Shown here in pieces: positions 1-43,936 of a stretch of 43,936 bases of DNA (positions are counted from its first letter, which is position 1; each line of letters opens with the position of its first letter). The position numbers were made by a program, and so were the translations under genes. Where the stretch lies: contig JAIETV010000013.1 in the NCBI GenBank assembly GCA_019744895.1, positions 1 through 43,936 of the forward strand, written 5' to 3'. This DNA is from Candidatus Babeliaceae bacterium. Its GTDB lineage: Bacteria; Babelota; Babeliae; Babelales; Babelaceae. The notes under the pieces are model-generated. The model did not search any database and was not told the DNA's origin. It was given only the letters and a program-made list of their open reading frames with translations.

Positions 1-8891: not shown

Positions 8892-10292
8892 ATGAGACAC
8901 ACTCAATCACTTTTTTCAAGCTATCTTTCCGGGATTAAAGATGCCGACCATGGTAATTCGTATAAAACTATTTTAGCGCTCTTTTTCCCTGAATTGATAA
9001 CCGCTTTCCTGCTTATGATCAATATTGTTGATATGAAATTTGTAGCAGAGCTACATTCAACAGGGCTTTATAATGCATTAGGGGTTACTTATACCTTATT
9101 GCACACAATAACAAAAATTGCAGAGGGTCTTTCTGTAGGTGCAGTAATTATGTGTGGTCATTATAATGGCGCACATGATAAAAAAAATGTAGGAAACTCA
9201 TTAAGCGCAGCTTTGTGGATCTCCTGTATTATAGGAGCTCTTATTGCATGGCTGCTTTTTGTGGGCGCGCATTCAATTTTTGTGTGGTATAATTTACCCG
9301 CACGGTTAATTACTATCGCTGCTGCCTATTTGAAAGTTCGTTGCCTGAGTATTTTTTGTATGTTTGTCAGTTATGGCATAGTCGGTTTTTTGCGAGGAGT
9401 CAAAAATACACGAGTTCCTATGAATCTTTTTCTTGTTGGAGCCGGCCTTTTTGTACTGCTTGATTATCTTCTTATTTTCGGTAAGTTTGGTCTTCCTGAA
9501 TTGGGCGTTATGGGCTCTGCGTGGGCGGCTGTTGTTCAATATGTGGTTATTAGTTTTGTTGGTCTTGTGTATATTGTTATGAGTAAATACCACAAACTCT
9601 ATGATGTTCAGATTATAAATGTTCAGATTATAAAACTTATGGGAAAGATTTTGTTGGTTAGTTTACCCGTAATGGTTGATAAGGCAGCTCTTGCTATCGC
9701 AAAGATCTGGCTATGCAGTTTAATTAACCCACTGGGCAAAATCGCCATGGGCACCTTTAATGTTATCAAAGATATGGAACAGTTTGCCTTTGCCCCGGCT
9801 GTTGCCTTTGCTCAGGTTATAACGCTGCTTGTCAGTAACGATTATGGAAGCAAAAATTGGCAGGGCATTAAAAGTACGATTAAAAAAATTCTCTTTTTAA
9901 GCTCGCTTATGGTTTTTGTTATTTTATTGGCTTTTTCTCTGGCGCCGCATCTTGTTATTAGCCATTTTGATACGAAAAAAATATTTACCGACTTTGCAGC
10001 CACAGCATTTCCCATTATCAGCGTATTAGTATTTTTCGATATTCTGCAGATTATATTGGCTGCAGCCCTGCGAGGGGCCTCCAATGTGCGGGTAGTTATG
10101 TTCGTACGTCTATGCTCACTGCTGTTTTTTTTCATGCCCATTTCTTATGCATTATCACTTTTGCCGCTTGAAAATACGCTTATTAAGTTTATTCTGATAT
10201 ATAGTACATTTTATATTGGCAACGGACTGATGGGTATTATATATCTTATGCGGTTCCGTTCAGAACGTTGGAAGAGCATATCATGGAGATAA
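8892..10292 (+). CDS. MATE-family multidrug/cation efflux transporter
   Basis: The 466-residue protein is almost entirely hydrophobic, with about twelve predicted membrane helices in the two-lobed MATE arrangement (residues 30-230 and 250-455). MATE proteins export cationic drugs or metabolites in exchange for protons or sodium ions. Supporting features are the N-terminal helix IVDMKFVAEL, the loop FLRGVKNTRVPM and the second-lobe counterpart AALRGASNVRVVMFV. The latter two are the internally repeated 'R-G-x-x-(N/D)-x-(R/K)' segments of the family. The ribosome site GGGAGAT precedes the ATG. The 3' end overlaps gatC by 10 bp, so the transporter and gatCA probably share a transcript. The substrate cannot be deduced. 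Confidence 0.85.
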   Translation: MRHTQSLFSSYLSGIKDADHGNSYKTILALFFPELITAFLLMINIVDMKFVAELHSTGLYNALGVTYTLLHTITKIAEGLSVGAVIMCGHYNGAHDKKNVGNSLSAALWISCIIGALIAWLLFVGAHSIFVWYNLPARLITIAAAYLKVRCLSIFCMFVSYGIVGFLRGVKNTRVPMNLFLVGAGLFVLLDYLLIFGKFGLPELGVMGSAWAAVVQYVVISFVGLVYIVMSKYHKLYDVQIINVQIIKLMGKILLVSLPVMVDKAALAIAKIWLCSLINPLGKIAMGTFNVIKDMEQFAFAPAVAFAQVITLLVSNDYGSKNWQGIKSTIKKILFLSSLMVFVILLAFSLAPHLVISHFDTKKIFTDFAATAFPIISVLVFFDILQIILAAALRGASNVRVVMFVRLCSLLFFFMPISYALSLLPLENTLIKFILIYSTFYIGNGLMGIIYLMRFRSERWKSISWR

Positions 10293-10585
10293 ACAGAGTA
10301 ACTCTTATTACGCAAGAAGAACTCTTAAAACTTGCAAAACTTTCGTGCATTAACTTAGAGCCACATGAAGTTGAGCCTTTACGTAAGAGCTTGGATGCTG
10401 TTTTAGGGTATGCCTCACGCTTGCAAAATGTAGCGGCACAGTACCCTGAAATTCAGCAAACAGCTCGAACGGTTAATGTGTTTCGACAAGATCATGCAGT
10501 TTTGTGTACTGACCCTATGGTTGAGTATGCGCAGGCTCATGAAAATAATTATTTTTTGGTACCCATGATCATCAAGCAGTCATAA
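10283..10585 (+). CDS. gatC: Asp/Glu-tRNA amidotransferase subunit C
   Basis: The 100-residue product has the GatC pattern: an N-terminal LAKLSCINLEP segment, then DAVLGYASRLQNVAA, and later FRQDHAV. GatC wraps around GatA and stabilises the GatCAB complex, which converts misacylated Glu-tRNA(Gln) or Asp-tRNA(Asn) to the amidated form. A TTG 15 bases upstream is also possible. The ATG at 10283 is preferred because GGAAGAG lies six bases before it. The start overlaps the end of the MATE gene by 10 bp and gatA follows after 18 bp. Confidence 0.88.
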   Translation: MEINRVTLITQEELLKLAKLSCINLEPHEVEPLRKSLDAVLGYASRLQNVAAQYPEIQQTARTVNVFRQDHAVLCTDPMVEYAQAHENNYFLVPMIIKQS

Positions 10586-10603
10586 CGTGAGAAAGCAGCA
10601 GGC

Positions 10604-12061
10604 ATGAAAGATTTAGCATTTGCCACAATACAAGAGCTTTCTCAAGCCCTTGAAGAAAAAAAAATTTCCGTTTCAGAACTTATTGCCTATTTTTCAAAGC
10701 GTTTTATTGAACATGATACTACGCTTGGTAGCGCACTTGAAATATTTGATGCAGGTCACCCTGGAGATGATTCAGGCAGCAATGCAAAAAGTAAACTTAC
10801 CGGAATTCCGGGTTTAATAAAAGATAATATCTGTCAAAAAGGGCGCGTAACATCATGCGCTTCAAAGATGCTTGAAAATTACCGGGCATCCTATGACGCT
10901 ACGGTTATCGAGCGCTTGAAAGCAGTTGGCGCGCCATTGCTTGGGCGTGCAAATATGGACGAATTTGCCATGGGAAGTTCAACAGAAACGTCTGCTTTTA
11001 AAAAAACTTTAAATCCATGGGATCTTACCCGAGTTCCTGGTGGATCAAGTGGTGGTTCTGCAGCAGCAGTTGCTGCAGGGCTGGTTCCTTGGTCACTTGG
11101 CTCTGATACTGGTGGCTCAGTCCGTCAACCTGCGTCATTTTGTAATTTAGTCGGAAGTAAGCCAACATATGGTTTAGTTTCTCGTTACGGTTTGGTTGCT
11201 TATGCATCGTCACTTGACCAGATTGGTGCTTTTACGCGCACGGTGTATGACAATGCCGTAGTATTGTCTGAAATTGCAGGGCATGACAAGCGCGATGGTA
11301 CAAGCTTACCGGTTCATAAGAAAGATTATACCGCAACGCTTGATGGAAAAATTCCTGAAGGGTTAAAAATCGGTATGGTCACTAATGCACTACAAGCAGA
11401 AGGTATCGACGCCGACGTGCTTAAACTGCTTGATGACGTTGTTAAGGTTTATGAAAAATTAGGTGCGACTATTAAGCAGATAGCTCTTCCTGCAATGGAT
11501 TATGCAGCAGCTGTTTATTTTATGGTCAGTCGTGCTGAGGCTGCTTCAAATTTGGCACGCTTTGACGGTATTCGTTATGGGTACCGTGACATGCAGGCAA
11601 CGACATTATCAGATCTCTATGTGCGCGATCGTTCCCACGGTTTTGGGGCTGAAGTTAAGCGCCGTATTTTGATAGGTAATTATGCATTATCAAGCGGGCA
11701 TGCAGATGCGTATTACCAGAGCGCTAAGAAAGTTCAAGCGGTTATGCGCCAAGAGTTTTTGCATGCGTTTAAAGACGTTGATATTCTTTTCATGCCGACT
11801 ACACCATCGGGCGCATTTACCTTTGGAGCATTTGACAATGATCGCCTGAAAATGGATCTACAGGATTACTTTAATGCAAGCGCTAACTTAACTGGTTTGC
11901 CCGCGTTATCCGTCCCTGGCGGGTTTACCAGTAACGGCTTGCCGGTAGGGTTTCAGCTTATGGGGCCGGATGTATCTGAAGAATTACTCTTTAAAGTTGC
12001 CTATGCGTATGAGCAACAGACGCCATGGCACACCATGGTTCCTGAGAAATTTAATGTATAA
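10604..12061 (+). CDS. gatA: Asp/Glu-tRNA amidotransferase subunit A
   Basis: The 485-residue protein is a full-length amidase-signature enzyme. The catalytic Ser-cisSer-Lys triad is complete: Lys73 in GLIKDN, cis-Ser148 in VPGGSSGGS and nucleophile Ser172 in DTGGSVRQPA. The spacing (75 and 24 residues) is that of characterised GatA proteins. GatA hydrolyses glutamine or asparagine and passes ammonia to GatB for transamidation of Glu-tRNA(Gln) or Asp-tRNA(Asn). It follows gatC closely. gatB is not in the window and must lie elsewhere if the complex works. A small exported-protein gene begins 16 bp downstream. Confidence 0.95.
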   Translation: MKDLAFATIQELSQALEEKKISVSELIAYFSKRFIEHDTTLGSALEIFDAGHPGDDSGSNAKSKLTGIPGLIKDNICQKGRVTSCASKMLENYRASYDATVIERLKAVGAPLLGRANMDEFAMGSSTETSAFKKTLNPWDLTRVPGGSSGGSAAAVAAGLVPWSLGSDTGGSVRQPASFCNLVGSKPTYGLVSRYGLVAYASSLDQIGAFTRTVYDNAVVLSEIAGHDKRDGTSLPVHKKDYTATLDGKIPEGLKIGMVTNALQAEGIDADVLKLLDDVVKVYEKLGATIKQIALPAMDYAAAVYFMVSRAEAASNLARFDGIRYGYRDMQATTLSDLYVRDRSHGFGAEVKRRILIGNYALSSGHADAYYQSAKKVQAVMRQEFLHAFKDVDILFMPTTPSGAFTFGAFDNDRLKMDLQDYFNASANLTGLPALSVPGGFTSNGLPVGFQLMGPDVSEELLFKVAYAYEQQTPWHTMVPEKFNV

Positions 12062-12077
12062 CAAAAAAAGGATGTGT

Positions 12078-12590
12078 ATGAAAAAGATAGTGTTATTACT
12101 GTTGAGTACGGGTTCGCTCTATGCTGCTGATACCAGCGGTAGTGGTAGCCCGGAAGAAGCACGTGATCAGAATGTTCTTCCGCCGAAAAAACGTGAAAAT
12201 GAGCAAAACGCTCAAGCTGAAAAAATGCGTGATTGGTTTAATGAGTGTATGCGTTCTGAAGAAAATAAAAAAATGGTTGAAGCCGTTTTGTATGCAGGCA
12301 ATGAGGCATGGCAAAAAACTCGTGCACTCTTTTATGATGGTGAAGAAGTTAAATATGGCAACGTTTCTTTAGCGCTTGCATTAGGAGCCGGCTATCTTTT
12401 AGGAAGACGTTTTTCCGGTATCGGCACTATCCGCCGGCAGCTTGCGCAACTCACTACTAAAGTAGACCGTTTGCCAAACAGCCGGTAACTAGCATCGTTG
12501 CAATCCGATATAACTCAGCAAAATCTACAGCTCCAACAAGCTATTGCAGCTTGTGCTGTGAAAACTAAAGGTGGCCCAACAGCGCCATAA
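12078..12590 (+). pseudogene. small exported coiled-coil membrane protein interrupted by an in-frame TAA
   Basis: The start at 12078 has AAAGGA five bases upstream and gives the signal peptide MKKIVLLLLSTGSLYA. A charged helix follows, then a membrane helix at about residues 95-110 (VSLALALGAGYLLG), then a coiled coil beginning RRQLAQLTTKVDRL. An in-frame TAA at 12486-12488 ends the product at 136 residues. The frame stays open for 33 more codons to a TAA at 12588-12590, and those codons continue the coiled-coil pattern (LASLQSDITQQ, then LQLQQAIAACA). A single C-to-T change of a CAA codon would explain it. It may be a recent nonsense mutation, readthrough, or simply a functional short form. 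The stop lies in the heptamer TAACTAG. No known family was recognised. Confidence 0.6.
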
Positions 12591-12618
12591 GTTAAGATAC
12601 GAGATTGATTTGAAAATA

Positions 12619-12646
12619 GGGGTCTAGAAATAGGCCCTGTTTTATT
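12619..12646. terminator. bidirectional Rho-independent terminator
   Basis: GGGGTCTA and TAGGCCCT form an 8-bp stem (with G-T pairs) around a GAAA tetraloop, followed by GTTTTATT on the plus strand. The A-rich 5' flank serves as a U-tract on the minus strand. It sits between two convergent genes and can serve both. Confidence 0.75.
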
Positions 12647-12673
12647 GTAAAAAAATAGTTGAACGTTACTTAA

Positions 12674-13297
12674 TTATTTGAATAATTCTGTAAGCCATGT
12701 AATACCAGCATTGTTTGTATCAAGTTTTTTCTCAAGCCTTTTTAATCTATTTTCTAATAACAGCATTTGTCTTTTTTGCAATTGCATAAGGCGTGCAATA
12801 TCGGTTTTGCTTGCAATTCCATTACGTAATTTTAATTGCAGAGCATGTATATGACGAATCAATTTTGCTTCACTATGTTTTAATTGATTTGATTGCTTAT
12901 CAAAACCATTTTTTACCTGTTCTTGAAGACGTGCAAGTTCATCATGCGTACGTTTATGCTCGCCAGAATTTTTTAGCGCGTTTGCAATAATTTCCTGATG
13001 AATAGTTTCAGCTTTAGTTGTTAAATATGTTAATCCGGCGCGTATAAGCGTTGTATCTTTTTTTATTCCCAAAGATACAGCAAGTCCTGCAAAAATGCCT
13101 AATTCCGCTACCCCAAAGCGTGCAAGATGCCCAAGGGCAGCGCCGGTTGCGGCTGCTTGAGCAACCCATAACAGTGAGCCACCATGATTGACTACTTCAG
13201 TAATTGTAATAATACTTTGTGGGCTCATTGCTGATAATCTGTTATGAGTTGTTAAACTCAGTGCACAAAAAAGCAAAAGTAATAGGTTTTTTTTCAT
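12674..13297 (-). CDS. exported or membrane protein with long coiled coil, unknown function
   Basis: The start at 13297 gives a clear signal peptide (MKKNLLLLLFCALSL, cleavage near LSA at residue 22). A longer start at 13360 is unlikely because the -10 element TATACT (13344 to 13339) would then lie inside the coding region. The 207-residue product has a glycine/alanine-rich hydrophobic stretch at about 45-80, a likely membrane segment. A charged helix (95-190) with regular leucine spacing follows. It resembles the protein encoded opposite it at 12078 in plan (signal, membrane segment, coiled coil) but not obviously in sequence. No known domain was recognised. It converges on the terminator at 12619-12646. 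Confidence 0.7.
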   Translation of the reverse strand: MKKNLLLLLFCALSLTTHNRLSAMSPQSIITITEVVNHGGSLLWVAQAAATGAALGHLARFGVAELGIFAGLAVSLGIKKDTTLIRAGLTYLTTKAETIHQEIIANALKNSGEHKRTHDELARLQEQVKNGFDKQSNQLKHSEAKLIRHIHALQLKLRNGIASKTDIARLMQLQKRQMLLLENRLKRLEKKLDTNNAGITWLTELFK

Positions 13298-13338
13298 AGT
13301 TTTTTTCTTATTTTTAACGTAAATAATACATAACTTAA

Positions 13339-13344
13339 AGTATA
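13339..13344 (-). promoter_or_regulatory. extended -10 promoter element (TGGTATACT)
   Basis: Read on the minus strand, the string is TCTGGTATACTTTAAG, 42 bases before the start at 13297. The bases after the -10 (TTTAAG) also follow the -10 of the Sel1/TPR protein gene, and a near match follows that of the exported repeat protein gene. Confidence 0.55.
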
Positions 13345-13467
13345 CCAGATGCTCGTACATTGTCAGTTGTTCCTTTTAAAAGAGCTGTTGATCAGCTTTT
13401 AGAATATTGAATCTCAGCTGTCTGCTGTTGTAAGCTTATTCCACAGACTATTCATAAAAAGTGATCT

Positions 13468-14271
13468 ATGCCATTAATTACCCGCACGCTGTATATTCTT
13501 TTTTTTGCAACGGGCATAGAGGTGTGCGCTAGCTACCAATCATATAGATCAACAGATACGGTCTTAAGTTTTTTTATGCGACATGTCATAGCTGACATGG
13601 CCTATTTTAATAGATATCTTTTTTTTACGTCAGACACCTATAAAATTCTTGCATTAAGCAGCCCATTGTATATGCTAGGGCGCGCGGTAGATAAGCCAAT
13701 ACACAATTATTTTTATGATAAAAAAAAACATCGTAATATTCATACCATCGCACCTGTTTTTGAGTATGCTGTTGATCCTTTAATGGGCGTTTCTATAACC
13801 ACCTTAATTCTTCTGCAATTTCTATCTGGCGACGCACATACAAAAAAAGTCTCAGAAGTTTTTTTTTCTGCGTTACCTTTTTTATGGCTCTATAAAGACG
13901 CCATTAAGCTTATACCATGCAAGGCGGCTTTACGCCCAAAAAATCAATATTTTTTTGCATGTAAAGAGTATTATGGTGGCTTTCCCTCTGGCCATATGTG
14001 GGAGGCCGTATTCATGGCCTATCTTTTTGCCGCAGAGTTGGGTATTAATTATGCTATTCCATTAGGTGCTTTTGCAACATTGGTGGCAGTACAATCTGTT
14101 GCCATTAATCGCCATACAGCATCGCAAGTTATTGCAGGTGCAGCCATGGGCATTGTTTTTGGGGTTGCTGCGCAAAAAGTAGTGCACCGTGCCTTACATA
14201 ATACCACCTCGTGTGGTATTATTTTAAACAAATCGGGTAACATTACATTCACCGTTGAAAAAAAATTTTAA
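13468..14271 (+). CDS. PAP2-superfamily membrane phosphatase-like protein
   Basis: The 267-residue protein has several membrane helices and the PAP2 core motif FPSGHMWEA, with His176 as the presumed acid-base residue. The first motif is recognisable as K...LRP ending at Pro157. The third motif is altered: NRHTASQVIAG replaces the usual SR-x5-H-x3-D, so the second arginine and the aspartate are not in their standard places. PAP2 proteins remove phosphate from lipid phosphates such as phosphatidate or undecaprenyl pyrophosphate. Here the activity is doubtful or specialised. The gene precedes mreC by 21 bp, so a link to the cell envelope is plausible. The ribosome site is weak. Confidence 0.7.
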   Translation: MPLITRTLYILFFATGIEVCASYQSYRSTDTVLSFFMRHVIADMAYFNRYLFFTSDTYKILALSSPLYMLGRAVDKPIHNYFYDKKKHRNIHTIAPVFEYAVDPLMGVSITTLILLQFLSGDAHTKKVSEVFFSALPFLWLYKDAIKLIPCKAALRPKNQYFFACKEYYGGFPSGHMWEAVFMAYLFAAELGINYAIPLGAFATLVAVQSVAINRHTASQVIAGAAMGIVFGVAAQKVVHRALHNTTSCGIILNKSGNITFTVEKKF

Positions 14272-14292
14272 TAACGTTAAGCACAAACCGGT

Positions 14293-15120
14293 ATGCACAT
14301 ACAAAAAATTCTTATTCGTATCTTTATCGTTTTATTTTTTTCCTATGCGTGTATATGGCAGCCCACCATAATCGTTTACCCGATAGTAACAGCAGTAGGA
14401 CTTATTCAATATCCCTTTTTTTATATATACTCACTTGCTATTCAACCACTTGTAGATGGTGTACATTCTTGTAAAACCCATAAAGAATATCACAGGATAC
14501 TACAAGCAAATTATGATGAGCGCTCACGGCTACTTAAAGAACTTATTGATGCGCGTGGCAAACTTGCTTATTATCAAGATCTTCAGAATGCTGGAATAAC
14601 GTACACCACCAATACTGTTTGTATAGCGCAGATTGTCTATAAGCAATTACGCCAAGACAATTCTTTTTTTATTATCGATAAAGGTTCTGCAGACGGTGTT
14701 ACGCCCGATATGGTTGCGGTGCTCAATAACCTGCTATTGGGAAGAGTTACTCAGGTGTATAGATCGTATGCACAGGTAATGCCGTTGCATAATCCACAGT
14801 GTCATGTGCCTATAGTATGTGCCGAATCGCATGCACGTGGTGTTTTTCGCGGCTGTCAGGCAGATGACAGTATTGGCCAGCTAGATTTTATCAGCCATCT
14901 TGAGCAACTTATTAAAGATGAACTAGTAATAACTTCCGGTGACGGTTTAATGTTTCCTCAAGGGCTTGCCGTGGGTCGTATCAAAAAATTTACGCTTAAT
15001 GAATTGGGCTTTTTGTATGATGTTGATATCGAACCGCTTTTTGATATTGAAAAAATTTCTTACTGTTCAGTTATCTCAAAAAATACTCAGCAGGCTTTAC
15101 ACAAGAAGGTATCATCATGA
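14293..15120 (+). CDS. mreC: rod shape-determining protein MreC
   Basis: The 275-residue product shows the MreC plan. It has a short cytoplasmic start, one membrane helix (about residues 8-40) and a coiled coil (60-95). The periplasmic beta-barrel region follows, with family segments IDKGSADGVTPDMVAV, LLGRVTQVY, HARGVFRGC and ITSGDGLMFPQGLAVGRIK. MreC links the cytoplasmic MreB filament to wall-synthesis enzymes in rod-shaped cells. mreB and mreD are not adjacent here, which is unusual. The last base pairs overlap recJ by 4 bp (ATGA), so the two are translationally coupled. Confidence 0.85.
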   Translation: MHIQKILIRIFIVLFFSYACIWQPTIIVYPIVTAVGLIQYPFFYIYSLAIQPLVDGVHSCKTHKEYHRILQANYDERSRLLKELIDARGKLAYYQDLQNAGITYTTNTVCIAQIVYKQLRQDNSFFIIDKGSADGVTPDMVAVLNNLLLGRVTQVYRSYAQVMPLHNPQCHVPIVCAESHARGVFRGCQADDSIGQLDFISHLEQLIKDELVITSGDGLMFPQGLAVGRIKKFTLNELGFLYDVDIEPLFDIEKISYCSVISKNTQQALHKKVSS

Positions 15121-16841
15121 TGACTATTCAAGGACTCAAGTACCGGTGGAATATTCCCGATGTTGACGGTGCTGCAGTAGCGCAACTTGCTGCAGACGTA
15201 GCATTGCCCGTTCCTCTTGCTCACGCACTCTATGCACGCGGTTTTACGCGTAAAGAGCAGTTGCAGGATTATTTAATCAGCTCATATGAAAAAGATGTTG
15301 CAGATCCACAATTGCTCAAAGATGCACAAAAGGCAGTTGATAGGCTTATTCAGGCACTGAACGGTAATGAAAAAATTCTCATTGCCGGCGATTATGACGT
15401 CGACGGTATAACATCATCAGCTCTTATGATGATCTGTTTATTGCCTCTGGGCGCGCAGGTTAATTTCTTTTTACCCAACCGTGTAAAAGATGGGTATGGA
15501 TTATCCGTAAAAACGGTAGAACGCGCGCATGAGCATGGATATGCCGTAATTATAACCGTTGATAACGGTATAAGCGCCTTTAAACCGGCTGAGCGCGCGC
15601 AAGAGCTTGGTGTTGATCTTATTATTACCGATCATCATAGGCCGCATGGTAATCTGCCATGTGCCTATGCTATTGTCGATCCGCATCAGGAAGATTGTGC
15701 GTACCCGTATAAATACTTTGCAGGGGTTGGCGTTAGCTTTAAGCTCATGGCACTACTTTACGCTCAGCTTGGTAAGCAGCTGCCGGCTGAGGTATACGAA
15801 CTCATGCTTCTAGGAACGGTTGCAGACGTGGTACCACTTACTGGTGAGAATAGGTTTTGGGTGCGGCATGGGTTACAAAAAATAAAGCAGGGGCATAGTT
15901 ATGGGTTACAAGTACTCAAGCGAAACGCTCGTGTCACTAAAGAGACTCTTACTTCACTTGATATCGGCTTTTTTATAACACCGCAGATTAACGCGCTTGG
16001 TAGACTTGAAGATGCGCGTTCAGGAGTTAAATTTTTGGTTGGCAACGATACAACCGTTACTGAAGCAGTTGGTACTTTACTGCATAAGTTGAATGAAGAA
16101 CGAAAATTCATTGAAAAAAATATCTATGAAAATGTTCTTGAAAAAATTAAGCAGGGGCTTATTAATCCGCATCAAGACCGCATGATTATAGTAGCGCATG
16201 ATGATTGGCCAACAGGGGTTATCGGGCTTGTTGCCGGCAAACTCATGAACGCCTATAATGTTCCAACAATTTTATTACACAGAACAGTGCAGGGCATTTT
16301 AAAAGGCTCGTGCCGCTCTATCGGTGAATGTGATATTTTTAAAGCATTAAGTTCAGTTAAAGATCTTCTTATAAGTTTTGGTGGTCATCCGATGGCAGCT
16401 GGACTTGCCCTTGATGAAAAAAATTTTGATGCATTTAAAAAACGACTGTCAGAATACATAACAGAGTTTGTAACTCATGAATCAATGGTGAAAAAAATTA
16501 CGTGTGATGCGCCTTTACTTTTGACTGATGTTACGCAAAAATTATCGCACGGGTTGCAGTACCTTGAACCCTTTGGATGCGAAAATCCACAGCCACTTTT
16601 TATCTTGAAAGATGTCACGTTGCTTGAACCCCCGCAGTTATTAAAAGAGCAGCATGTCAAAGCACGCTTATTTTCTGATGGGGTGATCAAACCGATTATA
16701 TTCTTCAATAGACCCGATCTGTTTGAATGGTTCATAGAGCATCAACGTGATATTTTTTCTGTAGCGTGTTATGTTACTCAAAATAACTGGAACGACAAAA
16801 TATCAGTTGAGCTGCAGGGTGTTGATATATCTTGCGTCTAA
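15117..16841 (+). CDS. recJ: single-stranded-DNA-specific 5'-3' exonuclease RecJ
   Basis: The 574-residue protein is full length. DHH-domain metal-binding motifs are complete: DYDVDG (residues 92-97), DNG (149-151) and DHH (172-174), with VDPH at 188-191. The DHHA1 domain follows with SFGGHPMAAG at about residue 420. A C-terminal OB-like domain completes the protein. RecJ degrades single-stranded DNA in RecF-pathway recombination and in mismatch and base-excision repair, which fits the presence of recF and ruvC in this window. The start overlaps the mreC stop as ATGATGA; either of the two adjacent ATG codons could be used. Confidence 0.95.
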   Translation: MMTIQGLKYRWNIPDVDGAAVAQLAADVALPVPLAHALYARGFTRKEQLQDYLISSYEKDVADPQLLKDAQKAVDRLIQALNGNEKILIAGDYDVDGITSSALMMICLLPLGAQVNFFLPNRVKDGYGLSVKTVERAHEHGYAVIITVDNGISAFKPAERAQELGVDLIITDHHRPHGNLPCAYAIVDPHQEDCAYPYKYFAGVGVSFKLMALLYAQLGKQLPAEVYELMLLGTVADVVPLTGENRFWVRHGLQKIKQGHSYGLQVLKRNARVTKETLTSLDIGFFITPQINALGRLEDARSGVKFLVGNDTTVTEAVGTLLHKLNEERKFIEKNIYENVLEKIKQGLINPHQDRMIIVAHDDWPTGVIGLVAGKLMNAYNVPTILLHRTVQGILKGSCRSIGECDIFKALSSVKDLLISFGGHPMAAGLALDEKNFDAFKKRLSEYITEFVTHESMVKKITCDAPLLLTDVTQKLSHGLQYLEPFGCENPQPLFILKDVTLLEPPQLLKEQHVKARLFSDGVIKPIIFFNRPDLFEWFIEHQRDIFSVACYVTQNNWNDKISVELQGVDISCV

Positions 16842-16894
16842 AGTCTACTTTTTGTAGTCTGTAATGGGAAACGCTTTAAAACAGGAGTAGGGTA

Positions 16895-18055
16895 ATGAAT
16901 TTCAAAACAGCGCGCCGAAGGGCATCAAAACTCATCATGCTGGTACTACTAAGTTGGTTGTCATCTGTATATGCAGCTCAGTGGGCAGTGGTTGGTGCCG
17001 GTCCTGCAGGAATTGTAATCGTTGGCTTATTACTTGATCTTGGAACACCGCGCGAAGATATTGTATGGATCGATCCGGAGTTTAACGTCGGGCGCATGGG
17101 GCAGTACTATAGCACGGTGCCGGGTAATACAAAGACTTCATTATATATAGAGTTTATTCAAGCGTGTAGAACATTTCAAGATTGCGCACCGGGCGCCCTA
17201 CAAGAACTTCAAAAGTATGAGCTTGCATTAGAGTATCCGCTTTCTATTATTGTAAAGCCATTGCAACAAATAACCGCATGCATGAGCCAAAAAGTTACTA
17301 CTCAGAAAACTATGCTCACGGGATTAGAGTTTGCCAATGACACCTGGCATATCGAATGCGCAAATGGTTTTGAATGTGACGCGCAGCGGGTGGTTCTTGC
17401 AACTGGCTCTTACCCACGTTCATTAAACTATACTAATTCACCGGAAATACCTTTAGATTGCGCACTTAATCAGCAGCTGCTTTCTGAGAGTGTTACACCA
17501 GATGATACAGTTGCTGTTGTTGGTAGTGCCCATTCAGCTGTGCTCGTGCTTAAATTTTTAAGTGAGATGCCTGTGGGTAGAATTATAAATTTTTATAAAA
17601 AACCATTTGTTTATACAACCGATATGGGCGGTTGGCTTTTATATAGTAGTTCCGGCTTGAAGGGTGTTGCCGCTGAATGGGCAAAAAACGTGTTAGAAAA
17701 AAATCCACCGTGCAATTTAGTGCGCGTCTATAATTCAGAAAAAGCACGCGCTGCGTGGCTACCCTTGTGCACAAAAATTGTTTACGCTGCCGGTTATGAC
17801 CGCAACCCGATCCCCGGCTGTAATCCTGATATGAATTATGATACACAGACGGGCAAAATAGCACCGGGACTTTTTGGTATCGGTATAGCATTTCCGGAAG
17901 TTATTATTGACCCGGCAGGTAACCAAGAGCATAAAATAGGCTTAAATAGCTTCATGCAACATGCTCTTGAGATGCTGCCAGAATGGATGCGTACAAAAGA
18001 TGTGCTGTGGCGTTTTAAAGAATTTGAAGAGTTGTTTACTATTCAGGTTTTGTAA
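16895..18055 (+). CDS. exported FAD/NAD(P)-binding oxidoreductase, monooxygenase-like
   Basis: The 386-residue protein begins with a basic stretch (RRRASK) and a hydrophobic signal segment ending VYA at about residue 27. The FAD-binding motif GAGPAG is at 34-39, with the ribose-binding acidic residue in WIDPE (Asp60). A second nucleotide motif, VVGSAHSAV, lies near residue 210. A late AAGYDRNP resembles the ATGY segment of flavin N-monooxygenases such as the SidA/IucD group. The substrate is unknown. Export is odd for a flavoprotein and suggests either twin-arginine export of the folded enzyme (the arginines fit that signal only loosely) or membrane tethering. The ribosome site CAGGAG is good. 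The gene ends 3 bp from the convergent Sel1/TPR gene. Confidence 0.72.
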   Translation: MNFKTARRRASKLIMLVLLSWLSSVYAAQWAVVGAGPAGIVIVGLLLDLGTPREDIVWIDPEFNVGRMGQYYSTVPGNTKTSLYIEFIQACRTFQDCAPGALQELQKYELALEYPLSIIVKPLQQITACMSQKVTTQKTMLTGLEFANDTWHIECANGFECDAQRVVLATGSYPRSLNYTNSPEIPLDCALNQQLLSESVTPDDTVAVVGSAHSAVLVLKFLSEMPVGRIINFYKKPFVYTTDMGGWLLYSSSGLKGVAAEWAKNVLEKNPPCNLVRVYNSEKARAAWLPLCTKIVYAAGYDRNPIPGCNPDMNYDTQTGKIAPGLFGIGIAFPEVIIDPAGNQEHKIGLNSFMQHALEMLPEWMRTKDVLWRFKEFEELFTIQVL

Positions 18056-18058
18056 CAA

Positions 18059-20176
18059 TTACCCTTGATTAAATCGTGGCCGCGCAAGACGATGGTAGAG
18101 TTTTTTGGTACTTTCTCCCGGATCATCTTGATAAAATGTGTATTCAAAACTAACTCTTTTTCTTTTATTGTCAGGTATGCTAATAATTTCTCCCTGCATT
18201 ATCAGTTGAGTCTTACTATCTGTCCAGGGTATCTTTTGGCCATATAGTTGCATGCAGTAATCGACAATTTGTGCAAATGTATGGTTTTCTATAGCTGCTA
18301 GGTCATACTTTTTTCTAAGTTCTTCTTGCGGTGTAGTAAACCACGCTTGGATACGATTATCATAGGGCAATCGATTCTTAATTTTTTTTATTTTATGGCT
18401 CTGCTGAAATGCGTCATCTCCAATAAATAAAATGATTTTCTTATTTCGTTTGGGGTCATCTATAATAATTGTTTTAGTTTCAAAATTTATATCTTCTATA
18501 AAGCTTTCATCTTCAGGATTGTATTTTTTATTCAGGGAGTTTAGTTTTTCAATAAGTCTGTTTTTACGCTCAATTTGTTCGTTGTTTGTCTGGTCTAGTG
18601 GCACATCAAGCTCCGATTGATCTTCAGTAATATTGGAGGGTAATTTAGGGAGTTCTGTGGGTTGATTTTGTGAAGCTAGTGGTTGAGCGGTATCAGTCTC
18701 GTTTTGTTCATCAAAAGAGACTGTTGTTTTTTTCTTAAGTAAATTTTGCTGTTCTGTTTCAGCACCTGTATCTAGCATATCTTCAACTAGTATTTCTTTT
18801 ATTACAGATAGTAAGTTTTTTTGAGCTTGGGTTTGTGTAGCCTTTTCGTTCATCAATTGCTTAGCTTTATTAACATTCTTTTTTACTCCGATACCAAGAG
18901 CGTATATAAGTGCTTTGTAATTATCATATATGGGCTCTTTTTGATTAAGAATTTTCTGCAGGTAAAACTCAGCTTTTTTTGGATCTTTCTCTGAGCCATA
19001 CAGACCATATTGGAAAGTGAGTAATAATTCATAAAGAGTTGTAGGGTCATTTAAGCGCACTAGTTTTTCTAAAATTTCTTGGGCTTTTTGTTGAGAAATA
19101 ATCTCAGGATTTTGAATCAATAAATCATAAAAATTCCTGAGCATCGTAGTGTTTTCTGGTTCAAGCGCTAAAGCCTTTTCAAATGAAATTAATGCTTTTT
19201 GGGGATCTGCTGAAATATTTTCCAACGAAGCATGCATCTTTCCAAGCAACCAATATTTTGTACTTAAATATTTTGTATCAGTAACTCGTTCCAACAGATT
19301 GTGCACCTTATCAAATTGCTGATTTATTAGGTATAAGTGTGCAAGACTAGTTAAATATTTAGGCTTGTTCTCATCATTAGCACGTTCAAGAGTGTGTTCA
19401 AGAAAGTTGAACGTTTGCTGTTTTTTTTCAAAGTCGTTTTCAAAGTCAAGGCCACACATAATAGTAAGCTCACCATAGGCATAAGAATTATTAGGATTTA
19501 TTGCTAAAATTCTTTTTAAATACTTTTCACGAAGTTTTATATCATTATTCAGATAATAATATTTTTCTAACGCTTCTGAGGCACGTTCGGCTATTTCGTC
19601 TTTCATGTCTATATTTCTTTGAAAATTTGGATCACTGAGTTTTTTGAGTATTTCTATACTTTTAGCGATATCTGAGGGATCTGCACAATGTTGTATGCAG
19701 GCACAGGAATATTCCAAATCTGTAATCATTACCTCTTCCTCTGAAATTACATTATTGTTTTTACGAGACTTTTTATACCATTCCCGAGCTTTTTTGAACC
19801 ATGCTAAAGCTTTATCGATATCTTTTGTGGTACCTAGACCATATAAGTAGTATAGTGCTAATTTTGAAAATGCTCTTCCATAGCCAAGTTCAGCAGCTCT
19901 CATCATATTATTAAAAGCAAGTTTGGGTTTATTCTGATTGTCGGTAAAACTGGATTCTTCAAAAAACTCACCCATCTCAAAGAGGAATTCAGGATTCGCA
20001 TTGTTTTTTTGTATAAGATCAAATAATATTTTTAAACCTTTTTTTTCATCTTCAGGCACTTTGTTATTTAATAACAAAAGAGCTTCACCAAGAGCATCAG
20101 ATTCTTTAAATTGTTGATTTAAGCTCAAAATTTGAGCTGGTAAGGTAAAAAGCATTAAACTGAAAAAAAAAGTCAT
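18059..20176 (-). CDS. exported Sel1/TPR-repeat protein
   Basis: The 705-residue product has a signal peptide (about residues 1-18). A long run of helical repeats then extends to about residue 460. Several are Sel1-like (AFSKLALYYLYGLGTTKDIDKALAWFKKA), and others are TPR-like (DPQKALISFEKALALEPENT). Such repeats build protein-binding solenoids and are common in secreted or periplasmic proteins of host-associated bacteria. A charged, disordered linker (about 470-560) follows. The C-terminal domain of about 150 residues (beginning near TIIIDDPKRNKK) was not recognised. The ribosome site TAGGGA lies seven bases before the ATG. A TATACTTTAAG promoter element is present at 20216 to about 20206. 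Confidence 0.75.
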   Translation of the reverse strand: MTFFFSLMLFTLPAQILSLNQQFKESDALGEALLLLNNKVPEDEKKGLKILFDLIQKNNANPEFLFEMGEFFEESSFTDNQNKPKLAFNNMMRAAELGYGRAFSKLALYYLYGLGTTKDIDKALAWFKKAREWYKKSRKNNNVISEEEVMITDLEYSCACIQHCADPSDIAKSIEILKKLSDPNFQRNIDMKDEIAERASEALEKYYYLNNDIKLREKYLKRILAINPNNSYAYGELTIMCGLDFENDFEKKQQTFNFLEHTLERANDENKPKYLTSLAHLYLINQQFDKVHNLLERVTDTKYLSTKYWLLGKMHASLENISADPQKALISFEKALALEPENTTMLRNFYDLLIQNPEIISQQKAQEILEKLVRLNDPTTLYELLLTFQYGLYGSEKDPKKAEFYLQKILNQKEPIYDNYKALIYALGIGVKKNVNKAKQLMNEKATQTQAQKNLLSVIKEILVEDMLDTGAETEQQNLLKKKTTVSFDEQNETDTAQPLASQNQPTELPKLPSNITEDQSELDVPLDQTNNEQIERKNRLIEKLNSLNKKYNPEDESFIEDINFETKTIIIDDPKRNKKIILFIGDDAFQQSHKIKKIKNRLPYDNRIQAWFTTPQEELRKKYDLAAIENHTFAQIVDYCMQLYGQKIPWTDSKTQLIMQGEIISIPDNKRKRVSFEYTFYQDDPGESTKKLYHRLARPRFNQG

Positions 20177-20210
20177 ACAATGTCCCTAAAAATTTAATTA
20201 ATATGCTTAA

Positions 20211-20216
20211 AGTATA
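20211..20216 (-). promoter_or_regulatory. -10 element of the Sel1/TPR protein gene
   Basis: Read on the minus strand the region is ATATACTTTAAGCATATT. TATACT lies 35 bases before the start codon. The bases after it match those at 13339 and resemble those at 8788, both also before exported-protein genes. Confidence 0.5.
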
Positions 20217-20385
20217 TTATGAATTATTTACCTTTACATAGTCAATAGAATAATAGTATTTAATGGGCAATAAGAACGAACAGTATCTGCTTCAATAAAA
20301 GTATTTTCATGAGAATTTTCGATCGGCTGATCAAGTCTGCGGGGTTTTATAGATTTAACATAATTTTTTTTGTTATTTTTAGAGT

Positions 20386-21423
20386 ATGAGAAAAAGTTGT
20401 CTGCTATTTTTACCGGTAAATGTTATGCTCAGTGCACAATCTTGGACAAGCACCTATCATGCTACGTCAAAACATTTCCAGGAATATTCTGGTATGGTTG
20501 TTGTTGAAAAAAAGACACAAGAACCATTCACTCAACTTCTTGTTTCCTGGAACGCCGATATGCCAAAGCAAGGCTTCTTTCGGTTTTATCTTGAAGTCTT
20601 TAATGAAAAAAATAAAAACTGGTCTCTCTATAAAATGTATGAATGGGGCCCAGGGGTAAACCGTTCATTCTCTGAAAAAAATAAACAGGTTGGCTCGGAA
20701 TATGCACATGTTCGGTTTGAAGGGGCGCTGGGTAAACTCTATAGAAAATTTAAGATAAAAATTGAAGCAGTTGATGGCGCAGAACTTTCTGCTTTGCGAC
20801 GTGTCGCAGTATGTGCTTCAAATATGTCCCAGTTTAAAACAGAAGCGGTAGGCTCATTACAGAATATGTATTTCAAAAATAAATATATATATCTTTCAGA
20901 TGTACCCTGTATCTCGCAGCACGATGAGCGATTTCCTGAAAGCGTTGGCTGGTGTTCGCCCGCTTCACTTGCACAGGTTATTGAATATTACACACAGCAG
21001 AAAATTGATCTTCCTGCCTTAGCTCAAGCGGTTTACGATGAAAAGTTAGATGCCTATGGTAGTTGGCCTTTTAGTACGGCGCAAGCAGGGGTATATATGC
21101 CAAACAAAACCTGCTATGTGTCACGTCTGAACTCAGTAAAAAATCTTTTAAAGTTAGTGTCCCATGGATATCCTGTTATTGTGAGTATTTGCTGCACAAA
21201 GCCCTTACCAGGCGCACCTAAAGCATACGATAAAGGCCATTTAATTACGGTAGTTGGTTTTGATCTGAAAAATAAAACTATTATCTGCCATGATACAGCA
21301 GAAAAAAATAGAGAAGATATCGTAAAGCACTACCCTCTGGAGCCATTTGTGCGTGCGTGGGAACGGCGTCAACGTTTAGCGTATATTATTATGCCTACCA
21401 GCCTAGTAGACCAACACTTATGA
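20386..21423 (+). CDS. exported C39-like cysteine hydrolase
   Basis: The 345-residue protein has a short signal peptide (cleavage near LSA, residue 17). An N-terminal beta-rich region (20-150) may bind a substrate. The C-terminal peptidase C39-like domain has a complete candidate catalytic set: Cys190 in GWCSPASLAQVIEYY, His285 in KGHLITVVGFD and Asp303 in CHDTA. A SQHD segment at 177-180 precedes the cysteine, as usual in this papain-like group. These enzymes cut peptides or isopeptides. Whether the target is a host protein or a bacterial peptide is unknown. It faces an NlpC/P60-like gene on the other strand. The ribosome site is weak (AGAG close to the ATG), so the start is less certain. 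Confidence 0.75.
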   Translation: MRKSCLLFLPVNVMLSAQSWTSTYHATSKHFQEYSGMVVVEKKTQEPFTQLLVSWNADMPKQGFFRFYLEVFNEKNKNWSLYKMYEWGPGVNRSFSEKNKQVGSEYAHVRFEGALGKLYRKFKIKIEAVDGAELSALRRVAVCASNMSQFKTEAVGSLQNMYFKNKYIYLSDVPCISQHDERFPESVGWCSPASLAQVIEYYTQQKIDLPALAQAVYDEKLDAYGSWPFSTAQAGVYMPNKTCYVSRLNSVKNLLKLVSHGYPVIVSICCTKPLPGAPKAYDKGHLITVVGFDLKNKTIICHDTAEKNREDIVKHYPLEPFVRAWERRQRLAYIIMPTSLVDQHL

Positions 21424-21535
21424 AAAATTATATAACCGGTTCATAAATTTAAAGCAATACCATAAAACGTCAACACCAGGCTCGATGTACTCACAAAATT
21501 CAATTTATTGCAGCGACAACATGACGGCTACCTGT

Positions 21536-22675
21536 TTAACATAATTTAAAAATTTTTACAGGTGATTCTTTGTAATCATTTCCAAATTTATCTAACCGTA
21601 TTACTGTGCGCTTGTTACTATAAGAATCTATAAGATCATCCCACGTACTAATATTTTTTAGGAGTTGTTCAAGCTTAACGGTGCGGACTTTGCCTAAAAA
21701 ATTTTCGTAGCCAACTGCTTCAGTAACCATTTTATTTTTTATATCGGTTATAACAACTACATGCCCTTGTAGCCAGATAAGATCACCTTCTTCAAGCGTA
21801 TCAGTCTCGGTAAATGGTTTGCCAAATTTCTCAAGTGTAGCAGTAGTTTTAAATATATAAGGCACTTGCGCCATATGGGCAAAGCGGAGCACCAGGAGTG
21901 AACAATCATAACCGCTTAAGGGAACCGTCTCTTTTTCTATTCTATGGTAACCGCTGACATCTTCAAAAAAATTGTCAGAATATCCAGTCGTAAAACTTCC
22001 ACCACCCCAGACATAGGGTATAATAGTATAAGGTTTATGTCGGCTAATATCCTGTATAAAATCAGTCAATAATGTGACAAATACTTTTCTAGATTCCACA
22101 ACAGATAATTTTCTAAACCTGAACGCCATTGATTTTGGTATGGCAAGTTTTTCAAGGGAGTTTGTTTGAGTATTCAGACGCATAACGCTATAACAATTTG
22201 ATTCAGATTGTTTTTTTAGGCATACAAATTGTGTGCCAACAGAATAGGTATTGCCCCGAATGTCTGTAAAAGGGCGCTTTAAGGTAACGATATCTTTTTT
22301 ATCTGCAAAGTGCGGTATAGCGCACCGCAAATGATGCGGGTATTTTTCATCTACTATAAAAAGATTTTTTGTTTCTACCCAGTAGCTATTCAGAGGCTTA
22401 CCCCATGTATCATAGCCATAGATAGCCCAAGGAATGATAATGCGTGTTGCTTGGCTACCCCATTGAGCGATCTGAAATGTTTCATTAAAAAGTGCTTGAT
22501 TAATTCGTGGGCAGGGTTCAGAATTTTTGCTCATGGCAGGGAGTAATTTGCCCGCTGCACCATCAGCAGAACCATAGAGGTCAACTACAGGTTGTTGTAT
22601 CATGCCATAATCTGCATGTATGTTAATTAATGGCATAAAAGTCGTAAATAAACATAAAAATACTTTTTTTTTCAT
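21536..22675 (-). CDS. exported NlpC/P60 family peptidase with SH3-like domains
   Basis: The 379-residue protein has a signal peptide (residues 1-21). The middle section (25-190) resembles paired bacterial SH3 domains (VVDLYGSADG, IIIPWAIYGYDTWGKPLNSYWVE). The C-terminal NlpC/P60 domain has the family segment PYVWGGGS (220-227), catalytic Cys258 in SGYDCSLLVLRFAH and His305 in WLQGHVVVITD. NlpC/P60 enzymes cut gamma-D-glutamyl bonds in cell-wall peptides. This layout resembles wall-peptide recycling endopeptidases with several SH3 domains. Upstream on the minus strand there is a TTGCTT-18 bp-TATTAT promoter and an AAGGGG ribosome site. Confidence 0.82.
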   Translation of the reverse strand: MKKKVFLCLFTTFMPLINIHADYGMIQQPVVDLYGSADGAAGKLLPAMSKNSEPCPRINQALFNETFQIAQWGSQATRIIIPWAIYGYDTWGKPLNSYWVETKNLFIVDEKYPHHLRCAIPHFADKKDIVTLKRPFTDIRGNTYSVGTQFVCLKKQSESNCYSVMRLNTQTNSLEKLAIPKSMAFRFRKLSVVESRKVFVTLLTDFIQDISRHKPYTIIPYVWGGGSFTTGYSDNFFEDVSGYHRIEKETVPLSGYDCSLLVLRFAHMAQVPYIFKTTATLEKFGKPFTETDTLEEGDLIWLQGHVVVITDIKNKMVTEAVGYENFLGKVRTVKLEQLLKNISTWDDLIDSYSNKRTVIRLDKFGNDYKESPVKIFKLC

Positions 22676-22740
22676 TATTTTGGCCCCTTATTTTTTATAA
22701 TAGAGCTTTTACCCGCAATAAAGCAATCTTTTATAGGGGC

Positions 22741-22770
22741 TTGTTTTAACGATAATTTTTTTGGTATAGT
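22741..22770 (+). promoter_or_regulatory. dps promoter
   Basis: TTGTTT at 22741-22746 and TATAGT at 22765-22770 are 18 bp apart, with TTTTTTTGG directly before the -10. The expected transcript start near 22777 leaves a leader of about 34 bases before the preferred ATG at 22811. Confidence 0.6.
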
Positions 22771-22810
22771 ACAAAAAGTCTAAGGCATGCTAGGTAAAAG
22801 AAAGAGCACT

Positions 22811-23284
22811 ATGGTACATACACATATCGGGCTTTCAGAAGCTGTTCGTAAACAAGTCGGTGAAAAATTAACTGTTCTTGTTTCATATGAGTTTACGCTC
22901 TATGTTAAAACGCTTAAATTTCATTGGAATGTGCAGGGCAGAGACTTTAAGCCACTGCATCTTTTTTTTGAAGAGCAGTATGAAGCGCTGCTTGAAGTAG
23001 TAGATAAATTTGCAGAACGTATCCGTTCTCTGGGGTATATGGCCCCGGGAACGATGACAGAGTTTTTGAAGCTATCAAAACTCACCGAGGCGCCAGGAGA
23101 GAACCCTGATGACCAAGGAATGCTCAGGGCTTTATTGCTTGATCACGAAACTATTATTCAACTTATTCGCAAAGAGATCGATGCGACTGCAGAATTAGGC
23201 GACATGGGCACTAATAACTTTTTATGTGATATTCTTGAAATGCATGAAAAAATGGCCTGGATGCTGCGCGCTAGTGTAAGCTAA
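22811..23284 (+). CDS. dps: Dps-family ferritin-like DNA-protection protein
   Basis: The 157-residue product has the full Dps ferroxidase set at the standard spacing: His38, His50, Asp65 and Glu69 in FHWNVQGRDFKPLH and EVVDKFAERIRSLG. Dps assembles into a 12-subunit shell that oxidises iron(II) with hydrogen peroxide, stores iron and protects DNA. An ATG eight codons upstream (22787) is possible, but its AAGG is too close. The ATG at 22811 has an AGAAAGAG ribosome site. The last 4 bp overlap the convergent membrane-protein gene. Regulation by iron or peroxide is usual in the family, but no operator was identified. Confidence 0.9.
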   Translation: MVHTHIGLSEAVRKQVGEKLTVLVSYEFTLYVKTLKFHWNVQGRDFKPLHLFFEEQYEALLEVVDKFAERIRSLGYMAPGTMTEFLKLSKLTEAPGENPDDQGMLRALLLDHETIIQLIRKEIDATAELGDMGTNNFLCDILEMHEKMAWMLRASVS

Positions 23285-24045
23285 GCAGCTTGGGTAAGCA
23301 CTGAACTATAGCGTATAAGAGCCCATGCCCCAGCAGCAAGTGCCAGCGTTGCCAGCGTTGCCACGCCATCAGCTTTTGAAAATTCCGCATCTTTTTGGTT
23401 GATATGTTTGTTTGCAAGTAACGAGCTTAAAATAATTGCTAGCGCCCCTGCGCCAATACCCGTCATGACATACCCAGCTTGCGTCATAAGCATGGAAAGC
23501 TCTTGTATTGTTTTGGGCTCTAAAGCTAGTGGGCCCGTTTCGACCTGAATGACAACTTTAGGGTCTCTGTCTAAAAAATTTGAGAGTTTAAAACCATTAA
23601 GCTTGCTTGGATCGAGCTTTTCTAATCTGGCTAGAATTTTTTCTGCAAGAGCTGCAGTTGCCGGATTTAAGCCTATTGAACTTCCTGTTTGTGAAAGATA
23701 TTGAGAACCCTTTTCTATGGCACGTGCTAATTCTAAAAGTGTCTGGGCACTTGATGAGCCTAGATGAATGGTAGGATTTGCAAAATGCAACGTGTTTATA
23801 TGCACATCTGCTTGCGATAAGGCTTCAGCAACCGCTCGAGCAGATAGCGTAATGTCTGCAGAATCAAAGCGTACATTTGTCCTACACATTGCAATTAATT
23901 TTTCTGCTAAACCCTCATAACGTTTAGCAGCTTCAGCAATAATTTTTGCAGCATTAGGCAGGTCGCCATCAGCATGGGTTAAAGATGTATAAAGACATGC
24001 GATACTAAGAGTAAAAAATTTTATTGCAGTGTTATTCATGCTCAT
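23281..24045 (-). CDS. exported membrane protein, unknown function
   Basis: The 254-residue product has a signal peptide (about residues 1-25, cleavage near THA). A helical alanine-rich region follows, and two C-terminal membrane segments lie at about 190-212 and 228-248 (GIGAGALAIILSSLLA, ATLALAAGAWALI). No known domain was recognised. It resembles the other small exported helical proteins of the window in overall plan. The ribosome site TTAGGA lies six bases before the ATG at 24045; a second in-frame ATG two codons later is also possible. The gene overlaps the end of dps by 4 bp on the opposite strand. Confidence 0.65.
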   Translation of the reverse strand: MSMNNTAIKFFTLSIACLYTSLTHADGDLPNAAKIIAEAAKRYEGLAEKLIAMCRTNVRFDSADITLSARAVAEALSQADVHINTLHFANPTIHLGSSSAQTLLELARAIEKGSQYLSQTGSSIGLNPATAALAEKILARLEKLDPSKLNGFKLSNFLDRDPKVVIQVETGPLALEPKTIQELSMLMTQAGYVMTGIGAGALAIILSSLLANKHINQKDAEFSKADGVATLATLALAAGAWALIRYSSVLTQAA

Positions 24046-24138
24046 TTTTTCCTAAAAAAAACTTAAAAAATGTTGTGTCTCTATTTATTACCATACAGCA
24101 TGATTTTTTTTTTTCTACCCCCCGTGTAATAAAAATGC

Positions 24139-24163
24139 TTTATAGTATACTTGTTACTATAAA
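24139..24163 (+). promoter_or_regulatory. ileS promoter with inverted repeat
   Basis: TTTATAGTA and TACTATAAA form a 9-bp perfect inverted repeat with a 7-base spacer. The -10 element TATACT (24146-24151) overlaps the left arm and the spacer. The start codon follows at 24185 after GGGA. No T-box leader fits in this short space. Confidence 0.5.
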
Positions 24164-24184
24164 TTTTATTTTTGGGAATATGTT

Positions 24185-26962
24185 ATGAATTTTAAAGATA
24201 CCTTAAATTTACCAAAAACCGATTTTTCGATACGGCCGCATGCAGCATTAGAAGATGCTCAACTTTTACAGCGGTGGTCAGAAGAAAAGCTTTCTGAAAA
24301 AACGTTTACCCATAACGCGGGTGCAAAAAAATATATTTTGCATGATGGTCCACCCTATGCAAATGGACATATTCATCTGGGGCATGCATATAATAAAATT
24401 TTAAAAGATTTTATTACTAAATCTCGACGCATGATGGGGATGCATGTTCCTGTTACCCCGGGGTGGGATTGTCATGGTTTGCCAATCGAGCTCAAAGTTA
24501 CGCAACAGCCAGAAAACGCCGGCCTTTCACCTTTAGAAATAAAAAAGGCTTGTCGCGCTTATGCGCAGCATTGGATTGATGTTCAAAAGCAAGAGTTTAA
24601 GCAACTTGGCGTTTTAATGAATTGGGGAAACCCCTATATCACCATGAGCCATGACTACGAAGCTTCTATTATTCACGCTTTAAGCATTTTTTTACAGCAA
24701 GGTTTTATTGAGCGAAAAAATAAAACGGTTGCCTGGTGCTTTTCATGCACAACAACACTTGCCTCTGCTGAAATTGAATACAAAGACCGAAAAGATCCAT
24801 CACTGTATGTGAGATTTCCGTTACAAAAAAGTGATAGTGCGCGCTTATTCCCCCAGGCAGGCGACCAGCAGGTAAGTTTATTGGTCTGGACAACTACGCC
24901 ATGGACATTACCGTTAAATAGAGGTGTAATGGCCCACCCGCGTGCTACCTACCAATTAGTTGACATGGGCGGAACATTATTACTAGTGGGTTCCCATGTT
25001 GCCCCGGCTCTTGCAGAATTCACCCAGCATACTCGCACCGTTCTTGCAGAGTTTGATTCAAAATTACTTGAAGGTATTCAGGTTCAACATCCCCTTATTC
25101 CAGAAGTAACCGTGCCTATAATTTTTGATGATTCAGTGGGTCTGCATGATGGTACTGCTTTTGTGCATACCGCACCGGGTGCTGGCCCTATTGACTATGA
25201 AGTCGGAGTAAAAAATAATCTTGAAATATATTGCCCAGTTGATGCGCAAGGACGCTATACTGCAGAAATCAAACCTGCAGCACTACAGGGCATGTTAATT
25301 ACCGATGGTCAGATTTGGGTAATTAAAAAACTTGCTGAACGTGGTACACTGTTTTTTAAAAATACGATTAGCCATAGTTATCCACATTGTTGGCGTTGTC
25401 ACAATGGGCTTATTTTCCGTGCAACTCCGCAATGGTTTGTAAATCTTATGCAACAGGATATGAAGCAGCGGGCATTACAAGCAATTGAAAAAATATCATT
25501 TATTCCCGAGCGTGCACAAAATTTCTTAAAGGCTACTGTTGAAAATAGATGGGAATGGTGTATTTCCCGTCAACGTATCTGGGGTGTACCGATTCCTGCG
25601 TTGATCTGTGTTGATTGCGATAACGTGGTAACTTCCCCTGAGTTTATGCGTGCAGTTGCAGTTCAGGTTGCTCAACATGGAATCGAATATTGGGACAGTG
25701 TCTCGCTTGAAGAATTGGCAACATTAGTCGATGCGTGCCCTGGATGTCAAAAAAAGAATTTTAAAAAAGAACAGGATATTTTGGATGTCTGGTTTGATTC
25801 TGGAGTGAGCCATTATGCCGTTCTTGAAAAAAATCCAAACTTGGCATTCCCTGCAGATGTCTATTGCGAAGGGGTTGACCAGCACCGTGGTTGGTTTCAA
25901 AGCTCATTATTAACCAGTTTAGTATTGGAAGATAAAGCCTGCATGCGTCAGATAATTTCTCATGGGTATACCGTTGATGAAAAGGGGCGTAAGATGTCTA
26001 AATCGTTGGGAAATGTTATTGCGCCTCAAGAAATCGTGGAAAAGCTAGGTACCGATGGTCTGCGTTTATGGGTTGCAAGTGTTGGCCATGATGGTGATTT
26101 GGTGGTATCACCGGTGGTTCTTGCCAATGTTGCGCAAGTCTACAGAAAGATACGAAACACCTGTAGATTTTTGCTTCAAAACCTCTATGATTTTGATATA
26201 ACACGTGATTCAGTTTCTTTTGACAAACTATTGCCGATTGACCGTTATGCATTAAGCAGCTTGTATACACTTCATCATAAACTACTCAAAGAATATAAGC
26301 ATGATAATTTTGCGGGTATATTTCATGGGCTTGCCGATTATTGTGTTAATGAGCTTAGTTCATTTTATTTAGATATTATTAAAGACAGACTATATGTTGA
26401 GCAGGCTGATGGAGTAATTCGGCGATCGGCGCAAACAGTGTTGTGGTATATTCTTGATACCTTAACGCGAGATATGGCGCCGATAGTATCATTTACCGCA
26501 GAACATCTTTCAGATTATTATCAAAAAGATAAAACTGCATCGATTCATTTACAAAGCTTTCCTGAGCTTGATACGTTTAAAGATTTTGCAGATGAATCTG
26601 TATGGGATTTTTTGAAATCATTACGTTCTGTGGTTCTTAAATCTCTTGAGGACCAGCGTCAGCAGGGAGCTATTAAACACTCTCTTGAAGCGGCTGTGAC
26701 ATTGTTTGTTTCGCCTTCTCTGTTTAACGAGTTTCCCGCTTTGCATGATCTTTTGAACCAAGAAAAATTTTTAAAAGAATTTTTTATTGTTTCACAAGTT
26801 CATCGTAAGCCTGTTGCAGACAATCTTACCGAATCAACGCTTAAAGGTGTCTATGTTGCAGCGCAACCTGCTGCCGGCTCCAAATGCCCACGCTGTTGGA
26901 ACTGGGACACAGTAATTGATGGACGTGGTCTTTGCTCGCGCTGCGCACCACTGGTTAAATGA
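24185..26962 (+). CDS. ileS: isoleucyl-tRNA synthetase
   Basis: The 925-residue class I synthetase charges tRNA(Ile) with isoleucine and edits misactivated valine. The HIGH motif is GHIHLGHA (61-68), with the preceding PPYAN typical of IleRS. KMSKS is intact at 603-607 (GRKMSKSLGN). The CP1 editing domain occupies about 190-400 (WTTTPWTLP, then GTAFVHTAPGAG). The C-terminus ends in a zinc-binding CPRCWNWD...CSRC motif, as in bacterial IleRS. Length and domain order are normal. A 9-bp inverted repeat overlaps its promoter. Confidence 0.97.
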   Translation: MNFKDTLNLPKTDFSIRPHAALEDAQLLQRWSEEKLSEKTFTHNAGAKKYILHDGPPYANGHIHLGHAYNKILKDFITKSRRMMGMHVPVTPGWDCHGLPIELKVTQQPENAGLSPLEIKKACRAYAQHWIDVQKQEFKQLGVLMNWGNPYITMSHDYEASIIHALSIFLQQGFIERKNKTVAWCFSCTTTLASAEIEYKDRKDPSLYVRFPLQKSDSARLFPQAGDQQVSLLVWTTTPWTLPLNRGVMAHPRATYQLVDMGGTLLLVGSHVAPALAEFTQHTRTVLAEFDSKLLEGIQVQHPLIPEVTVPIIFDDSVGLHDGTAFVHTAPGAGPIDYEVGVKNNLEIYCPVDAQGRYTAEIKPAALQGMLITDGQIWVIKKLAERGTLFFKNTISHSYPHCWRCHNGLIFRATPQWFVNLMQQDMKQRALQAIEKISFIPERAQNFLKATVENRWEWCISRQRIWGVPIPALICVDCDNVVTSPEFMRAVAVQVAQHGIEYWDSVSLEELATLVDACPGCQKKNFKKEQDILDVWFDSGVSHYAVLEKNPNLAFPADVYCEGVDQHRGWFQSSLLTSLVLEDKACMRQIISHGYTVDEKGRKMSKSLGNVIAPQEIVEKLGTDGLRLWVASVGHDGDLVVSPVVLANVAQVYRKIRNTCRFLLQNLYDFDITRDSVSFDKLLPIDRYALSSLYTLHHKLLKEYKHDNFAGIFHGLADYCVNELSSFYLDIIKDRLYVEQADGVIRRSAQTVLWYILDTLTRDMAPIVSFTAEHLSDYYQKDKTASIHLQSFPELDTFKDFADESVWDFLKSLRSVVLKSLEDQRQQGAIKHSLEAAVTLFVSPSLFNEFPALHDLLNQEKFLKEFFIVSQVHRKPVADNLTESTLKGVYVAAQPAAGSKCPRCWNWDTVIDGRGLCSRCAPLVK

Positions 26963-26986
26963 TACAGCAGATAAAAATAAGCTTAA

Positions 26987-29035
26987 TCATTGATCAAGTG
27001 GTTTAATAATCGGAAGAGTTTCTTGGCATTCTAATTCTGGTGAAAGAGTAGGCCTTCCAACAATTGTTTGCGATAGATTATTAAAAGCAAATAATGCATC
27101 ATTAATTGAGATCGTTAATTCTTTAAGCTGCTCTGGAATTTTTTCATTTGACTGTGCATAGTTATATTTTTTCTCTTCTTCTTTTACATGTTTACGAAGG
27201 CATGAAAGCATATCGCTATATTCTTGAACAAGAGTTTCCCATTCACGCCTTATGATCTGCTGTTTTTTGGTATCCTGCGGTAGATTATCATAAAGAGCAT
27301 CAAGCGACTGGATAAGCTTTTCTAAAGACAGTTGTTCTTTTAGATCTTTAATTGCATCATAAGATATTTTTGGATTCATGCCACCTTTAAATTGCATCTG
27401 GTTAAACAGTTTACGTGAGGCATCTTTGCGCATCACTTTTTTAAGCTGCAGTAAATTTGTGCGAACATTATCGATTGATTCGCTGTCAGATATTTTTGTT
27501 AGTGGCTTTTTAACAGGCGTTTTTTTAAGTGGTGCGTTGCTCGCAGATTTTTGACGTGCTTCTTTTTCTGCCCTGAGCTTGGTAAGCTCATCTTGCATAT
27601 CCTTTTGTTTTTTTTCGGTCTCTTTTTTCTTTTTATCTTCATTTTGTTTTTTTATCTCTTCAACCCGTTTTTTTATCGCCTCGTCACGCTTTTCTTCTTC
27701 CGTTTTTGCTTTGCTAGAGCTTGCTTGCGTACCGGCACTTTTACCTGCTTGGACTGACTTGCCATCTTCTTCTTTTTTTATCGGTGCAAGAGGCACTGCG
27801 GTAGGTGCTGTTTGGGTAGTTGCACTTGGCATTGAAGGGAATCCGCCGCTTTTATACGTATCATATTTATTTTGTGAAGGAAGTTGCTCAGGATAATCCG
27901 TTCTGTCGTATTTTGTATACGTCAATTTTGGTTGTATTTTTGCTTGCTCTACTTGTTCCTTTTTGCGCTGGATTTGAGCTTCTTCAAATGCCTTTTTTTG
28001 TGCAAGTTGTTCAGGCTCATATTTTTTTAGGAAATCCTGTAATTTCTCGAGGAGCTTATTTTGATAAACGGCTGTACTAATAACTTCAAGAACTTTTGTC
28101 AAATTGCTTTGTGCTGCAGATGAAAGTTGATCAGTAGGTTGTGTAAGGCGCTTATCATCGAGTAATTTTTTTGTTTTTGGATCATTAAGTTGGTCATACG
28201 CATCCTGAATCAAAGACAATGTCAATTCAGCTGCTCGTTTTTCGCGATCCATTTCTTTTTTTGAAGCACCCTCTTTTTTTAGTTTTTTAACGACTATTTT
28301 TGGATTATGTTTCTTTTTTAGCTTGGTATATTGTGTGGTTATTTCTTGCGAAGTTGCATTGTATGATAGTCCTAATATTTTATAAGGATCATCATTATCA
28401 ACATTTTTCTCTGTTAAAATAATACGCGGCTGATAGGTGAGCAATTGTCTGCTAAGCGATTCTAAGTCTTTAAAAAGAGCATCAAAGTCATTCTTTGCAA
28501 GCCGCTCATGATGCACTTTTTTATTAATCACTTTTAAAAAGAAAATAAGATCATTAAGCGGTTCTGCCCATTGGGTAATGCGGCGCGCTATCTGTTCGTT
28601 ACCTTGTGCTTTTTGCCGTAACATAGTTATTTGTTTGATAATAGTATCAATAACATACGCTACGTTTTCAGGATTTTGAGTTCTTGTTATCTGTTTTTGT
28701 TCAATTTGGTTTATTGGTGCGGGTGCTTCTAGCGGTTGGGCCGTAGACTCACTTACCGGTGCTTTTTCCTCGATAGGTTTACCGGTGTCAGGGTCGATAC
28801 CACTGTCGAGTAAAACTTGACGACCAATTTTTTCAAGCTCTTCAAGCTCCTGAGGGCTGAGTTTACTGAGCTCAGTTAAAATATTGTTGAAATCTTCTTC
28901 TGACATACTATTTAACACCGCATCTATATCCTGCGGTTTAAATTGGCCCTGAGGCATCGGAATCTTTGAGTATAAATAGGATGTGGTTAAGAAAAAAAAG
29001 AGAAATACATAAAAGAAATATGACATCTTGGGCAT
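26987..29035 (-). CDS. exported or membrane-anchored protein with degenerate J domain
   Basis: The 682-residue product begins with a strongly hydrophobic segment (about residues 5-23) that is a signal peptide or anchor. A J-like domain lies at about 216-296 (DPYKILGLSYNATSQEITTQYTKLKKKHNP...AYDQLNDPKTKKLLDD). The J domain's hallmark His-Pro-Asp is replaced by His-Asn-Pro (243-245), so it should not stimulate a DnaK ATPase normally. A proline-rich linker (370-420) and a highly charged lysine/glutamate coiled coil (440-510) follow, then a helical C-terminus. The function is unknown; scaffold or effector are both possible. The ribosome site AAGGA is seven bases before the ATG, and a TTGACT-17 bp-TAAAGT promoter is upstream. 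Confidence 0.7.
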   Translation of the reverse strand: MPKMSYFFYVFLFFFLTTSYLYSKIPMPQGQFKPQDIDAVLNSMSEEDFNNILTELSKLSPQELEELEKIGRQVLLDSGIDPDTGKPIEEKAPVSESTAQPLEAPAPINQIEQKQITRTQNPENVAYVIDTIIKQITMLRQKAQGNEQIARRITQWAEPLNDLIFFLKVINKKVHHERLAKNDFDALFKDLESLSRQLLTYQPRIILTEKNVDNDDPYKILGLSYNATSQEITTQYTKLKKKHNPKIVVKKLKKEGASKKEMDREKRAAELTLSLIQDAYDQLNDPKTKKLLDDKRLTQPTDQLSSAAQSNLTKVLEVISTAVYQNKLLEKLQDFLKKYEPEQLAQKKAFEEAQIQRKKEQVEQAKIQPKLTYTKYDRTDYPEQLPSQNKYDTYKSGGFPSMPSATTQTAPTAVPLAPIKKEEDGKSVQAGKSAGTQASSSKAKTEEEKRDEAIKKRVEEIKKQNEDKKKKETEKKQKDMQDELTKLRAEKEARQKSASNAPLKKTPVKKPLTKISDSESIDNVRTNLLQLKKVMRKDASRKLFNQMQFKGGMNPKISYDAIKDLKEQLSLEKLIQSLDALYDNLPQDTKKQQIIRREWETLVQEYSDMLSCLRKHVKEEEKKYNYAQSNEKIPEQLKELTISINDALFAFNNLSQTIVGRPTLSPELECQETLPIIKPLDQ

Positions 29036-29072
29036 TAATTTTCCTTAGTTATGCACAAACTATGTTAATGTA

Positions 29073-29101
29073 ACTTTAAAAATTAGAAGGGTAAAAGTCA
29101 A
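29073..29101 (-). promoter_or_regulatory. promoter of the J-domain-like protein gene
   Basis: On the minus strand TTGACT (29101 to 29096) and TAAAGT (29078 to 29073) are 17 bp apart, about 38 bp before the start codon. Confidence 0.55.
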
Positions 29102-29147
29102 TAATTGATTATACAACAAGACTAAAAAAAGAAATTAAAAATTGTTA

Positions 29148-29177
29148 TTGACTTACAGGTGAATGCTTGCATACAAT
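29148..29177 (+). promoter_or_regulatory. promoter of the PfpI-pseudopilin operon
   Basis: TTGACT (29148-29153) and TACAAT (29172-29177) are 18 bp apart. The predicted start of transcription near 29184 is downstream of a GTG codon at 29180, so the ATG at 29207 is the better start for the first gene. Confidence 0.65.
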
Positions 29178-29206
29178 GAGTGAAATCATCCATTAAAAAG
29201 GTTTCT

Positions 29207-29755
29207 ATGCAAAAAAAGTTACATGGCTTAAAAGTTGCACTACTAGTTGCAGATGGCTTTGAACGATCAGAAATGGTTGAGCCAAGAAAGGCTTTGCAGG
29301 AAGCTGGTGCTTCTGTGGAGCTTGTGTCTCCAATAAAGAATAATGTTAAAAGTTGGGCACAGGGAAATTGGGCGGAATCGTACCATGTTGATACCCAATT
29401 GGATAAAGCAATAGCACACGATTATGATGCTTTAGTTTTGCCTGGCGGGGTAATAAATCCAGATCACTTACGGTGTATTCCACGCGCAATAGAATTTATC
29501 AAAGAGATATATAATCAAAAAAAACCTATCGCAGCAATTTGTCATGGTCCCTGGACGCTTATCAATGCCGGTGTAGTGATTGGCAAGCACGTAACGTCTT
29601 GGCCTTCACTAAAGATAGATTTAGAAAATGGCGGTGCGCATTGGGTTGATAAAGAAGTAGTGCGCGACGGAAATTTAGTAACAAGCCGCAAGCCCGAAGA
29701 TCTTACCTTTTTTAATGATGAAATGATAAAACTCTTTTCTGAATATGTATCGTAA
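29207..29755 (+). CDS. DJ-1/PfpI family protein
   Basis: The 182-residue protein has the class I glutamine-amidotransferase-like fold of the DJ-1/PfpI family. The nucleophile elbow AAICHGPWTLINAG places Cys112 and His113 at the active site. The acidic residue sits in the N-terminal DGFERSEM segment. YDALVLPGGVINPD and the terminal SRKPEDLTFFNDEMI are also typical of PfpI-like members. Relatives act as proteases, glyoxalase-like deglycases or stress chaperones, so the activity here is uncertain. AAGG six bases before the ATG supports this start. It overlaps the following pseudopilin gene by 11 bp, an unusual partner. Confidence 0.85.
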   Translation: MQKKLHGLKVALLVADGFERSEMVEPRKALQEAGASVELVSPIKNNVKSWAQGNWAESYHVDTQLDKAIAHDYDALVLPGGVINPDHLRCIPRAIEFIKEIYNQKKPIAAICHGPWTLINAGVVIGKHVTSWPSLKIDLENGGAHWVDKEVVRDGNLVTSRKPEDLTFFNDEMIKLFSEYVS

Positions 29756-30095
29756 AGCAACTGGCAAAGGATTTGTTCTTCTTGAGGCTATGGCTACCTG
29801 TGCCTTGGTAATGTTCACGTGGTATGTGATAACACAATGCGCCGTGCAGGCCATAGCGCTTGAAGCACAGGTTGAAAAAAAAGCAAAGGCGCTTATTGCG
29901 GCAAACTCTACCATTGAAAAATTGAAGTCTGGGCTGCTCCTACTTAAAAATCAAACAATTACAGACAATGGCATGGAGATTGTTGTTTCATGCGAACAAA
30001 AGTTATACGCTGAATTGTTGCAGATTGTTATGGTAAAAGTTTTTATTGATGGCCTGGAATCGGTATGTTTAAAAACAGCAATACTGCAGCAGTGA
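29745..30095 (+). CDS. prepilin-like protein (type II secretion minor pseudopilin, GspI-like)
   Basis: The 116-residue product has a short basic leader followed by a class III signal cut site, KG|FVLLEAM, after Gly9. Glutamate sits at position +5 of the mature protein, and a hydrophobic helix follows. That is the signature recognised by prepilin peptidase. Length and the position before a second, larger pseudopilin resemble the gspI-gspJ order of type II secretion systems. A minor type IV pilin is equally possible. The gene overlaps the PfpI gene by 11 bp and the next gene by 31 bp, which indicates tight translational coupling. No secretion ATPase or secretin is in the window. Confidence 0.68.
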   Translation: MYRKATGKGFVLLEAMATCALVMFTWYVITQCAVQAIALEAQVEKKAKALIAANSTIEKLKSGLLLLKNQTITDNGMEIVVSCEQKLYAELLQIVMVKVFIDGLESVCLKTAILQQ

Positions 30096-30532
30096 ACTTA
30101 ATGAGTGCTGGGTTTAGTCTTTTAGAATTTCAGATCTATCTGGGGTTGATGGCTATTTTGGTAGTTATGGTGTGCCAAGTAGCACTTATGTATCATAACC
30201 TTTATGACAAAATCGCGCTATCTGCTCAACATTCTGTTAACGTGCTCACGGCGATTTTTCAGGTTAATGAAACTTTTGATCACGCGGTAGCATACAAAAA
30301 GAATCATGAAACTTTTTCTAACGGTTTGGTCTTTAAAAAAAATAAACTCATGGGCATAATAAGCAAACGTCAGAGTCTTATTCTTGATGAAGTTTCACAT
30401 TTCAGTTCGTCTAGTGATATGTTTGGTAAGCAGGTACGGGGCGCTTCTTTTACCTGTGATTACAAGACCAAGCACATGACGTGGTATAGGGCGGCATTTA
30501 CCAAGGCATTTTCATGTTCATTATCTTTATAA
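30065..30532 (+). CDS. prepilin-like protein (GspJ-like)
   Basis: The 155-residue product has the prepilin peptidase site SAG|FSLLEFQ after Gly16, with glutamate at mature position +5, and the hydrophobic helix IYLGLMAILVVMVCQVALM. The globular part has no recognised motif and is shorter than typical GspJ. A start at 30101 would shorten the leader to four residues (MSAG). The upstream ATG at 30065 has a GGA seven bases before it. It overlaps its neighbours on both sides (31 and 19 bp). The match to the second minor pseudopilin rests on the leader and the gene order only. Confidence 0.65.
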   Translation: MFKNSNTAAVNLMSAGFSLLEFQIYLGLMAILVVMVCQVALMYHNLYDKIALSAQHSVNVLTAIFQVNETFDHAVAYKKNHETFSNGLVFKKNKLMGIISKRQSLILDEVSHFSSSSDMFGKQVRGASFTCDYKTKHMTWYRAAFTKAFSCSLSL

Positions 30533-30930
30533 CATTGATTGCCGCAAGTTTAGCAGGAGTTTCTTCTCACCTATATAGAGCTCTCATGCTGCAAGCACAA
30601 ACGGTTGAATATACCATTCAAGCGGTTCAGTTGGAGCAGTATGTTCAGGGTGTTCTTGCGTATGCTCTTGCTCAAGTCGCTCATAGCAGTAATTTGCAAA
30701 GTCAGATTGACCATGAAAGAGAAGCCATTGTTGCTTGTGATATCTTTAATAATTCTTATGATGGGTTTATTAAAGGTGTTGTAAAGTATACCTCCATTAC
30801 TGGTGGTTGCTTGATAGAAGCTTTTATACTTAAATCTGGTCAGAAAGTTGGGGGCTTACGTGCTAAAATTTTACGTGAGTCGACTCTAAAAAAAGTTATC
30901 TATTCATGCGTGTCATTAGAAGCTTTTTAG
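30514..30930 (+). CDS. short hydrophobic-N-terminus protein, possible third pseudopilin (GspK-like)
   Basis: The 138-residue product begins directly with a hydrophobic helix (MFIIFITLIAASLAGV) and then a soluble domain. It lacks a clear Gly|Phe-type cut site if started at 30514. Reading from an ATT codon at 30496 would add a short leader ending in Gly before a hydrophobic IFMFII stretch, reminiscent of GspK proteins, which lack the glutamate at +5. ATT starts are rare, so this is only a suggestion. The gene overlaps the second pseudopilin by 19 bp and is the last of this operon. The function is inferred from position. Confidence 0.45.
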   Translation: MFIIFITLIAASLAGVSSHLYRALMLQAQTVEYTIQAVQLEQYVQGVLAYALAQVAHSSNLQSQIDHEREAIVACDIFNNSYDGFIKGVVKYTSITGGCLIEAFILKSGQKVGGLRAKILRESTLKKVIYSCVSLEAF

Positions 30931-30932
30931 GC

Positions 30933-30938
30933 TATACT
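30933..30938 (+). promoter_or_regulatory. -10 element before rplI-dnaB-ruvC
   Basis: TATACT, preceded by TTTTTAGGC, lies 41 bases before the rplI start, just after the end of the pseudopilin operon. The -35 region is weak (GTGTCA at 30910-30915). Confidence 0.45.
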
Positions 30939-30979
30939 AGCAAATAAGATAATGCAATATACCTAGTGAGGATTTCTGT

Positions 30980-31423
30980 ATGAAAGTATTTTTACTTAAA
31001 GATGTTGAACGAGTAGGCATGGCTGGCCAAATGATAAAAGTTACTGACGGTTACGCGACTAACTTTCTTTTTCCAAGAAAGCTCGCCGTTGAGATTACGC
31101 CAGAAAATGAAGCTAAATTTTTAAGCAAAATTCGTGTAGTTGAAAAGCATAAAGAAGTTGTGGCAACTAAAACATCTATGCTAGCCGAAAAGGTAAAACA
31201 GCTGGAGTTAAAAATTAAACGCAAACTCGCAGACGGCGATAAGTTATATGGCGCTATTTCTGCAGGTGATATTGTTGAATTATTCGCCGCAGAGGGTATT
31301 TCTGTTTCTAAGAATCAGATTGAATTTGGTAAATCAATAAAAACCAAGGGTGTTCACGAATTTACCGTTAAACTTTCAAGCACGCTTAAACCAGTCTGTA
31401 AAATCAAGGTTTTAGCAGAATAG
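30980..31423 (+). CDS. rplI: 50S ribosomal protein bL9
   Basis: The 147-residue product has the bL9 plan. The N-terminal RNA-binding domain contains MKVFLLKDVERVGMAGQMIKV and GYATNFLFPRKLA. A long connecting helix (50-75) and a C-terminal domain with DGDKLYGAISAGDIVELF follow. bL9 binds 23S rRNA at the base of the L1 stalk. The ribosome site GAGGA is eight bases before the ATG. dnaB begins 7 bp after the stop, an arrangement known in other bacteria. Confidence 0.96.
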   Translation: MKVFLLKDVERVGMAGQMIKVTDGYATNFLFPRKLAVEITPENEAKFLSKIRVVEKHKEVVATKTSMLAEKVKQLELKIKRKLADGDKLYGAISAGDIVELFAAEGISVSKNQIEFGKSIKTKGVHEFTVKLSSTLKPVCKIKVLAE

Positions 31424-31430
31424 TTGATTT

Positions 31431-32801
31431 ATGCCAATATCGCCTGTTGCAACATCAGGTGGAAAAAGAGAATTTGCCGACGCTGAAAGACTTTTAGGTA
31501 AGTCATTACCCTGTAACTTAGAAGCTGAGCGTGCTGTTCTTGGCTCTATATTATTTAATGATGAGCACCTTCCTGCTGTAAGCGAACTTATTTCCGCTGA
31601 AGATTTCTATTCCCCTGCGCATAAGCTTATTTTTACTGCCTGTCTTACTATCGTTCAAAGCCAAAGGCGTATTGATTTAGTAACTTTACAGGATGAGTTG
31701 GAAAAGCATGGTAAGCTCGCTGAATGTGGGGGGCTTATGTATCTAGTTTCCCTTCAGGAGGACATTCCTCTTGTTGGCTTGGTGACTCAGCATGCTAAGA
31801 TTATAAAAGATAAGTCTGTTTTACGCAGTCTTATACATTCTGCAACCCAAATTATTGGGCAGTGTTATATGCAGAGTGATAAGGGTATTGAGGCGATGCT
31901 TGATGAAGCAGAAAAGACTATTTTTAAAATCTCTGCGCAACGCTCTCCTTCAAATTTTGTGCAACTTACCATTTGGTTGAATAAAACTTTTCAGCAGCTT
32001 TCACAGCTTAAAGGGCATGGTAAAGGAATTACGGGGATATCTTCCGGTTATAAAATTCTTGATGAGATGACGTCGGGTTTTCAAAAGGGCGACCTTATTG
32101 TTTTGGCCGCTCGACCTTCTATGGGGAAGACGGCCCTAGCTCTCAGTTTGGCGCGTAATGCTTGTCAGCAGGGTGCCGTTGGTTTCTTTTCTCTAGAAAT
32201 GGGGGCAGAGCAGCTCACTTTGCGGTTACTATCGGCTGAGTCTCGTATTGCGCATCATGCAATTCGTAATGCCTCTATTACTTCTGATGAGTGGATGGAA
32301 CTCGCCCATGTCGCGGGCCAACTTGCTGAGATGAAGTTATTTATAGATGATACTGCAATGCAGAGTATCATGGATATTCGTGCAAAGGCCCGAAAGCTCA
32401 AAGCGGAGCATAATTTACAGTTTCTGGTGATCGATTATCTTCAACTTATTCATTCAAGTAAAGCTCATGAAAACAGGCATCAGGAAGTTTCTGAAATTTC
32501 ACGCTCTTTAAAGGCTCTTGCAAAAGAATTAGGTATACCTATAGTAGCACTTTCTCAGCTTTCGCGCGCGGTTGATAGTCGTATGGATAAGCGGCCTATG
32601 CTTTCTGACTTGCGTGAATCTGGCGCAATCGAGCAGGATGCTGATCTTATTATGTTTTTGTATCGTGATATTGTGTACAATAGTGACACAGAAGATCCGC
32701 AACTGGCAGAGCTTATTATTGGAAAGCAACGTAACGGACCCACTGGTACGGTGCATTTACACTTTCAAAATGAGCTTACGTTGTTTGAAGATAAAGAGTA
32801 G
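31431..32801 (+). CDS. dnaB: replicative DNA helicase DnaB
   Basis: The 456-residue protein is a standard DnaB hexameric 5'-3' helicase, which unwinds the chromosome at the replication fork. The N-terminal helical domain begins with NLEAERAVLGSIL (about 29-41). The RecA-like motor has Walker A ARPSMGKT (227-234), a Walker B-like FLVIDYLQL, and late LSDLRESGAIEQDAD and KQRNGPTG segments. No intein interrupts the motor. It follows rplI after 7 bp and precedes ruvC by 24 bp. The ribosome site is weak, so translation may depend on rplI. Confidence 0.97.
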   Translation: MPISPVATSGGKREFADAERLLGKSLPCNLEAERAVLGSILFNDEHLPAVSELISAEDFYSPAHKLIFTACLTIVQSQRRIDLVTLQDELEKHGKLAECGGLMYLVSLQEDIPLVGLVTQHAKIIKDKSVLRSLIHSATQIIGQCYMQSDKGIEAMLDEAEKTIFKISAQRSPSNFVQLTIWLNKTFQQLSQLKGHGKGITGISSGYKILDEMTSGFQKGDLIVLAARPSMGKTALALSLARNACQQGAVGFFSLEMGAEQLTLRLLSAESRIAHHAIRNASITSDEWMELAHVAGQLAEMKLFIDDTAMQSIMDIRAKARKLKAEHNLQFLVIDYLQLIHSSKAHENRHQEVSEISRSLKALAKELGIPIVALSQLSRAVDSRMDKRPMLSDLRESGAIEQDADLIMFLYRDIVYNSDTEDPQLAELIIGKQRNGPTGTVHLHFQNELTLFEDKE

Positions 32802-32825
32802 CTTTTAAAAAATGAGAGGGAGTAG

Positions 32826-33308
32826 ATGGTAGTATTGGGTATTGACCCTGGAACGCGCGTTTCCGGGTATGTCATATTTAAAAAAGAGAATCGTCAGGTG
32901 CTTCTTTTAGATTATGGTACGCTTTCCTTGCCTGCTAGCCAAGTCCTTCCTGACCGGGTAGCCAATTTTTTTTCCTTTTTTAAAAAGAAGATCGAAGATT
33001 TTTCTGTGTCTGATATCGCTATTGAAACTCCATTTTTGGGTAAAAATGCCTCTAATTATCTGAAATTAGGGTATTTACGTGGAGCTGTCTACATTCTTAC
33101 CTCACACTACAACCTTATGTTGCATGAGTATTCACCCCGTGAGGTTAAACTATCTGTTACAGGGTTTGGTGGTGCTGATAAAGAACAAGTTGCGCGTATG
33201 ATCATTCGCCTTTTTCCCAGTTTAGCAATGCCTGCTCAATATGATCTTACAGATGCTTTCGGTGTAGGTATCTGTTGTATCTGGTCTACAAAAACACTAC
33301 TCAGATGA
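32826..33308 (+). CDS. ruvC: Holliday junction resolvase RuvC
   Basis: The 160-residue product has the four acidic catalytic residues of RuvC near the E. coli spacing: Asp7 (GIDPGTR), Glu67 (AIETPF), Asp140 and Asp143 (YDLTDAFGVG). RuvC cuts Holliday junctions symmetrically during recombination, working with the RuvAB motor. RuvA and RuvB are not in the window. The ribosome site GGGAG lies close upstream. The segment GKNASNYLKLGYLRGAV is typical of the family. Confidence 0.93.
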   Translation: MVVLGIDPGTRVSGYVIFKKENRQVLLLDYGTLSLPASQVLPDRVANFFSFFKKKIEDFSVSDIAIETPFLGKNASNYLKLGYLRGAVYILTSHYNLMLHEYSPREVKLSVTGFGGADKEQVARMIIRLFPSLAMPAQYDLTDAFGVGICCIWSTKTLLR

Positions 33309-33376
33309 GCTGAGCTATTTTTTAATTTCAAACTATTGATTTATTATCTTTTTATCTTTTATAATTAAAGTAGATG

Positions 33377-33424
33377 TTGACATTTATGTGTCAAATGAAC
33401 CAATATAAAATGGATATACCATTT
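33377..33424 (+). promoter_or_regulatory. two inverted repeats before the lysine-rich protein gene
   Basis: The first repeat is TTGACA and TGTCAA with a 6-base spacer (33377-33394); its left arm is also a perfect -35 hexamer. The second is AAATGG and CCATTT with a 5-base spacer (33408-33424), directly before the AAGGAG ribosome site. A -10 could be TATAAA at 33404-33409, although its 21-bp spacing from TTGACA is long. An operator arrangement is likely. Confidence 0.5.
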
Positions 33425-33437
33425 ATAAGGAGAAATC

Positions 33438-33566
33438 ATGGTAAAGAAAGTTACCAAGAAAACTGCTTCTGCGCCTAAGCGTCGTAAAGCGGTTAAGTCT
33501 ACCAAAGCCAAAGCTGCTAAACGCAGCGCTAAAAAATCTAAAAAAAGTATTTTTAGCTGGTTTTAA
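33438..33566 (+). CDS. 42-residue lysine-rich basic protein, histone-H1-like tail
   Basis: This short gene starts with ATG after a perfect AAGGAG ribosome site (five-base spacing). It encodes 42 residues with 14 lysines and 3 arginines and no acidic residue. The bulk is alanine/serine/lysine low-complexity sequence like the tails of chlamydial histone-like proteins or H1, ending in the hydrophobic SIFSWF. Nucleic-acid binding or nucleoid compaction is a reasonable guess from composition alone. An independent transcription unit is indicated by two inverted repeats upstream and a strong terminator-like hairpin downstream. Confidence 0.7.
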   Translation: MVKKVTKKTASAPKRRKAVKSTKAKAAKRSAKKSKKSIFSWF

Positions 33567-33578
33567 TTCTTAAGAATT

Positions 33579-33618
33579 ACGTACGCCCAGTCAACAAGTA
33601 CAGGGCGTACGTTTAGTT
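33579..33618 (+). terminator. hairpin after the lysine-rich protein gene
   Basis: ACGTACGCCC (33579-33588) and GGGCGTACGT (33603-33612) form a perfect 10-bp stem with a 14-base loop, starting 12 bases after the stop codon. The following TTTAGTT is a weak U-tract, so it may act as a terminator or as an mRNA-stabilising 3' hairpin. Confidence 0.6.
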
Positions 33619-33841
33619 GCTAAAAACATCTCTCTCTGCTTCTGATAATTACTACTCTCTTATTTCGCTTCAATCAAAAAGCCCCGCAATAAAAATTTTA
33701 TCGCCCTCCCCCTCCTTACATGGGCCTCCCGGCGCCTTGCGTTGCTGAGCGCAACGCCCGTGCTTGGGTGCGCCATGAATCCGGGATCGCGCCTAAGCTT
33801 GGAATGAAAAATGAAGGACAATGAAGGACGATGAAAAAACG

Positions 33842-33883
33842 AATTAAAATAAACCATCGCATCGGTTTGCACCAATGCGATGG
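33842..33883 (-). terminator. Rho-independent terminator for recF
   Basis: CCATCGCAT (33854-33862) and ATGCGATGG (33875-33883) form a perfect 9-bp stem. It extends by GGT and ACC inside, after one mismatch, to a TTGC loop. On the minus strand it is followed by TTTATTTTAATTC, a good U-tract. It lies about 190 bp after the recF stop. Confidence 0.65.
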
Positions 33884-33900
33884 AAAAAAGGAGAGTAGTA

Positions 33901-33945
33901 ATGAAGCCTAGTTATAGTCACCCTGGTGAGGGTTGCCTGGGTTAG
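33901..33945 (+). CDS. possible 14-codon leader peptide
   Basis: The ATG is preceded by AAAAAAGGAG, an excellent ribosome site with eight-base spacing, and the frame MKPSYSHPGEGCLG stops at 33943-33945. A small hairpin (33920-33933) lies inside. No downstream plus-strand gene follows that it could regulate, so it may be a remnant or chance. Confidence 0.2.
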   Translation: MKPSYSHPGEGCLG

Positions 33946-33958
33946 TGCCCGGAGCTCT

Positions 33959-34000
33959 ATGAAATTTATAATTTTTTTTAATAAAATGTTATTAATATAG
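33959..34000 (+). CDS. possible 13-codon hydrophobic peptide
   Basis: GGAG lies six bases before the ATG. The product MKFIIFFNKMLLI is wholly hydrophobic apart from two lysines and an asparagine, like a small membrane peptide. At this length it could be chance in AT-rich sequence. Confidence 0.15.
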   Translation: MKFIIFFNKMLLI

Positions 34001-34074
34001 TATATATCTTAACAGTATTTGTGTCTTTGTCAACTCTTTTAAAAAAGAAAAAGCCTATATCTTCGATGTCTATT

Positions 34075-35217
34075 TCAGGCTGAAATTTCTGGGTTATTTG
34101 AAAGTTTATTATTTGGAATAATAGCCACCAGATCGTTAGAATCAAGATTTATGAGATTAAAATTTCCATTATTTTGGCATAACGAGGACAAAAGATGATT
34201 AGGTTGAGGCGTGGTTATAATAAGTTGTACCTTGAGTTCAAATAATAGTGCTAAGAGCTTACAAACACGTGTTTCATCAAAATCAGTAATAAAATCATCT
34301 ATAAGAAAGGTAATAAGGTTATCAGACGATCTTTTTAATAAAAGGCGAGCTTGAGCTATTTTTAAGAGCATAATAGCGAGTTTTTGTTGGCCGCGAGAAG
34401 CAAAATTACGCGAATTTCGCTCGTATACCAAAAACTCAATATCATCAAGATGGGGACCATAAAGGGTGCGCTGCGCTCTCAATTCATCTTCAAGGAGATG
34501 CTTTTGATCGTCAGGCGTTATTAAACTGCGCTTTTCTAAATAGTTTATGGTTAAAAAGCTTTGTGTAGCTGCAGTGTCGTATAATTTTGTTATTTCAGCA
34601 ATTTGTAAGGATAATTGTGTCAAATACTCTTTTCTATAACGAACTATTTGCTGTGAGACGTTCATGAGTTGGTCTGTCCAAATATCGTACTGGTCCTGAT
34701 GAAATGGGTGATCTTGTAGTAACTTTGTTCTCTGGATAAGAATTTTACGTAAAGATCGAAGGAGGTTGTGGTAATGGGGCTCATGAACAGATATTGCATT
34801 ATCAATAAATAATCTACGTGTTTCTGGATAACCCTTAATACAAAGAAGATCATCTTCTATAAAGGTTACTACCTTGTATATTTTCATTAATTCATCATAA
34901 GTATTAATAGATGCACCGTTAACTTTTATAATACGTTTTTTGCCGGCAACACCTATAAATAGGGTATCAGTAGCGGTAGCTATCTGAATAGTAAACCCTG
35001 CAGATTCTTGCGGATTATCATAGTATAGTTCTGCAGGTACATGCGTCCTAAAAGAACGCAAGTGACTGCCATAATGAAGCGCTTCAAGCAGGGACGTTTT
35101 ACCCGAGCCATTGCTTCCCTGAACTATAGTAACTCCTGGTTTATCCCCATGAGTAATATCAAATAGCGCTTGCTTAAAGCAACGAAAATTTTTTAATGAG
35201 ATACGTGTTATAGGCAT
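34075..35217 (-). CDS. recF: DNA replication and repair protein RecF
   Basis: The 380-residue SMC-like ATPase has Walker A GSNGSGKT (34-41), the RecF segment LRSFRTHVP just after it, the signature-like SRGQQKLAIMLLKIAQ and a Walker B FLIDDFITDFD. RecF, with RecO and RecR, loads RecA at single-strand gaps. RecJ and RuvC, which work in the same pathway, are also encoded in this window. The gene starts 5 bp after the dnaN stop, the usual dnaN-recF order. A terminator lies about 190 bp downstream. Confidence 0.93.
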   Translation of the reverse strand: MPITRISLKNFRCFKQALFDITHGDKPGVTIVQGSNGSGKTSLLEALHYGSHLRSFRTHVPAELYYDNPQESAGFTIQIATATDTLFIGVAGKKRIIKVNGASINTYDELMKIYKVVTFIEDDLLCIKGYPETRRLFIDNAISVHEPHYHNLLRSLRKILIQRTKLLQDHPFHQDQYDIWTDQLMNVSQQIVRYRKEYLTQLSLQIAEITKLYDTAATQSFLTINYLEKRSLITPDDQKHLLEDELRAQRTLYGPHLDDIEFLVYERNSRNFASRGQQKLAIMLLKIAQARLLLKRSSDNLITFLIDDFITDFDETRVCKLLALLFELKVQLIITTPQPNHLLSSLCQNNGNFNLINLDSNDLVAIIPNNKLSNNPEISA

Positions 35218-35222
35218 ACTAC

Positions 35223-36347
35223 TTAATTTTGTGATTGAGCTGCTGAAACGGGCATTACAAGATACAATCTTTTTATCTTCTCAGAAGCGGCCTCGAATAT
35301 AATAGGTTTACTTGCTGAGTGGAGATAAAATTTTATATTCTCCTCAAAGCTCTGCACGCCACTAAGAAGATAGGGTGCATAAAACCGTACATCAATTTCA
35401 TCATGGGTATACTCATACAGAGGAACGCGGTCATTGAGCTTGCCTACTTCCTTATTATTCATGACAACATGTACGGTGTTATGTGAAAATTTAAATTGAG
35501 TTGCTATAAATTGCCCTGAAAGAAGGCATGTTGATCTTTTAAGAGTCTTGAGAAAGTGTGCACGATCAAGCTTTGCGGCATGGAAGCCATCTTTTTGTAA
35601 AATAGGCTGATATTTAGGGAATGTGTCAACCAAGAGTTTTGAAAAGAAATTAAAATGTTGGCCAGAAAAAACAAGCTGTGAAGAGCATGTACCTAAAAAA
35701 AGAGCCGTATCTTGATACGACTCAAGTATTTTTTTGAGTTCAAAAACTGCGCGGCGTGGCAAAAGCCATGACTGTGCTGTTTCTAGCGTAAATTCAGTAG
35801 AACTTACTTGCGCCAAACTATGACCATCTGTTGCCGTCATTTTAAATGTTTCTGGTGATACTTCTATAAAAAGCCCATTAAGCGCTGGGTTTGAGTTGTT
35901 TTGAGGTACCAAAAAGCTGACACTTTCTAACATTGATTTTAATGTTTCACTTTCAACCTGCATAAGATTTTCTATACGTTCTGGCAATGGTGGGAATTCG
36001 CTTGCCTCTTTAATATTTAACGTTAAATGTACATCATCACAGGTAATATTGAGCTGATTCTCCCGTAATTCTAGGGTAATAGTATTATTTAATTCTTTAA
36101 CGATATCAAAAATACGTTTTCCCGGAACAAGAAATTGCTCTGCTTGACGAAAATCACTTTCAATTATAGGGCAACTTGCCTGTAAGCTTATTTCTAAATC
36201 GGTACTCTTTAAAATTAATTCTTTAGCGCCGATATGAAACATAATACAACTGGTTGCATCAAGTGTTGTTCTGCGCGTGCAAATAGGTTGCATAGCAGTT
36301 AAAACAGATAACAGTTCTTTTTGTTCAATAATAAATTTTTTTTCCAT
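35223..36347 (-). CDS. dnaN: DNA polymerase III beta subunit (sliding clamp)
   Basis: The 374-residue product has the three-domain clamp plan. Family segments include the N-terminal LLSVLTAMQPICTRR, LNGLFIEVSPETFKMTATDGHSLA in domain II, and a C-terminal YLVMPV ending. The ring-shaped dimer tethers the polymerase to DNA and recruits repair proteins. recF follows after 5 bp. dnaA is not upstream; instead there is a divergent outer-membrane protein gene. The position next to recF is conserved, but dnaA-dnaN linkage is lost. Confidence 0.95.
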   Translation of the reverse strand: MEKKFIIEQKELLSVLTAMQPICTRRTTLDATSCIMFHIGAKELILKSTDLEISLQASCPIIESDFRQAEQFLVPGKRIFDIVKELNNTITLELRENQLNITCDDVHLTLNIKEASEFPPLPERIENLMQVESETLKSMLESVSFLVPQNNSNPALNGLFIEVSPETFKMTATDGHSLAQVSSTEFTLETAQSWLLPRRAVFELKKILESYQDTALFLGTCSSQLVFSGQHFNFFSKLLVDTFPKYQPILQKDGFHAAKLDRAHFLKTLKRSTCLLSGQFIATQFKFSHNTVHVVMNNKEVGKLNDRVPLYEYTHDEIDVRFYAPYLLSGVQSFEENIKFYLHSASKPIIFEAASEKIKRLYLVMPVSAAQSQN

Positions 36348-36384
36348 GAATCTCTATAATAGGTAGTATGTAAAAGTAAGTAAC

Positions 36385-36398
36385 TATACTATAGTATA
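36385..36398. promoter_or_regulatory. palindromic -10 region between dnaN and the barrel protein gene
   Basis: TATACTATAGTATA is a perfect 14-bp palindrome, so both strands read TATACT. On the minus strand it is preceded by TATGG and lies 46 bases before dnaN. On the plus strand it lies about 105 bases before the next gene. It can be a bidirectional promoter core, an operator, or both. Confidence 0.5.
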
Positions 36399-36495
36399 CC
36401 ATAGCACAACTCTTTTGACGCTCAAAAAATTATATTGACTTTGGAAAATATAAAAAACTATCTTCAGTAATGATTTTTAAGAAGGGAAAATATCT

Positions 36496-37104
36496 ATGAA
36501 AAATAAAAAAAAAGTTTATCTAGTTTTAAGCTTGTGGTTACTTAGTTCATGCTTTAATGTACAGACAAAAAAAGATGTAATACTAGAATTTAAAGCCGCA
36601 TATTTAAGGCCAATCGATTGTGTTTTTAAAAATATTTATGGCGGCGGCGCGCTCTTTGGCCCAGAGCTTACGTGGAATATTTTTAGAAGCGTTTATGGCT
36701 TTGCAAGCTATAATTATTTTACAAAAAATGGTAAATCTATCGGTTTGAACACACCTACAAAAGCAACTATGCAAGTCCTTGCCGTCGGTTTAAAATTTAT
36801 GGGGTGCGTTGCTCATCATGCACGTCTTTATGGAGGTCTTGGTTTTGAACCGATCTACCTTTACACAAAAAACTGTTCACCGTACGTTGTACAGGAAACA
36901 AAAAAATGGGGTTTTGGCGGCATTGCAAAATTTGGTGCCTATATTGATTTACCACATAATGTGGTACTTGATTTATTTGCAGATTATTCATTTGTTAAAG
37001 TTTCTCCTGGTTGCTGCACAAACCCTAATCTGTATGTTCAACAAACTAAAGCGGATGTAAGTGGCTTTATCTTTGGAGCAGGAGTTGGTTATAATTTTAA
37101 TTAA
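36496..37104 (+). CDS. exported outer-membrane beta-barrel protein candidate
   Basis: The 202-residue protein has a signal peptide (about residues 1-24; a lipoprotein-type cysteine in LSSCF is also possible). It then has alternating hydrophobic beta-strand segments such as LYGGLGFEPIYLYTK, NVVLDLFADYSFVKV and the final VSGFIFGAGVGYNFN. A C-terminal strand ending in an aromatic plus one residue is typical of outer-membrane barrels. The size fits an eight-stranded barrel of the OmpA/OmpW type. It suggests a Gram-negative envelope. The ribosome site GAAGGG precedes the ATG. The YVTN propeller gene follows 13 bp downstream. Confidence 0.65.
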   Translation: MKNKKKVYLVLSLWLLSSCFNVQTKKDVILEFKAAYLRPIDCVFKNIYGGGALFGPELTWNIFRSVYGFASYNYFTKNGKSIGLNTPTKATMQVLAVGLKFMGCVAHHARLYGGLGFEPIYLYTKNCSPYVVQETKKWGFGGIAKFGAYIDLPHNVVLDLFADYSFVKVSPGCCTNPNLYVQQTKADVSGFIFGAGVGYNFN

Positions 37105-37117
37105 AAGTGCTATATAT

Positions 37118-39397
37118 ATGCATATAAAAAAATATTTTTTTTCTTTTGCAATCATCATTATTTTTCACGAGTGTCAGGCTCAATCAAGCAATTCTATAGT
37201 TGCAACTATAGAATCATTTGATGTACCCATAGGTATAACAAAAAATCCCTTACAAGATTTAGTGTACGTAACAAATTTAATCGGCAACACCATAAGCATT
37301 ATTAGAGGTGGAACAAATACGACGCAAGTGATTGTGAATGATTTATATAACCCGTTAGGCATAGCAATAACACCTGATGGAAAATATGCTTATGTTGCTA
37401 ATAGTGGTAACAATACGGTAGCGGTTATTGATCTAGTAACGAATGAGATTATAACAAGTATATCGGGTTTTAATAAACCATATGCTCTTGCAATAACGCC
37501 TGATGGTAAATACGCGTATGTCACTAATAATCCTGCGTTTACCTTTAGGCATTGTGATGCTACGTATCGAGATTCTGTTACTGGTAATGTGCTTGTTATC
37601 GATATAGGCACTAACACTCTTATTGATACTCCTGATCTAGATTCTGGCTTTGATAATCCTACAGGGATAGCAATAACACCTGACGGCAGGTATGCCTATG
37701 TGGCCAATTCAACAGGTACTAGCGTGAGTATTATAGAGTTAGAAACTAATACTATTTATGATTCAATTTCAGGATTTGATGGGCCTAATGCTCTAGCCAT
37801 AACACCCGATGGTAGGTATGCCTATGTGGCCAATCTAGGAAATGGGAGTGTTAATGTTATTGACATAGAAAATTCTATCGTCCTTGATACTCCTGATTTA
37901 GATTCTAGCGTGGGTAATCCTTCAAATATCGCGATAACTCCCAACGGTGAATATGCCTACGTAACAAACGATACGAGTGTGACGGTAATAGCTACAACTA
38001 ATAACTCTATTGTAACAGCACCAGACTTACAAGAAAATTTTCTTTCTGCACGAGGTATTGTTATTTCTGCTGACGGTCAGTTTGCGTATGTAGCAAATGC
38101 ATATGGAAATAGCGTTAGTATTATAAACGTTGCCGAGAATCAATTAGTTACACCAGGTATAACCCCAGGTTTTTATTCTCCTAGAGGTATAGCCATAACC
38201 CCTAATGGTTACTATGGCTACGTTACTAATGCTAGTGGTAAAAGTATAAGTGTAATAGAGCTTGTCAGTAATACTTTGTTGAGTGTCCCTAGTCTCAACA
38301 GAGAGAATTCAGGCCTTGATTCTCCGGCTGCTATTGCTATAACATCTGATGGCAGGTATGCCTATGTAACAAGCATATCCTTTACGTCTTTTGTCTACGT
38401 AATAAATTTAGAAACTAATATGGTTCTTGATACTCCCGATTTGCAGGTTAACTTTGGTATCCCCGTGAATATAGCGATAACCCCTGACAATAAATACGTA
38501 TATATACCATCTCTTTCCTATGATAGCGTAAAAGTTATAGAAACAGAAAGTAATACCATACTAAATACTCCGAATCTAGAATTGGCATTTAGTGACCCTT
38601 ATTCTTTAGCAATAACGCCTGATGGTAAGTATGTCTATGTAACCAATTCCAATGCTAACAGTGTGAGTGTAATTGAGATTGAGACTAACACTGTGCTTGA
38701 TACGCCTGGTCTTGCTGTGGGTTTTGATGCCCCCAAAGGCGTAGCGATAACTCCTGATGGAAGGTACGCTTATGTAACAAATGCCGCTGGTAACAGTGTG
38801 AGTGCGATTGATATTAAGACTAACAACGTGCTTGATACACCTGGTCTTGCTATGGGCTTTGATTCTCCCAATGCTTTAGCGATAACCCCTGATGGAAAAT
38901 ATGCTTATGTAACAAATTACACGGGCAACAGCGTAACGGTTGTAGATATAACCACTAATACCGTACTTGATACACCTGGTTTAGATTCAGGTTTTAATTT
39001 GCCTACAGGACTAGCAATAACTCCTGATGGAAGGTATGTCTATGTAACGAATTTAAGTGGCAATAGTGTAACCGTTATAGGAGCTACTGCTACCGGGGTG
39101 CAAAGCCCTGAAAATGCTAAGGTATGTACGAAAAAGAATATTTTTATTGGTCAAATAGATACATATAATAGTGTTACATGGTCAGCGCCTACAACAGGAA
39201 TACCACCTTCTTCTTATCGCATTTATCGTGATGCTTCTTTAACAAATCTCTTAGCCGTCGTTCCGGCTTCAGGCATTTTGCAGTATGAAGAGCATAATGT
39301 TAAACCTTATCACAGCAGACTGTATTATATTGTTTCTGCAGATGCTTTTGGTGGCCTTTCTTCAGCTGCTGTTACGCAATTACGTACATGCTCTTAG
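37118..39397 (+). CDS. exported YVTN beta-propeller protein with C-terminal fibronectin-type-III-like domain
   Basis: The start at 37118 gives a signal peptide (MHIKKYFFSFAIIIIF, cleavage near CQA). A longer frame from 37061 would run into the previous gene. The 759-residue product has 14 repeats of about 42-50 residues with the core AITPDGKYAYVTN and NSVSVIDxxTNTVLDTP. Fourteen blades equal two seven-bladed propellers, an inference from the count. The last 100 residues look like a fibronectin type III domain (TYNSVTWSAP, SYRIYRDASLTN, LYYIVSADAFGG). YVTN proteins are surface layer or binding proteins in many microbes; an adhesin or receptor role is likely but unproven. The 3' end overlaps proS by 4 bp on the other strand. 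Confidence 0.85.
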   Translation: MHIKKYFFSFAIIIIFHECQAQSSNSIVATIESFDVPIGITKNPLQDLVYVTNLIGNTISIIRGGTNTTQVIVNDLYNPLGIAITPDGKYAYVANSGNNTVAVIDLVTNEIITSISGFNKPYALAITPDGKYAYVTNNPAFTFRHCDATYRDSVTGNVLVIDIGTNTLIDTPDLDSGFDNPTGIAITPDGRYAYVANSTGTSVSIIELETNTIYDSISGFDGPNALAITPDGRYAYVANLGNGSVNVIDIENSIVLDTPDLDSSVGNPSNIAITPNGEYAYVTNDTSVTVIATTNNSIVTAPDLQENFLSARGIVISADGQFAYVANAYGNSVSIINVAENQLVTPGITPGFYSPRGIAITPNGYYGYVTNASGKSISVIELVSNTLLSVPSLNRENSGLDSPAAIAITSDGRYAYVTSISFTSFVYVINLETNMVLDTPDLQVNFGIPVNIAITPDNKYVYIPSLSYDSVKVIETESNTILNTPNLELAFSDPYSLAITPDGKYVYVTNSNANSVSVIEIETNTVLDTPGLAVGFDAPKGVAITPDGRYAYVTNAAGNSVSAIDIKTNNVLDTPGLAMGFDSPNALAITPDGKYAYVTNYTGNSVTVVDITTNTVLDTPGLDSGFNLPTGLAITPDGRYVYVTNLSGNSVTVIGATATGVQSPENAKVCTKKNIFIGQIDTYNSVTWSAPTTGIPPSSYRIYRDASLTNLLAVVPASGILQYEEHNVKPYHSRLYYIVSADAFGGLSSAAVTQLRTCS

Positions 39398-40869
39398 TAA
39401 GATTTTGCTACCATTACATCACTTGGGCTTTCAAGATCACAATTAAAGCAATGTAAAAATTGTTTTTCTTCGATCAAGCATCTGGTTGTTGCTTGATACT
39501 CTTTGAGCGCTGCTTCACAAATAGGCGAGCGGCACCACCCTGTTTGATAAAAGCCGCCTTTATTTTTAAGATCGTCAGCAAAATCAATAAGCTTTGCAAC
39601 TTTATGCCATTGGCGCGCTCGTCGGGCGCGTGCACGTTCAAAAAGCATAGTTTGTATACTCTGAAGTTCTTTTTCAATAACTTCAAGTAAATCTTGCCAT
39701 GTAACCGTTTGTTTTTCGCCCGTTAAGCGGTTAGTTATAACTACTGACTGTTGGATAATATCTCGTGGGCCGATCTCGATCCGTAACGGAACACCTTTAA
39801 GTTCCCATTTATAAAACTTAGAACCGGGTGTTGTATGCGTATCTGCATCAATAGTAACCCTAAACTCGTTACCTAAAGTACCTTGTATGGCTAGAGCGGC
39901 TTTTTCGATTTGGTCGCTTGGCATATTTTTATTGAAAATAGGAATAATAATAATCTGTATCGGCGCAACGCGCGGTGGCATAATTAATCCTTTTTGGTCA
40001 CCGTGCGTCATAATGAGCGCTCCAATAAGACGGGTTGTTGCACCCCAGCTTGTAAGGTAAGGGTATGCCTCCCCGCCATTTCGATCTTGATATTTTATAC
40101 CGAATGCATGTGCAAATTGTTGCGAAATCATATGAGAAGTCCCCATTTGCAAAGCTTTGCCATCTTGCATAAGCCCTTCAAATGTCATTGTAATATCAGC
40201 GCCGGCAAATTTTTCGGATTCGGATTTTTTTCCAGCAACAACAGGAATGGCAAGGTAATTTTCCACTAGATCTATATACTCAAGTAACATAGTCTGTACC
40301 TCTAAAAGGGCTTCCTTTTCAGTCTCATGAGCAGTATGACCTTCTTGCCACCAAAATTCGGTAGTACGTAGAAAAGGGCGTGACCGCATCTCCCAACGAA
40401 CTACATTTGCCCACTGATTAATCTTTAAGGGTAAATCGCGCCATGAGCGTATCCATTGTGCAAACATATAATGAATAATAGTTTCTGATGTTGGACGAAC
40501 AACTAAAGGTTCCTCGAGTTTTTTGCCGCCTGCATGAGTAACGATAGCAAGTTCAGGGGCGAATCCTTCAATATGTTCTGCCTCTTTTTTAAAGAATGAC
40601 TCAGGTATAAGAAGCGGAAATTGGGCGTTCTGATGGCCAGTATCTTTAATTTTTTTATCGAGTATTTTCTTTATCTCTTCCCACAATGCGTATCCATAAG
40701 GTCGAATAACAATACACCCACGGACTGGGGCTTGGTCTGCAAGTTCAGCTTGAAAAACAACTTCATGATACCATTCAGAAAATGAACTGTTAATATCCGG
40801 CAATGCAGCATGTTTTTTCTGTTCATGTTGAGAACGTTCATGCGTATTGATTTTCTTCTCTGCACTCAT
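39394..40869 (-). CDS. proS: prolyl-tRNA synthetase, archaeal/eukaryote-like short type
   Basis: The 491-residue class II synthetase charges tRNA(Pro). Motif 1-2 sequences are VRPTSETIIHYMF and RWEMRSRPFLRTTEFWWQEGHTAH, with motif 3 in EIGPRDI. The long editing insertion of the E. coli-type enzyme is absent. The C-terminal extension ends with a tyrosine, as in the archaeal-like (type 3) ProRS found in some bacteria. A cysteine set near the C-terminus (WCRSPICE, FLHCFNC) may hold zinc. The ribosome site AAGG precedes the ATG. The convergent overlap with the propeller gene is 4 bp. Confidence 0.95.
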   Translation of the reverse strand: MSAEKKINTHERSQHEQKKHAALPDINSSFSEWYHEVVFQAELADQAPVRGCIVIRPYGYALWEEIKKILDKKIKDTGHQNAQFPLLIPESFFKKEAEHIEGFAPELAIVTHAGGKKLEEPLVVRPTSETIIHYMFAQWIRSWRDLPLKINQWANVVRWEMRSRPFLRTTEFWWQEGHTAHETEKEALLEVQTMLLEYIDLVENYLAIPVVAGKKSESEKFAGADITMTFEGLMQDGKALQMGTSHMISQQFAHAFGIKYQDRNGGEAYPYLTSWGATTRLIGALIMTHGDQKGLIMPPRVAPIQIIIIPIFNKNMPSDQIEKAALAIQGTLGNEFRVTIDADTHTTPGSKFYKWELKGVPLRIEIGPRDIIQQSVVITNRLTGEKQTVTWQDLLEVIEKELQSIQTMLFERARARRARQWHKVAKLIDFADDLKNKGGFYQTGWCRSPICEAALKEYQATTRCLIEEKQFLHCFNCDLESPSDVMVAKSY

Positions 40870-40981
40870 TTTTAACCTTATTTAGGAAAGTATAGTTTTT
40901 AATAGTTTACACTAATATCATCCAATTATTAAGGAGTTAATTTTTTTAAATAAGATCTACAAGAGCAGCCGTAAAAGAGGG

Positions 40982-40987
40982 TATACT
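40982..40987 (+). promoter_or_regulatory. -10 element (GGTATACT)
   Basis: TATACT preceded by GAGGG lies 26 bases before the ATG at 41014, matching the form used before several other genes here. The -35 region is not distinct. Confidence 0.45.
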
Positions 40988-41013
40988 GAAAGAAAGGGAA
41001 ACAAAAAAAAGTT

Positions 41014-41442
41014 ATGCGACGCGTTATGTGGAAAAAAAAGGGGGCTTGTTTGAAAAAATTTTTAGTGAATATGGTTTGCCTAATAACTTCTTTTTCTGGC
41101 TTTGCTCAGAATTCAGCAGAAAAATTGACAATTGCGTTAAATAAAGCTTATGAAGAGATAAGGCGTTTAGAAATAAAAAATGATGACCTCAAGCATCTTT
41201 CAGAATATTTTGAATTTTATGCCTCATGGTATGCACCTGTTACTCCAGCTACAAAAGAATTATACGACTCGCTATCAAAACAAGCGTTAGATTTAATAGA
41301 AAAAATTAAAAACATAGCAAAGCCCTTAGAGCGTAACCATAACAGAAGACTCATGGGTGCAAGTAGACTTTCTGACGAAGGCAAATTTTTTTATAAAAAA
41401 ATTATCGCCGCCCTAAGATGCAAGCTGAAAAAGCAAAAATAA
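41014..41442 (+). CDS. small exported helical protein, unknown function
   Basis: The 142-residue product has a basic N-terminus and a signal segment (FLVNMVCLITSFSGFA). An alternative TTG start at 41050, with AAGGGGG upstream, would give a conventional signal peptide beginning MKKFLVNMVC. The ATG at 41014 has GAAAGGGAA further upstream. The mature part is helical and charged (EKLTIALNKAYEEIRRLEIKN), with no recognised domain. A structured intergenic element begins seven bases after its stop. Confidence 0.55.
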   Translation: MRRVMWKKKGACLKKFLVNMVCLITSFSGFAQNSAEKLTIALNKAYEEIRRLEIKNDDLKHLSEYFEFYASWYAPVTPATKELYDSLSKQALDLIEKIKNIAKPLERNHNRRLMGASRLSDEGKFFYKKIIAALRCKLKKQK

Positions 41443-41448
41443 ATTATG

Positions 41449-41529
41449 AGACGCGCCCAGCCTGCTCTGGTTGAAGTCATTCGTGCACCCAAACAAGGAT
41501 CGAGCCTAGCGTGACTTTTTGGGGCGTCT
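41449..41529 (+). other. candidate structured RNA or repeat element
   Basis: AGACGC plus CCC (41449-41458, with one bulged G) pairs with GGG plus GCGTCT (41521-41529). Inside are two hairpins: CCAG/CTGG (41457-41470), whose first two bases compete with the outer stem, and AAGTCA/TGACTT (41474-41517). The last is followed by TTT. The element is GC-richer than its surroundings and includes GTGCACCCAAA and GGATCGAGCCTAGC, related to strings at 33760-33815. It may be the terminator of the preceding gene, a small RNA, or a repeat. It is not a tRNA, because no T-loop or anticodon arm fits. Confidence 0.4.
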
Positions 41530-41666
41530 TAATAGATAGCAGGGGCGGCACGGGCAGGCGAGAATCGAAAATTACTTGTTTTTTCTGAAAATCGGAAAAA
41601 AAATAAAAAAATCTATAAAAACCTCAAATAATTTGATTCACAGGTTTTATTCTTTACTTAAGAATG

Positions 41667-41702
41667 CGCTAATGTGTATAATGCTACTTATACACATTAG
41701 CG
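41667..41702 (+). other. 36-bp dif-like recombination site overlapping the recombinase promoter
   Basis: CGCTAATGTGTATAA (41667-41681) and TTATACACATTAGCG (41688-41702) are perfect 15-bp inverted arms around the 6-bp spacer TGCTAC. The inner part, ATAA-N6-TTAT, equals that of bacterial dif sites, where XerC/D cut at the borders of a 6-bp spacer. The recombinase ATG lies 40 bp downstream. A perfect -10, TATAAT (41677-41682), with TTTACT 18 bp upstream (41653-41658), lies inside the site, so binding would block transcription of the recombinase gene. There is no U-tract, so a terminator is unlikely. Confidence 0.6.
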
Positions 41703-41742
41703 ATCAAAAAAGTCGATTTAGAGCATAAAAAGGAGTAGTTTG

Positions 41743-42708
41743 ATGAAAAGCACACAGGTCACCTTGAAGAGTACACGGCAATTGGGTTTTGAGCAGGCAC
41801 TTCAATTAAAAAAGGAAGCAGTTTGGAAAAACTTAGGGGAAATAACCGTCAAGCAAGCGGTAACAGAATGGTTGCGCACATTAAAAAGCATAACAGCAAA
41901 AAATTACATAAGCGGCATTAAGCAACTCAGCAAATTAAAACTTATTGACCTGAAATTAACGTTACAAATGTTTGCCCTTATCAACCATGATGCCGTAATA
42001 GATCAAATAAAAACATTACCTGCATTTTCTGAATGTACAAAGCAGGCGCGTGCGGCTTGTTATATATCGTTCACCCGATTTTTAAGCCGCCGAACACAAG
42101 GTATTATACCTAAAGCTACCCCAAGCCGTGAAGGAGTTTCAAAAACTTTTTATAGAACGCGAGACAAAATATCAACAGAAGCTATGACGCGCGCACAATG
42201 GACAGATTTTCTGGAACAGCTTAGTAGTATTAATGAGCGAGATTGTTTAATCGCAAAAGTTATCTTGCAAGGCGGTAAAAGATTATCAGAAGTCTTGAGT
42301 CTGACTACAGATAAAATAGATTGGGCAAAACGGGAGATAACCTTTAAACAATCAAAAACCAAAGGCTATGAAAAAGAAACAGTGATAACCTATCCTCAGC
42401 ACTTGCTCGAAGAACTTAAAGCCTATATTGCTGATCGTCAAGGTTTAGTTTTTGTAACACGAAACTGCAGGCCAATCATGCCTAATCAGCTTGCAATGAC
42501 ATTTGAAAAAGCAGGAATTTTATCAGACGTTCCATTTAAGGTAACACCGCATGTTTTGCGCGCGTCAGCTATAACTTTTTTAAAGTTATCAGGATATTCA
42601 GATAGCGACATTATGAAAATTTCTGGGCATGCATCATCTGCGATGGTTAATGCTTATGACAAAAGCGACCGAGCCTTAAATATAAGCAAAAAGGTCTCTT
42701 TAGTATAA
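41743..42708 (+). CDS. tyrosine recombinase/integrase, chlamydial-plasmid-like
   Basis: The 321-residue protein is a complete tyrosine recombinase. It has an N-terminal DNA-binding helical domain (about 35-120) and a catalytic domain with Arg180 (GGKRLSEVLSL), a lysine at 205 or 207 in the beta-hairpin, His270 and Arg273 (TPHVLRAS), His296 (SGHAS) and nucleophile Tyr305. Stretches such as QARAACYISFTRFL, RDKI(S)TE and TPHVLRASA recall, from memory, the pGP7/pGP8 integrases of Chlamydia plasmids. The ATG at 41743 is seven bases after AAGGAG. The dif-like repeat is directly upstream. It could be a Xer-type enzyme resolving chromosome dimers, or the integrase of a plasmid-derived element. The active site looks intact. 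Confidence 0.9.
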   Translation: MKSTQVTLKSTRQLGFEQALQLKKEAVWKNLGEITVKQAVTEWLRTLKSITAKNYISGIKQLSKLKLIDLKLTLQMFALINHDAVIDQIKTLPAFSECTKQARAACYISFTRFLSRRTQGIIPKATPSREGVSKTFYRTRDKISTEAMTRAQWTDFLEQLSSINERDCLIAKVILQGGKRLSEVLSLTTDKIDWAKREITFKQSKTKGYEKETVITYPQHLLEELKAYIADRQGLVFVTRNCRPIMPNQLAMTFEKAGILSDVPFKVTPHVLRASAITFLKLSGYSDSDIMKISGHASSAMVNAYDKSDRALNISKKVSLV

Positions 42709-42769
42709 AAAAGCTTTATATTATTGCACTATTAATAAAGATTGCTTATATTGATAATTAATAACAGAA

Positions 42770-42787
42770 TTATTCTTATAAGAATAA
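42770..42787. promoter_or_regulatory. 18-bp perfect palindrome before the broken repeat-protein gene
   Basis: TTATTCTTATAAGAATAA reads the same on both strands and ends 13 bases before the ATG at 42801. It is a candidate operator for a dimeric regulator. No ribosome site is evident between it and the start. Confidence 0.4.
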
Positions 42788-42800
42788 GAAAAATAAAAGC

Positions 42801-43874
42801 ATGAATATACGATTTAAAAAATGTCTTATACTATTGAGCGGTACTAGTAGCGCGCTATCCTTGATGGCTATGAACAACCCAGATGATCCGTTTTTATTAG
42901 GGGGCCCCTCAAGCCCTTTATCTCTTACTGATTATGGTGAGACTCGAAGTTGGCCTTTTGAATATGATTTGAATCCTGGAGATGACAGCGATCAATTACG
43001 CGAGCTGCTTTAACTAGATCTTGATCCTGAATTCCCTTTAACAGGCGAGCGGTCTGTAAAAAGAACGCGCTTAGAAGACAATCTTGCAACAACACAAACA
43101 CTACCAAAAAAACGAAGGCTTGTTCCTTCTAAAGCTTTTACGCAGGAAATAACTATCTCTCATGATAGGTTTACTCAAAAAGAGCTTGAAGCGGCTGGCA
43201 AGCTTAGCGAAAAGTTTGGTCTTCCTGTTGATGATATTTTAAAAGCTCGCATATGGTCAAAAATAAAGAAAAAACCTTTTCCCCCTGATGATAAAAAAAC
43301 TTTGCGCGATTATATTATGGATTATGAACATGATCAGCGTCAAAAATTAGATGTGTTTTATAAACTTAATGAAATCAATTCTCAACAAGTTGCTCATGCG
43401 TTAGGGTTGGTACAAGAGACTGTAAAAAAAGCTATTTCGTGGTGTAGACGAAACCTTATTTCTTTTCCTGATTGGCAGGCTGATCCTGATGCTGCTCGAA
43501 AGCAAATCAGAGAATATGCAGAAAAATACTCAGAATATCTAGAAACTCAAAAACGATCTCAAAAGCAAAAACGTCAAATGGTAGTAGCAAATATAGACCT
43601 TCAAGAAGTTGTTCATGCATTAGGATTGGAAGAAGAGACTGTAAAAAAAGCTATTTTTTGGTGTAAGCAAAATCGTATTTCTTTTCCTGATTGGCAGGCT
43701 GATCCTGATGCAGCTCGAGGAATAATCAGAGAATATGCAGAAAAACACTCAGAATATTTAGAAACTCAAAAACTTGCCAGAAAGCAAAAACGTCAAATGG
43801 TGGCATCAACTATAGATCCTGAAGAAGTTGCTCGTGCGTTAGAGCTGGATGTACAGATTAGATCTCTTTCCTAA
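42801..43874 (+). pseudogene. exported helical-repeat protein broken by an in-frame TAA
   Basis: The frame runs from ATG 42801 to TAA 43872-43874 (357 codons) but is cut by TAA at 43011-43013 (codon 71). All 96 codons from 43014 to 43301 are open in the same frame and then merge with the long repeat part, so this is one former gene. It has a signal peptide (MNIRFKKCLILLSG...LMA), an acidic segment, a first diverged helical repeat, two near-identical 73-residue repeats and the start of a fourth that ends abruptly. Each repeat has (E/Q)(V)xHALGLxxETVKKAI, FPDWQADPDAAR and a basic KQKRQM end. The plan, total length (357 against 358) and motif order match the intact protein at 7622-8698. Premature stop and truncated last repeat suggest decay; readthrough is the alternative. 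Confidence 0.7.
43374..43811 (+). repeat. two tandem 219-bp coding repeats
   Basis: ATTGGCAGGCTGATCCTGAT begins at 43471 and again at 43690, exactly 219 bp (73 codons) apart. The units are nearly identical from the first helix to the basic linker. A third tandem unit starts at 43812 and loses the pattern after about 13 residues. Confidence 0.88.
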
Positions 43875-43936
43875 CCTCACAATTGAAAATTGTAAATTCC
43901 AGCGATTAAGTTAAAGCGGAGCCCGAATCTTTTTCG

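Follow-up and report, generated by a model that had tools for sequence, protein, structure and literature searches.

The palindrome located upstream of a tyrosine recombinase gene in a contig of 43,936 nucleotides from a Candidatus Babeliaceae bacterium (the window, that is, the entire stretch of DNA analyzed here) is probably the core site of this recombinase, which belongs to the family of the chlamydial Pgp7/8 integrases. Enzyme and site would have been acquired by horizontal transfer and would form a dif-like resolution module with a single recombinase at the replication terminus. The relevant features are listed in Table 1, and the evidence and the alternatives are described below.

Table 1. 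Features of the recombinase locus and its surroundings (coordinates are those of the window)
Feature	Position	Strand	Basis or remark
proS	39394..40869	-	in other families of the order, directly followed by the second Xer gene
Small hypothetical protein	41014..41442	+	43% identical to the proS-adjacent ORF of G002; conserved synteny marker
Promoter-like TTTACT-18-TATAAT, putative, with the -10 element inside the palindrome	41653..41682	+	10/12 match
Left arm CGCTAATGTGTATAA, presumed recombinase half-site	41667..41681	+	inner 9 bp TGTGTATAA kept in relatives
Central 6 bp TGCTAC, asymmetric, presumed strand-exchange region	41682..41687	+	identical in L018, L019, L093 and L094
Right arm TTATACACATTAGCG, presumed recombinase half-site	41688..41702	+	covaries with the left arm across relatives
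Tyrosine recombinase, chlamydial Pgp7/8 family, 321 aa	41743..42708	+	profile matches, tree, catalytic residues
Repeat-rich gene at the contig end	43302..43874	+	similar to the ORF that ends contig C14 (ymdB-rny); basis of the inferred join

The palindrome

Positions 41667-41702 read as a perfect inverted repeat of the form 15-6-15, in which the arms are complementary at 15 of 15 positions around an ATAA-N6-TTAT core. The recombinase ATG at 41743 lies 40 bp past the end of the palindrome, with AAGGAG at 41730-41735, and the TATAAT at 41677-41682 spans the junction between left arm and spacer. The first-pass annotation had reported the perfect arms, the dif-like inner bases, the distance to the ATG and a TATAAT within the site; the first three are exact on re-reading, and the TATAAT is present as an overlap with left arm and spacer.

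Chance does not account for the palindrome. No other short-spaced palindrome in the window is as long, the next perfect one having 12-bp arms, and when the window was replaced by 40 Markov copies, the longest perfect arms spanned 8-13 bp, compared with the 15 bp observed; the ATAA-N6-TTAT core by itself is not rare (2 occurrences in the window vs 3.6 expected). In the genome (884 kb in 23 contigs, ~95% complete), the palindrome is single-copy, even when 3 mismatches are allowed. A search for additional copies of the arm had been proposed in the annotation, scattered copies with U-tracts being indicative of terminators, and no such copies were found.

Family placement of the recombinase

The recombinase matches the Phage_integrase profile, and the catalytic residues R180, K205, H270, R273, H296 and Y305 are all present and invariant among 10 aligned family members. 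The scores against the XerC equivalog (39.8 bits, cutoff 335), the XerD equivalog (25.7 bits, cutoff 330) and XerS (23.3 bits, cutoff 267) are all far below the respective cutoffs, so that the protein does not qualify as an XerS ortholog. A phmmer search against the PDB returned a single weak match, the XerC-like 4a8e, and an AlphaFold model built from four sequences has a pLDDT of 46, too low for use.

The nearest relative of the recombinase is a protein from a congener (76-77% identity), and the closest database matches outside the genus are chlamydial, with 54-56% identity to proteins from Parachlamydiaceae MAGs and 41-55% to plasmid integrases of Criblamydia, Simkania, Waddlia and Rhabdochlamydia. 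Within the order, any match at all was detected in 13 of 85 genomes, and most of these are weak. In a tree of 74 rows, in which the bootstrap is not fully settled and some branches are long, the proteins from the window and the congener are nested in a 63-row chlamydial Pgp7/8 clade (96/97), separate from the Xer of the same genome. The Pgp7/8 proteins are core integrases of chlamydial plasmids, of phage origin, that occur either once or as two duplicated copies (Koestlbacher et al. 2021, PMC7846284). The gene in the window shares its contig with dnaB, recF, dnaN and proS and is a chromosomal relative of Pgp7/8 rather than a plasmid integrase. In viral contigs, no relative of the recombinase protein was found, and the arm pattern yielded 40 single exact 15-mer matches, none of them reported with both arms. 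The genome of the window also encodes a second integrase, of the phage type (L004; G000:C15, ~13.3-13.9 kb), that is interrupted by a stop codon.

Recurrence and conservation of the site

A site with the shared geometry TGTnTATAA-N6-TTATAnACA, often with TGCTAC as the spacer, is present upstream of the family recombinase on plasmids of Waddlia, Criblamydia and Rhabdochlamydia, one site per plasmid. The scan upstream of relatives identified TGTGTATAA-TGCTAC-TTATACACA in the congener, TGTGTATAA-TGCTAC-TTATAAACA in a Parachlamydiaceae MAG, TGTTTATAA-TGCTAG-TTATAAACA on Waddlia pWc, TGTTTATAA-AGCCGC-TTATAAACA on the Criblamydia plasmid and the TGTCTATAA/TGTCCATAA forms on two Rhabdochlamydia plasmids. 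Plasmids of 7.5 kb, assigned to the Chlamydia type from size and gene order (PMC7259575), carry a different but equally palindromic sequence, ACCTGATTA-TGGAAA-TAATCAGGT, between the pgp8-like gene and a divergent DnaB-like helicase gene; a blastn search of the plasmid collection with this site region found nothing. On Simkania pSn and several other family members, no recognizable site was found.

In 28 of 60 upstream regions, a 6-bp center is flanked by perfect arms of 9 bp or more, compared with 0.21 expected, for sites that were found partly by their palindromy. Because the upstream scan had itself looked for palindromes, a scan with the motif alone (TGTNNATAA-N6-TTATNNACA) was run across 234 Chlamydiota genomes, and it located 28 places vs 6 for the reversed pattern. 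Sixteen of the 28 precede a family recombinase gene, 15 of them by no more than 1.2 kb and one by 2.6 kb; only 44 of the 234 genomes carry such a gene. In the 85 genomes of the window's order, the same scan gave 5 places, including the two recombinase-linked sites, vs 2 controls.

Among 19 distinct ATAA-class sites, the inner ATAA/TTAT is invariant, and each of the remaining 7 arm pairs shows compensatory changes, with 96% of the cells paired vs 23-57% in slid registers, a statistic computed on sites partly found through their palindromy. The window and the congener have diverged to saturation at synonymous sites (pS 0.77) and can no longer be aligned in the intergenic flanks, and yet their 24-bp core including the spacer is identical; the recombinase itself is constrained (pN 0.16). 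The TGCTAC spacer is identical across phyla and has the same orientation relative to the gene in most relatives. The comparison across genomes suggested in the first-pass annotation thus revealed a site conserved beside orthologous recombinases, and this linkage supports its proposal of a dif/Xer-like module with one recombinase.

Several other features of these sites deserve mention. The Rhabdochlamydia sites contain the common spacer in reverse orientation, and on one Chlamydia-type plasmid (L113, as compared with L106 and L114), the asymmetric TGGAAA spacer is inverted relative to the gene. An AT-rich palindrome, AAAAAGTA-TTAATA-TACTTTTT, located 115-180 bp upstream of the pgp7-like integrase paralog on Chlamydia-type plasmids (L100-L104, L130), possibly represents a second class of sites. 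In one genome (G170, L197:3092-4224), the site is paired with a zeta-toxin gene and no recombinase is nearby; relatives have a similar gene just upstream of the recombinase.

Location at the replication terminus

In the window, dnaB, recF, dnaN and proS are clustered at 31431-40869, and the first-pass annotation took the proximity of dnaN as a sign that the locus is close to the origin. This argument turned out to be wrong because, in the family to which the window belongs, dnaN and proS are located at the GC-skew terminus. The cumulative GC skew of G003, a relative assembled as a single contig, is lowest near 630 kb and highest near 76-100 kb, the strands of rpoB, rpoC, EF-Tu, L2 and 16S are all as expected for an origin near 630 kb, and dnaN, recF and proS, at 60-73 kb (G003:C1), are near the terminus. 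The skew switch lies 1.4 kb from proS in G006 and 16 kb from it in G004, and in a member of another family (G017), it is at ~120 kb, beside proS-xer at 117-119.6 kb.

The plus strand of the window has an excess of G along almost its entire 44 kb, and the other side of the recombinase in the congener, towards ymdB-rny, is C-rich over 60 kb. When contigs are joined as inferred (C6-C14 in G000, the genome of the window, which have a repeat gene and 36 bp of sequence in common; C42-C47 in G001), the distance between the GC-skew maximum and the site is 2.4 kb in G000 and 4.6 kb in G001. The site is thus at the terminus of chromosome replication, its fine placement depending on these two inferred joins; the GC-skew plot proposed in the annotation puts the terminus, not the origin, within a few kb of the site in two species.

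Each of the three congeners has a contig end close to the locus. In G002, the recombinase gene has the opposite orientation with respect to proS and the conserved neighbor ORF (L151:4-480 vs 41743-42708 in the window), and the stretch upstream of it, where the site would lie, is past the contig end. In a congener, tandem ORFs containing many C2H2 zinc fingers (Pfam zf-C2H2, 1e-39; L018:246-1796, L152:2294-2989) adjoin the recombinase and proS; these domains are eukaryote-like and are found here in a small bacterial genome. The Peptidase_S74 intramolecular chaperone domain is usually found in phage tail fibers; in the window, it is the terminal domain of an 1834-aa repeat protein (1332-6836), and an S74-like ORF is located beside proS in a congener.

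The Xer complement

Most other families of the order encode two Xer-type genes, one of which directly follows proS in G016, G017, G018 and G020. The family of the window mostly has one Xer gene at the cutoff used, with a weak proS-adjacent match in G005, suggesting that this family has, for the most part and at this cutoff, lost the second Xer gene. The genome of the window keeps a canonical Xer (L002). A canonical-looking dif is present in G019 (TGAACGCATAATATATATTATGTAAACT), and there is a weaker one near the skew switch in G017. A scan for canonical dif around the terminus in the window's family yielded noise-level scores only, with no candidate standing out.

Proposed function and alternatives

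In the mechanism that we consider the most plausible, each arm would be bound by one recombinase monomer, two sites would pair to form a tetramer, and strand cleavage and exchange would take place at the borders of the 6-bp spacer, with the asymmetry of the spacer setting the direction, as in dif/Xer. A dimer of a circle that has one site would contain two copies of it, and recombination between these would produce two monomers; on chlamydial plasmids, the module would keep the plasmids monomeric. The presence of one copy per circle, with no flanking partner, favors resolution over integration. The genus represented by the window would have gained the enzyme and the site together by horizontal transfer and retained both at the terminus, where they may serve to resolve chromosome dimers, either by themselves or alongside the remaining canonical Xer.

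A more specific version of this scenario, in which the chlamydial plasmid recombinase and its site became the chromosomal dimer-resolution (dif/Xer) system of the genus, beside proS and near the former place of the lost second Xer, is tentative, and we rate its chances somewhat below even. The terminus location and the loss of the second Xer favor such a role, whereas the retention of the canonical Xer, and the existence of sister genera that lack the module and live with that Xer, argue against it.

Among the alternatives, the palindrome could be the attachment site of an integrated plasmid or another mobile element, that is, one end of a circle that integrated at a host site. The recombinase family consists of plasmid integrases (PMC7846284), dif sites at termini are favored targets of integrative elements (PMC9765430), and the orientation of the gene relative to proS differs in G002. 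Integration, however, leaves two copies flanking the element, and the genome has one; furthermore, no other plasmid gene adjoins the site, and chlamydial plasmids likewise have one site per plasmid. We therefore regard this origin as unlikely, and the att core of an integrated plasmid envisaged in the first-pass annotation is unsupported. To about the same degree, we doubt that the palindrome is solely an operator to which a regulator, perhaps the recombinase itself, binds to repress transcription, with no recombination involved. The TATAAT in the left arm, the -35-like hexamer 18 bp upstream of it and the usual location of the site within 260 bp upstream of the gene are all compatible with an operator, and a putative self-repression via the site is possible. 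The gap between site and gene, however, is variable, usually about 4 to 260 bp (40 bp in the window vs ~256 bp in the congener) and reaching 1.1-2.6 kb in some lineages, with a zeta-toxin gene intervening in at least some of these; the Criblamydia site is located inside another annotated ORF. The variable distance shows that site and recombinase promoter are not coupled, so that a recombination site fits better than a fixed operator. The spacer, whose conservation an operator would not require, is identical across phyla, which points the same way.

Still less probable is the possibility that the canonical Xer (L002) uses the palindrome as its chromosomal dif and that the neighboring plasmid-type recombinase is incidental. 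The terminus position, the 6-bp spacer and the ATAA-N6-TTAT core would all be expected of such a site, but the arms match those of the chlamydial plasmid sites rather than canonical dif, other families (G019, G017) have a canonical-looking dif, and the same site accompanies the Pgp7/8 gene in chlamydiae. An intrinsic terminator or another RNA hairpin is hardly credible despite the strong stem (-20.6 kcal/mol, z -6.1), given that there is no U-tract on either strand, no terminator was called, the spacer is conserved and the site is found upstream of the gene across lineages.

Relation to known recombination systems

The core site proposed here shares with XerCD/dif the 6-bp center with the ATAA/TTAT inner bases, but XerCD/dif employs two recombinases and two unlike arms, whereas the arms in the window are identical. 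Dimer resolution by the single recombinases XerH and XerS is FtsK-dependent. The locus in the window has two hallmarks of the single-recombinase dif/Xer systems, with the site next to the gene and, under the inferred joins, one site per chromosome at the terminus. In XerH/difH and XerS/difSL, as in the window, a single recombinase is genetically linked to its site; the arms of difH and difSL are imperfect, unlike the perfect arms in the window, and the center is 11 bp in difSL and 6-10 bp in difH (PMC5357621).

The closest published system in logic is XerL/dif of Legionellales, with which the window shares one recombinase, long uninterrupted arms (inverted repeats of 10 and 12 bp in XerL-type dif) and the terminus position. 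XerL/dif of Legionella and the plasmid-borne XerL of Coxiella also link plasmid and chromosome: the Coxiella plasmid has a site next to xerL, and the chromosome reportedly depends on the plasmid-borne enzyme, whereas in Legionella, dif is more than 400 kb away from xerL (PMC9765430), in contrast to the adjoining site and gene in the window. With the Pgp7/Pgp8 chlamydial plasmid integrases (PMC7846284), the window has in common the recombinase clade and the site geometry beside the gene; it differs in that the module is chromosomal, at the terminus, outside Chlamydiota and devoid of other plasmid genes.

The enzyme family is known, and the site beside it apparently has not been described previously among the papers found, none of which names a target site of Pgp7/Pgp8 or links pgp7/pgp8 with a palindrome or site-specific recombination. 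Because several chlamydial families and a member of another phylum maintain a precise 24-36 bp site together with the enzyme, the target function of Pgp7/Pgp8 is directly testable. If the role at the terminus is real, chromosome segregation would here make use of a captured plasmid resolution system, much as the Coxiella chromosome reportedly depends on a plasmid-borne XerL.
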